DNA of 64,000 bases from an uncultured Pelagibacteraceae bacterium (GTDB taxonomy: Bacteria; Pseudomonadota; Alphaproteobacteria; Pelagibacterales; Pelagibacteraceae). The position numbers were made by a program, and so were the translations under genes. The notes beneath the pieces are model-generated. The model saw nothing but the letters and a program-made list of their open reading frames with translations, was not told the origin of the DNA and ran no database searches. Below, one piece after another: positions 1 through 64,000 of the stretch. Position 1 is the first letter of the stretch, and the number at the start of each line of letters is the position of its first letter. The stretch is taken from contig CACLAY010000002.1 of assembly GCA_902604975.1 (NCBI GenBank), positions 124,001-188,000 on the forward strand, written 5' to 3'.

Positions 1-1
1 G

Positions 2-325
2 GAATGTGCAGTTGAGTCTCTTAAAGATAAAAGTTTTATAAAAAAATCTGTAAAACATAATTTAGATTGGGCTATTAAAATAAAAAAAATAATGAATTCT
101 TATAGCATTCAAACAAATGAAATTGGACCAAATTTTTTTCTTTTAGATTTTAAACGTTGTGAATTAAATGCAAGCTTTGTTGAAAAAAATCTTGAAAAAT
201 CAGGAATTATTCTTAGAGAGATGAATTCGTATGGTATTAAAAATTGCTTAAGGCTTACAATTGGAAATGTGAAAGAAAATATACTTTTTATTAAACAGAT
301 GAAAAAAATTTTTAAAAATGTTTAA
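2..325 (+). CDS. hisC: Histidinol-phosphate aminotransferase, C-terminal part (truncated by window start)
   Basis: Frame of the 92..325 ORF is open back to base 2 (ECAVESLKDKSFIKKSVKHNLDWAIKIKKIMNSYSIQTNEIGPNFFLLDF...LRLTIGNVKEN); C-terminal HisC-like motif; precedes tyrA. Confidence 0.75.
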   Translation, partial: ECAVESLKDKSFIKKSVKHNLDWAIKIKKIMNSYSIQTNEIGPNFFLLDFKRCELNASFVEKNLEKSGIILREMNSYGIKNCLRLTIGNVKENILFIKQMKKIFKNV

Positions 326-1217
326 AAATATATTAATCATTGGTTGTGGATTAATTGGATCTTCAATTTTAAGAGCATCTATAAATAAAAAAACTTCTAA
401 AAACTTTTTTGTCTTCGAAAAATCAAAAAAAAATATTAGAGAAATCAAAAAAATAAATAAAAAAATAATTATTTTAAAGAAATTAGATAATAAAATCTCA
501 GATAGTGATCTTATTATACTTGCAACTCCGATGAGTCAGTATGAAAGAGTTATCCCCTATTTAAATAAGTATTTAAGTAAAAAATCTTTAATTACCGATG
601 TAGGCTCCACAAAGGAAAATATTAGAAAATTAAAAAATAATTTCCTCTCAAAGTCACTTGACTGGATTATGAGTCATCCGATATCTGGATCAGAGGTAAG
701 TGGACCAAAGTTTGGAAGTGAAAGTCTATTTATTAATAAATGGTGTATAGTTTTTAGTGACAAAAACAAAATTAAACAAAAAAAATTGGTAAATTTTTGG
801 AAAAAGATTGGTTCTAAAGTAATAATTATGGATGAGAAAGTTCACGATAAGATATTTTCAATTACAAGCCATTTACCCCACTTAATAGCTTACAATTTAA
901 TAAAGACCGCCCAAGATTTTCAAAAAACTCAAAAAAAAGATGTAATTAAATTTAGTGCGGGAGGGTTAAGAGATTTTTCAAGGATAGCTGCATCAAATGA
1001 AATAATGTGGAGAGATATTTTTTTTAATAACAAAAAAAATGTTGTTAGTGCAATAAACTTATTTATCAAAAATTTAAAATCTTTTAAAAAAAATATTGAA
1101 AATTTAGATGACAATACATTGAGAAAAAAATTAGTAAATTCAAAAAAAGTAAGACAGCAAATATTGAATTTAAAACAAGATGTAGCGAAACCAGATTTTG
1201 GAAGAGATCAAAACTAA
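318..1217 (+). CDS. tyrA: Prephenate/cyclohexadienyl dehydrogenase
   Basis: N-terminal IIGCGLIGSSILRA NAD-binding motif, LITDVGSTK, MSHPISGSEVSGP. Confidence 0.88.
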   Translation: MFKNILIIGCGLIGSSILRASINKKTSKNFFVFEKSKKNIREIKKINKKIIILKKLDNKISDSDLIILATPMSQYERVIPYLNKYLSKKSLITDVGSTKENIRKLKNNFLSKSLDWIMSHPISGSEVSGPKFGSESLFINKWCIVFSDKNKIKQKKLVNFWKKIGSKVIIMDEKVHDKIFSITSHLPHLIAYNLIKTAQDFQKTQKKDVIKFSAGGLRDFSRIAASNEIMWRDIFFNNKKNVVSAINLFIKNLKSFKKNIENLDDNTLRKKLVNSKKVRQQILNLKQDVAKPDFGRDQN

Positions 1218-1969
1218 ATCGATATAATTTTAATTACTTTTAAATTTGTAGTCTTTTCAATTAATTTAATAGTTTTTATTATTGGCATTATTATTACTTT
1301 TCTTTTTGGACCATATGCATGAATTAATTCTTTTGTATTTAAACAAACTGCAACATGTCCTTTCCAAAAAATAATATCTCCTTTCTTAAATACTCTTTTA
1401 TTCCTAACACCTTTCTTGATTTTAACTTGATCTTTTGTATCTCTAGGAAAGAACTTATGGTTATATTTGTAAAAAATTTGGAGTAATGCCGAACAATCAA
1501 TACCTTCAAAAGTTTTGCCACCCCATTTATATTTAATATTCAAAAAAAGTTTTAATATTTTACTAAAATTATAATTTCTTTTATTTAATCTTTGTAATTC
1601 ATTTAATTTTATCCATTTATTCTTTTCAAACATCACAAAGTTATTTTTTTTATTTAAAATCTGAATTTCAGATGAAAATGGAAGGTATTTTTTTGTTAAA
1701 AATTTAATATTTTTTTTTGGTTTATTATAAATCTTTGATTTTAATATACTGACTTTGTGGGTTTTGTTTAAAACTTTATTAAATTTTTTGATTTTTATAA
1801 AACCTAAGTAATCGTCAAAATCAGTTCTGATCTTAAAAAAATCTTTCTTTTTTCCAATTATCCTAAATTTTTCACCATAAATTAATTGTGTACTTATATT
1901 TGATTTCTTTGAGGCCAGCTCATAAACATTTAAATAGGAATTCTTACAGAAATAGCTATTTTGAAACAA
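1214..1969 (-). CDS. NlpC/P60 family cell-wall peptidase with SH3-like N-terminus
   Basis: YKWGGKTFEGIDCSALLQ ... FKKGDIIFWKGHVAVCL ... HAYGP; Cys/His NlpC/P60 signature. Confidence 0.8.
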   Translation of the reverse strand: MFQNSYFCKNSYLNVYELASKKSNISTQLIYGEKFRIIGKKKDFFKIRTDFDDYLGFIKIKKFNKVLNKTHKVSILKSKIYNKPKKNIKFLTKKYLPFSSEIQILNKKNNFVMFEKNKWIKLNELQRLNKRNYNFSKILKLFLNIKYKWGGKTFEGIDCSALLQIFYKYNHKFFPRDTKDQVKIKKGVRNKRVFKKGDIIFWKGHVAVCLNTKELIHAYGPKRKVIIMPIIKTIKLIEKTTNLKVIKIISI

Positions 1970-3344
1970 TTTTAATTTTATTCCTTATAAACCAAAGACA
2001 AATTAGTGATGGTATCACCATTACAGTTGTTATTATAAAAAATGTACCCCAGTCCCCATTTAGCCAATCTACTAGTGCACCTGATGAAGAGGCAAGGGTA
2101 GTTCTTCCAGCAGTTCCAATGGATGCTAATAATGCATATTGAGTTGCAGTATAGGTCCTATCTACTAATAAAGAAATAAAAGCAACAAATGCAACTGTTG
2201 CAAATGCAGCTGTTATATCATCAGCTATCACAGCTATTGCAAATAATAATTCTGATTTACCTGTCCAGGCCAATAATGCGAAAAGTAAATTAGTTACAGC
2301 CATCAAACCTCCAGCAAAAAACATAGTTTTGACTGTTCCAGCTCTCATCGCCATTACACCACCTATTAAAGTGAAAACTACGGTTGTTATCCATCCTAAT
2401 CCTTTAGAATAAATTGCTATTTGTCCTTTTGAAAATCCAATTTCTTTATAAAAAACAATAGACATACGTCCTAAAAATGCCTCTCCTATTTTAAATAAAA
2501 ACACAAATCCCAATATCCCAACTGCAATTGCAAAACCATTTTTCTTGAAAAAACTTATTATTGGTCCACCAATAGTTCCCGAAATGTAAGCAATAAAATT
2601 TGTTAAAACATTATTTGATCCAAGCTTGTTTATAATCATTTGATCTGTTTCTTTTTGATTATTTTGTCTGTTATTATCAATTGGTTCATGAACAAACATT
2701 AAACAAATATTCATTAAAATAATTAAAACACCTAAAACTAAAAAAGTAGCTTGCCAATAATCTGCTACTCCCATATTTTGAAAAACTTCAGCTGTAAATA
2801 ATGCTACAACGCCTCCTAATTTATAACCAGTCCACCATCCAACTACTGCCATAGCTGCACCTGCTGCCATGGATTTGCCCTCATTTGCATTAATTTGTTC
2901 AATTCTTAACGCATCAACAGTTATATCTTGGGTTGCAGAAGCTATTGCAATTATTAATCCAACACTAATCAAAAGTGCTAAATTTTGTGTAGGATTTATA
3001 AAACTCCAAACTATCAAGCTGAGTAAAATGATTAACTGCATTAAGACGATCCAACCTCGTCTATGTCCTAATTTTTTTGTCAAAAGTGGAATTTGTATTC
3101 TATCAATTATTGGAGCCCATAAATAATTAAATGCATACACACCAAATATTAATCCTGCCCAACCAATTGTTGATCTACTTAACCCCTCCTCTTTTAACCA
3201 AAGACTTAGGCTGCTTGCAATTAATACCCAAGGAAAACCACTTATTGCTCCAAGAAGCAATATTCTCAACATTCTAATATCTTTATAAACTAATAAAGAT
3301 TCTACCCAGGTTTGTTTAGTTTCAGACATTAATATTTTCTCCAA
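1956..3344 (-). CDS. MFS transporter, AmpG/PAT-like
   Basis: 12-TM-like hydrophobic protein, GAISGFPWVLIASSLSLWLKEEGLSRSTIGW and PIIDRIQIPLLTKKLGHRRGWI typical of AmpG-type permeases. Confidence 0.75.
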   Translation of the reverse strand: MEKILMSETKQTWVESLLVYKDIRMLRILLLGAISGFPWVLIASSLSLWLKEEGLSRSTIGWAGLIFGVYAFNYLWAPIIDRIQIPLLTKKLGHRRGWIVLMQLIILLSLIVWSFINPTQNLALLISVGLIIAIASATQDITVDALRIEQINANEGKSMAAGAAMAVVGWWTGYKLGGVVALFTAEVFQNMGVADYWQATFLVLGVLIILMNICLMFVHEPIDNNRQNNQKETDQMIINKLGSNNVLTNFIAYISGTIGGPIISFFKKNGFAIAVGILGFVFLFKIGEAFLGRMSIVFYKEIGFSKGQIAIYSKGLGWITTVVFTLIGGVMAMRAGTVKTMFFAGGLMAVTNLLFALLAWTGKSELLFAIAVIADDITAAFATVAFVAFISLLVDRTYTATQYALLASIGTAGRTTLASSSGALVDWLNGDWGTFFIITTVMVIPSLICLWFIRNKIKIVSK

Positions 3345-4777
3345 AAAGATGGAATAAATAATACTAATACAGCAAACAATTCTAATCTACCTAAAATCAT
3401 CGCTAAACTTAAAACCCACTTAGAAAAATCAGATAAATTTGAAAAATTACCGTTTGGACCAATAATATCACCTAAACCAGGGCCTACATTTGATATTGAA
3501 GTGGCTGCAGCTGATATTGAGGTTGTCAAATCTAAACCGCTTGTTGATAAAAGGGCGGTTATAACAAAAAAAATTACAACATATAAAAATATAAAAGATA
3601 TTATTGATGCTAAAAATTTTTCATCAATATTATTATTTTCATATTTTATTTTGAATATACCTCTTGGATAAATTATTTTCTTTAGTTGTACATTAATAAA
3701 TTGAAATAAAATTTGGACTCTAAATATTTTAATACCACAAGCTGTAGATCCTGCACATCCACCGATGAACATAAGAATAAGAAAATAAATTAGCGGAAAT
3801 TGACCCCAATCACTAAAGTTTTGAGTTACATAACCAGTTCCAGTTAAGATTGATATTACATTAAATACAACTGACCTAATACTGGTATCAAAAAAACTTT
3901 GATTTTTTGTTAATAGATATAGATACATTAAAAGAATTGAAAAAAGGACAATCTTCATAAAAGTTTTAATTTGCGCATCGTTAAAAAATATTTTTTTGTC
4001 TCCATTTAAATATTTGATATAGGCAATAAATGGTATACTTCCTAAAATTATAAATATAATTGATGTAAATTCAATAAGTGGACTATTAAAATAGCCAATA
4101 GACTCATTATAATTTGAGAAACCTCCTGTTGCAATTGTTGTCATCGAGTGAACAATACTATCAAAAAAATTCATACCAAATATTTTATAAAAAAATGCAC
4201 ATATAGAAGTTAATCCGGAATATACTAATATTAATCTCATCGCTATCTCTTTTGATCTAGGTAAAATTTTTTCTGGGGTATCACTCGTGGATATAATAAA
4301 CAACTGCATTCCACCAATATTCATAAGTGGCATTAAAGTAATTGCCATGACTATGATACCAATTCCACCTAACCATTGAAGCATTCCCCTCCAAAGTAAG
4401 ATACTTTTTGGAGTTTCATTTAAATTAGTAATTATAGTTGATCCAGTTGTAGTAATACCTGACATACTCTCAAAAAAAGCGTCTGTAGCACTCAAATTTA
4501 TCTCAGAAAATATAAATGGAAGTGAACCAAATACTGCAATACTCAACCAAGATAATGCTGTTAAAAGAAAAGCCTGAGGTAAGCTAATTTTTTTATTATG
4601 ATCTAAATTTGATAGTAAAAAAAGAATTCCAAATATAACAGTTACAATTCCAGAACTTATAAAACTAGAATCAAGTTCATCATAAAAAAACTGTGTTAAA
4701 ATTGGCGCAATCATCGATAAACCTAAAATAATTTGTAAAATTCCTAGGGTAAAAAAAACTGTTTTATAATTGGACAT
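3329..4777 (-). CDS. trkH: Trk-type potassium uptake protein TrkH
   Basis: ESMSGITTTGSTII, IATGGFSNYNESIGYF, GTGYVTQNFSDWG, ISNVGPGLGDIIGP filter-loop motifs. Confidence 0.88.
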   Translation of the reverse strand: MSNYKTVFFTLGILQIILGLSMIAPILTQFFYDELDSSFISSGIVTVIFGILFLLSNLDHNKKISLPQAFLLTALSWLSIAVFGSLPFIFSEINLSATDAFFESMSGITTTGSTIITNLNETPKSILLWRGMLQWLGGIGIIVMAITLMPLMNIGGMQLFIISTSDTPEKILPRSKEIAMRLILVYSGLTSICAFFYKIFGMNFFDSIVHSMTTIATGGFSNYNESIGYFNSPLIEFTSIIFIILGSIPFIAYIKYLNGDKKIFFNDAQIKTFMKIVLFSILLMYLYLLTKNQSFFDTSIRSVVFNVISILTGTGYVTQNFSDWGQFPLIYFLILMFIGGCAGSTACGIKIFRVQILFQFINVQLKKIIYPRGIFKIKYENNNIDEKFLASIISFIFLYVVIFFVITALLSTSGLDLTTSISAAATSISNVGPGLGDIIGPNGNFSNLSDFSKWVLSLAMILGRLELFAVLVLFIPSFWRKY

Positions 4778-4863
4778 TTTGATTGGACATTATTTTATGG
4801 TAAATAAATTTCAACTCTATAAGAATTATTAAAAACGTTATTTTATAGGCTGTTTAATTAGAA

Positions 4864-6432
4864 GTGATAGATAAAACTAACATAGACAAAACAAACGCTT
4901 GGCCCTTTGTTGAAGCAAAAAAGCTTCTAAGAGAGAGAAAAAAAAATATTGAAAATAAGGGAAAAATTATTCTTCAAACAGGGTATGGTCCTAGTGGTTT
5001 ACCACATATTGGTACTTTCGGTGAAGTGGCAAGAACCACAATGATTGTTAATGCTCTAAATCATTTATCAGATCTCCCTAAAGAGATAATCACTTTTTCT
5101 GACGATATGGATGGACTTAGGAAAGTCCCTGAAAATATTCCCAATCCAGGAAAACTTAAAGAAAATCTTCATAAACCTTTAACTCAAGTTCCAGATCCTT
5201 TTGGAAAATTTAACAGTTTTGGTGAACATAATAATGAAATGTTAAAAAATTTCTTAGATAAATTTAAGTTTGAATACAGTTTTAAAAGTTCATCAGTTTT
5301 ATATAGGTCTGGTTTTTTTAATGATGCATTAAAATTAATTTTAGAAAATTATGAAGGAATAATGAATATAATTATTCCTACTCTTGGCAAAGAAAGACAA
5401 AAGACATATTCTCCATTTTTACCAATATGTCCAGATACAGGGGTTGTATTAGAGATACCAGTCTCAGAATTAGATACTAAAAATTCAAAAATAATTTTTG
5501 ATAATAACGGAAAAAAATTAGAACAAAGTGTTTTAGATGGAAATTGTAAATTACAATGGAAAGTAGATTGGGCTATGAGATGGTATGCCCTAGATGTAGA
5601 TTTCGAAATGTATGGGAAGGATTTAATTGAGAGTGCAATTTTATCAACAAAAATCATAAAGTTATTAGGGAAATTAAATCCATCTGGATTTGCATATGAG
5701 TTATTTTTAGATGAAAAAGGTGAAAAAATATCTAAGTCAAAAGGAAATGGTATTACCATCGATCAATGGTTAGAATACGCATCACCTGAAAGTCTTTCCT
5801 TATATATGTACCAGAATCCAAGAAGAGCAAAAAAACTTTATAGAGAAGTAGTACCAAAGGCTGTGGATGAATATCTTGATTTTATTGAAAAAGGTAAAAC
5901 TCAAAACGAACTTCAAAAACTAATGAACCCTGTTTGGCATGTTCATAATTCAAAGTTACCAGAGGAAAATTCAATTATGTCCTTTTCAATGCTATTAAAT
6001 TTAGTTGAGACCAGCAATGCTGATAGTAAAGAATTACTTTGGAAGTTTGTTAAGAAATATAAGAAAGATATTAATGAGGATATGCATCCAATTTTTGACA
6101 AATTAATATCTTATGCAATTAAATATTTTAATGACGTTATAAAATCCAAAAAAATATATAAAAAACCAAATGAAAGTGAAAAAATTGCTTTGGACGCTTT
6201 AGTAATCTCTTTAGATAACTGCAATGATGCAATGAAACCAGAGGACATTCAGACTACAATTTATACAGTTGGCAAAGAGAATGGCTATAAAGAAAATTTG
6301 CGTGATTGGTTCAAGTTAATATATGAGGTAGTTTTTGGAGTAGAAAATGGACCGCGATTTGGTTTTTTTATAAGCTTTTTTGGGGTCCAAGAAACTAAAG
6401 AATTAATAAAAAGTAAATTAGAAAATGTTTAA
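4864..6432 (+). CDS. lysS: Lysyl-tRNA synthetase, class I
   Basis: GYGPSGLPHIGTFGEV (HIGH-like) and KISKSKGN (KMSKS-like), archaeal-type class I LysRS; GTG start. Confidence 0.88.
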   Translation: MIDKTNIDKTNAWPFVEAKKLLRERKKNIENKGKIILQTGYGPSGLPHIGTFGEVARTTMIVNALNHLSDLPKEIITFSDDMDGLRKVPENIPNPGKLKENLHKPLTQVPDPFGKFNSFGEHNNEMLKNFLDKFKFEYSFKSSSVLYRSGFFNDALKLILENYEGIMNIIIPTLGKERQKTYSPFLPICPDTGVVLEIPVSELDTKNSKIIFDNNGKKLEQSVLDGNCKLQWKVDWAMRWYALDVDFEMYGKDLIESAILSTKIIKLLGKLNPSGFAYELFLDEKGEKISKSKGNGITIDQWLEYASPESLSLYMYQNPRRAKKLYREVVPKAVDEYLDFIEKGKTQNELQKLMNPVWHVHNSKLPEENSIMSFSMLLNLVETSNADSKELLWKFVKKYKKDINEDMHPIFDKLISYAIKYFNDVIKSKKIYKKPNESEKIALDALVISLDNCNDAMKPEDIQTTIYTVGKENGYKENLRDWFKLIYEVVFGVENGPRFGFFISFFGVQETKELIKSKLENV

Positions 6433-7465
6433 TATTTTAAGACCTTTAATTTTTAAATTTAGCCCTGAAGTAGCTCACTCTTTAGCAATAAAAGCACTAA
6501 AGTTAAATAATATTCCTTACTCAAAACCTAAAGATAATCATATTTTAGAAACAACTTTTTGTGAAAAAAAATTATCTTCACCAATTGGTGTTGCTGCTGG
6601 GTTTGATAAAAATGCTGAAGTATATAATCCACTGTTTTATCTTGGATTTGGATTTGTTGAAGTAGGGACAATTACTCCAAAGCCTCAATTTGGCAACCCT
6701 AAACCAAGAGTTTTTAGACTTGAAGAAGATGAAGCTCTTATAAATAGATTAGGTTTTAATAATTCTGGCTCAGAAGAAATTAGCAAGAGAATTAAGGAAA
6801 ATAATAAAAAAGGTTTTTTAGGAATAAATATTGGACCAAATAAAGACTCTACTAATAGAATTGATGATTATTTAATTTGTTTTCGTAAATTTTATAATTT
6901 AGCTGATTATATAACTATAAATATTTCCTCACCAAATACAGAAAATTTAAGAGACTTTCATAACCAGGATGAATTAAATTCATTGATTGACAAACTAAAA
7001 AATGAAAAAAAAAAATTGAATTCAAACATTCCATTAGCAATAAAAGTTTCACCCGATCTTAATGACGATCAAATTAATGAAGTATCTAAGATCATTATGG
7101 AGCAAGAAATAGAAATTATTATTGTTTCCAATACCACAGATAAGAATAGAGAAAATTTAAAAAATATAAATAAATTAGAAAAAGGTGGACTGTCAGGTAA
7201 ACCAATTGAAAAGATTTCAAACGAGGCAATTTCTAAATTTTATAAAATTCTAAAAGATAAAACAAAAATAATAGGAGTGGGTGGTGTTAGTAATGGACAA
7301 GATGCTTTTGAAAAAATCATTTCTGGTGCAACACTCGTTCAATTATATACTGGAATGGTTTATAGAGGTCCTCGTATAGCTTCAAAAATAAGTACAGAAT
7401 TAATTGATTTATTAAAAAATAAGGGGTTTAAAAATGTTTCAGAGGCCATTGGAACTAAAAATTAA
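6425..7465 (+). CDS. pyrD: Dihydroorotate dehydrogenase (quinone)
   Basis: LSSPIGVAAGFDKNAEVYNPL, VEVGTITPKPQFGNPKPRVFRL, NISSPNTENLR, GVGGVSNGQDAFEKI. Confidence 0.93.
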   Translation: MFNILRPLIFKFSPEVAHSLAIKALKLNNIPYSKPKDNHILETTFCEKKLSSPIGVAAGFDKNAEVYNPLFYLGFGFVEVGTITPKPQFGNPKPRVFRLEEDEALINRLGFNNSGSEEISKRIKENNKKGFLGINIGPNKDSTNRIDDYLICFRKFYNLADYITINISSPNTENLRDFHNQDELNSLIDKLKNEKKKLNSNIPLAIKVSPDLNDDQINEVSKIIMEQEIEIIIVSNTTDKNRENLKNINKLEKGGLSGKPIEKISNEAISKFYKILKDKTKIIGVGGVSNGQDAFEKIISGATLVQLYTGMVYRGPRIASKISTELIDLLKNKGFKNVSEAIGTKN

Positions 7466-7467
7466 TC

Positions 7468-7496
7468 TTGACGTGGTAAGATTCAGATCCTATACA
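7468..7496 (+). promoter_or_regulatory. Candidate sigma70-type promoter for rpmB
   Basis: TTGACG (7468-7473), 17-nt spacer, TATACA (7491-7496), 12 nt before ATG. Confidence 0.65.
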
Positions 7497-7508
7497 GGCT
7501 CATAATTA

Positions 7509-7790
7509 ATGTCTAAAAAATGTGAACTTACTGGAAAAATCCCACTCAAGGGTCATAACGTTAGTCATGCTAACAATAAGACTAAAAGAAGATTTCTTCC
7601 AAATTTAAAAAAAGTTAAATTTAAAAGTGAACTACTTAAAAGAAGTTTAAGATTAAACGTATCGAATGCCGGGGTTAGATCAGTAGATAAAAAAGGTAGT
7701 TTTGATCAATTCCTTATTTCAGCCAAGTCTAGAGATTTATCATTAAGACTAAAAAAATTAAAAAAATCCTTAGTCAATAAATCTGCATAA
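7509..7790 (+). CDS. rpmB: 50S ribosomal protein L28
   Basis: [34 protein letters not shown]28 signature. Confidence 0.95.
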
Positions 7791-8338
7791 TGAGTAAAGT
7801 ATTTTTAACACTCTCATTTTTAATGGGATTGGTTGTTTTAGCGTCTAATTATTTAGTCCAATTCCCAATTAAATATTATGGTCTTCAAGAAATTCTTACA
7901 TATGGAGCATTCAGTTATCCAATAGCTTTTTTAATAACTGATCTAGCAAATAGATCTTTTGGTAAATTAGTTGCTAGAAAAATTGTATATATAGGATTTA
8001 CAATAGGTATTTTATTTACACTAATTTTCTCAACAAATTTTGCCGATTTAATCTCAGTAAGAATAGCAATTGGTTCAGGAACAGCATTTATTATTGCTCA
8101 ATTATTGGATGTACAAATATTTGATCAATTAAGACAAAAAAAGTGGTTTATTGCGCCACTTGCCTCTTCATTAATTGGTTCTACCGTTGATACATTTTTA
8201 TTCTTTTCGATTTCATTTTATGGAACAGGAATACCTTGGGTGACACTGTCTTTAGGAGATTTAGCAGTGAAGATTTTTGTAGCTTTAGTAATGTTGATAC
8301 CTTTTAGATTATTATTAGGTACCTTAAAAGCTGCTTAA
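7790..8338 (+). CDS. VUT family queuosine-precursor transporter (YhhQ-like)
   Basis: Multi-TM; LTYGAFSYPIAFLITDLANRSFGKLVARKIVY; QIFDQLRQKKWFIAPLASSLIGSTVDTFLFF. Confidence 0.8.
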   Translation: MSKVFLTLSFLMGLVVLASNYLVQFPIKYYGLQEILTYGAFSYPIAFLITDLANRSFGKLVARKIVYIGFTIGILFTLIFSTNFADLISVRIAIGSGTAFIIAQLLDVQIFDQLRQKKWFIAPLASSLIGSTVDTFLFFSISFYGTGIPWVTLSLGDLAVKIFVALVMLIPFRLLLGTLKAA

Positions 8339-8339
8339 C

Positions 8340-9404
8340 TCAAATTTTTGGCTCTTGTTGCGTCATGCAATGAATAGCCCCAAAACCCCAAATCAAATCA
8401 CTACAATCAATACCAATAACTTTTCTATTTGTAAAAAATTTTCTAAAAATTTTTAAAACCTTTTTGTCTTCTTTCACATTAAATACTGGAACCAAGACTG
8501 TTTTATTACTTATGAAAAAATTTAAATAACTTGCTGGGACACGAGTTTTGTCTATGACAACTGGGCTTGGCATAGGAATTTTTATAATTTTTAATTTTTT
8601 TCCATTTTCATCGTGACTTTTACCCAATATTTTTAAATTTTCTTTAAGAGCTTTATAATTTTTATCTAATCTATTATTTTCTACAGCTATCATAATTGTA
8701 CTTTTAGAAACAAATCTTGCGATATCATCGACGTGCCCGTGTGTGTCATCTCCAATAATTCCTTTATTAAGCCAAATAAAATTTTTTGCATTTAAATATT
8801 TTGAAAATAGATTTTCGTAATCAATTTTTTTGAATCCTTTATTTCTCACTTGTTTACTACTTAATAAGCACTCCTTTGTCAGCAATATAGAGCCTGATCC
8901 ATTGTTATCAAATGCACCCCCTTCCATTACGACTCTTACAAATTTTTTTGAATTTACTTTTTTAGGTAAAATACTTTTAATATTCAAATATTTACTAATA
9001 AGGCTATTGATTTTGTTATCATTTTTGAAATTTTTATATTTTGACCAGGCATTGAATTTAAAATCGAGCATGGTCTTTTTTCTTTTTTTTTTGTTGACTA
9101 AAAATATTGGCCCAGAATCTCTTAACCAAAGTCTGTCTGTTTTAAGTTTATGAAATTTAATGTTGGATATATTGCAACCTATTTTTTTTAAATATATTCT
9201 TGTGGTACCAATACTTTTGGTATTATTGACTAATAAATGTACTTTTTGATGTTTTGTTAAATATTTTATTATTTTTCCAACTACATTTGGAATTTTTTCA
9301 AATAATCCAGGCCAATCATTTTTATTATGAGGCCACGACATCCAAACTGATTTTTGAGGCTCCCATTCTGCTGGCATTCTAAATTCATCTATTTTTTTAC
9401 TCAT
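8340..9404 (-). CDS. aguA: Agmatine deiminase
   Basis: RMPAEWEPQKSVWMSWPHNKNDWPG; VMEGGAFDNNGSGSILLTKECLL; DDTHGHVDDIARF; GAIHCMTQQEP. Confidence 0.9.
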   Translation of the reverse strand: MSKKIDEFRMPAEWEPQKSVWMSWPHNKNDWPGLFEKIPNVVGKIIKYLTKHQKVHLLVNNTKSIGTTRIYLKKIGCNISNIKFHKLKTDRLWLRDSGPIFLVNKKKRKKTMLDFKFNAWSKYKNFKNDNKINSLISKYLNIKSILPKKVNSKKFVRVVMEGGAFDNNGSGSILLTKECLLSSKQVRNKGFKKIDYENLFSKYLNAKNFIWLNKGIIGDDTHGHVDDIARFVSKSTIMIAVENNRLDKNYKALKENLKILGKSHDENGKKLKIIKIPMPSPVVIDKTRVPASYLNFFISNKTVLVPVFNVKEDKKVLKIFRKFFTNRKVIGIDCSDLIWGFGAIHCMTQQEPKI

Positions 9405-10278
9405 CTTTAGGATTTTTGAGAATATCTCTATAAAATTCAGTTCTTCTATCTCTTAAAAAAGGCCAGTGCTGTCTAGCAGTATCTATTTTTTTATAATCTA
9501 CTTCACAAACTAAAATATCTTCTTTTTTATTTCCTGCTTTTGCAATTATTTTACCACTAGGATCTATCATCATTGAATTACCCCAAAATTCAATTTTTTT
9601 TTTTCCTTTTTTTTCAACACCAACTCTATTTATAGCAGCCACATAAGTTCCATTAGCAATAGCATGAGATTTTTGCATTGTGATCCAAGATTCTAATTGA
9701 GATTTTCCAAATTTCTTTTTTTCCTTTGGGTGCCATCCAATAGCAGTAGGATAAAAAATAATTTGAGCCCCTTTTAAAGCTGTTAATCTTGCTGCTTCGG
9801 GGAACCATTGATCCCAACATATAAGAGGACCTATCTTGCCAAATTTAGTTTTCACACTTTTGAAACCTAGGTCTCCAGGACTGAAATAAAATTTTTCATA
9901 ATACCCGGGGTCATCAGGTATGTGCATCTTACGATATTTAGATAGAATATTACCATTTTCATTAATAATGATACTAGTGTTATGATAAAACCCAGATGTT
10001 TTTTTTTCGAACATAGTAATATTCAATACAACACCAAGCTCCTTTGCTAAATCGCAAAATATTCCAGAGATTTTTCCTGGAATTTTTTCTGCTAATCTAA
10101 AATTTGAATGACTTTCTGTTTGGCAAAAGTAATTAGTCAAAAATAGTTCTGGTAGACATATTATCTTTGCCTTTTTCCTTGCAGCTTTTTTAATATTTTT
10201 TATAGCTAAATCAATATTAGATTGAATTGTCCCTAAAGATTTACTTTGTATTAAACCAATTTTGATTTTTTTGATCAT
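9397..10278 (-). CDS. aguB: N-carbamoylputrescine amidase (nitrilase superfamily)
   Basis: ICLPELFLTNYFCQTE, YRKMHIPDDPGYYEKFYFSPGD, GPLICWDQWFPEAARL; next to aguA. Confidence 0.9.
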   Translation of the reverse strand: MIKKIKIGLIQSKSLGTIQSNIDLAIKNIKKAARKKAKIICLPELFLTNYFCQTESHSNFRLAEKIPGKISGIFCDLAKELGVVLNITMFEKKTSGFYHNTSIIINENGNILSKYRKMHIPDDPGYYEKFYFSPGDLGFKSVKTKFGKIGPLICWDQWFPEAARLTALKGAQIIFYPTAIGWHPKEKKKFGKSQLESWITMQKSHAIANGTYVAAINRVGVEKKGKKKIEFWGNSMMIDPSGKIIAKAGNKKEDILVCEVDYKKIDTARQHWPFLRDRRTEFYRDILKNPKDE

Positions 10279-10281
10279 TAA

Positions 10282-11322
10282 TCAAAATATCTTGGAAAAA
10301 TTTTTTCTTTCTCTATTTTTCCATTCACCTTTATGATAGGCATCACTTGCTATTAAGGGTAGCACACTTGTTGCTTCTGCAAAAACCATTTGCTCCTTTG
10401 TAATATCTACTTTGCCCCATGAGCTTGCCTCTTTTAATGTTGAGCTACTGCAGGCTCCATCTCTGGAATCAGCGACTGTTATTTGAATAGCATATTTGTG
10501 CATATCTACATCTTTACCTAAAAGTTCAGCACATATAACAGTATCTTGAATAAAATTTTTTGGTACACCTCCTCCAATCATAAAAAGACCTGACCCTTTA
10601 GATTTGATTTTAATTTCAGTTAATTCTCTAAATTCTCGGATTGAGTCGATTGTGATGTGATTTTTTGGATTTCTTTCTTGATGCATTACAAGCCCAAATC
10701 CTGCGCTTGAATCAGTAAACGCTGGACAGAAAATTGGAACTTCGTTGTCATAGGCAACCTCTATCAATGAATCTTTCTTCTTTGCGTTTGTTTTAAGATA
10801 TTTACCAATCTCTTTTATAAATTCTCTTGATGTATAACTTTTAGGCTCTAATTGATCTGCAATTTCTCCAATAGTTTTATCGCACATTTGAAGCTCTTCT
10901 TCATCAATGTATGTATCATATATTCTATCAACGTAGTTATTTCTTAACTCTGTATCATCTTGATATTGGGATCCCTGATAATGTCTGAAACCAAGTGCTT
11001 CAAAGAAATCCATATCAATAATTGAAGCCCCAGTTGCTACTATTGCATCTACCATATTATATTTAACTAAATCTCTATAAATATGCATACATCCTGCAGC
11101 AGATGTTGATCCAGCGAGTGTTAAAAATATAGTACAATCTTTATCTTTTATCATCTCATTATAAATATTTGCAGCATTTGCAGTCTCTCTTGAGACGAAA
11201 GACATTTTTTCCATTGAAGAAACTATTTTTCTAGCATCGAAAGAAGTTATATCAATATGCTCTACTTCTTTACTAAGTAAATCACTTTTTCTATTATTTG
11301 ATTGGTTTTTATTATCTGACAT
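10282..11322 (-). CDS. Deoxyhypusine synthase-family protein (probable bacterial polyamine enzyme, e.g. homospermidine synthase)
   Basis: LTLAGSTSAAGCMHIYRDLV, DAIVATGASIIDMDFFEALG, GACSSSTLKEASSWGKVDI (DHS catalytic Lys region). Confidence 0.85.
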   Translation of the reverse strand: MSDNKNQSNNRKSDLLSKEVEHIDITSFDARKIVSSMEKMSFVSRETANAANIYNEMIKDKDCTIFLTLAGSTSAAGCMHIYRDLVKYNMVDAIVATGASIIDMDFFEALGFRHYQGSQYQDDTELRNNYVDRIYDTYIDEEELQMCDKTIGEIADQLEPKSYTSREFIKEIGKYLKTNAKKKDSLIEVAYDNEVPIFCPAFTDSSAGFGLVMHQERNPKNHITIDSIREFRELTEIKIKSKGSGLFMIGGGVPKNFIQDTVICAELLGKDVDMHKYAIQITVADSRDGACSSSTLKEASSWGKVDITKEQMVFAEATSVLPLIASDAYHKGEWKNRERKNFSKIF

Positions 11323-12500
11323 TAAGCAACAAGAAACTCTTTATTTGCTTCTTTGTCATACATCGTCATGATTGGATTATCTTCAACTTCGTAAATATCA
11401 TCTGAGTAAAATCCATTAAAATTAGTTCTAAAAGTTAATCCATACGCTCCAAGCTGTCCTAATTCTATATAGTCGTTTTCTTTGATGTTATTAGGTAAAA
11501 TAAAAGGACCTTTCATATAATCCATACTATCACAAGTTGGACCATAGAAATCAAATGATGTTAATTTCTTTGAGATTACTCTTCCATCTGTTATCATTTT
11601 TGATGGGTAAACTATGTTGGGAACACCTGCATCAAACAAAGTTCCATATGTCCCATCATTTATATAAAGCTTTTGTTTTTTTCTTAAATCAACTCTTACA
11701 ATTGTTGAGCCACTTTCAGCAACAATTGCTCTTCCAGGTTCACAAATAATTTCTGGAAGCTTATCTAATTTTAAATTATTTAAAGCTTTTTTAATTTCAT
11801 CAAAATAACTTTTTAAAGATTGAGGAATAAGATCAGGGTAAATAGTAGGAAAGCCACCACCAACATTTATTACATCGGGTATAATTTTAGTTTTTTTAAT
11901 TATATTATTGATTTCAAATATTCCTTTTGAATAAGATATTGGGTGCATACATTGTGAACCAACATGAAAACTAAGTCCAATTTTTTTAGAATATTGTTTT
12001 GTTAATCTAAGTAATCCAGCTGCTTCAGTATTAATGGCTCCAAATTTTTTTGATAAATCAATTTCCGCATGTTCATTAGATACAGAAACTCTAATAAATA
12101 ATTCTAAGTCTTTAGCGTAATTTGTATTTTCTAAAATTTTTATTAATTCATCTTTAGTATCTAAAGAAAAGGTCTTAACATTATATTTAAAATATGCCTC
12201 TTGAATGCTTTCTCTACTTTTGACTGTATGCATATAAGAACAATTCGCATCTGGACTTATTTTTCTTATAGCCTCTATTTCTCTGATAGATGCTACGTCA
12301 AAATGGTTAATGCCACTCTCAACAATAGTTTTAAGAACTAATGGATGTGGGTTGGTTTTTAAAGCATAAAGTATTTTTCCAGGGAAATTTTTTTGGAAGT
12401 ATTTAGAAGCCAATTTGATTGACTCTTTTCTAATACAATAAACAGGTCCTGTCGGTCTCAGTTGATTAACTAATTCCTCAACTGACTTAAATTTTTGCAT
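11322..12500 (-). CDS. Ornithine decarboxylase (fold-III PLP decarboxylase)
   Basis: ILYALKTNPHPLVLK PLP-lysine motif, GGGFPTIYP, CEPGRAIVAESG, YGPTCDSMDYM. Confidence 0.88.
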   Translation of the reverse strand: MQKFKSVEELVNQLRPTGPVYCIRKESIKLASKYFQKNFPGKILYALKTNPHPLVLKTIVESGINHFDVASIREIEAIRKISPDANCSYMHTVKSRESIQEAYFKYNVKTFSLDTKDELIKILENTNYAKDLELFIRVSVSNEHAEIDLSKKFGAINTEAAGLLRLTKQYSKKIGLSFHVGSQCMHPISYSKGIFEINNIIKKTKIIPDVINVGGGFPTIYPDLIPQSLKSYFDEIKKALNNLKLDKLPEIICEPGRAIVAESGSTIVRVDLRKKQKLYINDGTYGTLFDAGVPNIVYPSKMITDGRVISKKLTSFDFYGPTCDSMDYMKGPFILPNNIKENDYIELGQLGAYGLTFRTNFNGFYSDDIYEVEDNPIMTMYDKEANKEFLVA

Positions 12501-12501
12501 A

Positions 12502-12577
12502 TCTGCACCTCTAAAAAAAAATTTACAAAAAAAACCTGCATATCAAGTATGCAAATTTCATAAATGCAGCATTTATG
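12502..12577 (-). promoter_or_regulatory. Candidate structured leader/attenuator of the polyamine operon
   Basis: On - strand: CATAAATGC-T-GCATTTATG, then TGCATA-CTTGA-TATGCA followed by GG and eight T; CTGCAT in the first element can alternatively pair with ATGCAG of the second. Confidence 0.4.
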
Positions 12578-12645
12578 GGAAATAATTAATAATGTAAAGT
12601 AAATAATGCTATTGAAATATTAAAATTTACTTCCATATAAGGGCT

Positions 12646-13209
12646 ATGATTAACCAACCAATACTTCAGAAATTAAGTGATTTTGAGGATAAATCGCTTT
12701 TGATCGTAGACGATGACAATCCATTTAGACAAAGATTGGCTAGAGCTATGGAAAAAAAAGGTTTTACAGTTACACAAGCTGAGAGTGTAAAAATTGGTAT
12801 TGAGACCGTAAAATCACAAAGTCCAGCATTTGCTGTTGTTGATCTAAGGTTAAATGATGGAAATGGATTAGAGGTAGTAAAAGAAATTCAAAAGGGAAAT
12901 CTTAAAAGCAGAATCATAATGTTAACTGGGTATGGTAATATTCCAACAGCAGTTGCTGCAATTAAAGAGGGAGCAATTGATTATATTGCTAAACCAGCAG
13001 ATGCAGATGATGTCGAAAAAGCTCTTTTAGCTGATCCAAATCAAAAACCTGCTCCTCCTGAAAACCCAATGTCTGCAGATAGAGTAAAATGGGAGCACAT
13101 ACATAGAGTTTTTGAATTATGTAACAGAAATGTCTCTGAGACTGCAAGAAGACTAAAAATGCATAGAAGAACTCTTCAGAGGATATTATCTAAAAGGTCT
13201 CCTAGATAA
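12646..13209 (+). CDS. regA: Response regulator of the RegA/PrrA/ActR family
   Basis: LLIVDDDNPFRQRLARAMEKKGF receiver; AVVDLRLNDGNGLEV; C-terminal Fis-type HTH NVSETARRLKMHRRTLQRILSKRSPR. Confidence 0.92.
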   Translation: MINQPILQKLSDFEDKSLLIVDDDNPFRQRLARAMEKKGFTVTQAESVKIGIETVKSQSPAFAVVDLRLNDGNGLEVVKEIQKGNLKSRIIMLTGYGNIPTAVAAIKEGAIDYIAKPADADDVEKALLADPNQKPAPPENPMSADRVKWEHIHRVFELCNRNVSETARRLKMHRRTLQRILSKRSPR

Positions 13210-13210
13210 C

Positions 13211-14140
13211 CTAATTTTTTGTAAGTCTTAAAAAAACATCTTCAAGATCTCCATCATCAGTTGAAATATCTTGAATTTTTATATCTTGTTTTTTAATTTC
13301 TGAGATGATTGTATCAATGCTTAGCTTACTCTTCTCATACGATAAAACTAACTTCTTTCCATCGTTTGATATAACTTTTAACGACTCAAAAGTGTTATCC
13401 TTAATATTAGTTTTTTTATCTGTGATTACGTACACAATTTTTGTTTGAATTCTTTCCAAGAGATTTTTAGTAGTATCCAATGCAACTAATTTCCCTCCAC
13501 TTAGAATACCAATCCTATCACACATTTTTTCTGCTTCTTCAAGATAATGGGTTGTTAGTATTGTTGTTACTCCTTGTTTGTTCAAAGATTTCACATTTTC
13601 CCACAATGTATTTCTAAGCTCCACATCTACTCCAGCGGTAGGCTCATCTAAAATTATAATTGGAGGTTGATGCACCATCGCTTTTGCTACAAGCAATCTT
13701 CTCTTCATACCACCTGATAAAGCTCTAGCATAACTATCAGCTTGTTCCTCTAATGATACCAACTTCAATATAGTATCTGTAATTCTATCTTTTTCTCTAA
13801 TTCCATACAAACCTGCTTGAAGCTCTAAAAGTTTTCTGGGACTAAAAAATGGATCAAAGTTTACTTCTTGTGGAACAATCCCAATAGAGGCTTTAACTTG
13901 TCTAGGGTTTTTATCTAAGTTAAACCCCCAAACATTTACTTCACCACCAGTTTTTACAACTGATCCACCTAATATGTTTATAAATGTACTCTTTCCAGCT
14001 CCATTTGGTCCTAATAGACCAAAAATTTCACCTTCTTTCACTTCTAAGTTTAAATTATTAAGCGCATGCGTTTGTTTAGAACCATTTTTTGAATAAACTT
14101 TATTCAAGTTTTTAACAGTTAAGACGTTTTTTTTATTCAT
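13211..14140 (-). CDS. ABC-2 type transporter ATP-binding protein
   Basis: GLLGPNGAGKSTFINILGG Walker A, YARALSGGMKRRLLVAKAMVHQPPIIILDEPTAGVD. Confidence 0.88.
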   Translation of the reverse strand: MNKKNVLTVKNLNKVYSKNGSKQTHALNNLNLEVKEGEIFGLLGPNGAGKSTFINILGGSVVKTGGEVNVWGFNLDKNPRQVKASIGIVPQEVNFDPFFSPRKLLELQAGLYGIREKDRITDTILKLVSLEEQADSYARALSGGMKRRLLVAKAMVHQPPIIILDEPTAGVDVELRNTLWENVKSLNKQGVTTILTTHYLEEAEKMCDRIGILSGGKLVALDTTKNLLERIQTKIVYVITDKKTNIKDNTFESLKVISNDGKKLVLSYEKSKLSIDTIISEIKKQDIKIQDISTDDGDLEDVFLRLTKN

Positions 14141-14190
14141 ATGAGGGCATACATTTATTACATTTATAAAAATTAAGATATCATTACATT

Positions 14191-16965
14191 ATGGAGAAAA
14201 TTAAAAAAAGTGACCATTTTTACTTAATAGATGGTTCGGGATACATTTTTAGAGCATATTATGCACTTCCTCCTTTAACTAGAAAAAGTGATGGATTACC
14301 AGTTGGTGCTGTCAGCGGTTTTTGCAACATGCTATTTAAATTATTAGAGGACTCTAAATCAGATGATAATTTAGAAAAACCAACACACTTTGCAGTCATA
14401 TTTGATTCAGCAAGAAAAAATTTTAGAAATGAAATATATTCGGAGTATAAAGGAAATAGATCTGATGCTCCTGACGATCTAATTCCTCAATTTGAATACA
14501 TCAGAAAATCTGTAAAAGCTTTTAATTTACCTTCAATTGAGTTAATCAATTATGAAGCAGATGATTTAATTGCAACATATGTAGAAAAAATTTTAGATTT
14601 AGGTGCAAAGGTAACAATTGTTTCTTCAGACAAAGATTTAATGCAGCTTTATAAAAAAGGGGTGAGAATTTATGATCCAATGAAGAACAAATTTATAAAT
14701 CAAGACGATGTTCAAAATAAATTTGGAGTTACTCCAGAAAAAGTAATAGATGTACAATCTTTAGCTGGTGATAGCACAGATAATGTGCCTGGTGTACCTG
14801 GTATAGGAGTTAAAACTGCCGCTGAATTGATAAACCAATATGGAACTTTAGAAAATTTATTAAAAAATGCATCAAAAATAAAACAAAATAAAAGAAGAGA
14901 AACTTTAATAAATAACAAGGACGATGCAATTATTAGCAAAAAATTAGTTACGTTAAAAAAAAATGTCCCTGTAAAAAATAAAATTGAAGAATTCATACTG
15001 AAAAGTGTTGATCAAGATAAGCTTTATTCTTTTCTAAGAGAAATGGAATTTAATAGGCTATTAAGTTCTGCTATCTCAAAGTATGGAGACACAAATAACC
15101 TTATAAATAAAGATATTGATAAAAATTCAGAAAAAACAACAGAAATTAAGAAAAAAAATTATCAATTAATTAAAAATGAAAGGGAGATTGAAGATTGGAT
15201 GAAACAATCTGAGGAAATAGGCGAATTTGCAATAGATACTGAAACAACTTCATTAGACCCTCATACAGCAAAATTAGTAGGTATTTCAATCTCTAACAGA
15301 ATTGGAAATGCATGTTACATTCCATTAAATCACGTTAGTGGAAACAATCTTGACGAAAAAAAAGTCTTAAGTATTTTAAAAAATTATTTAGAGGATGAGA
15401 GCATTAAAAAAGTAGGACAAAATATTAAGTTTGATTTTATTGTCTTTTATCACCGTGGAATCACTTTGAATTCCATGGAAGATACTATGCTTATGTCTTA
15501 CACACTAGATGCTGGTAAAAATAGGCATAATATGGATACACTTTCAGAGATCCATCTAGGTCACAAAACTATAAAATTTAAAGATCTAGTAGGCACCGGA
15601 AAAAAACAACTAAATTTTTCTGAAGTTAACATATCTGAAGCTAAAGATTATGCGGCTGAAGATGCAGATATCACATTTAGATTGTACAAAATTTTTTTAA
15701 AATCATTAAAAGCAGAAAAATTATTGAATATTTATGAGTTATTTGAAAAACCATTAATTAAAATACTAGCAGAAATGGAGATAAAAGGTATTAAACTTGA
15801 CAAATCCTCACTTAACAAACTGTCCTCAAAATTTTCAACTAAAATCGAAAAATTAGAAAAATCTATTTTTAAGATTTCAAAGAAAACATTTAACATTGGA
15901 TCAACGAAGCAACTTGGTGAAATAATGTATAACGATTTAAAAATATCAGCTTTAAAAAAAACAAAAAAAGGAAGTTTTGCCACTAGTGCTTCAGTTTTAG
16001 AGGACCTAGCTTTTAAAGGTTATGAATTTCCAAAACTCATCTTGGAATGGAGGCAAATTAGTAAACTTAAAAATACCTACTCAGATGCATTGCCAGAACA
16101 TATAAATCAAAATACTAAAAGAGTTCATACATCTTTTCTGTTAGCGGCTACTACAACAGGTAGACTTGCATCTAGTGATCCAAATTTACAAAACATTCCA
16201 ATAAAATCAGATGATGGTAAGGATATAAGAAAAGCCTTTGTTTCTGAAAAAAATAATAAATTAATTTCAGCAGACTACAATCAAGTTGAAATGAGAATTT
16301 TGGCAGATCTAGCAGATGTAAAACAGTTGAAAAAGGCGTTTTTAAATAATGAGGATATTCATACTTTGACAGCTAGCCAGGTTTTTGGAAAAGAAATTAA
16401 TAAAATTGATTCAGAAACAAGAAGAAAAGCAAAAGCAATCAACTTTGGGATTATTTATGGCATATCACAATATGGTTTAGCTAAACAAATCAATGTTTCA
16501 AACAATGAAGCAGAAGAATTTTTAAATTCTTATTTTAAAAAATTTCCAGAAATTAAAGATTATATGAAAACAACTGTAAATTTTTGTAGAAAAAGTGGCT
16601 ATGTAAGTAATATATTTGGAAGAAAAACACATCTCACTGGAATTAACGATAAAAATTTCAATGTAAGAAATTTTCAGGAGAGGGCAGCGATAAATGCTCC
16701 AATACAAGGGTCAGCATCAGAGATAATGAGATTAGCAATGATCAGAATAAATAAAGAAATCTCAAATAATAAAAATAATAGTCTTAAAATGTTGTTACAA
16801 ATACACGATGAGTTAATTTTCGAAGAAAGCTCAAAAGAAACAAAAAAAAGTATAAAATTAATTAAGGATTTGATGTTGAGTGTTAAAGATAGTGAACTTC
16901 ACTCATTTTCAATACCTCTTTTAGTCGATATGAATATTGGAGAAAATTGGGGCGAACTTCATTGA
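14191..16965 (+). CDS. polA: DNA polymerase I (5'-3' exo, 3'-5' exo and polymerase domains)
   Basis: N-term HFYLIDGSGYIFRAYYALPP; EFAIDTETTSLDP; TTGRLASSDPNLQNIP; SADYNQVEMRILA; LQIHDELIFE. Confidence 0.96.
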   Translation: MEKIKKSDHFYLIDGSGYIFRAYYALPPLTRKSDGLPVGAVSGFCNMLFKLLEDSKSDDNLEKPTHFAVIFDSARKNFRNEIYSEYKGNRSDAPDDLIPQFEYIRKSVKAFNLPSIELINYEADDLIATYVEKILDLGAKVTIVSSDKDLMQLYKKGVRIYDPMKNKFINQDDVQNKFGVTPEKVIDVQSLAGDSTDNVPGVPGIGVKTAAELINQYGTLENLLKNASKIKQNKRRETLINNKDDAIISKKLVTLKKNVPVKNKIEEFILKSVDQDKLYSFLREMEFNRLLSSAISKYGDTNNLINKDIDKNSEKTTEIKKKNYQLIKNEREIEDWMKQSEEIGEFAIDTETTSLDPHTAKLVGISISNRIGNACYIPLNHVSGNNLDEKKVLSILKNYLEDESIKKVGQNIKFDFIVFYHRGITLNSMEDTMLMSYTLDAGKNRHNMDTLSEIHLGHKTIKFKDLVGTGKKQLNFSEVNISEAKDYAAEDADITFRLYKIFLKSLKAEKLLNIYELFEKPLIKILAEMEIKGIKLDKSSLNKLSSKFSTKIEKLEKSIFKISKKTFNIGSTKQLGEIMYNDLKISALKKTKKGSFATSASVLEDLAFKGYEFPKLILEWRQISKLKNTYSDALPEHINQNTKRVHTSFLLAATTTGRLASSDPNLQNIPIKSDDGKDIRKAFVSEKNNKLISADYNQVEMRILADLADVKQLKKAFLNNEDIHTLTASQVFGKEINKIDSETRRKAKAINFGIIYGISQYGLAKQINVSNNEAEEFLNSYFKKFPEIKDYMKTTVNFCRKSGYVSNIFGRKTHLTGINDKNFNVRNFQERAAINAPIQGSASEIMRLAMIRINKEISNNKNNSLKMLLQIHDELIFEESSKETKKSIKLIKDLMLSVKDSELHSFSIPLLVDMNIGENWGELH

Positions 16966-17015
16966 AAACAAACAATTGCCCTAATCTGAACAATTTAGTA
17001 TTTTTATTCTAATTT

Positions 17016-17720
17016 ATGTCACAAACAATTGCCTTAGTAGATGATGATCGAAATTTATTAACATCTGTCCAGATGGCTTTAGAAAAGGAAGGTTTTAAAG
17101 TTCAAACTTATATTGATGGTGAAAATGCTCTTGTTGGATTATCAAGAACACCGCCAGATCTTGCTGTAATTGATATTAAAATGCCAAGAATGGATGGCGA
17201 AGAACTTCTAAGAAAACTTAGAAAAAAAACTTCTATGCCAGTTATTTTTTTGACTTCTAAAGATGAAGTAACTGATGAGGTTAGTGGTTTAAAACTCGGA
17301 GCAGATGATTTTGTTGGTAAAACTGGAGGATTTTCAACCAAAGTTTTAGTTGAAAGAATTAAAGTGCAATTAAGAAAAAAAGATAAGGACATCAATATAG
17401 AAGAAAATAAAAATGTAATTTCTCATGGTAAGTTAAAATTAGATCCTTCCCAACTCGAATGCGAGTGGGATGGTAAACAATTGCCTGATAAACTTACTAC
17501 AACAGAATTTAAAATTGTTGAGGAGCTAGCAAAAAGACCAGGAATGATTAAAGAGAGAGCCTTACTCATGGATGTAGCTTATCGAGAAGATACAGATATA
17601 GAAGATAGGACTATTGATAGCCATGTTAAAAGAATAAGAAAAAAATTTAAAAAGGTAGACAGTGATTTTTCAGCAATTGAAACAAGATATGGAAGTGGAT
17701 ATAGATGGAATGTTAAATAA
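17016..17720 (+). CDS. chvI: OmpR-family response regulator ChvI-like
   Basis: IALVDDDRNLLTSVQMALEKEGF; winged-helix C-term ERALLMDVAYREDTDIEDRTIDSHVKRIRKKF. Confidence 0.85.
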   Translation: MSQTIALVDDDRNLLTSVQMALEKEGFKVQTYIDGENALVGLSRTPPDLAVIDIKMPRMDGEELLRKLRKKTSMPVIFLTSKDEVTDEVSGLKLGADDFVGKTGGFSTKVLVERIKVQLRKKDKDINIEENKNVISHGKLKLDPSQLECEWDGKQLPDKLTTTEFKIVEELAKRPGMIKERALLMDVAYREDTDIEDRTIDSHVKRIRKKFKKVDSDFSAIETRYGSGYRWNVK

Positions 17721-17725
17721 TAATT

Positions 17726-19228
17726 ATGGGAAAAATACTAAAAAATCTCTCTATATTACAGAAATTTTTATTTATTAATCTAGTAGTCTTTATATTTATA
17801 ATAATAATCACATTCTTTTACTTAGGTGCTATTCAAAAAAATTTGATTAGTGAAAAACAAAATATTCATACGGATATAATTAATCAAACAATATTAAATC
17901 TTGAAAAATCAAATATAAAATTAAATGAATATGGAATAAGCGAATTTTTATTTTCCAAAAAATCCCGATTTCCTTATTTTGAAAAACTAGATAGAGTAAT
18001 ATTTTTTGACAATAAATTAAATTGGATTGGAGATACAAGATCTATTTCATCTTCATTATTACTAATTGAAGAATTATCTCAACAATCAAGTGAGAATAAT
18101 TTTAATAATCAAGAAAATAAAAATGAAACAATTTTCGATGAAGATCTTAATAAATATCATTTATCAGGATCTGAAAAATCTTTAACTAATTTAAAACAAA
18201 TCCAAGAACAGTTTTTTGTTTTTAGTATTAAGAGTATTAATTATTTGAATAATAATGGCTATATTCTTATATCTGAAAACGCTGATAACATAATTGCACA
18301 AATTGAAGAGAGAGAGAACTTTATTATTAGAACAGCTCTTGTGGTACTTTTAGTTATCATTATTTTCTCATATGTTTTAAATAGATATTTTTTAAAACCT
18401 ATTAAAAATTTAGTTACTTATACTAAAATCATAAAAGACAAAAGTAACGAAAAAACAGATATAGAAAGGGTTAAGACAAGAAATGATGAATTAGGAATAT
18501 TATCAAAATCACTTGATGAAATGACCAGCGAATTAAATAAAAGAATTACAACTGCTGAAAATTATTCAACAGACTTACTTCATGAAATTAGAAATCCCCT
18601 TGCTTCATTGAAAAGTGCATCTGAGATAATTTCAGAAACAGATGATAAAACTAAAAGAGAAAAACTAATTAATATCGTCTCTCATGATGTTGAAAGAATA
18701 GAAAGATTGATTACTGATTATTCTCAAATGCTGAAAGATGAGGCAGTAATTTCAACAGAAACAATGCAAAAAATTGATATAAAGGATATTGCAAAATCTG
18801 TAGTTGATGATTTTAACAATATTTATAATTCAAAAAGAAAAATACAAATACGATTAAAGTCTAATGGATCTGAAAATTATTTTATACTTGGTATCAACAA
18901 TAGGATAGAGCAAATTATTGCAAATTTACTTGAAAATTCAATTTCTTTTAGCGACGAGAATCAAGAAATTATAGTAGAGGTCAGCAAAGACAAAGATGGC
19001 AAGCCAAGACTTGTCGTAATTGACGAGGGGACTGGTTTTAGTGAGAAGGACACTACTAAAATTTTCAATAGATTTTACAGCAATAGACCTCAAAATTTTG
19101 GAGAACACTCTGGCTTAGGCTTAAATATAGTGAAAAACTTAGTCGAATTGCATAATGGACAAATTAAAGCTGAAAATAATAAAGATAAGGGTGCAAAAGT
19201 TGAAATTATTTTCCCGGCGACCCAATGA
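17726..19228 (+). CDS. chvG: Sensor histidine kinase ChvG-like
   Basis: Two TM segments, HAMP, DLLHEIRNPLASLKSA H-box, HATPase GLGLNIVKNLVELHNG; follows chvI. Confidence 0.85.
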   Translation: MGKILKNLSILQKFLFINLVVFIFIIIITFFYLGAIQKNLISEKQNIHTDIINQTILNLEKSNIKLNEYGISEFLFSKKSRFPYFEKLDRVIFFDNKLNWIGDTRSISSSLLLIEELSQQSSENNFNNQENKNETIFDEDLNKYHLSGSEKSLTNLKQIQEQFFVFSIKSINYLNNNGYILISENADNIIAQIEERENFIIRTALVVLLVIIIFSYVLNRYFLKPIKNLVTYTKIIKDKSNEKTDIERVKTRNDELGILSKSLDEMTSELNKRITTAENYSTDLLHEIRNPLASLKSASEIISETDDKTKREKLINIVSHDVERIERLITDYSQMLKDEAVISTETMQKIDIKDIAKSVVDDFNNIYNSKRKIQIRLKSNGSENYFILGINNRIEQIIANLLENSISFSDENQEIIVEVSKDKDGKPRLVVIDEGTGFSEKDTTKIFNRFYSNRPQNFGEHSGLGLNIVKNLVELHNGQIKAENNKDKGAKVEIIFPATQ

Positions 19229-19270
19229 AAAGTTGATTAATATAAATAAAGTTGTTACAAGCCCTACCTT

Positions 19271-20557
19271 ATGACAGATTATAAAGTAAAAGATATTAAC
19301 GAAGCAGAATTTGGAAGAAAAGAAATCTCTCTAGCTGAGACTGAAATGCCAGGATTAATGGCGGTAAGAGCCGAATATAAAGGCAAAAATCCACTTAAAG
19401 GTGCAAGAATTTTAGGTTGTCTTCACATGACAATTCAAACGGCTGTTTTGATTGAAACTTTAGTCGATTTGGGTGCAGAATGTAGATGGTCTTCATGCAA
19501 TATATTTTCAACACAAGATCATGCAGCAGCAGCAATTGCAAAAGCTGGTATTCCAGTATTTGCTTGGAAGGGTGAAACAGAGGAAGAATACTGGTGGTGT
19601 GTTAAACAAACTATTGAGGGTAAAAAAGATTGGATCCCTAACATGATTTTAGATGATGGCGGAGATCTTACCGCTCTTATGCATAAAGATTATAAAGATT
19701 TATTAAAAGGCGTAAAAGGTTTAAGTGAAGAAACAACAACGGGGGTTCTAGCACTAAAAAAAATGGAAGAACAAGGACAATTGTTAGTTCCAGCAATTAA
19801 TGTAAATGACTCAGTTACAAAATCTAAATTTGATAACTTATATGGGTGTAGGGAAAGTTTAGTTGATGGAATTAAAAGAGCTACTGATGTAATGATGTCT
19901 GGAAAAGTTGCAATCGTTGCAGGCTTTGGTGATGTTGGTAAAGGTAGTGCAGCATCTTTAAGACAAAGTGGAGCAAGAGTTTTAGTAACTGAAACTGATC
20001 CTATTTGTGCATTGCAAGCTGCTATGGAAGGTTACGAAGTAGTTTTAATGGATGAAATGATCGGTCAAGCAGATATAGTAGTAACTGCAACTGGAAATAA
20101 AGATGTAGTAACGGCAGACCATATGAGAGCTATGAAAGATAGATCTATTTTATGCAATATTGGACACTTTGATAACGAAATTCAAGTTGAGGCTTTAAAA
20201 AACTATAAATGGGATGAAGTAAAACCCCAAGTTCATGAAATAACATTCCCAGATGACAAAAGATTAATTTTGTTAGCTGAAGGAAGACTCGTAAATTTAG
20301 GTTGTGGAACTGGTCACCCAAGTTTTGTAATGAGTGCATCATTTACCAATCAGGTTATTGCGCAAATTGAGCTTTGGAATAATTCAGATAACTATGAAAA
20401 TAAAGTCTATGTGCTTCCTAAACACTTAGATGAAAAGGTTGCAAGACTTCACTTAGATAAGGTTGGTGCAAAATTAACACCATTATCAAAAGAACAAGCT
20501 GACTACATAAGTGTAACACCAGAGGGACCTTACAAGCCTCATGCTTATCGCTACTAG
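19271..20557 (+). CDS. ahcY: Adenosylhomocysteinase
   Basis: [57 protein letters not shown]-term KPHAYRY. Confidence 0.97.
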
Positions 20558-21020
20558 AAGTGGCAAAATAAATATTTCTAAAGAAAAAGATACTAAGCTT
20601 ATAGCTGAAAGACTTTCTAAGCTCATTAACTTAGGAGATACATTACTTTTAACTGGTAATTTAGGAGTAGGAAAAACTACTTTCACTAAATACATTATAA
20701 ATTCTCTTCAAAGAATTAATAGACAGGTAATATCAGAAGTTCCTAGTCCTACTTTTAATATTACTAATGAGTATCAGATAAAAAAAATTTTAATAAAGCA
20801 CTACGATTTATACAGAATTAAAAATAAAAGCGAGCTTATTAATTTAGGCTTCCAAGAAAATTTAAAAAAACAAATAACCTTAGTTGAATGGCCCGAAATA
20901 GTAAAAAAATTAAAAATTAAAAATAGTATTAGTTTAATATTTAAATATAACAATAGCTATACAGAGCGTTATCTTACAATAATTTCTAAAAACAAAAAAA
21001 TAATTAATGAATTTAAATAA
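20541..21020 (+). CDS. tsaE: tRNA threonylcarbamoyladenosine biosynthesis ATPase TsaE
   Basis: [18 protein letters not shown] Walker [25 protein letters not shown]; overlaps 3' end of ahcY by 17 nt. Confidence 0.88.
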
Positions 21021-21957
21021 GTTAAAAAAACTAACTGGAGATGCATCATTTAGAAATTTTTATAGAGGAAAAAAAAATATTCTTGTTCATTGTGTAAAAA
21101 ACAAAAAAAGTAATTTGTTAGAATACGATGCTGTTAATAAAATATTAATTAAAAAAAATATTTTAGCCCCTAAATTAATATCTCAGAATTACAAAAATAA
21201 TTATATTGAGATTGAAGATTTTGGTGATTTAACAGTTTTTAAAAAATTTCAAAAAAAATCAATAAATAAAAAAATTTATTATAAAAAAATTTTAAATTTA
21301 TTAATCAAAATGAAAAATATAAAAACTAAGTATCAAAAAACATTTTTGAAAACCAATTATAAAGTGCCAGATTATTCATTAAAAAAACTATTAGATGAAT
21401 CTAATTTATTCTTAGATTGGTATTTACCAAAATATGTTAAAAGAGGAAAAAATAAGATTTTAAAAATTAAATTTAATAGGATATTTAAAAAATTACTAAA
21501 TAATATCTATTATAAAAAAAAAGTTTTTGTTCATCGAGATTTTCATATATCTAATTTAATGATTACTAAAAAAGGTTTAGGTCTGATAGATAGTCAAGAT
21601 GCTGTCTATGGTAATATTGCATATGATTTAGCTTCTCTTATCGACGATGTTAGGTTTAAAACAGATACAAACATTAAAAATTTTATTTTTAATGAGTTTA
21701 TAAATATGAATAAACACTTAGACCTTAAGAAGTTTAAAAATGACTTTGATATTTTATCCGTTTTAAGGAATTTAAAAATAATTGGCATATTTACTAGATT
21801 ATCTGTAAGAGATAAAAAAAACAAATACCTTAAACTTATACCTTACGCATGGGAGCTGATCGAATACAGAACTTTAAATAATCCAATATTCAAAGACTTA
21901 AATTACCTTTTAAGTATAAACTTTGATAGAAAAATTAGAAAATCATATGAAAATTAA
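21007..21957 (+). CDS. Aminoglycoside phosphotransferase-family sugar kinase (AmgK-like)
   Basis: VFVHRDFHISNLMITKKGLGLIDSQDAVYGNIAYDLASL kinase motif; between tsaE and a MurU-like gene. Confidence 0.75.
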   Translation: MNLNKLKKLTGDASFRNFYRGKKNILVHCVKNKKSNLLEYDAVNKILIKKNILAPKLISQNYKNNYIEIEDFGDLTVFKKFQKKSINKKIYYKKILNLLIKMKNIKTKYQKTFLKTNYKVPDYSLKKLLDESNLFLDWYLPKYVKRGKNKILKIKFNRIFKKLLNNIYYKKKVFVHRDFHISNLMITKKGLGLIDSQDAVYGNIAYDLASLIDDVRFKTDTNIKNFIFNEFINMNKHLDLKKFKNDFDILSVLRNLKIIGIFTRLSVRDKKNKYLKLIPYAWELIEYRTLNNPIFKDLNYLLSINFDRKIRKSYEN

Positions 21958-22633
21958 AACTGCTCTTATACTCTGCGCTGGATTTGGGAAGAGAGTACAA
22001 CCGATAACAGATAGTTTGCCCAAGCCATTAATAGTTTATAAAGATGAAACTTTATTAGAAAATACAATTAATTTTCTTATAAAAATTAAAATTAAAAAAA
22101 TTAAAATTAATGTTTTTTATTTAAAAGAAAAGATTATTGATTTTATTAATAGTAAAAATTTTCCAATAAGTATTGAAATTGTAGATGATGGTGAAACAAT
22201 CTTAGGAACAGGAGGTGGTACTTTAAGTCTAATTAAAAAATCTTATGAGGATGATGTTTTAGTAATCAATCCAGATACGATTTGGAATAACAGTTACGTC
22301 AAATCAATTTTCGAAATGGAGAAATTGTACTTTGAAAAAAAAATAAAAAATATCTTATTAATTGTAAATAACTTGACATGTTTCGATAAAAGATTTAATG
22401 GAGATTTCGAAATTAAAAATAATATCCTTCTAAAAGAAAAAATAAATAATTTTAAATATACTGGATGTCAAATATTTAATAAAGAATTAATATCACACAA
22501 ACAATTAAATTATTTTCCTATATCAGAAATATGGGATGAACTTTTAAGAGAAAGCAAACTTTATGGTTATGAGTATAAAGGTGAATTTAAGCATTTAACT
22601 GATTTTGAAATATACGAAAAATTATTTATTTAG
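21947..22633 (+). CDS. Sugar-1-phosphate nucleotidyltransferase, MurU-like
   Basis: TALILCAGFGKRVQPITDSLPKPL, LGTGGGTL; ATG at 21947 preferred over the track start 21923 because the NTP-transferase motif begins directly after it. Confidence 0.8.
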   Translation: MKIKTALILCAGFGKRVQPITDSLPKPLIVYKDETLLENTINFLIKIKIKKIKINVFYLKEKIIDFINSKNFPISIEIVDDGETILGTGGGTLSLIKKSYEDDVLVINPDTIWNNSYVKSIFEMEKLYFEKKIKNILLIVNNLTCFDKRFNGDFEIKNNILLKEKINNFKYTGCQIFNKELISHKQLNYFPISEIWDELLRESKLYGYEYKGEFKHLTDFEIYEKLFI

Positions 22634-23340
22634 AAAACTAAAAGATCTTTTGCTCTATCTTTATCTAAATATTTTGCATTCTTAATCTTTCCTTTTTCAA
22701 ATATAATCAATAGAGGATTACCAGTTGGTATTTCCAAACTCGAAATATTTTCATTATCTAAATTAAATATATATTTACATAATGATCTTATTGAATTTCC
22801 ATGAGCCGATACAATAATATTTTTATCTAATTTAGGTTCAATATTTTTTTTATAAAAAGGTATCACTCTTTCATAAGTATTTTTTAATGACTCTGTATCT
22901 GGAATTTTATCTTTTGGAACATTTTTATATATATTAATATTTAATGGATGAAATGGGCTAGTTTTTTTTAGTGGCTCCGGCGGGTTATCCCAAGATCTTC
23001 TAAAAGTATGAATTTTTTCTTCTCCATAAAGTTTCTTCATTTCATCTTTATTTAAACCTGTTAACGCTCCATAGTGCCTCTCATTTAGTTCCCAAGCATT
23101 AACAACATTTTGATCTTTAATTCTCATAGTATTGAGAATTAAATTTAGTGTTTCGATCGATCTAGTCTGTAATGATGTATAAAAATAAGATAATTCAAGG
23201 TTTAATTCCTTAATTAATTCTCCTGCCTTACAAGCTTCAAGTTTACCCTTGGCAGCTAAACCTACATCTACCCAGCCAGTAAAACGGTTTTCTAGGTTCC
23301 ATTCGCTTTGTCCGTGTCTAACAAGTATTAAATTATTCAT
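22630..23340 (-). CDS. gpmA: 2,3-bisphosphoglycerate-dependent phosphoglycerate mutase
   Basis: LVRHGQSEWNLENRFTGWVDVGL; ELNERHYGALTGLNKDE; SAHGNSIRSLCKY. Confidence 0.93.
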   Translation of the reverse strand: MNNLILVRHGQSEWNLENRFTGWVDVGLAAKGKLEACKAGELIKELNLELSYFYTSLQTRSIETLNLILNTMRIKDQNVVNAWELNERHYGALTGLNKDEMKKLYGEEKIHTFRRSWDNPPEPLKKTSPFHPLNINIYKNVPKDKIPDTESLKNTYERVIPFYKKNIEPKLDKNIIVSAHGNSIRSLCKYIFNLDNENISSLEIPTGNPLLIIFEKGKIKNAKYLDKDRAKDLLVF

Positions 23341-23404
23341 AAATTTAACACAAATATAAATTAAATTAGATTGACATAAAGCTAAATCTTTTTAATTTAT
23401 TACA

Positions 23405-23713
23405 ATGAGTTCATTTGAAGATAGAAAAAAAAGTTTCGAAAAGAAATTTGCTCACGATCAAGAGCTTCAATTTAAAGTTAGTGCTAGAAGGAATAAATAT
23501 TTAGGTGAATGGGTATCTCAAATACTAAGTTATAATCCAGATCAAGAAAAAGAGTACATTCAATCAGTTATAAAAGCAGATTTTGCTGAAGCAGGGGATC
23601 AAGATGTTTTTCGAAAAATTAAAGAGGATTTGAAAGAAAAAAACGTATCAGATGAAGATCTTCGAAAAAAAATGGACGAATTAAATGAAAAAGCAAAAAC
23701 TGATTTTAATTAG
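23405..23713 (+). CDS. DUF1476 protein, alphaproteobacterial F1-ATPase zeta inhibitor family
   Basis: MSSFEDRKKSFEKKFAHDQELQFKVSARRNKYLGEWVSQIL. Confidence 0.85.
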   Translation: MSSFEDRKKSFEKKFAHDQELQFKVSARRNKYLGEWVSQILSYNPDQEKEYIQSVIKADFAEAGDQDVFRKIKEDLKEKNVSDEDLRKKMDELNEKAKTDFN

Positions 23714-24200
23714 TTTTTTTTTCTTCTTATTTAACATTAATCCCTTATTGTCTTCAGAACAAAATTATTTGTTAATCTCAGGCAAACCAAAAATTACAGA
23801 TGGTGATACAATTAAGATTAATAATAAAAAAATTCGTTTTAGTGGAATTGATGCTCCAGAAAGTTTTTTTTTTGGAAAAAAACAATCATGTATTTTGAAT
23901 AATGTTGAAATTCTATGTGGGAAGTTATCTAAAGATAAGCTCACTGAAAAAATCGGAAATCAGATTGTTAATTGTAAAATAGAAAAAAACAAAGATAAAT
24001 ATAGCAGGTTAATAGGTGAATGTTTTATAAAAAAAGAAAGCCTATCAGTTTTTATGGTTAAGAATGGTTATGCATTTGATTATCCTAAATATTCAAACGG
24101 AAAATTTCGAAAATATCAGATTTATGCAGAAAAACTTTCTCTGGGTTTATGGCAAATGCAATTCGAATATCCTTGGATATGGAGAAAAAAAAATAGATAA
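23685..24200 (+). CDS. Secreted thermonuclease (SNase-like) family protein
   Basis: Signal peptide; ITDGDTIKINNKKIRFSGIDAPES; YSRLIGECFI. Confidence 0.82.
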   Translation: MKKQKLILISFFFFLFNINPLLSSEQNYLLISGKPKITDGDTIKINNKKIRFSGIDAPESFFFGKKQSCILNNVEILCGKLSKDKLTEKIGNQIVNCKIEKNKDKYSRLIGECFIKKESLSVFMVKNGYAFDYPKYSNGKFRKYQIYAEKLSLGLWQMQFEYPWIWRKKNR

Positions 24201-24208
24201 TAATAAAA

Positions 24209-24808
24209 ATGATTCGAAACAAAAATATTTATTTAATTTTAATTCTTATTTTAGTTTCTGCTTGCTCTTCAATTCCTAAAAATACTGCTGATGGCTGTTC
24301 AATTTTTTCAGAAAGATATCTTTGGTATAAACATGCAAAAAAAACCGAACAAAAATGGGGTACTCCTATTAATTTGCAACTTGCTATAATTAAAATGGAG
24401 TCAGATTTTGATTGGTTGGCAAAACCACCTAGACAAAAATTATTTAAGGTTATTCCTTATAAAAGACCATCAAGTTCTTTTGGTTATTCTCAAGCAATAA
24501 GAGGAACATGGAAACAATATAAAGAGGAAACAGGCAACAAGTATGCTACCAGAACAAGATTTAAAGATAGTGTAGATTTTATTGGTTGGTATACAAACAA
24601 AACAGAAAAGATCCTAAAAATCCCAAAAAATGATGCTTTTAAACAATATGTTGCTTATCATGAAGGTTGGGGAAATTACAAAAATTATAAAAAAAATCAA
24701 AAAATCATTCTTTTAGCAAAAAAAGTTGAAAATCAGTCTAAGAAATACAAGACACAGCTTAACAATTGTCGAAAATCACTTACTACTAGGAAATATATAA
24801 TATTTTAG
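24209..24808 (+). CDS. Lipoprotein with transglycosylase SLT-like domain
   Basis: Lipobox LILVSACSS; AIIKMESDFDW, SSFGYSQAIRGTWKQYKEETG. Confidence 0.7.
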   Translation: MIRNKNIYLILILILVSACSSIPKNTADGCSIFSERYLWYKHAKKTEQKWGTPINLQLAIIKMESDFDWLAKPPRQKLFKVIPYKRPSSSFGYSQAIRGTWKQYKEETGNKYATRTRFKDSVDFIGWYTNKTEKILKIPKNDAFKQYVAYHEGWGNYKNYKKNQKIILLAKKVENQSKKYKTQLNNCRKSLTTRKYIIF

Positions 24809-27800
24809 TTTAATTGTTTTTTAAGCTCTATATCAACTGCATCTATTCTCTTTGTATTTTTAGCTAAAGTTAAATACATAGTCGGGGTTACATATAAAGT
24901 AAAAAAAGTAGAAATTATCATTCCACCAAGTATAGTTGCACCTACAGCAAGTCTCGAGCCTTCCCCAGCACCTGGACCAATATTTCCAATAACTAAAGGT
25001 AACATTGCAATCATAGTGCTTATGGATGTCATTATAATTGGTCTAAATCTTAAACTGCAGGCTTCTTTTACTGCTTTTTCAATTTCTTTACCTTTAGTTC
25101 TCAATTGATTTGCGTAATCAACTATAAGAATACTATTTTTTGTTGAAATACCAATGAGTATTACCAAGGCTATTTGTGAAAATATATTTATTGATGAATT
25201 TAAGAATAGAATAAATATTAACCCTCCAAACACTGCAAGTGGAACAGTCAAAATGATTATAAATGGGTGTATAAATGAATTAAAAGTAGCTGACATAACA
25301 AGATAAGCAGTCAACAATGCTAAAGCAAATATAATGTAAAGTTCGTTACTGGTTTCTTTTAATTCTTCAGACTTTCCTTTCCAAGTAATTTGTTTATCTG
25401 GAGCAACATTTCTCATCGTTTCTTCTAAATATTTAATTGCTTCAGCTAAAGTGTAACCTTCACTTATATTAGCAGATATTGTTACAGCACGTTGTCTATT
25501 GTATCTTGATAACTTACTAGCTGTTCCTTTTTCTTTAAACTCAACAAGATTAGCGAGTGAAACTAAATTACCAGATTTTTCTGATCGAACAAATATTTTA
25601 CTTAAACTTTCTTTATTTTTTCTATCTTCTAAATATTGTTGTAAAATGATTGGGTATTCTTTTCCAAGTTTATTAAATTTTGTAACTGTTTTACCTCCAT
25701 ACAAAGTTTCTAAAGTTTGACCAATTGCTTCAGTTGATATCCCTAGGTCTTTTGCTTTGTTTTTGTTAATTTTTATATTTACTTCAGGTTTATTTCTGGT
25801 GTAGTCAGACTCAAGTCTTGATAAATTTCTGTTCTTTCTTAACATTCTAATAACTTGAGACTGTATTTGTTCCAGCTCTTCATAAGTATTTCCGTAAATA
25901 ACCATTTGAACAGGCTTATTGTAACTAGAAACTCTTATGGACTGAGGAGAAATTGGAAAAGCTAGTGTTTGAGGTACCGTAACTATTTTTCCAATTGCTT
26001 GCCTCATTATTGTTTGAGAATTCTGTTTTCTATTTTTCCAATTATCTAAAAGTGAAATAATTAAGAAGCTATTTTCAGAGCCAAAACCTGGAACTATCAT
26101 TAAAAATCTATTGTATGGACTATTATCGCCATCAAGCAGTGGAATAAGTCTTTTTTCCACATCCTCCGCCCTTTTTTGAGTATATTGGAATGAACTTCCT
26201 TCATCAGTAAATCCTATAACTAAGTAAACTCCACGATCTTCTAATGGTAACAATTCTTTTTTTGTATAGTTATACAAAGCCCCAGAGGCAACTATAATAA
26301 AAATTATGAACGTTATTATTGTTTTCTTCTTATTCATCCAAAATCCTAATGTCTCAGTATAAAATTTTAAAAACCCTTGAAAAAATTTATCAAATCCTCT
26401 TGTCAAGAAATTAGATTTTTTCTTTTTATCAAGAAATTTACTACCTAACATTGGTGAAAGTGTTAGAGCAACAAATGATGAGACTACTATTGCAAATGAT
26501 AGTGCTATTGCAGTTTCTTTAAATAAAGTTCCAGCAATACCTTCAATAAAAATTAAAGGTAAAAATACTGCAACCAAAATAAGAGTTGTTGCAATAATTG
26601 CAAATGTAATTTGTTTAGAGCCCTTGTATGCCGCTACTAGCGGTGTCTCACCATTTTCAATTCTTCTATATATTGCATCGGTCATAATGACTGAGTCATC
26701 AGTAATAATTCCAATTGCCAATATAAAACTTAATAAGACAAATATATTGATAGACAAATCAAATATATATAAACCTAAGAATGTAGCAATTAGACTTACA
26801 GGTAAAGCTATTGCAGGAACAATAACTGCTTTTAAGTTTCCTAAAAATAAATAAATTATTATTACAACAAGTATAAAGGCTATAGCTAAAGTTTTATAAA
26901 CCTCATTTATTGCTTCGCCAATATAAGTAGCTCTATTAAAAGCTATTTCCAAATTTAAGTCACCAGGTAAATTTTTTTTAATTTCTTTGATTTTTTTTTC
27001 AACATCTTTTGATAATTCAACAGTTGAAGCCCCACTTCTTGCATAAATTCCTATACCCATGGTTTTTAAATTTAATGCTCCTTTACTTTGAGCTCTAAAT
27101 AAAACTTTCTCTGTGACAGGGCCTAATTCTAAATTTGCAATATCCGATAGTCTTACTATATTGTCTTTAGCCTTCTTAATTGGGAGCCCCTTAAGTTTTT
27201 CTAAGTCATTGTATGATTTATCGATATTGATTGTTAAATCTATATTTTCAGCTTCAAGTGTACCTGCAGGTAATCGAACATTTTCATTTCTTAAAGATCT
27301 TTCTACTTCTTGAATAGTTAAATTATTTGCAGCTAATTTGATTGGATCTATCCATACTCTTATACTCTGTTCCCTAAGGCCACCTGTTCTTATTCGGCCA
27401 ACATTTTTAATGCTAGAAAACTGATCAACTAAATATCGTTCTGCATAATCTCCAAGCTCAAGATCGCTCCAGGTTTCTGAGGATAAAGCAAGCCACATTG
27501 TAGTTGTAAAACCCGCAGACTGTTTAAGTATTCTTGGAGCCTCAGACTCAGCTGGCAATCTTCCGACAATTCTTGCAACTCTCTCCCTTACATCGTTTGC
27601 TGCATTATCAAGGTCAATATCAGTATCAAATTCGATATTTATAGTACTTTTTCCATTTTCTGATTTAGCGTCTATATTTTTTATTCCCTCTGCACCACCT
27701 ATAACTTCCTCTATTACTTGTGTTACCTCTTCATCAACAATTGGAGCTGACGCTGAGGCATATTCCACTTGAACTTGAACCACAGGGGGTTGTAGACCAG

Positions 27801-27915
27801 AGGGAAGTTCTCTCACAGGTAACTTTGAAAAAACAAAAGTTCCAAAGACTACTAATATTAAGGATAGTACCCATGATAATGCAGGTCTTCTAATACTAAC
27901 ATCAGTTAAATACAT
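24805..27915 (-). CDS. RND-family efflux transporter permease (AcrB/MexF type)
   Basis: 1036 aa; MYLTDVSIRRPALSWVLSLILVVFG; TDDSVIMTDAIYRRIENG; GISTKNSILIVDYANQLR. Confidence 0.93.
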   Translation of the reverse strand: MYLTDVSIRRPALSWVLSLILVVFGTFVFSKLPVRELPSGLQPPVVQVQVEYASASAPIVDEEVTQVIEEVIGGAEGIKNIDAKSENGKSTINIEFDTDIDLDNAANDVRERVARIVGRLPAESEAPRILKQSAGFTTTMWLALSSETWSDLELGDYAERYLVDQFSSIKNVGRIRTGGLREQSIRVWIDPIKLAANNLTIQEVERSLRNENVRLPAGTLEAENIDLTINIDKSYNDLEKLKGLPIKKAKDNIVRLSDIANLELGPVTEKVLFRAQSKGALNLKTMGIGIYARSGASTVELSKDVEKKIKEIKKNLPGDLNLEIAFNRATYIGEAINEVYKTLAIAFILVVIIIYLFLGNLKAVIVPAIALPVSLIATFLGLYIFDLSINIFVLLSFILAIGIITDDSVIMTDAIYRRIENGETPLVAAYKGSKQITFAIIATTLILVAVFLPLIFIEGIAGTLFKETAIALSFAIVVSSFVALTLSPMLGSKFLDKKKKSNFLTRGFDKFFQGFLKFYTETLGFWMNKKKTIITFIIFIIVASGALYNYTKKELLPLEDRGVYLVIGFTDEGSSFQYTQKRAEDVEKRLIPLLDGDNSPYNRFLMIVPGFGSENSFLIISLLDNWKNRKQNSQTIMRQAIGKIVTVPQTLAFPISPQSIRVSSYNKPVQMVIYGNTYEELEQIQSQVIRMLRKNRNLSRLESDYTRNKPEVNIKINKNKAKDLGISTEAIGQTLETLYGGKTVTKFNKLGKEYPIILQQYLEDRKNKESLSKIFVRSEKSGNLVSLANLVEFKEKGTASKLSRYNRQRAVTISANISEGYTLAEAIKYLEETMRNVAPDKQITWKGKSEELKETSNELYIIFALALLTAYLVMSATFNSFIHPFIIILTVPLAVFGGLIFILFLNSSINIFSQIALVILIGISTKNSILIVDYANQLRTKGKEIEKAVKEACSLRFRPIIMTSISTMIAMLPLVIGNIGPGAGEGSRLAVGATILGGMIISTFFTLYVTPTMYLTLAKNTKRIDAVDIELKKQLN

Positions 27916-27919
27916 TTAA

Positions 27920-28840
27920 TTATTTACTTTTATTTTCTTTATTTCCCCAACTAGACTTACTTTTTTTTTCGCCATCTTTAATAGGTTTAATTTTTCCATT
28001 GGGTCTTACTTTTTTTAATCCTTCAGCAACAACTATGTCTCCCTCGTTTAAACCTGACTCTACTTCAAGATAACCTTTGTTTCTGTTACCAACAGTGACC
28101 TCAACTCTTTTAGTTACATTCTCATTGTCTACTTTATAAATATAAACTTTGTTACCTTCTAAGATTACACTTGTATCTGGTATTCCTAATGAAACTCTCT
28201 CATTATATTTTATTGTGACTTCCATTAAAGCACCAGGCAAAATCTCAGAATTTGAATTTTGCATTTTAACTCTAAGTCTTAAAGATCTGTTACTAACATC
28301 AATTTTGCTAGCTAAGGAGTCTACAATTCCGTTATAAGTTTTATCTTTATTGCCAGAAAATTTTACATCAACACCAAGTCCTTTTTTTACGAACGGTGCG
28401 AATACCTCTGGAACATCAACATCAATAAATAAAGAAGATGCATCTTCGATATCAATTACAACAGAACTTTCCGAAACATTAATATCATCAGAAAAGTTTC
28501 TTTTACCAATTACTCCGTCGAAAGGTGCTACTATAGTTCTATTTTTCAATTTTGCGATAATATCACCAGACTTAACTTTGGTATTATATTTGATTTCTTC
28601 TAGAATTTCATATTTTTCAATATTGTATGACTGTGTTTTAATTGGAACAGCTGTTCCGAAGGTTTCAATGATATTTTGAAATTTTCTTTGCTCGACTGTT
28701 TTAACTATAATACCTGGAGGTGGTCTTTTGCTAAATTTTTTTTTAAAATGGTTTCCAATCATTGTCCGAGCAATGATCACACCTGCAATAATTAGAAAAA
28801 AAATTACTATTATTGATGTTATTTTAGTAGATCTTTTCAT
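27920..28840 (-). CDS. RND efflux periplasmic adaptor (membrane fusion protein)
   Basis: N-terminal TM, lipoyl/barrel-sandwich region IVAPFDGVIGKRNFSDD, C-term VESGLNEGDIVVAEGLKKVRPNGKI; upstream of RND permease. Confidence 0.88.
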   Translation of the reverse strand: MKRSTKITSIIVIFFLIIAGVIIARTMIGNHFKKKFSKRPPPGIIVKTVEQRKFQNIIETFGTAVPIKTQSYNIEKYEILEEIKYNTKVKSGDIIAKLKNRTIVAPFDGVIGKRNFSDDINVSESSVVIDIEDASSLFIDVDVPEVFAPFVKKGLGVDVKFSGNKDKTYNGIVDSLASKIDVSNRSLRLRVKMQNSNSEILPGALMEVTIKYNERVSLGIPDTSVILEGNKVYIYKVDNENVTKRVEVTVGNRNKGYLEVESGLNEGDIVVAEGLKKVRPNGKIKPIKDGEKKSKSSWGNKENKSK

Positions 28841-28842
28841 TT

Positions 28843-29658
28843 TTATATTCTTCCATATTCAGCCCATGAACCATCATAAACCGTAGGAGAATATGTATTA
28901 TTTACTAGGGAATATGCAAGACCTAAAACACATGCAGTTATACCAGATCCACATGAAAAAACTGTTTTATCGTCATTTAAACCAATAATTTTGCTGAACT
29001 TTTTTGAGATCTCACTTACACCTTTAAAAGTGTTGTCTGAGCTATTTATAACTTCTTTAAATGGAAGACATACAGAGTTTGGAATAGATCCACTTCTCAC
29101 ATTCTTTCTGGGATCTGGAACACTTCCATTAAATCTTTCCTTACTTCTAGCGTCGATTATTGTAAAATTTTTTTGTTCAATGTTTTCATTTATTTCAAAA
29201 ATACTTTTTACCAGATTTTTATTTTCTGTTGCTCTATAGGTTGAGTTTTTTAAAATTGTCTTTTCACTTGTTGTTTTCCTATTTTCAATTGACCACTTTT
29301 TTAAACCACCATCTAAAACACTTACTAGGTTTTTATCATGACCAAAATAAATAAAATTGTACCAACCTCTACATGAACTTAGAACATCAGAGTTATCATA
29401 AATTACAATTCTATCGGTATTTGATATGCCCATTGAAGATACTATCTCTTCCCATTTTTCTTTTGTAGGAAGCATGTGGGGTAAATCTGTGCTTTGATCT
29501 GAGTTTTCATCTAAGTCAAAAAAAATTGCTTCTGGAATATGATTTTTCATGTATTCCTCTCTAGGATTTCTATCAATTCCTGGCATATGCCACGAACAGT
29601 CAATTATTTTTACTGCACTTAGATTTTTTTCCAACCAATCTGATGATACAAGTGACAT
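28843..29658 (-). CDS. Thiosulfate/3-mercaptopyruvate sulfurtransferase
   Basis: Two rhodanese domains; VSSDWLEKNLSAVKIIDCSWHMPG; VFSCGSGITACVLGLA active-site Cys loop. Confidence 0.9.
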   Translation of the reverse strand: MSLVSSDWLEKNLSAVKIIDCSWHMPGIDRNPREEYMKNHIPEAIFFDLDENSDQSTDLPHMLPTKEKWEEIVSSMGISNTDRIVIYDNSDVLSSCRGWYNFIYFGHDKNLVSVLDGGLKKWSIENRKTTSEKTILKNSTYRATENKNLVKSIFEINENIEQKNFTIIDARSKERFNGSVPDPRKNVRSGSIPNSVCLPFKEVINSSDNTFKGVSEISKKFSKIIGLNDDKTVFSCGSGITACVLGLAYSLVNNTYSPTVYDGSWAEYGRI

Positions 29659-29659
29659 T

Positions 29660-30103
29660 CTACCTTTTTTCTAAATACTTTTGATGATACTCTTCAGCAG
29701 TGCAGTAATTTTTTAACTCAGATAGCTTGGTTACTACCTTTCCAGATAACTTTTTATTTACATCATCAATCACTTTTCGAGCAATATTTTTTTGTTCATC
29801 ATTAAGGTAGAATATCTCACTTCTGTATTGTGTTCCAAAATCAGGACCTTGATAGTTTAGTGTAGTTGGATCGTGAAATTCAAAAAATTTCTTAATTATT
29901 TGCTCGTATGTAATAACTTTAGGATCAAATTCTAATTTTACAGCTTCAGCATGATTAGTTGTTCCTGTACAAACTTCTCTGTAATTTGTATTTGGACTGT
30001 TTCCTCCACAATATCCAACCTCTGTTCTGTAGACACCATCTAATTGCCCATATTTTTTTTCTGGACCCCAGAAACATCCCAAAGCTAAAACTGCTATTTC
30101 CAT
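29660..30103 (-). CDS. msrA: Peptide-methionine (S)-S-oxide reductase
   Basis: ALGCFWGPEKKYGQLDGVYRTEVGYCGG; NHAEAVKLEFDP. Confidence 0.93.
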   Translation of the reverse strand: MEIAVLALGCFWGPEKKYGQLDGVYRTEVGYCGGNSPNTNYREVCTGTTNHAEAVKLEFDPKVITYEQIIKKFFEFHDPTTLNYQGPDFGTQYRSEIFYLNDEQKNIARKVIDDVNKKLSGKVVTKLSELKNYCTAEEYHQKYLEKR

Positions 30104-30137
30104 AGATTAATGTTATAATAATAATATAATCTAATCC

Positions 30138-31019
30138 ATGCTAACTAGAAATCAATTAGGCTTTTTGTACATGTTTCTGTCAGTGTGTGCATTTTCAATG
30201 ATGGACGTACTTGTTAAGTGGTCTGAGAATTATCCTGTTGGTGAAGTTCTTTTTTTTAGAGGAATTTGCGGACTAATACCTATATTTTTTTTAATACCAA
30301 AAGAAAACTACACAAATTTTTATAAAACAGATCGACCTAAATTACATTTCTTTAGATGTGCTGCAGGATTAATGGCAATAGTATCAGTATTTATTGCACT
30401 ACGAAATTTGCCACTGGCAACTGTTGTAGGTATTTCTTTTGCAGCACCGATTTTTGCAACAATTTTATCTATTTATTTTTTGTCAGAAAAAATTGGTAAA
30501 TATCGTTGGTTAGCAGTTTTAATTGGTTTTCTTGGAGTAATAATTATTACACAACCAGGTATTTCGAATTTAAATTTTTATTATATTTACCCAATAATTT
30601 TTTGTTTAGGAATGTCATATGTTGCAATTGCTATCAGGCAGTTATCTACATCTGAACCAATTTGGCTTATTTCTTTTTATTTTTCAGTAGCGATATCTAT
30701 TTTAGGTTTGTTTACAATTCCATTTGGATGGGTAATGCCAACATTAATAGATTTTATTCTTTTGTGTATGATTGGTTTGCTTGGAGGTATTGCTAATTTA
30801 CTACTTGGACAATCTTATAAACTTTCAGAAGTTTCTTTAGTTACTCCACTTAAGTATTTGAGCTTAGTATTTGCAATTGTATTTGGTTATTTTATTTGGA
30901 ATGAAATACCGTCTTATAAAACTTTATTGGGTTCATTACTTGTAGTGTTATCTTCATTAATTATATTTAGAAGAGAAATCTATTTGAAAAAACCAAACTT
31001 AATTTTTAAAAATGAGTAA
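30138..31019 (+). CDS. DMT/EamA-family transporter
   Basis: About 10 TM; FSMMDVLVKWSENYPVGEVLFFRGICGLIP; repeated EamA topology. Confidence 0.8.
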   Translation: MLTRNQLGFLYMFLSVCAFSMMDVLVKWSENYPVGEVLFFRGICGLIPIFFLIPKENYTNFYKTDRPKLHFFRCAAGLMAIVSVFIALRNLPLATVVGISFAAPIFATILSIYFLSEKIGKYRWLAVLIGFLGVIIITQPGISNLNFYYIYPIIFCLGMSYVAIAIRQLSTSEPIWLISFYFSVAISILGLFTIPFGWVMPTLIDFILLCMIGLLGGIANLLLGQSYKLSEVSLVTPLKYLSLVFAIVFGYFIWNEIPSYKTLLGSLLVVLSSLIIFRREIYLKKPNLIFKNE

Positions 31020-31635
31020 ACCTCCGATTTATTGGTCAAAGGCAGTAAAGTATCTTTCTAAGGATAAGATAATGAAGAAACTTATTTCCAAATACAAAGA
31101 TAAAACCTTAACAACAAGAAAAGATATTTTTTTATCTCTATGCAAAAGTATAATAGGACAACAGATAAGTGTTGCAGCAGCAAATTCTGTATTTTTAAAG
31201 TTTAAAAAAGAATGTAGAGGAAAGATAAATCCAAAAGTAGTTAATGCCATTACCTCTAGTCGGTTGAAAAAATGTGGTTTAAGCAGACAAAAAGTTAGAG
31301 GAATTAAAGAGTTGGCAAAAAAATTTGTAAATAAAACATTTAATCCAAGAGTTATAAAAAAAATGGGAGACGAGGAGGCAATTCTTTATTTATCTGAGTT
31401 AAGACAAATAGGCAGATGGTCTGCCGAGATGATATTGCTATTTACTTACAATAGATCAAACATATGGCCCGTTCAAGATATTGGTTTACTTAGAGCTATT
31501 TCAAACAATTATAGGAAAAGCTATTTACCGCCCATGAGCTATGTAAATCTATTGAAAAAGAGGTTTTCTCCATATTGTTCCGTGGCTACTTGGTATTTAT
31601 GGCGTTCCATAGATGATGAGCCAATACAGTACTAA
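31012..31635 (+). CDS. DNA-3-methyladenine glycosylase II-like (HhH-GPD)
   Basis: SLCKSIIGQQISVAAANSVFLKF; LRQIGRWSAEMILLF; WPVQDIGLLRAI. Confidence 0.82.
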   Translation: MSKPPIYWSKAVKYLSKDKIMKKLISKYKDKTLTTRKDIFLSLCKSIIGQQISVAAANSVFLKFKKECRGKINPKVVNAITSSRLKKCGLSRQKVRGIKELAKKFVNKTFNPRVIKKMGDEEAILYLSELRQIGRWSAEMILLFTYNRSNIWPVQDIGLLRAISNNYRKSYLPPMSYVNLLKKRFSPYCSVATWYLWRSIDDEPIQY

Positions 31636-31919
31636 GTGCCTTCAACTATTTGATGATGTCTTACAGCATGGCCTTTAATAACGTCTAGTGCTTCCTGATA
31701 TTCTGGGGAATCATAAAATTCTATTGCTGTGTTGTAATCTGTAAATTCAACTACAGTAGTTCTAGGAGAGTTTATTCCCTCATTTGTTCTATTTTTTCCG
31801 CCTCTAATTATAAATATCCCTGAGTATTTATCTGCAGCAATCTTGGCTTTTAGTGCATATTCCTCTAGTTTTTTCTCACTATTAATTTTTTCCCACACAC
31901 AAACTACGTAACCTTTCAT
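31632..31919 (-). CDS. DUF1330 family protein
   Basis: 95 aa, FIIRGGKNRTNEG...VVEFTDYNTAIEFYDSPEYQEA, typical DUF1330 fold. Confidence 0.8.
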   Translation of the reverse strand: MKGYVVCVWEKINSEKKLEEYALKAKIAADKYSGIFIIRGGKNRTNEGINSPRTTVVEFTDYNTAIEFYDSPEYQEALDVIKGHAVRHHQIVEGT

Positions 31920-31961
31920 AATTTTTCTTTATCTATCATTATATAATCAATTTTTACTTTA

Positions 31962-32264
31962 TCAAATTTGTTCTTGTTCTACTCCTTCAACAATAAACAT
32001 TATTCTCTTAGTTGTATCCTCTGCATGAGTCCAAGCAGATTTATATTCAGTTGACTCATGGCATGACATAGCATCATTGTAAGTCGGAAACTCCCATATT
32101 ACAGTACGCACAATGTTCGGGCCAGTAAACGACTTTAATTTTCCACCTCTAACTACTGGTTTTCCGCCATAACTTTTTATTATAGGAACAGCCTTTTCTC
32201 CATATTTTTTTAAGTTATCCTGGCTTGAGATTTCTAAGTATAGACTTATCCAATAAGTTTTCAT
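31962..32264 (-). CDS. DUF1330 family protein (paralogue)
   Basis: 100 aa, KPVVRGGKLKSFTG...IWEFPTYNDAMSCHESTEYKSA, aligned with neighbour. Confidence 0.78.
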   Translation of the reverse strand: MKTYWISLYLEISSQDNLKKYGEKAVPIIKSYGGKPVVRGGKLKSFTGPNIVRTVIWEFPTYNDAMSCHESTEYKSAWTHAEDTTKRIMFIVEGVEQEQI

Positions 32265-32307
32265 ATTTATCCTTTTTTAATATTTTTATTTATGATACCA
32301 AATTTTT

Positions 32308-32832
32308 ATGGCTGATAAATTAATAATTACTTATGAAGAATATAAAAAGGTAGTCGAAAAACTTGCTTTAGAAATTGAAAAAAAATACAAGCCAACAGTA
32401 TTAGTTGGCATCATGAGAGGTGCAGCTCCAATTATAGACATTTTATCTAGAATTTTTAAATTACCTACCGCTTATGTCGTAATTCAAAGTTACACCGGTG
32501 ATACGGTACAAGATAAACAAGGGGAGCTTATATTTGCAAGAGATATAAGTGCAATTGCAACTAATGAAGATTTTAAAAATGTATTGTTAGTAGACGATCT
32601 ATCAGACACAGGACTAACCTTAAATAAAAGTATAGAGTGGCTTAAAGAATATGAACCTGTTAAGGACCACATAAGTGAAATTAAAACAGCGTGTCTTTGG
32701 AAAAAAAAATCTTCCACTTTTACTCCTGATTTCTGTCCAATTTTATTAGATAATGATCCATGGATTGTTCAACCATCAGAGTATTATGATGAAATCGATA
32801 TTGATGGTTTGAAAAAAAAATATTCAAAATAA
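32308..32832 (+). CDS. Purine (hypoxanthine/xanthine) phosphoribosyltransferase
   Basis: VGIMRGAAPIIDILSRIF; NVLLVDDLSDTGLTL PRPP-binding motif. Confidence 0.83.
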   Translation: MADKLIITYEEYKKVVEKLALEIEKKYKPTVLVGIMRGAAPIIDILSRIFKLPTAYVVIQSYTGDTVQDKQGELIFARDISAIATNEDFKNVLLVDDLSDTGLTLNKSIEWLKEYEPVKDHISEIKTACLWKKKSSTFTPDFCPILLDNDPWIVQPSEYYDEIDIDGLKKKYSK

Positions 32833-32836
32833 AAAA

Positions 32837-32858
32837 AAGGCCAGACTAAGCTGGCCTT
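32837..32858. terminator. Bidirectional intrinsic terminator
   Basis: AAGGCCAG-ACTAAG-CTGGCCTT perfect 8-bp stem, flanked by A-tract on left and TTTCTTTTTT on right, between convergent genes. Confidence 0.85.
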
Positions 32859-32879
32859 AATTTCTTTTTTAATAGAGTT

Positions 32880-33944
32880 TTATTGAGGTATATCTCCTTC
32901 TACTCCTTTCACATATACATTCATTCCTGCTAACATACCATCGTCTGCTACTGCACCTTCAGCAACAAGTATATTTCCCTTTTGATCATAAATTGGACCT
33001 GTAAAAGAGTGTGCTTTACCAGAAGCTAAGTCTTTTTGGAGTTGTTCAACTTCTTTAATTAAATCACTTCCCATTGCAGAATTATATGGAGCCATCGCTA
33101 CCATTCCTTCTTTTAATCCATGCCAAGTATCTTGTTGTTTCCAAGTACCATCTCTTGCTGCAATTGATCTTTCCACATAGTAAGGTGCCCAATCATCAAT
33201 AATTGACGTTAATATAGATTTTGGAGCAAATCTTTGCATGTCACTTGCTTGACCAAATGACCAAACTCCTGCTTTTTCTGCAACTTGTACCGGAGCAGTA
33301 CTATCAGTATGTTGCATAATTATATCCGCACCTTGATCAATCAAAGCTTGAGCTGCTTCAGACTCTTTTCCTGGATCATACCAAGTAAAAACCCAAACAA
33401 TTTTTGTTTTAATATCAGGATTTACTTTTTGAGCGGCTAATGTCATTGCATTAATTCCTCTTATAACCTCAGGAATTGGAAAAGAAGCAATGTATCCAAT
33501 AGTATTTGTCTTTGTCATCTTTCCAGCCATATGTCCTAATAAAGTTCTACCTTCATAAAACCTTGCAGAATATGTTGAGACATTTGAATGCTCTCTTTTG
33601 TAACCAGTTGCATGTTCAAATTTTACATTTGGAAAATCTTTAGCAACCTTGTTTGTCGGATCCATATATCCAAAACTAGTCGTAAAGATTAGGTCGTGAC
33701 CAGATTGTGCTAATTGTCTTATAACTCTTTCTGCATCAGCACCTTCAGGCACACTTTCTACATAAGTAGTTTTTATTCCCAATGCTTCCACTGCATTTCT
33801 TCCTTCATGGTGTTGGTATGTCCATCCATGGTCTCCAGTTGGACCAACATAAACAAAACCAACTTTAAATTCTGCATTTGCATATAAGCTAAGGCCAAGC
33901 AAAAATAATACAGAAATTAAACTTCTTAAAAATAGTTTATACAT
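32880..33944 (-). CDS. BMP-family ABC transporter substrate-binding protein
   Basis: Signal peptide; FKVGFVYVGPTGDHGWTYQHHEGR; VRQLAQSGHDLIFTTSFGYMDP. Confidence 0.9.
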   Translation of the reverse strand: MYKLFLRSLISVLFLLGLSLYANAEFKVGFVYVGPTGDHGWTYQHHEGRNAVEALGIKTTYVESVPEGADAERVIRQLAQSGHDLIFTTSFGYMDPTNKVAKDFPNVKFEHATGYKREHSNVSTYSARFYEGRTLLGHMAGKMTKTNTIGYIASFPIPEVIRGINAMTLAAQKVNPDIKTKIVWVFTWYDPGKESEAAQALIDQGADIIMQHTDSTAPVQVAEKAGVWSFGQASDMQRFAPKSILTSIIDDWAPYYVERSIAARDGTWKQQDTWHGLKEGMVAMAPYNSAMGSDLIKEVEQLQKDLASGKAHSFTGPIYDQKGNILVAEGAVADDGMLAGMNVYVKGVEGDIPQ

Positions 33945-34032
33945 TTGATTTCCCCTTTAAATTTAATTTTGTGATACTACAAACTATTCAATATTCTAAT
34001 AAAAAAAAATATTTATTTTGGAATAGCTAACA

Positions 34033-34965
34033 TCACTTTTCCTTATAGAAGATTTGTCCCAGTGAAGTTGGTGTATTCAGTTTTATTTTTCTACTGTCAC
34101 GAGAAATTACAACTAAAACTATTATTGTCATGATGTAAGGTAATGCACTTAATAATTGAACTGGAATTCTTAAGCCCACGGCCTGCATATGTAATTGTAA
34201 AATTGTAATTCCACCAAATATTAATGCGCCTATAAGAACTTTAATCGGACTCCATGTTGCAAAAACTACTAAAGCTAGTGCAATCCATCCTCTACCCCCT
34301 GTCATATTCTCAATCCATTGGGGAGTGTATATTAATGACAGGTATGCACCTGCTAATCCACACATTGCACCTCCATAAAGAATGCAACTATATCTTACTA
34401 ATGTAACATTGATTCCTTGATTAGAGGCTGAAGTTGGTGAATCCCCAACGGCTCTGATAATTAAACCAGTTTTAGTCTTCTTCAAAAAATAATTTGTTAA
34501 AAAAGGTAATCCAAATGCAAAATATAATATAATTGAATGACCAAAGAATATAGGACCCAAAAAAGGAATACTTTCTTTTAAATTAAGGAATAATAACGGA
34601 AATTCCTTTCCTGGAATTCCAACAAAATTCTTTCCTATCATTGCTGACATTCCAATACCAAAGATAGTTAGTGCAAGACCTGTAGCTACGTGATTTGTAA
34701 GGAGTGATTGGGTAAGTAATCCAAAAATAAGAGATAAAATTAAACCTGACAGCATAGAGCCTACTACTGCAAAAAATAAATTATCAGTCACTACCATTAA
34801 AGCAAATCCAGAAATTGCTCCAATTATCATCATTCCTTCTACCCCAAGATTTAAAACACCAGATCTCTCCGTTATTAATTCTCCAGATGCGGCAAGTATT
34901 AAAGGAACTGATGATGCCATGATGGCACCAATTAAAATACCTATAAAATTTAAATCAAAGCTCAT
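34033..34965 (-). CDS. BMP-type ABC transporter permease 2
   Basis: GELITERSGVLNLGVEGMMIIGAISGF; VRYSCILYGGAMCGLAGAYLSL. Confidence 0.88.
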   Translation of the reverse strand: MSFDLNFIGILIGAIMASSVPLILAASGELITERSGVLNLGVEGMMIIGAISGFALMVVTDNLFFAVVGSMLSGLILSLIFGLLTQSLLTNHVATGLALTIFGIGMSAMIGKNFVGIPGKEFPLLFLNLKESIPFLGPIFFGHSIILYFAFGLPFLTNYFLKKTKTGLIIRAVGDSPTSASNQGINVTLVRYSCILYGGAMCGLAGAYLSLIYTPQWIENMTGGRGWIALALVVFATWSPIKVLIGALIFGGITILQLHMQAVGLRIPVQLLSALPYIMTIIVLVVISRDSRKIKLNTPTSLGQIFYKEK

Positions 34966-36040
34966 TTTTTTTTAAACCTAAAAATTTTATTTTAAAAAAT
35001 AACAAATAATCAGACCCAAGAAGAAAAAATAAAATCATTCCTTGAAAAACTTGACCTGTATATTTTGGTACTTGCAAAAATATCTGAGCTGTTTCTGCTC
35101 CTAAATAAGTTAATGCAACAATTAAAGATGCAAATATAATTCCAACTGGATTTAGTCTTCCTAAAAAGGCAACAATTATTGCTGTGAATCCATAATCAGG
35201 AGAAATGTTTCTATGTAATTGTCCTATTGGTCCTGTTATCTCGCCTACACCTGCGAGACCAGCACATGCACCACTAACCATAAAAACAATAATAATCATT
35301 GTCTTACCTTTGTACCCTGCATATTTCGCAGTTTTTAAACTTAAGCCTGAAACTTTTATTTGAAAACCTAAATAAGTTTTGTACAATATAAGCCAGCTTA
35401 AGAATACAGTGATGAGAGTAATAAATATTCCAGCATGAATTCTTAAACCATCAAATAAAATTGGCATTCTTGCAGACTCACTAAATTGTCTTGTTTCTGG
35501 AAAATTAAAACCTTCGGGATTGCTCCAAGGACCAACCACTAAATAATCTAATAATAATTTTGCAACATAAACCAGCATTAAGCTGACTAAAATTTCATTA
35601 GTATTAAAATAGGTTTTTAAAATTGCCGGTATCATTGCAAATAACATTCCACCAATTGCTCCAGATAATATAATTATTGGTAAAACATAGAATCCATCAT
35701 GATTATAAAATAACAAAGCAACTCCGCCGCCGACTATTCCACCAAAAATAAGTTGACCTTCTGCACCAATATTCCAATTATTACTTTTAAAACAAAAAGA
35801 TAAACCTATCGCTATTAAACAAAGTGGTGTAGCTTTTACCAAAAGTTCACTTAATCCGTATAAATCTGAAATGGGGGTAATAAAAAAAAATTTTAAAGCC
35901 TCAATAGGATTAAACCCCAAAATATAAAAAATAATCCCACCACCGAATAATGTGAGAAAAATGGCTAAAACTGGTGTTAAAAAGTAAATTGATCGAGATA
36001 CATCATTACGCTTTTCAATTTTAATCAATTGAACCTCCAC
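34955..36040 (-). CDS. BMP-type ABC transporter permease 1
   Basis: SFCFKSNNWNIGAEGQLIFGGIVGGGVAL; GFTAIIVAFLGRLNPVGIIFASLIVA. Confidence 0.88.
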   Translation of the reverse strand: MEVQLIKIEKRNDVSRSIYFLTPVLAIFLTLFGGGIIFYILGFNPIEALKFFFITPISDLYGLSELLVKATPLCLIAIGLSFCFKSNNWNIGAEGQLIFGGIVGGGVALLFYNHDGFYVLPIIILSGAIGGMLFAMIPAILKTYFNTNEILVSLMLVYVAKLLLDYLVVGPWSNPEGFNFPETRQFSESARMPILFDGLRIHAGIFITLITVFLSWLILYKTYLGFQIKVSGLSLKTAKYAGYKGKTMIIIVFMVSGACAGLAGVGEITGPIGQLHRNISPDYGFTAIIVAFLGRLNPVGIIFASLIVALTYLGAETAQIFLQVPKYTGQVFQGMILFFLLGSDYLLFFKIKFLGLKKNEL

Positions 36041-37520
36041 CCATCAAAATTCCTAATTTTTCAGCAGTAACAGTATCTGCATTCATTATTTTAGATAGTT
36101 TACCTTTATAAATTACACAAATACGGTCACTTAATTTTAATAGTTCATCGTTATCAGTAGAAATTAATATTGATGATTTTCCTTGTTCATTAATTTGAAT
36201 TAATGTTTCATGAATGTAGTTGATCGCACCAACATCAAGACCCCATGTTGGGTTAAAACATACCAATAATTCAGGTGAAGTAATTAATTCTCTTCCAATA
36301 ATCAATTTTTGAAGATTTCCACCAGATAAAAATTGACTTTTTAATTCAACATTGTCTGTATTGACAGAAAAATTAGAAAGTATCTTTTTGGAATGTTCTT
36401 TTATTTTCTTTTCATTCACTAAACCTTTTTCAAAAAAGTTTGATGACTTAAAATTGTTTAATGCAACATTTTCATATATCTTTAACTCAGGGACTGCAGC
36501 TTGAGAGATACGATCTTCAGGTGAAAAAGCCATTAGGTATTCTCTTCTTTCTCTAGGATTTAACTTGCCAATTTCTTTATTTCTAAACATTATAGAAGTA
36601 CCTTCCGTAATAATTTCCCCACTCAATATTTGAAATAATTCATTTTGTCCATTTCCTGAAATTCCAGCTATACCTAAACACTCTCCTTTTTTTAGAGAAA
36701 GGTTTAAATTATTTAAGTTTGTTTCATATGGGTCGTCACTTTTAAAACTTAAATTTGAGATTTTTAAAATTTCCTTGCTATTTTTAAAATTATTAATTTT
36801 TTTTTTAATAGTATTTAAATTTTCACCTACCATTTTATTAGCTAAACTCTCAATTTTTTCATCAATCGTATTACTAACGGAAACTACTTTGCCTTTTCTC
36901 ATTACTGCTACCTCATCACAAAGTGACAAAACTTCTTTTAATTTGTGAGTAATATAAATAATTAAAATTCCATCTTTAGAAAATTGTTTTAAAGAAATAA
37001 ATAAATCATCAGTTTCTTGTTCAGTCAAAACTGATGTGGGTTCATCCATAATCAATACTTTTGGATTTCTAATTAAACACCTTATAATTTCTACTTTTTG
37101 TTTTTGACCTGCTGATAAATTTAGAACTGGAATATCTAGATCAATTTTAAAATTGTACTTTTTTAATATACTGTCAACTAAAACTCTTAGATCTTTATCT
37201 TTTTTGTCACTATCGATACTTAAATTTTCAAATACTGATAAAGTCTCGAAGAGGTTGAAATGTTGAAAAACCATTCCAATATTATTTTTTTTGGCATCTA
37301 GGGGAGAGTTAAGTTTAATGCTTTCATCATTTAAAAAAACTTCACCCTCGTCAGGTTTTACTACTCCAGATAAGATTTTAACTAGAGTAGATTTGCCAGC
37401 CCCATTTTCTCCCAATAATGCATATATTTTCCCACTTCCAAATTCTAATGATACTTTATCGTTTGCAATACATCCTGGATAAATTTTTGAAATTTCTGAT
37501 ACTTTAAGTTTTGTGTTCAT
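36021..37520 (-). CDS. BMP-type ABC transporter ATP-binding protein (two ABC domains)
   Basis: ALLGENGAGKSTLVKILSG, LSAGQKQKVEIIRCLIRNPKVLIMDEPTSVLT; second domain LSGGNLQKLIIGREL. Confidence 0.92.
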   Translation of the reverse strand: MNTKLKVSEISKIYPGCIANDKVSLEFGSGKIYALLGENGAGKSTLVKILSGVVKPDEGEVFLNDESIKLNSPLDAKKNNIGMVFQHFNLFETLSVFENLSIDSDKKDKDLRVLVDSILKKYNFKIDLDIPVLNLSAGQKQKVEIIRCLIRNPKVLIMDEPTSVLTEQETDDLFISLKQFSKDGILIIYITHKLKEVLSLCDEVAVMRKGKVVSVSNTIDEKIESLANKMVGENLNTIKKKINNFKNSKEILKISNLSFKSDDPYETNLNNLNLSLKKGECLGIAGISGNGQNELFQILSGEIITEGTSIMFRNKEIGKLNPRERREYLMAFSPEDRISQAAVPELKIYENVALNNFKSSNFFEKGLVNEKKIKEHSKKILSNFSVNTDNVELKSQFLSGGNLQKLIIGRELITSPELLVCFNPTWGLDVGAINYIHETLIQINEQGKSSILISTDNDELLKLSDRICVIYKGKLSKIMNADTVTAEKLGILMGGGSID

Positions 37521-37659
37521 TAGAATCGGTTTGATAGTAATAAAAATAAAGAATTAAGTAATATAAATACATTATATTTGTCTAATTTTGATGGAAAACT
37601 TATTTTTTTTTCAACTTTTAAGTTAATCTTTTGTCACATTTCAGTATTATAAATAAATC

Positions 37660-37962
37660 ATGAAAATTAGATTCGCTATTACATTAATATCAATACTTTT
37701 TTTAACTGCAGGCTGTAAAACTATTCAGAATAAAACTGACGAGGTTGTAGAAAAGGAAAATAAAAAATATGGTTTATTTGTTGGTGGAGATGTTAATAAA
37801 ATGAAGTTAGAATTAGGGGCTCCTAACGAAGATATGGTCAATGATACTGGCAATGAAGTTTTAATTTATAAAACAAAAAAATACGGTGTACCCTGTGAAC
37901 GAAGATTTGAAGTCAACGCTAGCGGAACTATTATTGCTTTCAGTTCTAGTGGATGTTTTTAA
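37660..37962 (+). CDS. Small lipoprotein, unknown function
   Basis: Signal peptide with lipobox LFLTAGCKT; 100 aa; KLELGAPNEDM resembles outer-membrane assembly/SmpA-like repeats weakly. Confidence 0.7.
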   Translation: MKIRFAITLISILFLTAGCKTIQNKTDEVVEKENKKYGLFVGGDVNKMKLELGAPNEDMVNDTGNEVLIYKTKKYGVPCERRFEVNASGTIIAFSSSGCF

Positions 37963-37963
37963 A

Positions 37964-37985
37964 CTTGTGGGGCGAACCCCACAAG
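37964..37985. terminator. Stem-loop between convergent genes
   Basis: CTTGTGGGG-CGAA-CCCCACAAG perfect 9-bp stem (UUCG loop on - strand, followed there by TTTAAAAAC); T-tract weak. Confidence 0.6.
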
Positions 37986-38000
37986 CAAGGTTAAACTTTA

Positions 38001-38447
38001 TTATTTAATATCAATAAGTCTTTTTTTCTTGTGATCTGGTAAAATTCTTTCACAAGCAATTGTCAAAAGACCATCCTTAAGTTCAGCTCCATTTACTTTT
38101 ACATCATCTGCAATAGTAAAAGATCTCGCGAATTGTCTTTGTGATATTCCTTTGTGAATTATTTCACCATCTACATTTTGATCTTCAGACTTATTAAGTT
38201 GTTTAGTTCTAACAGTTAATATATTATCTTCGAACTCAACCTCGACATCTTTTTTATTAAAACCAGCTAAAGCAACTTCTATTGAATAGTTGTCTTTACC
38301 AGTTTTTCTTATGTTGTATGGTGGATAATTTGATTGCATTGTCATGCCACCATTACCAAGCATGCTTTCGAATTGGTCAAACATATCGTCGAAACCAATA
38401 GAAAACGGTCTTAGTGAGTTAAAGATAGATAGATCCTTACTTGTCAT
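38001..38447 (-). CDS. Small heat-shock protein Hsp20
   Basis: FDDMFDQFESML; YNIRKTGKDNYSIEVALAGFNKKDVEVEFEDNILTV; ARSFTIADDVKVNGAELKDGLLTI. Confidence 0.93.
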   Translation of the reverse strand: MTSKDLSIFNSLRPFSIGFDDMFDQFESMLGNGGMTMQSNYPPYNIRKTGKDNYSIEVALAGFNKKDVEVEFEDNILTVRTKQLNKSEDQNVDGEIIHKGISQRQFARSFTIADDVKVNGAELKDGLLTIACERILPDHKKKRLIDIK

Positions 38448-38510
38448 ATTTACTCCTTTTGTTTAAGCAAGTTAATTTATGTAAGCCCCATGAGGCGACT
38501 TACCATTCAT

Positions 38511-38537
38511 ATATGGTGATTAAATATAAAATTTCAA
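38511..38537 (-). promoter_or_regulatory. Candidate sigma32-type heat-shock promoter of hsp20
   Basis: - strand TTGAAA, 13-nt spacer, CACCATAT (consensus CTTGAAA/CCCCATNT). Confidence 0.5.
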
Positions 38538-38548
38538 TACAAGATTAT

Positions 38549-40624
38549 TTAAATTTTTTCTGCAATTTTTAAAGCAAAAGCATAATCAAGAGCTATTTCT
38601 TCAATTGTACCATCTCTGCCAGATTTTCCTCCATGACCAGCGTTCATTTCAGTTTTCAATAAAAGTAAATTATTATCTGTTTTATAGTCTCTTAGTTTTG
38701 CAGTAAATTTTGCTGGTTCATCAAACAGAACTCTATTGTCACTAAGACTAGTAGTGATTAAAATATTTGGATAATCCATTTTTTTAATATTGTTGTAAGG
38801 AGCGTATGAGTAAATATAGTCAAAATGATCCTTGTTATCTTTAGCATTTCCAAATTCATCAAATTCTCCAATGGTTAATGGTAGAGAATGGTCAAGATTA
38901 GTAGTTAAGGAATCTACAAACGGCACAGCCATTATTAACCCTAAAAATAGCTCAGGCGCTGCATTTACAACTGCCCCCATCAGCAACCCTCCTGCTGAAC
39001 CACCCATACCTATAATTTTTCCTTTAGAAGTATATTTTTTTTCAATCAAGAATTTTCCAACAGCAATATAATCTTCAAATGTATTTTTTTTGTTTAATAG
39101 TTTTCCTTCCTTCCACCATTTCATTCCTCTTTCCATACCTCCCCTTATATGTGCCGTAACCCAAATTATATTTCTATCAATGAGGCTTAGTCGTGTAGAT
39201 GAAAAACCAGGAGACATCGAATTTCCATAAGAACCGTAGCCATATAGTAAAAGGTTTGATGATCCATCCAGAACTGTATCCTTATGTCTTGTTATAGTTA
39301 TTGGCACCATTCGCCCATCATGAGATGGACATTCAATACGTTCAACCACATAATCATTTGAGTTATGTCCAGATGGAATTTCTTGTTCCTTAACAAGTTT
39401 TTTTTCTTTTGATTTTAAATTATATAAAAAAGTCCTTCCTGGTGTTTTAGGTGAAGAATATGATAAATATACATTGTCCGTATTTTTATCTTTTTGAGTC
39501 AATGATATACTTGGCACAATTACTTTTTCATCACTAAAAATTATCTCTTCTTCTTTATTTGTCTTCGGATCACGTAAAATTATTTTTCCAAGTGCATTAG
39601 ATGTTTCAGATCTAATTACCCAATTACTTAAAAATACTAAACCTCCTATCAATACTTCATCTTTTGCAGCAACAAATGTCACCCATTTTTGTTCAACTAA
39701 ATCAGTACACCTATCAATTTTAAAATCCTCAGCATTTTCATTTGTATGTTTATAAAAATAGTTATCCCAAGAATTTACTGAGTAAATTATACCTCTTTTT
39801 CTCTTTTGGATTAATTTAGGATTTGGATTATTTTCATCAACTTCAAAGTAATATTGTTCTGAAGTATTATGGTCAGAACTTGTAATTATGAAATATTTCT
39901 CATCTGAACTAAGGCCAATCCCAACAGTGAATGCTTCGCTTTTTTCTTCAAAAATCAATAAATCATCTTTTGTTGCCGATCCAATTTCATGTCTATAAAT
40001 AGTTCTAGGCCTATGATGTTCATCTAATTTAGAATAAAATATATATTTATCATCTAAACTAAATTCGATGCTACCACTCGTTTCCTCAATTTTTTCAGTA
40101 ACTAATTTTCCAGATTTTATGTTTCTTATATAAATTGTATAATATTCAGATCCTTTTAAATCTAAAGAATATCCAAGATACTCATCATTAAAGCTTACCT
40201 CTAAGTCACCTAAACCAAAATATTCTGTTTTAAGTTTCTCCTTCTCTTTATCGCCGTTCCAAATTTCTTCAATTTGTTGTTCACCAATTTTTTTTCTTAA
40301 TTTAATCGAATAATTTCCTTTTGCCGTAGTTTTAGTCCAATACTCATAATTTTTGTCTTTGTAAGGGAGTGACTCATCATCCAGTTTGATTCTTGCTTTT
40401 ATTTCATCAAAAAGTTTTTTTTGGATTTTTTTTGTATCTTTCATTTGTTCAGAAAAATATTCATTTTCATCTTCCAAATATTTTCTTACTTCAGGCAAAA
40501 GTTTTGAGCTATCCCTTAAAACCTCGAGAATATTTGGTTGATGAATCCAACTATAATCGTCTGTCCAAGACTTATTGTGACAAGATTTTATTTCAGGTTT
40601 CTTTTCAAGCTGTGGTAGTTTCAT
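38549..40624 (-). CDS. S9 prolyl oligopeptidase family / oligopeptidase B
   Basis: YGYGSYGNSMSPGFSSTRLSLIDRNIIWVTAHIRGGMERGMKWWKEG; GMGGSAGGLLMGAVVN; NAGHGGKSGRDG catalytic residues. Confidence 0.92.
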   Translation of the reverse strand: MKLPQLEKKPEIKSCHNKSWTDDYSWIHQPNILEVLRDSSKLLPEVRKYLEDENEYFSEQMKDTKKIQKKLFDEIKARIKLDDESLPYKDKNYEYWTKTTAKGNYSIKLRKKIGEQQIEEIWNGDKEKEKLKTEYFGLGDLEVSFNDEYLGYSLDLKGSEYYTIYIRNIKSGKLVTEKIEETSGSIEFSLDDKYIFYSKLDEHHRPRTIYRHEIGSATKDDLLIFEEKSEAFTVGIGLSSDEKYFIITSSDHNTSEQYYFEVDENNPNPKLIQKRKRGIIYSVNSWDNYFYKHTNENAEDFKIDRCTDLVEQKWVTFVAAKDEVLIGGLVFLSNWVIRSETSNALGKIILRDPKTNKEEEIIFSDEKVIVPSISLTQKDKNTDNVYLSYSSPKTPGRTFLYNLKSKEKKLVKEQEIPSGHNSNDYVVERIECPSHDGRMVPITITRHKDTVLDGSSNLLLYGYGSYGNSMSPGFSSTRLSLIDRNIIWVTAHIRGGMERGMKWWKEGKLLNKKNTFEDYIAVGKFLIEKKYTSKGKIIGMGGSAGGLLMGAVVNAAPELFLGLIMAVPFVDSLTTNLDHSLPLTIGEFDEFGNAKDNKDHFDYIYSYAPYNNIKKMDYPNILITTSLSDNRVLFDEPAKFTAKLRDYKTDNNLLLLKTEMNAGHGGKSGRDGTIEEIALDYAFALKIAEKI

Positions 40625-40642
40625 TTTGAATTAAATTAATAT

Positions 40643-41152
40643 ATGAATATTTTTCTTATAACACTGATTATTTTTGTCGTTGTATATGTTCTTCTAACTT
40701 GGTTTGCTAGAAGTTCTGCTAAAAAAATTTCAAGATTTATAAGGATATTAATAATTATTTCTGCAATAGTATTGGCTGTTATCATGGCTTATGCAGGAAG
40801 ATATATATTCTCATTACCTTTCGTACTTGCAATCTTACCGCTGATAAAAACAAAAGCTGGAATATCTTTATTTCAACTTCTTAGATTATGGGGACTTTTC
40901 AGAGTTTTAAGAAATTCAGGAAGATTTAATTTTAATAACTTTAACCAATCTGTAAACAAACAGAGCATATCCTTAGATGAAGCATATAAGATACTAAATT
41001 TAAAATCTGATATAAAGTACACTAAAGAACAAGTTATGAAATCTTATAAGTCTATTATGAAAAAAATTCATCCAGATGTAAGCCCAGAATTAACTAGACT
41101 AGCTTCGATAGTAAATGAGGCAAAAGATATTGTGATAAAAAATATTAGTTAA
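40643..41152 (+). CDS. Membrane-anchored DnaJ-domain protein
   Basis: N-terminal TM segments; C-term SLDEAYKILNLKSDIKYTKEQVMKSYKSIMKKIHPDVSPE J-domain (TIM14-like). Confidence 0.82.
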   Translation: MNIFLITLIIFVVVYVLLTWFARSSAKKISRFIRILIIISAIVLAVIMAYAGRYIFSLPFVLAILPLIKTKAGISLFQLLRLWGLFRVLRNSGRFNFNNFNQSVNKQSISLDEAYKILNLKSDIKYTKEQVMKSYKSIMKKIHPDVSPELTRLASIVNEAKDIVIKNIS

Positions 41153-42098
41153 TAATTGATTTAAATTTCGTAAAAATCTTCTCTGGATCAATTTTTTCTT
41201 TACCCCTTGAATTATGTGAAACAAAATTCATACCATCGGGAATTATAGGATACATATTTGGACTATAACTGCCATACATTAAAGGTGTATCACTCATTAG
41301 AACTATTGTAGGGACATTTAAAGCAGCTGATAGGTGACTGAAACTTGAGTCGTTACATATTGCTATTTTACAATTCTTTATAATTGGTAATATTTCTGAA
41401 ATTGAATTATTATCTAAAGGAACACAAATTTCTTTATATGCTGACAATATATTATTAAGTATTGATTGTTCTTCGCTATTTTTACCTGTTGCTAAATAAA
41501 ACATACAGTCATAATTTTTAATAGCTAGTTCTATGAATTTTTTAAATTTATCAGCTGGAATTCTTTTAGATGGACCAGAGCCACCTATTCCAAGTAAAAT
41601 ATTAATTTTATCTTTTGAAATTGAAAGTCTCTTAGCAGCTAATTTTACTGAACTCTCATTAATTTTTAATTGAGGATTGCTTTCTACTTTTAAATTTATC
41701 TTATTTAACAATTTATTTGCAGCTTCGATAATATGTTGTTCTTTTTTCTCAAATAACGGATACTGATATATATTTTTTATCCCCGCACTTTTACAAATAA
41801 GCCTATATCTTAGCGATGAATTAAAAATAAAAACCTTATCAAATAAATTATTTTTAATTTCATTTTTTAATTTAAAAAAACCCAATATACCGCTGTGCTC
41901 ATCGTTTTTATTATCCCTTTTTAAGTAAATTATATTTTTTAAAAAATTTAAATTTTTTGTATATTCCTTAGCTTTTGTGCTCTCTTTAATTAATAGAGTA
42001 ATTGGAGAATTATATTTTTTAGAGATTGCTTCTATAAAAGGTAAGAAAATTACCATATCTCCAATACCCATACGGTTTTGTATAACAAGTATATTCAT
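41145..42098 (-). CDS. Glycosyltransferase family 9 (heptosyltransferase-like)
   Basis: MNILVIQNRMGIGDMVIFLPFI; GIGGSGPSKRIPADKF; CNDSSFSHLSAALNVPTIVL. Confidence 0.83.
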   Translation of the reverse strand: MNILVIQNRMGIGDMVIFLPFIEAISKKYNSPITLLIKESTKAKEYTKNLNFLKNIIYLKRDNKNDEHSGILGFFKLKNEIKNNLFDKVFIFNSSLRYRLICKSAGIKNIYQYPLFEKKEQHIIEAANKLLNKINLKVESNPQLKINESSVKLAAKRLSISKDKINILLGIGGSGPSKRIPADKFKKFIELAIKNYDCMFYLATGKNSEEQSILNNILSAYKEICVPLDNNSISEILPIIKNCKIAICNDSSFSHLSAALNVPTIVLMSDTPLMYGSYSPNMYPIIPDGMNFVSHNSRGKEKIDPEKIFTKFKSIIN

Positions 42099-42146
42099 AT
42101 GTTTTTATAACCTTTACTAATTTGAATTTTTATATAAATTTTGGCA

Positions 42147-43031
42147 ATGGAACAAATTAAAGGTGTATATGCTGCAGGTTTATCAGTTTTAGATAAAAAT
42201 TTAGCATTAGATATTAAAAATACCATTAAACATGCTGAAAATGTCATTGAATTAGGGTGTCACGGTGTTGTTTTTTTTGGGAGCACTGGACAGTCACAAC
42301 TAATATCCTTAAGTGAAAAAATTCAATTAATAAATGAGTTACCTAAGAGTAGACATAAAAGTAAATTTATAATTGGAACTGGTCTCAATTCTTTAATTGA
42401 TACAATAAATTTAATGAAAATTTCTAAATCTATGGGTTTTAATAATTTTTTAATAATGCCACCAGCTTATTATAAGTATGGAGACGAAGAAGTGATCAAT
42501 TTCTATTCTAGAATTATCAAAGAGATTAATGATTGTAAAATTATTCTATATAATTTTGAAAAACTTTGCGGATATAAATTTAGTGTTCAATGTGTAGAAA
42601 ATTTGGTTCAAAAATTCCCTGATCAAATTATTGGTGTAAAGGATAGCAGTTATAATTTATTTGAAACTTTGAGAATTAAAAATTTTTCAATTTTCCCAGG
42701 TTCTGAGGCAAAATTATTAAAAGGTCTAGAATTGGGATGCCACGGTATAATTACTGCGACAACAAATGTTACAGGTCACTTAGCTAGAAAAATTTATGAT
42801 AATTTCCACAATAATCTAGATCTATCATCTAATCAAAATTTGTGTGATGTAAGAAAATCTTTCGACAAATATAACTTAATTTCAAGTCTCCACACTCTTA
42901 TGGCAGAAAAAAATTCAATATATAGGTATCTTTTGCCTCCATTAAAATTATTAGATCAAGCAGAAAAAAATGATTTATTTTCAAATCTTGAAAAACTAAA
43001 TTTTAATATGGAGATATTAAAGGCGGCATAA
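42147..43031 (+). CDS. Dihydrodipicolinate synthase/N-acetylneuraminate lyase family aldolase
   Basis: GVVFFGSTGQSQLISLSEKIQLI; IIGVKDSSYNLFETL Schiff-base Lys; ATG 42147 preferred to TTG 42141. Confidence 0.82.
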   Translation: MEQIKGVYAAGLSVLDKNLALDIKNTIKHAENVIELGCHGVVFFGSTGQSQLISLSEKIQLINELPKSRHKSKFIIGTGLNSLIDTINLMKISKSMGFNNFLIMPPAYYKYGDEEVINFYSRIIKEINDCKIILYNFEKLCGYKFSVQCVENLVQKFPDQIIGVKDSSYNLFETLRIKNFSIFPGSEAKLLKGLELGCHGIITATTNVTGHLARKIYDNFHNNLDLSSNQNLCDVRKSFDKYNLISSLHTLMAEKNSIYRYLLPPLKLLDQAEKNDLFSNLEKLNFNMEILKAA

Positions 43032-43033
43032 AA

Positions 43034-44221
43034 ATGAGTTTAATAAGTTTTTTAAATAATTTATTTAAGAAGGATGGTTTTGAACTTATTGACTCAAATT
43101 CAAAAAAATACGTTATAGGTAATCCAATAAAAGATAAACCTATCGTAATTAGACTTCTTGATCAAAAACTAATGCAAAAGTTACTTATAAATCCTGACTT
43201 GTATTTTGGGGAATCTTATATGAATGGATCTTTGGTAATAGAAAACGGTACACTTACAGACTTTTTAGATTTAGCTTTTAAAAATATTGGTAGAGGGAAT
43301 ATAAATTCTTATGGAGCGGTAATAAAAAAAATAAAAGGTACGTTTGGATATCTTACGAATTTAAATAAAATAATAAAATCAAAAGAAAATGTTGCACATC
43401 ATTATGATATATCTGAAAAACTTTACGATTTATTTTTAGATAAAAATAGACAGTATTCTTGTGCTTATTTTAAAAATGATAGTGATACTCTTGAACAAGC
43501 TCAAAGCAACAAGATTCATCATATTATAAAAAAGCTAAATATCCAGCCAAACCAAAAAGTTTTAGATGTTGGTTCAGGATGGGGAACATTAGCATTAGCT
43601 ATAGCAAAGGAGACAAATGCTAGTGTTACAGGAATAACATTGTCTGAAAATCAATTTGAATATAGTCAGCATAAAGCGAAAGAGATGAATTTATCAAATC
43701 AAGTAGACTTTAAGCTAATTGATTACAGACAATTAAATGAGAAGTTTGACAGGATTGTGAGTGTCGGAATGTTTGAGCATGTTGGTAGAAATTTTTATAA
43801 AACATATTTTAATAAAGTTTTTCAGCTTTTGAATGAAAAAGGAATAGCACTAATTCATACAATTGGCTCCTCTATGCCTCCGAGAGATCCACAACCATGG
43901 ATACAAAAATATATTTTTCCTGGTGGTTATACGCCTAGCTTAAGTGAGATCTCAAAACCAATCGAAAAGTCTGGTCTTATAGTTTCTGATATCGAGGTAC
44001 TTAGAATGCATTATGCTCATACTCTAAGAAATTGGAAAGAGAGATTTTTATCAAAAAAAGATACAGTTTTAGATATGTTTGACGAAAAATTTTTTAGAAT
44101 GTGGGAATTTTACTTAGCTAGTTGTGAAATGGCATTCAAATGGGGAGATCAGGTTGTATTTCAATTACAATTAGCTAAAGATAATAGCTCTGTTCCTAAT
44201 ACTCGGGACTATATTTATTAA
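43034..44221 (+). CDS. Cyclopropane-fatty-acyl-phospholipid synthase family methyltransferase
   Basis: VAHHYDISEKLYDLFLDKNRQYSCAYF; VLDVGSGWGTLALAIAKE; SVGMFEHVGRNFY. Confidence 0.9.
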   Translation: MSLISFLNNLFKKDGFELIDSNSKKYVIGNPIKDKPIVIRLLDQKLMQKLLINPDLYFGESYMNGSLVIENGTLTDFLDLAFKNIGRGNINSYGAVIKKIKGTFGYLTNLNKIIKSKENVAHHYDISEKLYDLFLDKNRQYSCAYFKNDSDTLEQAQSNKIHHIIKKLNIQPNQKVLDVGSGWGTLALAIAKETNASVTGITLSENQFEYSQHKAKEMNLSNQVDFKLIDYRQLNEKFDRIVSVGMFEHVGRNFYKTYFNKVFQLLNEKGIALIHTIGSSMPPRDPQPWIQKYIFPGGYTPSLSEISKPIEKSGLIVSDIEVLRMHYAHTLRNWKERFLSKKDTVLDMFDEKFFRMWEFYLASCEMAFKWGDQVVFQLQLAKDNSSVPNTRDYIY

Positions 44222-44251
44222 AATATTACTGATAAATTAATACCAGTAATA

Positions 44252-45409
44252 ATGAAAAAAAATAAAAAAAAAAAAGTTAATAAGAAAAAAAAAATTAGCA
44301 AAATTACCTTAAAAATAAAAAAAAAAGTAAAGAAGAATAAGAAAAATCTTAGGATTAAAAGAAAAAAAAATACAAATAAAAAGTTAGTTCTTAAAAAGAA
44401 GACTAAAGATAATTTAATTACAAAGGCAGCAAGAGTAGAGGAAAATATAAAATCAAAATTAAACGTTAAAGTTAAATTTGACATTTTTGCAATTGATAGG
44501 GGTATCTCTAAATTCTTTAATTCTATTGATGGAAAAATAAATGAATTTAAATCTCAAAGAAAAGATGAAAAAAGAAGGTTAAAATTAATTGAAATTGAAA
44601 AAAATGAAAAAGAAAAAGAAAGAATAAAAAAACAAAAGATATTGCAAGAGGAAAAGCAATTAAAACTAAAGGAGCAACAACTAAAAGATGAAGAAAAATT
44701 AGAAAAATTAAGAGCAAAAGATTTAAAATTATTTTTAAGAAAAGAACAAGCTCTTTTAAGAAAAGAACAATCAGAGAGACAAAAGAAATTTTTACAAGAA
44801 TTAAAAATTCAAAAACAGATTGAAAGATTTAGAATAAGAGAGGTAAAAGAATTAGAGAAACTTGAAAAAATTTCTTTAAGAGAAAAAAGAGAAGATTACG
44901 GGGAACTTCAACAAAGAATAGAGAACTTAAAAAATAAATATAGAGTAATAAGAGATCAAAAAATTAGAGAAAGAGTTGAGGCACTTGGTGTTAAGATAAA
45001 TGAAGCTGATGATAGATCTGCACTACTTCAAAAAGAAAGAGAATATAATTTAGCGAGACAAAAAATTGAGTTTGCATTAGAAAGTTTTTATAGAAGTGCG
45101 AACAGCCTAGTTTTCCAATTAAACAAAAGATATATCACAAGACATATGTCTATTTTTAGATGTATTGATAAAAGATTTGAGACAGGAGAAATTTTTATTA
45201 AATGGGACGAGTCTACAGACGACGAATGGTTAATTTTAATATATATAAAGGATAATTCACCCGATAAAGGAATAATTATAGAAGATAAGACAAATGAGGA
45301 AAAAAATATGTCTCATGAGTTTAAAGCAAATGAAATATTTAAAGCCTCAGACTTGATGGTAGACTCTCTTACTCAGCTTATTTCAAAGAAAAGGAAAAAA
45401 CAGCAGTAA
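44252..45409 (+). CDS. Lysine-rich coiled-coil protein, unknown function
   Basis: 385 aa: ~55-aa poly-Lys N-terminus, long charged helical region, globular-looking C-term (SLVFQLNKRYITRHMSIFRCIDKRFETGEIFIKWDESTDDEWLILIYIKD). Confidence 0.75.
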   Translation: MKKNKKKKVNKKKKISKITLKIKKKVKKNKKNLRIKRKKNTNKKLVLKKKTKDNLITKAARVEENIKSKLNVKVKFDIFAIDRGISKFFNSIDGKINEFKSQRKDEKRRLKLIEIEKNEKEKERIKKQKILQEEKQLKLKEQQLKDEEKLEKLRAKDLKLFLRKEQALLRKEQSERQKKFLQELKIQKQIERFRIREVKELEKLEKISLREKREDYGELQQRIENLKNKYRVIRDQKIRERVEALGVKINEADDRSALLQKEREYNLARQKIEFALESFYRSANSLVFQLNKRYITRHMSIFRCIDKRFETGEIFIKWDESTDDEWLILIYIKDNSPDKGIIIEDKTNEEKNMSHEFKANEIFKASDLMVDSLTQLISKKRKKQQ

Positions 45410-45417
45410 GCTATATT

Positions 45418-46842
45418 TTACTCATTAACGTAAACCGAAACTCCTCTAGAATTAATATCTACATCAAATTTTTTATGAAGAGGAGGGAAAGCTCTCTGTG
45501 AACAATCAAGTCTGTCACATGTTCTACATGATACTCCAATAGGTAATTCAGATTTTTTGTCACTGAGATCTAAGTTTTCAGTGTATACAAATTCTTTTGC
45601 ATATTTTGCTTCACAACCAAGACCTATAGACAACATACTTTTTTTTTGTCCATATCTTCCAACACCCTTTTCTACTGTTTTCGCTATGCAAACATATTTC
45701 TCTCCATTAGTCATTTTACTTACTGCTGCTTGAATAACACCTGGTCTTGAAAAAGCTGAGTAGACATTCCATCTTGGACAAGCTCCCCCATATCTTGGTA
45801 TCTCTATACCTGATAATGAGAATCTTTTTGAAATATTTCCAGCAACATCTACTCTTAAAAAATGAAAAGGTATTCCAGGAAGTTTTGGATCTTGTAAACA
45901 TGTTACTCTATGAGCTACTTGTTCGAAGGAAGTAGCAAATGTATTTTGTAAAAGTTCCAAATCGTATTTTAATTCTTTGCATTCTTTATGAAAAAGAGCG
46001 TAAGGCATTAATATTGCAGCACCACAATAATTTAAAAGAGCAACCCGCGTTAATTTTTTAGACTCTTCAGTTGGAAAATTAAATGTAGTAAGATATTCAT
46101 CAATTTCTTTTGAGGCGCCTTCTTGTGAAATTTGTGCTGCCGCAAAAAGTTTTTTAGTTTCAAGTGAAAGATAATCAGATAATAATAATTCTTTATCTTT
46201 TACTTTATATATTTTTGAAAATGGTTTTCCTTCTTTAGGTATTACATCTTTTACAGTTATACCATATTCATCTTTTAAAAACTGACATAAGGCAATATAT
46301 CTTGTTCTATTATTTTGTTTTACTTTATCAAATATCTGATTTGCAAATTCTTCTAATTTTGGAAAAAAATTTTTATTTTCTTGTAAAAAATCTGAAATTA
46401 CTTCTCCAGGAAATGCGTTTTTTCTTCCATCAATAATCTTGCCTGAAATATTTTCTAATTTGTTAAAAATTTCATGATCTTTTTGTTTAAAGTTATCACC
46501 TAGTTTAATTAAAGCTTTAGCAATTTTGGGATTTGTATTAACTAAATCTTTTACTTCTGGTCCAAGAATATCAAGATCCTCAAAAAGTTCATCACCCAAT
46601 AATTCAGAAATATTATTCTCAAGATTTATGTCAGTTTTACTTGTAAGGTCTGAAAGCTCTATTTTTAGTTTATCACAAACTCTTAAAAGTAAGTCTCCAT
46701 CAATTTTTCTTTTTCCACTCTCTATTAAATTTAAATAACTTGGTGAAATAGTCATTTCTTCTGCTAGTTTGTTAGCTTGAATTCCTAGTTGCCTTCTAAA
46801 TGCTTTGATTTTTGGACCAATTTTTGTATCAATTTGACTCAT
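45418..46842 (-). CDS. XRE-HTH + ImmA/IrrE-like + ScfR/DUF2083 transcriptional regulator (RamB-like)
   Basis: IGPKIKAFRRQLGIQANKLAEEMTISPSYLNLIESGKRKI HTH; C-term PIGVSCRTCDRLDCSQRAFPPLHKKFDVD; internal ATG 46842 (MSQIDTK) preferred over 46881. Confidence 0.87.
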   Translation of the reverse strand: MSQIDTKIGPKIKAFRRQLGIQANKLAEEMTISPSYLNLIESGKRKIDGDLLLRVCDKLKIELSDLTSKTDINLENNISELLGDELFEDLDILGPEVKDLVNTNPKIAKALIKLGDNFKQKDHEIFNKLENISGKIIDGRKNAFPGEVISDFLQENKNFFPKLEEFANQIFDKVKQNNRTRYIALCQFLKDEYGITVKDVIPKEGKPFSKIYKVKDKELLLSDYLSLETKKLFAAAQISQEGASKEIDEYLTTFNFPTEESKKLTRVALLNYCGAAILMPYALFHKECKELKYDLELLQNTFATSFEQVAHRVTCLQDPKLPGIPFHFLRVDVAGNISKRFSLSGIEIPRYGGACPRWNVYSAFSRPGVIQAAVSKMTNGEKYVCIAKTVEKGVGRYGQKKSMLSIGLGCEAKYAKEFVYTENLDLSDKKSELPIGVSCRTCDRLDCSQRAFPPLHKKFDVDINSRGVSVYVNE

Positions 46843-46849
46843 TTTACCA

Positions 46850-46939
46850 TTTGTAAATTTTGTAAATTTAAATTTACACAAAATTATTCGATTTTACAAG
46901 GAAAATCAATTTAATTGTAGATTTTGTAAATATTGTAAA
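46850..46939. promoter_or_regulatory. Candidate operator region: tandem 9-bp repeats and palindrome between divergent regulator and aceA side
   Basis: TTTGTAAATTTTGTAAAT (46850-46867), TGTAAATTTAAATTTACA (46861-46878), TTTGTAAATATTGTAAAT (46923-46940). Confidence 0.55.
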
Positions 46940-46952
46940 TTATAAAGTTTAC

Positions 46953-47114
46953 ATGGAAAAAAACAAAATTAACAATATCGAAAATAACTACCAAATTACT
47001 AATAAAGAAGAGCATTCTGAGCACAAGTCAAAAGGTATTTACATTAGAGACGATCATTGCGATTGGGGATCTAGCGGAATGAACGAATTTACTGAAGAAT
47101 ACAGCTCAAAATAG
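46953..47114 (+). CDS. Small ORF, 53 aa, unknown (absent from supplied track)
   Basis: MEKNKINNIENNYQITNKEEHSEHKSKGIYIRDDHCDWGSSGMNEFTEEYSSK; ATG to TAG upstream of aceA. Confidence 0.5.
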   Translation: MEKNKINNIENNYQITNKEEHSEHKSKGIYIRDDHCDWGSSGMNEFTEEYSSK

Positions 47115-47158
47115 TCATTAGTCATTTCTAGTCATTTAATCAAAAGAGAGGGGTTTAA

Positions 47159-48433
47159 GTGTCAGCTGAAAATATTTCATACGATTTACAAAGATTTGCA
47201 GGTATTAAAAGAGATTATACTCCTGAAGAAGTTGAAAGATTAAGAGGATCAATCAAAATTGAGTATTCTATGTGTAAAATGCAGTCTCAAAAGCTTTGGA
47301 AACTGCTTAATACAGAAGCCTATGTTAACACCCTTGGATCACTTTCAGGAAATCATGCAGTACAACATGCAAAAGCTGGTTTAAAAGCAATTTATTTAAG
47401 TGGTTGGCAAGTTGCTGCTGATGCTAATAGTGCTGGAGAGATGTATCCTGATCAATCTTTATATCCTTATGATAGTGCACCAAAATTAGTTGAGACAATG
47501 AATAATTCCCTAGTTAGAGCTGATCAAATTCAACATATGGAAATGATAGATGGTGATATGGATAAAAGTAAGAGAACTGATTACATGTTGCCAATTATAG
47601 CTGATGGTGAAGCAGGATTTGGTGGACCATTAAATGTATTTGAATTAACCAAAAAATTTATTAGAGCAGGTGCTGCTGGGGTTCACTTTGAAGACCAATT
47701 AGCTAGTGAGAAAAAATGTGGTCATATGGGTGGAAAAGTTCTTGTTCCAACTGGAACAATGGTTAGAAATTTAAAGGCTGCAAGACTTGCCGCTGATATT
47801 GCAGATGTACCATTAATAATTTTAGCAAGAACAGATGCAAATGCTGCAAAGTTAATCACTAATGATTTTGATGAAAATGATAAACCGTTTTTAACTGGCG
47901 AAAGATCACCTGAAGGTTTCTTTTATGTTAAAGACGGAATTGAGCAGGCAATTTCTAGAGGTCTTGCTTATGCACCATACGCAGATTTAATTTGGTGTGA
48001 AACTGCTACTCCAAATTTAGAAGAAGCAAAGAAATTTGCTGATGCTATACATGAAAAATTTCCTGGTAAAATGCTAGCTTATAATTGTTCGCCATCATTT
48101 AATTGGAAGAAACATTTATCTGATGAAGAAATTGGATCATTTCAAAGAAATATTGGAGAAATGGGATATAAATTTCAATTCATTACATTAGCAGGTTTCC
48201 ATACTCAAAACATTGCTATATTTGAGTTAGCAGAAAAATATAAATCAGAGGGTATGACCGCTTACTCAAAAATTCAACAGCATGAATTTGCTAGAGAAAA
48301 AGATGGATACACAAGTGTGAAACATCAAAGAGAAGTGGGTACATCTTATTTTGATGCAGTTTCAAATACAATAAGCTCAGGTAAAAGCTCAACGACAGCA
48401 ATGGAGGGCTCAACTGAGTCAGAACAGTTTTAG
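47159..48433 (+). CDS. aceA: Isocitrate lyase
   Basis: [42 protein letters not shown] active-site motif; GTG start preceded by GAGAGGGG. Confidence 0.96.
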
Positions 48434-48444
48434 ATGAAAGATTA

Positions 48445-48735
48445 ATGTTTACTAGTGGTCTTTTATTAATAGTAAGCTATCTTTTATTTAAATACACGGT
48501 TCAATGGATTCAATATTATAATCAAACCGATCCTAGGATGCCTAATTCAATATGGCGATATACTTGTGATTATAAAGTTATTGGCGTAAGAGATATTTGT
48601 GATTTAGATGATAAGCCATTTGTAAGACAAAGAAGGAAAAGAGATAAAATTGTTACAATAATGTATTTTATTGTCGTCCTTGCTTTTGTATTTTCTATGT
48701 ATTTTATGGCGAGTTTATTAGGACTAATTCTTTAG
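48445..48735 (+). CDS. Small membrane protein, unknown
   Basis: 96 aa, two TM segments with conserved-looking PNSIWRYTCDYKVIGVRDICDLDD between. Confidence 0.6.
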   Translation: MFTSGLLLIVSYLLFKYTVQWIQYYNQTDPRMPNSIWRYTCDYKVIGVRDICDLDDKPFVRQRRKRDKIVTIMYFIVVLAFVFSMYFMASLLGLIL

Positions 48736-49446
48736 TTTTTGAATCTGATCCCATGCTGAATTGACAGCTCTCATTTTAGCCTTACTTTCATCTATTACTT
48801 CTTGAGGAACACCTTTGCTTAATAAAAGATCAGGGTGATGCTCTTTGCTAAGTTTAATATAACGTTTTCTTATTTCTTCGAGCGAGTCATCAGGCTTACT
48901 TTCTAAAACAATATATGGATTAAGTTTATCTGATGACTTTCTACTTTCTTTAATTCCATTAATTTGTATCTGATTTAATCCAAAAATTCTTGCTATATCT
49001 TCTATCATGATTAATTCATTGTCACTTATATGCCCGTCAGCTTCTGCAATATAGAAAAGAGTATTAATTACCTCCTCTAACACATTTATGTTTCCTTTAT
49101 AAACCTCAGAAATTTGTTTTGCGTAAGGTTCATATCCAGTACTTTCCTCTTTAGCTTTATTAAAAATTTTACCAACCTGATCTAATTCACTTTCAGGTAT
49201 TTTTAATTTATCTTTAACTGCAATCAATTCTTCACGACTAACTTGTCCATCTGCTTTACTTAGCTTTGCTGATAAAACAATTAAAGAGAGCGCAAATATT
49301 TGCTGAGGCTGTGCAAAAGATCTAAATCCACCGCCTGATCTGGCTCTTGACATTTTTCCGCCAATTAAGGATCCCAAAAGCATACCGAAAGGTCCACCAA
49401 TAGAAAAACCTAGCATTCCACCAATTATGCTTCCCCATATTGCCAT
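48724..49446 (-). CDS. TerB/DjlA-like protein with C-terminal J-domain
   Basis: Gly-rich N-term; TerB-like LSKADGQVSREELIAVK / EADGHISDNELIMIEDIA; NPYIVLESKPDDSLEEIRKRYIKLSKEHHPDLL. Confidence 0.85.
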   Translation of the reverse strand: MAIWGSIIGGMLGFSIGGPFGMLLGSLIGGKMSRARSGGGFRSFAQPQQIFALSLIVLSAKLSKADGQVSREELIAVKDKLKIPESELDQVGKIFNKAKEESTGYEPYAKQISEVYKGNINVLEEVINTLFYIAEADGHISDNELIMIEDIARIFGLNQIQINGIKESRKSSDKLNPYIVLESKPDDSLEEIRKRYIKLSKEHHPDLLLSKGVPQEVIDESKAKMRAVNSAWDQIQKLKN

Positions 49447-50132
49447 TATTCAAAACTCCTTAATCTATATTCCCAGTTTCCCATATTATTATAAGTCACC
49501 TTTAATATTAAATTATTTTCAGGATTATACCAAACATCAAATTCAAATTTTTTTTCATCTGAAAGACTTTCGTCATTTGACTTAATATTAAAATGTTCAG
49601 TTAAATATTCTTTACCATTAATAGTAATATTTTCATTTCCAATTAAACTTACAATCTGTTTTTTAATACTACCAGATAAAGGACTGATCTGTTTATCTGA
49701 ATTAAAAATTTTGTGATTCCACCAATTTCCAATTGTACAATCTAAACTAGCCTCACCTTTATAAGATGATCCATCTATAATAAATTTATTTGTATCTTTA
49801 TCATAATTTAAATTCACATATTTTTCCTTATCATTTTGAAAAGTATTTGATTTAAAAAAAACCAATTTTTCATTTTTATATTTTTCTATTGTTTCACTTA
49901 ATATTGAAAAAACTGTTACGCCAAATAACTCTACTTTAAAATTAGTATAATTTTTTACGACAAATAAATCCTCGTCAAATTCAAAAAAGTAGCTGGTGCT
50001 TCCAATAATTTCATTATTTCTTAGAACATCCATCTCAATTTTTTTAAGACCTTCATAATGACTGCTATGTGCCATCACCTTAGAAGCAAACATGATGATA
50101 ATTAATACGGTTATAAAATGTTTCATTTTCAT
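49446..50132 (-). CDS. Periplasmic protein of unknown function (DUF6134-like)
   Basis: Signal peptide; beta-rich; NWWNHKIFNSDKQISPLSGSIKKQ. Confidence 0.6.
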   Translation of the reverse strand: MKMKHFITVLIIIMFASKVMAHSSHYEGLKKIEMDVLRNNEIIGSTSYFFEFDEDLFVVKNYTNFKVELFGVTVFSILSETIEKYKNEKLVFFKSNTFQNDKEKYVNLNYDKDTNKFIIDGSSYKGEASLDCTIGNWWNHKIFNSDKQISPLSGSIKKQIVSLIGNENITINGKEYLTEHFNIKSNDESLSDEKKFEFDVWYNPENNLILKVTYNNMGNWEYRLRSFE

Positions 50133-50171
50133 AGATTTTAGTTAAAGAAAGTATAAATAATAGCTAAATAT

Positions 50172-50819
50172 ATGTTCCTTACTATAAAAAATATTCCTAA
50201 AGTCTCATGGAGTTCTCAAGAGACTTTTAATCTAAAGCCAAAATTATCAACTTTATTTTTTCTTTGTTTTGGCCTTATATTATTTGGTTTTGGTGAAGCC
50301 TTAGTAGTTATTTCATTTATTGGCAATTCTCCATGGACTGTAATGGCACAAGGAATTTCAATTAATTCAGGATTATCCATTGGAATTGTCACTTTTATAG
50401 TGAGTGTTGTCGTTTTATGTTCATGGTTTTTCTTAAAACAAAAACCTGGTCTTGGTACCATATTCAATATCGTAATTATTGCAGCAATGTTAGATATAAC
50501 AATTGCATTAATACCAACCCCTGAAACTTACATAATGAAATTATTAATGGCTGCAGTTGGTATAATGATAGTCGGGGTGGGGAGTGGTATCTATTTAATT
50601 GCCAATTTAGGTCCAGGACCTAGAGATGGTTTAATGACTGGTTTACAAAAAAAAACTAATCTACCAATTGCCGCTGTAAGATCTTTTATAGAAATTTCTG
50701 TAGCTTCAGTTGGTTGGTATCTAGGTGGAACAATCGGAATTGGAACATTAATGTTTGCTTTTGGAATTGGTCCCTGCATTGCTTTAAGTTTATATATTAT
50801 AGATAATATAATGAATTAA
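50172..50819 (+). CDS. YczE/YyaS-like integral membrane protein
   Basis: LFGFGEALVVISFIGNSPWTVMAQGIS; NLGPGPRDGLMTGLQKKTNLPIAAVRSFIE. Confidence 0.75.
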   Translation: MFLTIKNIPKVSWSSQETFNLKPKLSTLFFLCFGLILFGFGEALVVISFIGNSPWTVMAQGISINSGLSIGIVTFIVSVVVLCSWFFLKQKPGLGTIFNIVIIAAMLDITIALIPTPETYIMKLLMAAVGIMIVGVGSGIYLIANLGPGPRDGLMTGLQKKTNLPIAAVRSFIEISVASVGWYLGGTIGIGTLMFAFGIGPCIALSLYIIDNIMN

Positions 50820-52642
50820 GTACCAGTATTTTGTTTTTCGCTTCTTTTTCTTTCGTGAGGGTCCAGAATTGCTTTTCTAAGTCTACAAGACTTAGGTGTA
50901 ATTTCTAACGCTTCATCAGTATTAAGCATACTTAACTGTTCTGCAATCGACATTTGTCTTACAGGTGTAAGAACAATATTTTCATCGGTACCCTGTGTTC
51001 TCATATTCGTGAGTTTTTTTCCTTTCATAACATTAATTATCATATCACCAGGTTTTGGAGCCAAGCCCACAATCATTCCTGTATATACTGGATCATTGTG
51101 TGTAACAAACATTTCTCCTCTAGCTTGCAAATTAAAAATTGAAAATGCTACAGCCTTACCTTGATCCATAGAAATTAAAGCTCCATTTCTTCTTCCTTCC
51201 ATGTCTCCCTCGAAATCTCCATAAGAGTGAAAAATTCTATTGATAACGCCAGTCCCTTTGGTTAGAGTTAAAAATCTGCTCGTGTATCCCATTAAACCTC
51301 TTGTTGGGGCTTGAAAAATAAGTCTTTTTTTATTCTTTCCAGTGTCTTTTAATTCAATTAATTTACCTTTTCTTCTATTCATAGAATCTATAATTCTTGA
51401 TGAGTATTCTTCATCCAAATCCATAGTTATTTCTTCAATGGGTTCTAACTTTTTTGAATTTTCATCAGTTTTAAATAAAACTTTAGGAGGGCTGACGGTC
51501 ATTTCAAAGCCCTCTCTTCTCATTTGTGTTAATAATATTTCAAGCATTAATTCTCCTCGTCCACTTATTTCAAATGCATCTTTATTTGAGTTTTCAGAGA
51601 AAGAAATTCCAACGTTGTTTTGGGCCTCTAAAATTAAACGATCTCTAATTTGAGTGCTTGTTAATTTCTTACCCTCTGTTCCTGCTAAGGGTGAACTATT
51701 TACTGTTATTTTTATTGACATTGTTGGTGGATCAATCGGTGTTGCCTCAATTGGTTCATTTACCTCTAAATCACAAATAGTATCTGCTACATTTGCTTTT
51801 TCTAATCCAGCTATAACTACGATATCTCCAGCTTCTCCAACTTCAATGGGCACTTTTTTTGTACCCTCATATCTAAAGATCTTTGTAAGTCTACCTTCAT
51901 CTATTTTTTCACCTTTTAAATTTATTGCTTTAATTTGTTGATTTGCTTTTGCTGTCCCTTGTGAAATTCTTCCAACTAAACTTCTGCCCAAAAAGTTATC
52001 AGCGTAAAGTAGCGTCGATAGCATTGCAAATGGTTTTGATCTATCAAATTCTGAGGGCTTTACATGATCTAAAACTAAGTCTAATAGTGGGTTAAGATTT
52101 TCTCTTGGTCCTTCAATATCTTTAGATGCCCAACCAGATCTTCCGCTTGCATATAACACAGGAAAATCTAATTGTCCCTCATTTGCGTCTAAACTAACAA
52201 ACAAATCAAAAGTCTCATTTAAAACCTCATCTGCTCTTTGATCGCTTTTATCTAATTTATTTATAACAACAATTGGTCTCAATCCCTGTTTTAATGCTTT
52301 ACTTAATACAAATTTTGTTTGAGGCATGACGCCTTCTGCAGAGTCTACTAATAATAATGCACCATCTGCTAAACTTAAAACTCTTTCAACCTCTGCTGCA
52401 AAATCTCTGTGACCAGGAGTATCAATAATATTTATTCTAGTATCTTTCCAATTAATCGAAGTAGGCTTAGCAAGAATTGTAATTCCTCTTTCTTTTTCTA
52501 GCTCTCCAGAGTCCATTAATCTTTCATCAACTACTTCGTTGTCTCTAAAAGAACCACTCTGTTTCATCAAATTATCAATCAGTGTTGTTTTTCCATGATC
52601 AACGTGAGCAATGATAGTGATGTTTCGAATATTATTATTCAT
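50816..52642 (-). CDS. typA: Ribosome-associated GTPase TypA/BipA
   Basis: NITIIAHVDHGKTTLIDNLMKQSG; VVDERLMDSGELEKERGITILAK; DTPGHRDFAAEVERVL. Confidence 0.95.
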   Translation of the reverse strand: MNNNIRNITIIAHVDHGKTTLIDNLMKQSGSFRDNEVVDERLMDSGELEKERGITILAKPTSINWKDTRINIIDTPGHRDFAAEVERVLSLADGALLLVDSAEGVMPQTKFVLSKALKQGLRPIVVINKLDKSDQRADEVLNETFDLFVSLDANEGQLDFPVLYASGRSGWASKDIEGPRENLNPLLDLVLDHVKPSEFDRSKPFAMLSTLLYADNFLGRSLVGRISQGTAKANQQIKAINLKGEKIDEGRLTKIFRYEGTKKVPIEVGEAGDIVVIAGLEKANVADTICDLEVNEPIEATPIDPPTMSIKITVNSSPLAGTEGKKLTSTQIRDRLILEAQNNVGISFSENSNKDAFEISGRGELMLEILLTQMRREGFEMTVSPPKVLFKTDENSKKLEPIEEITMDLDEEYSSRIIDSMNRRKGKLIELKDTGKNKKRLIFQAPTRGLMGYTSRFLTLTKGTGVINRIFHSYGDFEGDMEGRRNGALISMDQGKAVAFSIFNLQARGEMFVTHNDPVYTGMIVGLAPKPGDMIINVMKGKKLTNMRTQGTDENIVLTPVRQMSIAEQLSMLNTDEALEITPKSCRLRKAILDPHERKRSEKQNTGT

Positions 52643-52685
52643 AATTGAGGTTCTTATACATTTATACTTTTAATTGAAAACAAAA

Positions 52686-52713
52686 AAAAAGGGCAGAGTA
52701 ATCTGCCCTTTTT
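52686..52713. terminator. Intrinsic terminator downstream of groL
   Basis: AAAAAGGGCAGA-GTAA-TCTGCCCTTTTT, 12-bp stem, T/A tracts both sides. Confidence 0.85.
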
Positions 52714-52737
52714 AAAATTTTAGTTAGACTATTTGGG

Positions 52738-54411
<1,674 letters not shown>

Positions 54412-54418
54412 TTAATTT

Positions 54419-54712
54419 TTATTTAGAAGTAGAGATACCCATAATGTCTGACTCTTTCATTATGCTGTATTCTTTACCATCAATTTTAACTTCAGTTCCT
54501 GACCATTTTCCAAAAAGAACTTTATCACCAACCTTAACATCCATCGGTATAATTTTTCCATCCTCAGTTTTTGATCCTCCACCTACAGCAACTACTTTGC
54601 CTTCTTGTGGTTTCTCTTGTGCGGAATCAGGGATGATAATTCCACCAGCAGTTTTTTCACTACTATCTAAAACTTCGATTAATACTCTATCGTGTAACGG
54701 TTTAAACTTCAT
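54419..54712 (-). CDS. groS: Co-chaperonin GroES
   Basis: [44 protein letters not shown]. Confidence 0.97.
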
Positions 54713-54736
54713 ATTTACTCCTTTAAATTAAGGATC

Positions 54737-54765
54737 ATATAGATGTATGTGACTATTATTTCAAG
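54737..54765 (-). promoter_or_regulatory. Candidate heat-shock promoter of groESL
   Basis: - strand CTTGAAA, 13 nt, CATCTATAT; consensus alignment weaker than hsp20. Confidence 0.4.
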
Positions 54766-54832
54766 ATCTGCCCAGAAATATATAGATGAGAAAATTCAAG
54801 AATTTATTGGATTTTTAAGCTATATCTGAAAT

Positions 54833-55648
54833 ATGAGTAAAAATTTAGAGGAATTAGGCTTAAAATCGATAGTCAGCGAATATGACTTATTTTTTATAGA
54901 TATTTGGGGAGTAGTCCATAACGGAATAAAGCTATATGAGAATGCTATTAAAGTTTTAGAAGAATTATCTAATAATGAAAAAAAATTCATATTACTTACT
55001 AATGCCCCAAGACCCAACCAAACCGTAATTAATACTTTAAAAAAAATGGGGTTAAATAATTTTTATGATACAGTTTTTACATCTGGAGAAGCATCAAAAA
55101 GGTATCTTTTAGAAAATTTCAATGATAAAAAATTTTTTCACCTTGGACCGCCAAGAGATTTTGATTTATTTAAAACTTTTGAGAGCAATAAAGTGCTTAA
55201 TATTGAAGACTCGGATTATTTATTATGTTCAGGTCTTTTTGAAGAGTATGAAAATGACATAGAATATTACAAAACTCTTTTATTAAAACATATAAATAAA
55301 AAAATGATATGTACTAACCCTGATTTAATAGTTGATAGAGGGAACAATAGAGAATATTGCGCAGGCTCTATTGCAAAATCTTTTGAAGAAATTAATGGAG
55401 AAGTAATTTATTTTGGCAAACCGTATCCACCTGTTTATGAAATTGCGGCAGATGTTAATAATAAAAAAATATTATGTATTGGTGACAATTTAAATACCGA
55501 TATAAAAGGTGCCAACATTCAAAATTTTGATTCATTACTTATTACAGGAGGTATACATAGACAAGAAATTTCAAAATTATCAATTGATAATGTACTTAAA
55601 AATTATGATGCAAAAATTAATTATTTTCAGAAAGAATTAAAATGGTGA
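54833..55648 (+). CDS. HAD-superfamily hydrolase (TIGR01459-like)
   Basis: YDLFFIDIWGVVHNGIKLYENAIKVLEEL; ILLTNAPRP; GDNLNTDIKGAN. Confidence 0.86.
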   Translation: MSKNLEELGLKSIVSEYDLFFIDIWGVVHNGIKLYENAIKVLEELSNNEKKFILLTNAPRPNQTVINTLKKMGLNNFYDTVFTSGEASKRYLLENFNDKKFFHLGPPRDFDLFKTFESNKVLNIEDSDYLLCSGLFEEYENDIEYYKTLLLKHINKKMICTNPDLIVDRGNNREYCAGSIAKSFEEINGEVIYFGKPYPPVYEIAADVNNKKILCIGDNLNTDIKGANIQNFDSLLITGGIHRQEISKLSIDNVLKNYDAKINYFQKELKW

Positions 55649-56571
55649 AAAGATTAAGGATTTTTAATAATTTTAATATTCCAAAAAAATATAAAAAATC
55701 AATTATCTTGATTGGTAATTTTGATGGGTTACATTCAGGACATCAAAAATTATTTGAATTAGCAAAAAAATATAAAACAAAATATGAATCTAAAGTAGGT
55801 GTAGTTACCTTTGATCCTATACCTAAAATGTTTTTTAACACAAAAATTAAAAATTATAGAATATCAAATTTTAGTCAAAAGGTAATTTATTTAAAAAAAT
55901 TTGGTGTTGATTTTGTAATAAATAAAAAATTTGACAGAAATTTTTCCAAAATTACTTACTATAAATTCATAAAAGATATTTTATCGAAAAAACTTATATC
56001 AAAATTTATATTTGTTAGTAATAACTTTAGGTTTGGCCATAAAAGAGAAGGAGACGTAGCAATACTTAAAAAATACGAGAAAGATTTTGGTTATAATTTA
56101 ATAAATCCAACACCTTTGATGAAAAATAAAAAAATAATTTCATCAACAATAATTAGAAAGTTACTTGAAGAGGGAAAGCTATCAAAAGCAAATACTTTTT
56201 TGAAAAGAAACTGGGAAATTGAGGGAAAAGTTCAAAGAGGCAGAATGATGGGTCAAAAAATTGGTTTCCCAACCTGTAATATCGATATTGGAAATTATGT
56301 TATAGCAAAGCCTGGAGTTTATGCTGTAAAAACAAGAATTAATAAAAGAAAAAAACTCTATAAAGGAATTGCTAATTTAGGTTATAGGCCCACATTTAAT
56401 CAAAAAAAAATACTTTTAGAGGTAAATATTTTTAATTTTTCAGGAAATCTTTATAATAAAAAATTATCTGTTGAATTTTTAAAATTTATAAGAGGAGAAA
56501 AAAAATTCAAAGGTATCAGTGAGTTAAAAAATCAAATAAAAAAAGATATTTTAAAAGCTAAAAAAACATAA
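55642..56571 (+). CDS. ribF: Riboflavin kinase/FAD synthetase
   Basis: IGNFDGLHSGHQKLFELA; FRFGHKREGDV; RMMGQKIGFPTCNI; GIANLGYRPTF. Confidence 0.93.
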   Translation: MVKRLRIFNNFNIPKKYKKSIILIGNFDGLHSGHQKLFELAKKYKTKYESKVGVVTFDPIPKMFFNTKIKNYRISNFSQKVIYLKKFGVDFVINKKFDRNFSKITYYKFIKDILSKKLISKFIFVSNNFRFGHKREGDVAILKKYEKDFGYNLINPTPLMKNKKIISSTIIRKLLEEGKLSKANTFLKRNWEIEGKVQRGRMMGQKIGFPTCNIDIGNYVIAKPGVYAVKTRINKRKKLYKGIANLGYRPTFNQKKILLEVNIFNFSGNLYNKKLSVEFLKFIRGEKKFKGISELKNQIKKDILKAKKT

Positions 56572-59312
56572 TGAGCAAAGAACATTTAAACTTGCCTAAA
56601 ACTGCTTTTTCTATGAAAGCAAATTTACCAAATAAAGAACCACAATATTTGAAATTTTGGGATAAGATTAATCTATATGAAAAATTAAGATCCCAAAGTA
56701 AAGGTAAAGAAAAATTTGTCTTACACGATGGGCCTCCATATGCAAATGGAAATATTCATATGGGTACTGCGTTAAATAAAATTCTAAAAGATATAATAAC
56801 TAAATTTCATCAAATGGATGGTAAAGACTCAGTTTATGTACCTGGATGGGATTGTCATGGATTACCAATTGAATGGAAAATTGAGGAACAATACAAAAAA
56901 AATAAAAAAAATAAAAATGATGTACCTATTATTGAGTTTAGAAAAGAATGTAGAGATTTTGCAAGTAAATGGATAAATATTCACAAAGATCAATTTAAAA
57001 GATTAGGAGTAATTGGGGATTGGGAAAACTATTACTCAACTATGAGTTTTGATGCAGAAGCTCAAATTGTAAGAGAACTTGGAAAATTTTTAAAAGAGGG
57101 CAGTTTGTACAAGGGTTACAAGCCTGTTTTATGGTCGACAGTTGAAAAAACCGCTTTAGCAGATGCAGAAGTTGAATATCAAGATCATGTGTCTGATACA
57201 ATCTATGTAGCCTTCCCAGTTAAAAAATCCAATATTAATGAATTAATTGGTTCGAGTGTTGTAATTTGGACTACAACTCCATGGACTATCCCAGCTAACA
57301 AAGCATTGGCCTATAACCAAAGTTTAGATTATGTTTTATGTGAAATAGATAACAACGATATTTTAGAAAATGAAAAAATAGTTATTGCAAAAGAACTTTT
57401 GAGTTCTGTTGCAAAAGATACTGATTATAAAATTAAGATATTAAAAGAATTTGAAGGAAAAGAATTTGATGGAACTATTTGTAGCCATCCATTTCATAAA
57501 ATTGGCTATGACTATGATGTTCCAATGCTCGAGGCAAGATTTGTAACAACTGAACAAGGAACAGGAATTGTTCATTGTGCACCAAGCCATGGACCTGATG
57601 ATTTTAATTTGTGTATCAACAATGGAATAAAAGCAATTGAAACAGTTGATGACGACGGAAGGTACACAAAACACATCCCCATATTTGAAGGAATTCATAT
57701 TTTTAAAGCAAACGATATTGTTATTGAAAAGCTTAAAGAGCTTAAAGCTCTTTTAAAGAATGGCAAACTAACACATTCTTACCCACATTCTTGGAGATCA
57801 AAGGCTCCCTTAGTTCATAGAGCAACACCTCAGTGGTTTATTTCAATGGAAAGTCATAAACTAAGAGACAAAGCACTTAAAGCAATAAATGACACCACTT
57901 TTTATCCTAGTAAAGGAAAAGAAAGAATCAAAGCAATGATCGAGACCAGACCAGATTGGTGTGTTTCTAGACAGAGGGTATGGGGAGTTCCACTTCCAAT
58001 ATTTATCTCAAAAAAAAACGGAGAAATTCTTATCGACGAAGAAGTGTTTGAGAATATTGCTAAAATTTATGAAAAAGAAGGCTCAGACTGCTGGTTTGAA
58101 GATAATTTTCAGAGACTGCTTGGAAATAAATATAAAGCAGAAGATTTTGATAAGACTAGTGATATTGTAGAAGTATGGTTTGATAGCGGATCAACACATT
58201 CTTTTGTTTTAGAAAAGAGAGAAGATTTAAAATGGCCTGCATCAATGTATTTAGAGGGTTCAGATCAACATAGAGGATGGTTTCACTCTTCACTGTTAGA
58301 GTCTTGTGGAACAAGAGGTAGAGCGCCGTTTGAAAGTATTTTATCCCATGGGTTTGTAGTCGATGGAAAAGGACTAAAAATGTCTAAATCAACTGGAAAT
58401 GTAATTGCTCCAGAAGATATTTTAAAAAAATATGGAGCTGATATACTTAGAATTTGGGTAGCCTCATCAAATTATGCTGAGGACTTAAGAATAGATTATT
58501 CAATTTTAGATCAACACTCAGAGTCTTACAGGAAAATTAGAAATACTTTCAGATATCTTTTAGGAAATATACAAGATGAATATTCAAAAGTTGACTTTGA
58601 AAAAATTGATCTAAATAATATTCCTGAATTAGAAAAGTATATGCTGCATAGATTGTATGTGATCGATAAAAGTTTTAATGAATACTTTAAGTCATATAAT
58701 TTTCATAATTTATATAAAGAGTTGTTAAATTTTTGTACGGTAGAACTCTCAGCATTTTATTTTGATATCAGAAAAGATCTTCTTTATTGTGATCCAAAAG
58801 ATTCCAAGAAGCGATCTGATTGTATTTTGATACTAAAAGTAATTTTAGAATGTTTATTAAAATGGTTTGCACCAATCTTATCATTTACCACTGAGGAAAT
58901 TTATCATTTGATTCATAAGGAAGATAATAATGGAAGTATTCATTTACAAAAATTTGTTAAAATTCCTTATGAATGGAAAAATGAAGAATTAAATAGTAAG
59001 TGGGATAAACTTAAATTAATCAGAGACGAAGCAAATATTAGTATTGAGAGTAAAAGGGCTGATAAAATTATTGGTTCAAGTTTAGAGGCAAATATTGAAA
59101 TTAAAATTAAAGATAAAGACACATATAGTTTGGCTGAGAAGCATGATTTCTCTGAAATTTGTATTACATCTTCTGCCTCAGTCTCAAATGATACTAATTT
59201 AGAAAAAGAAATTGAGATCACTAGTTCAAAAGCCGTTGGTAATAAGTGCCCAGTTTGTTGGAAAATTAGAGAAAATATTTGTGAAAGAGATGGTAACTGT
59301 CATCTTTCATGA
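56571..59312 (+). CDS. ileS: Isoleucyl-tRNA synthetase
   Basis: LHDGPPYANGNIHMGTALNKILKD; GWDCHGLPIEWKIE; LKMSKSTGNVIAPEDI; C-term CPVCWKIRENICERDGNC zinc motif. Confidence 0.97.
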   Translation: MSKEHLNLPKTAFSMKANLPNKEPQYLKFWDKINLYEKLRSQSKGKEKFVLHDGPPYANGNIHMGTALNKILKDIITKFHQMDGKDSVYVPGWDCHGLPIEWKIEEQYKKNKKNKNDVPIIEFRKECRDFASKWINIHKDQFKRLGVIGDWENYYSTMSFDAEAQIVRELGKFLKEGSLYKGYKPVLWSTVEKTALADAEVEYQDHVSDTIYVAFPVKKSNINELIGSSVVIWTTTPWTIPANKALAYNQSLDYVLCEIDNNDILENEKIVIAKELLSSVAKDTDYKIKILKEFEGKEFDGTICSHPFHKIGYDYDVPMLEARFVTTEQGTGIVHCAPSHGPDDFNLCINNGIKAIETVDDDGRYTKHIPIFEGIHIFKANDIVIEKLKELKALLKNGKLTHSYPHSWRSKAPLVHRATPQWFISMESHKLRDKALKAINDTTFYPSKGKERIKAMIETRPDWCVSRQRVWGVPLPIFISKKNGEILIDEEVFENIAKIYEKEGSDCWFEDNFQRLLGNKYKAEDFDKTSDIVEVWFDSGSTHSFVLEKREDLKWPASMYLEGSDQHRGWFHSSLLESCGTRGRAPFESILSHGFVVDGKGLKMSKSTGNVIAPEDILKKYGADILRIWVASSNYAEDLRIDYSILDQHSESYRKIRNTFRYLLGNIQDEYSKVDFEKIDLNNIPELEKYMLHRLYVIDKSFNEYFKSYNFHNLYKELLNFCTVELSAFYFDIRKDLLYCDPKDSKKRSDCILILKVILECLLKWFAPILSFTTEEIYHLIHKEDNNGSIHLQKFVKIPYEWKNEELNSKWDKLKLIRDEANISIESKRADKIIGSSLEANIEIKIKDKDTYSLAEKHDFSEICITSSASVSNDTNLEKEIEITSSKAVGNKCPVCWKIRENICERDGNCHLS

Positions 59313-59800
59313 AAAGTGAAAATATAAAAAAGATAGTAATAAGTATATTAATTTTATTATCCATTTTCTTTTTAGATAGAATATCAAAAATACTTATTCT
59401 AAATATACTAGAGGAAACTGGACGAGTAGATATTTATATAAACTCATTTTTAAATTTTTATTTGGTTTGGAATAAAGGAATAGGTTTTGGCTTATTATCC
59501 TCCGACAAGGATCTTTTTTACAATGTAGTTACTACTTTAATTATTCTAATTAATTTTGTTATAATTTATCTATTATTTAAGGAAAAAGGACTTAAGTATT
59601 ATTTTTTAATTATTATTTTAGGAGGCTCATTATGTAATCTATTTGATAGAATATATTACAGAGCTGTTCCAGACTTTTTTGATCTAAATTATAATGGATA
59701 TCATTGGTTTATTTTCAATGTAGCTGATATATTTATAACAATTGGAATTATTTTCCTTATTCTAGCTGAATTAATAAGTTATAAAAAAGTAAATGAATAA
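59309..59800 (+). CDS. lspA: Signal peptidase II
   Basis: LDRISKILIL; WNKGIGFGLLSS; GGSLCNLFDRIYYRAVPDFFDL; FNVADIFITIG. Confidence 0.93.
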   Translation: MKSENIKKIVISILILLSIFFLDRISKILILNILEETGRVDIYINSFLNFYLVWNKGIGFGLLSSDKDLFYNVVTTLIILINFVIIYLLFKEKGLKYYFLIIILGGSLCNLFDRIYYRAVPDFFDLNYNGYHWFIFNVADIFITIGIIFLILAELISYKKVNE

Positions 59801-60116
59801 AATCTTAAAAATTTCCAAGTTATTATTCTTCTTAACTTTTTTAAATTCTTGTGGTGTGGGAGAAGCTTTGCAGGGTAAAAAAAGATCAGATCAAGGTGAT
59901 GAATTTTTAATTGATAAAAAAAATCCATTAGTTTTGCCTCCAGATTTTGATAAATTACCAAAACCAGGTGAAGCAAGTATAAAATCTACTAAAGATATTA
60001 AAAGTGATCAATCAAACATAGAAAATTTACTTAAGAAAAGTAAAATTGAAGATGATACTTCATCTTCAGAACAATCTACATCTATTGAAAGTTCAATATT
60101 GAAAAAAATTAAGTAA
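59793..60116 (+). CDS. DUF3035 lipoprotein
   Basis: Lipobox FLNSCG; RSDQGDEFLIDKKNPLVLPPDFDKLPKPG. Confidence 0.82.
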   Translation: MNKILKISKLLFFLTFLNSCGVGEALQGKKRSDQGDEFLIDKKNPLVLPPDFDKLPKPGEASIKSTKDIKSDQSNIENLLKKSKIEDDTSSSEQSTSIESSILKKIK

Positions 60117-60120
60117 ATAA

Positions 60121-61290
60121 ATGTTTTCAAAAAACATAATTTTTAAAAATTTTCAAAATAAAAAAAATATAAAAGTTAAAAATAAAATAAATAATATTCT
60201 AAAAAAAGAGTTAATTAAAAGTGAACTGCTATTAAATTCATTTAAAAAAAATTATAATTATAGCTATAAAAAAGAAATTTTAAAAAAATATAAAAATTTT
60301 GATACCATAAATCTAATTGGTATGGGTGGTTCAATTTTAGGCACAGAGGCAATATATGATTTCTTAAATTTAAAGATTAAAAAAAAAATAAATTTTTACA
60401 ATAACCTTGATAGTAAAATTAATTTTAAAAATAAGAAAAAAACTTTAAATTTAATAGTATCAAAATCTGGTAACACACTTGAAACCATATCAAATTTCAA
60501 CGTAATTCTTAATTCACAAAAAAAAAATAAAAATATAGTAATTACAGAGAAAAAATTTAGTTTTCTTACTAAACTGGGTAATAAATTAAAGGCAGATATT
60601 ATTGAGCATAAAAATTATATAGGAGGAAGATATTCAGTTTTATCCGAAGTTGGCATGTTGCCTGTAGAATTGTTAGGACTAAATGAGAGAAAATTTAAAA
60701 GGCTTAATTATTTAATTAAAAATAAATATTTTTTAAATCAATTGATTTATAACGTTAATTTTATTTTTAACTGTATTTCAAAAGGGAAAAAAAATTCAGT
60801 AATTCTTAACTATGATGAAAGTTCTAATAATTTATTCAAATGGTACCAACAACTTACTGCGGAAAGTTTAGGAAAAGATAATAAAGGTATTTTTCCTATT
60901 ATTTCATCTATGCCCAAGGATAATCATAGCTTGCTTCAGCTTTATTTAGATGGACCAAAAAATAATTTTTTTACATTTTTTGGAATTATTAATGAAAAAA
61001 CAAATAAATTATCAAATAAAAATTTATTTGATAAATTATCAATTTTAAAAAATAAAAATTTAAATCAAATTATCAAAGCACAAAGAGATGCTACTAAAAC
61101 AGTTTTTAAAAGAAAAAAAATACCTTTTAGAAGTTTTGAAATATTGGATAGAAATGAAGATACTCTTGGAGAATTGTTTACTTTTTTTGTTCTAGAGACA
61201 ATTTTGTTGGGGAGACTGATGAAAGTTAATCCTTTTGATCAACCTTCAGTTGAGTTAATTAAAACTGAAACGTCAAAATTACTTATTTAA
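60121..61290 (+). CDS. pgi: Glucose-6-phosphate isomerase
   Basis: NLIGMGGSILGTEAIYDFL; IVSKSGNTLETISNFNV; GGRYSVLSEVGMLP; WYQQLTAESLGKDNKGIFPI. Confidence 0.88.
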   Translation: MFSKNIIFKNFQNKKNIKVKNKINNILKKELIKSELLLNSFKKNYNYSYKKEILKKYKNFDTINLIGMGGSILGTEAIYDFLNLKIKKKINFYNNLDSKINFKNKKKTLNLIVSKSGNTLETISNFNVILNSQKKNKNIVITEKKFSFLTKLGNKLKADIIEHKNYIGGRYSVLSEVGMLPVELLGLNERKFKRLNYLIKNKYFLNQLIYNVNFIFNCISKGKKNSVILNYDESSNNLFKWYQQLTAESLGKDNKGIFPIISSMPKDNHSLLQLYLDGPKNNFFTFFGIINEKTNKLSNKNLFDKLSILKNKNLNQIIKAQRDATKTVFKRKKIPFRSFEILDRNEDTLGELFTFFVLETILLGRLMKVNPFDQPSVELIKTETSKLLI

Positions 61291-61850
61291 ATTAATTTAC
61301 TGAATAAAATTTTAGATAAACCATAATTCTTTTCATCTAAAACATTTAAAAACGTGGGAATGTTATCCACCGATTTTTTATTTCGATGTATAATTATTAT
61401 TGTATTGATATCTGCAATCTTTAATCTTTTTATTTGATCTATTAAAATATTTATTTCTTTGTCTTTAAAAGGTGGATCTAGAAAAATTACATCAAAAATT
61501 TCATTGTTTAAATTTGATTCTTTTAAATTATATGCATTACTCTCATATAATTTAGTTTTGCTCTCTAATTTTAAGTTAAATATATTATTTTTTAAAACTT
61601 TTATCGAATTAGAATAATTCTCAAAGAAAATTACTTCTTTAGCTCCTCTAGACAAACACTCAATTCCAAATGAACCAGTGCCAGAAAATAAATCCAACAC
61701 TTTAGAGTTATTTATATTTTTAGACACTTTACTTGAATGATCTAAAATATTGAAAATCGACTCTCTCACCATATCTCTCAATGGTCTGGTAGACTTATCC
61801 AAAGGAATTAATAATTTTTTTCCTTTAAGACTTCCTCCTATAACTCTCAT
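61287..61850 (-). CDS. rsmD: 16S rRNA (guanine966-N2)-methyltransferase
   Basis: MRVIGGSLKGKKLLIP; RPLRDMVRESIFNIL; VLDLFSGTGSFGIECLSRGA; IFLDPPF. Confidence 0.93.
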   Translation of the reverse strand: MRVIGGSLKGKKLLIPLDKSTRPLRDMVRESIFNILDHSSKVSKNINNSKVLDLFSGTGSFGIECLSRGAKEVIFFENYSNSIKVLKNNIFNLKLESKTKLYESNAYNLKESNLNNEIFDVIFLDPPFKDKEINILIDQIKRLKIADINTIIIIHRNKKSVDNIPTFLNVLDEKNYGLSKILFSKLI

Positions 61851-63112
61851 ATATCTATAATTTTATATCCAATATCTCTACGATAAAAACCGTTGTCCCA
61901 ATTTAGATTTTCAATTTCTTTGATTACTATGTCCCTTGAGGACTTAAAATTATCAGAGATACTAACAAAATTCAGCACTCTTCCTCCATTAGCGTGAACT
62001 TTGTTATCCTTTTTTTTTGTGCCTGCATGGTAAATAAAAAATGAATCGTTGTTCTTTATATTTTCAATGTTAGGTATTTCGACATTTTTTTTATAAATAT
62101 CTGGATATCCATTAGAGCAAAGGACTACACAAATACTTTTTTTTTCCTCCCAAAGAATATCTTGGTTCTCTAAAGTTTCATCACAACAAGATAAAATTAG
62201 ATCTAATAAATCAGTAGCTAAAAGTGGCAAAATTGTTTGACATTCTGGATCTCCCATTCTCACGTTATATTCAATAAGATAAGGATTATTGTCTTTAATC
62301 ATTAGACCAACATATAAAAATCCTTTGTAATTTTCTTCCATGTCTTTAATAGCCTGAAAAGTAGGATTAACAACTTCTGTAATTATTTTTTTGTCTAGTT
62401 CTGTATTTATAAGTCCAGAAGGTGAATATGCACCCATCCCTCCTGTATTTTTTCCTCTATCCCCCTCACCAACTCTCTTATGATCTTGAGCAGTATTAAA
62501 TCTTTTATATGTTTTTCCATCTGAAAGCACGAAATAACTCATTTCATCTCCTTGCAAAAATTCTTCAATAAGAACTTGTTCAGCTAAACCAAATTTTCCA
62601 TTAAATATTTCTTGCACAGCTTTATTTGAACTTTCCAAATCCTCACAAATATAAACACCTTTGCCTGCAGCTAATCCATCTGCTTTAACAACAATAGGCA
62701 TATTTGCATTTTTTAAATATGAATAAGCTTCTATAGCAGTTCTAAATACCCCAAATTGTGCAGTAGGAATATTGTACTTTTCACATATTTTCTTTGTAAA
62801 TATTTTTGATCCTTCTAATTGTGAAACTTTTTTGTTTGGACCAAAAACTTTAATATTTTCTTTTAAAAGAAAATCAACAACACCATCAACTAGAGGTTTT
62901 TCAGGTCCTACAATTACCAAATCAATTTTATTTTCTTTTAAAAATTGCAATAAACTTTCAAAGTTATAAAAATCCAGTTCTACATTCACTGCTATTGAGT
63001 CAGTGCCAGCATTACCTGGTATACAATATAATTTTTCAAGTTTAGGCGATTTTGAGATTTTGGTTGCTATTGCATGTTCTCTACCACCATTTCCAAGAAT
63101 TGCAATTTTCAT
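61847..63112 (-). CDS. purD: Phosphoribosylamine--glycine ligase
   Basis: MKIAILGNGGREHAIATKISKS; VIVGPEKPLVDGVVD; VKADGLAAGKGVYI; start at internal ATG 63112 preferred. Confidence 0.96.
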   Translation of the reverse strand: MKIAILGNGGREHAIATKISKSPKLEKLYCIPGNAGTDSIAVNVELDFYNFESLLQFLKENKIDLVIVGPEKPLVDGVVDFLLKENIKVFGPNKKVSQLEGSKIFTKKICEKYNIPTAQFGVFRTAIEAYSYLKNANMPIVVKADGLAAGKGVYICEDLESSNKAVQEIFNGKFGLAEQVLIEEFLQGDEMSYFVLSDGKTYKRFNTAQDHKRVGEGDRGKNTGGMGAYSPSGLINTELDKKIITEVVNPTFQAIKDMEENYKGFLYVGLMIKDNNPYLIEYNVRMGDPECQTILPLLATDLLDLILSCCDETLENQDILWEEKKSICVVLCSNGYPDIYKKNVEIPNIENIKNNDSFFIYHAGTKKKDNKVHANGGRVLNFVSISDNFKSSRDIVIKEIENLNWDNGFYRRDIGYKIIDI

Positions 63113-63138
63113 ATATTCCAATATATATCCTATAAATC

Positions 63139-63330
63139 ATGAACAAGTTAGCAAAATTAAAATATCTACCAAATAATTTTGATATTTTAGAAGAAGGTGA
63201 CCATGTTATTTGTGCAGTTTCAGGAAAGAAAATTTCACTACAGAATTTGAACTATTGGAATGTTGATGAGCAAGAGGCTTACTTTTCATATGTTGAAGCT
63301 TCAATAAAAAAAGAAAAAAATACTGAATAA
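63139..63330 (+). CDS. DUF2093 family small protein
   Basis: LAKLKYLPNNFDILEEGDHVICAVSGKKISLQNLNYWNVDEQEAYFS. Confidence 0.82.
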   Translation: MNKLAKLKYLPNNFDILEEGDHVICAVSGKKISLQNLNYWNVDEQEAYFSYVEASIKKEKNTE

Positions 63331-63333
63331 CTA

Positions 63334-64000
63334 TTATTTTTTCCACCTGTTGTGTGTCCAAATCCATTGATCAGGATTTTTTAATATCATTTTCTCTAAG
63401 ATGGTATTCAAATGTTCAGAAATTTCCTCTTGGGACTTTTCTGAATTGATTGCTATTGGCTGAGACACATACATTTTAAAGTTATATTTCTCCAATCTTT
63501 CAATATAAATTGGAACCAAATCACATTCATATTTTTTAATAATTTGAGCTGGTATTGTAGTGGTAGATGCTAAGTTTCCAAAAAAATCAATTTTTATACC
63601 TTCCGTAACTCTTTGATCAATCATCAAGGCTATTGAGTTACCTTTTTTTAAATTTTCTAAAATTTGTCTAGTGCCTGATCTTCCTTTCCTAATTTGATTT
63701 CTACAAATATATTTGGTTCTTATGCTTTCCATTGTTTTATTTAAAAAAATATTATTAAGTGGTCTATATATTGTGGCTAAATTTATTCCATGTTTCTCAA
63801 TTTGCATGGCCATGAGTTCAAAGTTGTTAAAATGTCCTGAGATGAAAACAACAGGTTTCTTATTATTTTTAATTTTATCTAAATTTTCGATACCATCTAT
63901 TTTAATAAACTGCTCTAATTTATTTTTTCTAAAATCTTTTAAAAACGGATATTCTGCTAAAATTCGTCCATAGTTTCCTAGAATATTGTTAACAAATTGG
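63334..64000 (-). CDS. LpxL/HtrB-type lipid A lauroyl acyltransferase, N-terminus truncated by window end
   Basis: Frame stays open upstream of the track start to base 64000 (FVNNILGNYGRILAEYPFLKDFRKNKLEQFIKIDGIENLDKIKNNKKPVVFISGHFNNFELMAMQIEKHG); HX4(D/E) motif HFNNFE. Confidence 0.87.
   Translation of the reverse strand, partial: QFVNNILGNYGRILAEYPFLKDFRKNKLEQFIKIDGIENLDKIKNNKKPVVFISGHFNNFELMAMQIEKHGINLATIYRPLNNIFLNKTMESIRTKYICRNQIRKGRSGTRQILENLKKGNSIALMIDQRVTEGIKIDFFGNLASTTTIPAQIIKKYECDLVPIYIERLEKYNFKMYVSQPIAINSEKSQEEISEHLNTILEKMILKNPDQWIWTHNRWKK

Follow-up and report, generated by a model that had tools for sequence, protein, structure and literature searches.

In Alphaproteobacteria, ornithine decarboxylase (ODC) genes can be preceded by the speF leader RNA, which is ~400 nt long (PMC1273637). 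According to its text description, another leader of such genes, the odc1 motif (uORF-25-1), combines an overlapping upstream open reading frame (uORF) of 11 amino acids with a Shine-Dalgarno (SD) sequence at the shoulder of a hairpin (PMC8632094). For Pelagibacter, the main text of an RNA survey makes no mention of ornithine, polyamine or decarboxylase (PMC2704228). SAR11 dominates ocean surface waters and is thought to regulate little; PotD, its protein for polyamine uptake, frequently ranks with the most abundant proteins detected (PMC8437039). The leader described here precedes a polyamine operon of this group. A permissive Rfam scan returned chance matches only, both in the window (the whole stretch of 64,000 nt that was analysed; E up to 10) and at 12 related loci (E up to 5). 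Neither the covariance model of the speF leader (RF00518) nor a SAM-I-type aptamer found a match in the window or at those loci, and the leader is thus neither speF nor the SAM-I-variant spermidine riboswitch. That it differs from speF had already been proposed by an earlier sequence-only reading of this DNA.

The first gene of the operon (window 11322-12500, on the minus strand like all leader features below) encodes an ODC-like PLP decarboxylase that scores over the cut-offs of PF02784 and PF00278. The operon (window 8340-12500) continues with DHS-like, AguB-like and AguA-like genes, in this order. The DHS-like product resembles deoxyhypusine synthase and is over the cut-off of NF002699, a 1,9-bis(guanidino)-5-aza-nonane synthase model, and the AguB-like amidase and AguA-like deiminase both score below their cut-offs; the substrates of these last two enzymes are uncertain. 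A 145-nt intergenic region is common to the ODC gene and its divergent neighbour (window 12646-13209), which encodes an ActR/PrrA/RegA-type redox response regulator that exceeds its NCBIfam cut-off. The window comes from a 77%-complete assembly, and the closest named relatives of its ODC, in Pelagibacteraceae genomes, are 91-96% identical. Viral contigs contained one partial ODC relative, and one form of the leader pattern had no exact copy there.

ODC orthologues were gathered from the genus of the window (g1), from other genera of the family and from the rest of the class, and their leaders were compared. The core set, 134 distinct leaders from g1 and two close genera (g14 and g17), showed a single architecture: CTTTACAT, ~17 nt, TAAAT or TTAAT followed by GC, a short gap, a hairpin, T7-10, R-T(1-3)-AAA, T7-9, a purine-rich SD and ATG-nAA-AAA-TTT-AA. 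In the window the SD-like sequence is AGAGG (12508-12512), and orthologues are purine-rich at the equivalent place. When compared with shuffled sequences, the leader folded moderately better than chance, with z = -2.08 for 12498-12600 (7 of 200 shuffles were equally good) and z = -2.35 for 12498-12581.

The upstream part of this architecture resembles a promoter. A -35-like TTTACA within CTTTACAT (12593-12598) is conserved family-wide, and in 150 distinct promoters its spacing to the -10 element is near-constant. The -10-like ATAAAT (12571-12576), which is followed by a GC discriminator, is conserved as well (T89% A89% A97% among 89 distinct genus sequences; among 61 from other genera, the first position is T in 97%). 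Across the family, ODC promoters preserve TTTACA together with a TA-rich -10 box and a discriminator that contains GC (window 12566-12577); promoters under stringent control typically have GC-rich discriminators. In the window, ATAAAT is also the left arm of a first inverted repeat, CATAAATGC-T-GCATTTATG (12577-12559). With the TAAAT element as the probable -10 box inside this repeat, transcription would start near 12565 and the 5' arm of the repeat would lie outside the message; since the repeat overlaps both the conserved -10 box and the discriminator, most of it should not be transcribed. A start just past the -10 box would make the repeat part of a promoter and not of a riboswitch, and promoter DNA is indeed the likelier identity. 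The sequence-only reading had placed the repeat in the mRNA, and the promoter geometry shared by the orthologues points instead to a start that would leave its first element out, an outcome which that reading had itself named as counting against it. A role of the repeat as a DNA operator was rejected, as the dyad excess was modest in the genus and absent in other genera, in a comparison from which relatedness was not removed.

Beyond the putative start, the leaders of the genus carry a hairpin, P1, which in the window is GAAATTTGCATA-CTTGA-TATGCAGGTTTT (12531-12559) and adjoins the first U tract. The sequence-only reading, whose letters and coordinates all check on the minus strand, had recognized it as TGCATA-CTTGA-TATGCA (12553-12537) followed by GG (12536-12535) and T8 (12534-12527). 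The hairpin is there, but the stem is longer than this description allowed, as GAAATTTGCATA and TATGCAGGTTTT form 12 pairs when G-U pairs and the A-tract paired to the T-tract are counted; it includes 2 G-C pairs and has a predicted stability of -9.5 kcal/mol. The stem measures ~8-13 bp and runs directly up to a T7-10 tract in nearly all of the 134 leaders; in a few it is shorter or mismatched. Between clades the stem sequences are swapped for others, such as AAATTTGCATA/TATGCAAATTT and AAAGGTGCATA/TATGCACTTTT, with the hairpin and its contact to the T tract kept, and AAACTTGCATAG/TTATGCGAGTTT, AAAGTTTTTTA/TAAAAAGCTTT and GAAGTTTGTATG/TATACAAATTTT are further interchangeable stems. For 30 diverse representatives, in which 91.5% of cells were paired, the covariation score was 0.466, compared with 0.205 ± 0.021 after shuffling (0/500) and at most 0.20 in slid controls; these controls do not fully remove relatedness, and the replacement of stems between clades is independent of them. 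RNAalifold independently recovered the P1 helix, with double changes in 5 of 6 pairs, and exchanging 3' arms between leaders lowered the mean pairing from 9.95 to 8.43 of 11. P1 is a structured cis-acting leader RNA helix that has been kept before the same gene by compensatory changes. This bears out two earlier proposals: the SAR11 ODC gene does have a compact, conserved RNA element in front of it, and selection acts at the RNA level on the second hairpin and its T tract. Because both stem and loop sequences are freely replaced, P1 appears to have no aptamer-like core.

Downstream of P1 the leaders share an almost invariant U8-RU(U)AAA-U8. In the window this double U tract reads U8-GUAAA-U9 (12513-12534), and the form of the genus is U7-10, R-U1-3-AAA, U7-9. 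It is specific to ODC: in two genomes (190 and 411 genes), ODC alone had two T7+ tracts within 50 nt of the start. Across 61 genomes of the genus, T7-RTTAAA-T7 occurred about once per genome, mostly at known ODC coordinates; of 16 sites elsewhere, 14 were not gene leaders and the other 2 were further ODC leaders. A looser form was found in 44 of 63 leaders of other genera. Two explanations of the double U tract were discarded. One was a general enhancer, since only ODC carries such a tract among ~600 genes, and the other, on reasoning only, was a U-A-U triple helix, since the A tract is placed differently between genera and the strand topology would be awkward. A leader peptide, ATGAAATTTGCATACTTGATATGCAGGTTTTTTTTGTAA (MKFAYLICRFFL), was likewise rejected: its frame is interrupted by TAG in L004 and lost in L005, and L006 has no ATG.

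The linker and second U tract, UAAAUUUUU (12525-12517), are exactly complementary to AAAAAUUUA (12496-12488) in ODC codons 2-5. The helix that they could form, P2 (12488-12525), was found by RNAalifold and would enclose the SD and AUG. The complementarity is present in essentially all of 31 representatives; covariation is impossible here, and the pairing is partly fixed by the protein sequence and by A+T bias. Codons 2-4 show no third-position variation across 115 of 115 genes, and codon 5, whose third position lies just outside P2, is AAG or AAA at a ratio of 61:52; a few of the other Lys and Phe sites of ODC are equally invariant. Codon 3 is AAA in 168/168 motif-bearing leaders, compared with 20 AAA and 6 AAG in the others, counts that are not corrected for relatedness. 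Furthermore, shuffling the leader part lowered the expected number of P2 pairs from 6.0 to 2.6. Single-sequence folding backed P2 in ~58% of leaders, and weakly in the window itself. The predicted pairing was nearly unchanged from 10 to 37 °C, which speaks against a thermosensor. A further candidate hairpin, P3 (12459-12484), lies in ODC codons 6-14 and would pair CAGUUGA (12484-12478) with UCAACUG (12465-12459). It was proposed by RNAalifold and is suggested by codon 14 (12459-12461), which is CTG in 56 of 84 distinct genes of the genus; in the remainder of the gene, CTG accounts for 1% of Leu codons. One P3 pair has changes on both sides; taken together, P2 and P3 show weak formal covariation.

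Taken together, these observations lead us to propose, with a probability of about 40%, that this is an undescribed cis-acting leader RNA of Pelagibacter, the likeliest role of which is to tune the start of ODC translation through an A-U helix. The short folded leader has been kept by evolution across the genus and probably sets the amount of ODC, by means other than a two-hairpin switch. Transcription would begin just past the -10 box inside the first repeat, giving an mRNA with P1 of variable sequence, U8-RU(U)AAA-U8, the SD and the start codon in this order. The linker and second U tract would then zip onto the first ODC codons through A-U pairs only, closing the SD and AUG into a loop of ~20 nt, with P3 just within the gene at the downstream edge of the initiation site and P1 acting as a 5' cap or a weak terminator. 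Such a marginally stable helix could compete with ribosome binding and thereby tune ODC translation, and it might respond to polyamines or to cold-shock RNA-binding proteins.

Cold-shock proteins are an attractive candidate for the signal, because E. coli CspB and CspE favour UUUUU and AAAUUU and Csps function as antiterminators (PMC9947658), because CspE/CspL have been proposed as post-transcriptional regulators in Pelagibacter (PMC2864753), and because a CSD protein is encoded in the genome of the window itself. No Hfq was found in this 77%-complete genome. A more specific version of the proposal, which we consider unlikely, makes the leader a feedback sensor that works without an aptamer. 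Intracellular polyamines, or cold-shock proteins with UUUUU/AAAUUU as their binding sites, would set the stability of the all A-U zipper (U8-RUUAAA-U8 on codons 2-5) between the two hairpins, and the product of the pathway would lower ODC translation. If so, one of the ocean's most abundant bacteria would limit its own ODC through the product of the pathway. More generally, a selected leader RNA that sits on a polyamine operon and has no Rfam entry would give SAR11 a rare point of post-transcriptional control, and U tracts that serve as cold-shock-protein sites would be a concrete candidate target for the regulation proposed for CspE/CspL.

Other explanations differ in how much of the leader they account for. 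The sequence-only reading had taken the two repeats as mutually exclusive hairpins, with CTGCAT (12569-12564) in the first complementary to ATGCAG (12541-12536) in the second, and had suggested that CUGCA could cover the ribosome site as well, through a third TGCAG (12507-12503) before the start codon. These complementarities are real in the window and its closest relatives, but a perfect first repeat is present in only 26 of 134 leaders, the CTGCAT...ATGCAG pairing in 31 and TGCAG before the ATG in 37, in each case exclusively in orthologues of at least 90% protein identity. Confined to this clade, the switch is not conserved, and its first arm coincides with the conserved -10 box; neither the switch nor the mask is supported, and we regard this reading as very improbable. 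Transcription attenuation is possible but doubtful. P1 and U8 would here be an intrinsic terminator that is weak by design, and the choice between termination and read-through would fall to a factor, for example a cold-shock protein. The window leader shares with intrinsic terminators and attenuators the A-tract, stem and U8 geometry, its U tract following the hairpin directly with the A-tract opposite; the stem abuts the T tract, with A-tract and T-tract paired, in nearly all leaders, the clear terminators of the genus likewise end in T8, and the Csp preferences, Csp antitermination and CSD protein mentioned above fit equally well. However, the stem is not the stable, G+C-rich one of an intrinsic terminator. 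In the clear terminators of the genus (588 kb, two genomes), which sit ~40-80 nt past a stop codon, there are 5-6 G-C pairs with T8 or T9, at -15.6 to -25.2 kcal/mol, whereas the median for the ODC hairpins is -6.7 kcal/mol, with 0-3 G-C pairs, the A+T stem of the window being far weaker than theirs. A simple terminator scan called none at the window leader, most leaders of other genera have their hairpin without a U tract after it, no conserved antiterminator was found, and the second U tract, linker, P2 and P3 would be left unexplained. The earlier description of the hairpin as terminator-like is weakened by the poor stem: P1 with U8 is possibly a weak conditional terminator and unlikely to be an ordinary one.

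A constitutive element is rather doubtful. P1 would guard the 5' end of the mRNA and the U-rich stretch would be a strong standby or S1 site, with no regulation involved. U-rich stretches upstream of the SD are known enhancers, and the hairpin lies near the putative 5' end. Carbon oxidation functions of SAR11 are also reported to be often without transcriptional regulation (PMC8437039). Against this, the linker is conserved exactly and used at ODC only, and a plain enhancer would not predict the invariant codons or the CTG codon. Descent from odc1, with most of the element lost in the genus of the window, is quite unlikely. Its appeal comes from outside the genus: in other Pelagibacteraceae genera, 49 of 63 leaders have ATG-NN-ATG, 36 an 11-codon uORF and 37 UGUGU-SD-ACACA, and other Alphaproteobacteria have TTG-NN-TTG or ATG-NN-GTG with 11-aa uORFs (L299, L307 and L300) like those in the text description of odc1 (PMC8632094). 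In the window, however, CAG stands at -5, where ATG is found in 14 of 121 leaders of the genus compared with the 49 of 63 in other genera; the frame ends after 11 codons and lacks a start codon; and the SD lies 3' of the U tracts and thus outside the right shoulder of P1, which together with the U tracts has no counterpart in the odc1 description.

Outside the genus of the window, the ATG-NN-ATG loci (L154, L173, L266-L285 and others) have their upstream start 5 nt off, in the published odc1 layout. In genera g5 and g7 the SD sits in the loop of a UGUGU/ACACA hairpin right before the double start (L154, L157, L248, L255 and L266-L285), and a UGUUU/AAACA variant (L248) suggests a compensatory change in this hairpin. 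As a general element the SD hairpin was rejected, since counts of the 46/63 type were modestly above swapped controls in one mixed set and it is not the rule in the genus of the window.

The proposed tuned-helix leader can finally be placed among known systems. Like speF (RF00518; PMC1273637), it precedes an alphaproteobacterial ornithine decarboxylase gene of the COG0019 kind, but speF extends over hundreds of nt with a long bulged stem, and the whole intergenic region here has 145 nt. With the SAM-I-variant spermidine riboswitch (PMC10853860) it shares downstream polyamine biosynthesis genes and a hairpin with a U tract; that riboswitch requires the SAM-I-type aptamer, which the window does not have. 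As in RNA thermometers of the fourU/ROSE kind, a weak helix would limit access to the SD and AUG; unlike in those, P2 would pair codons 2-5, with the SD looped rather than paired, and in the model a change of temperature within 10-37 °C has almost no effect. From odc1, as known from its text description, the window leader differs in having no upstream start codon, in an SD placed outside the hairpin arm, and in its double U tract and candidate coding-region hairpin, which that description does not contain. As the upstream start is mostly lost in the genus and replaced by CAG in the window, the leader is not filed as odc1. Nevertheless, odc1 is its nearest relative in spirit: both precede the same gene family as compact leaders with a hairpin and with the initiation region built into the element, and other genera of the family also have the double start 2 nt apart and the 11-codon uORF.
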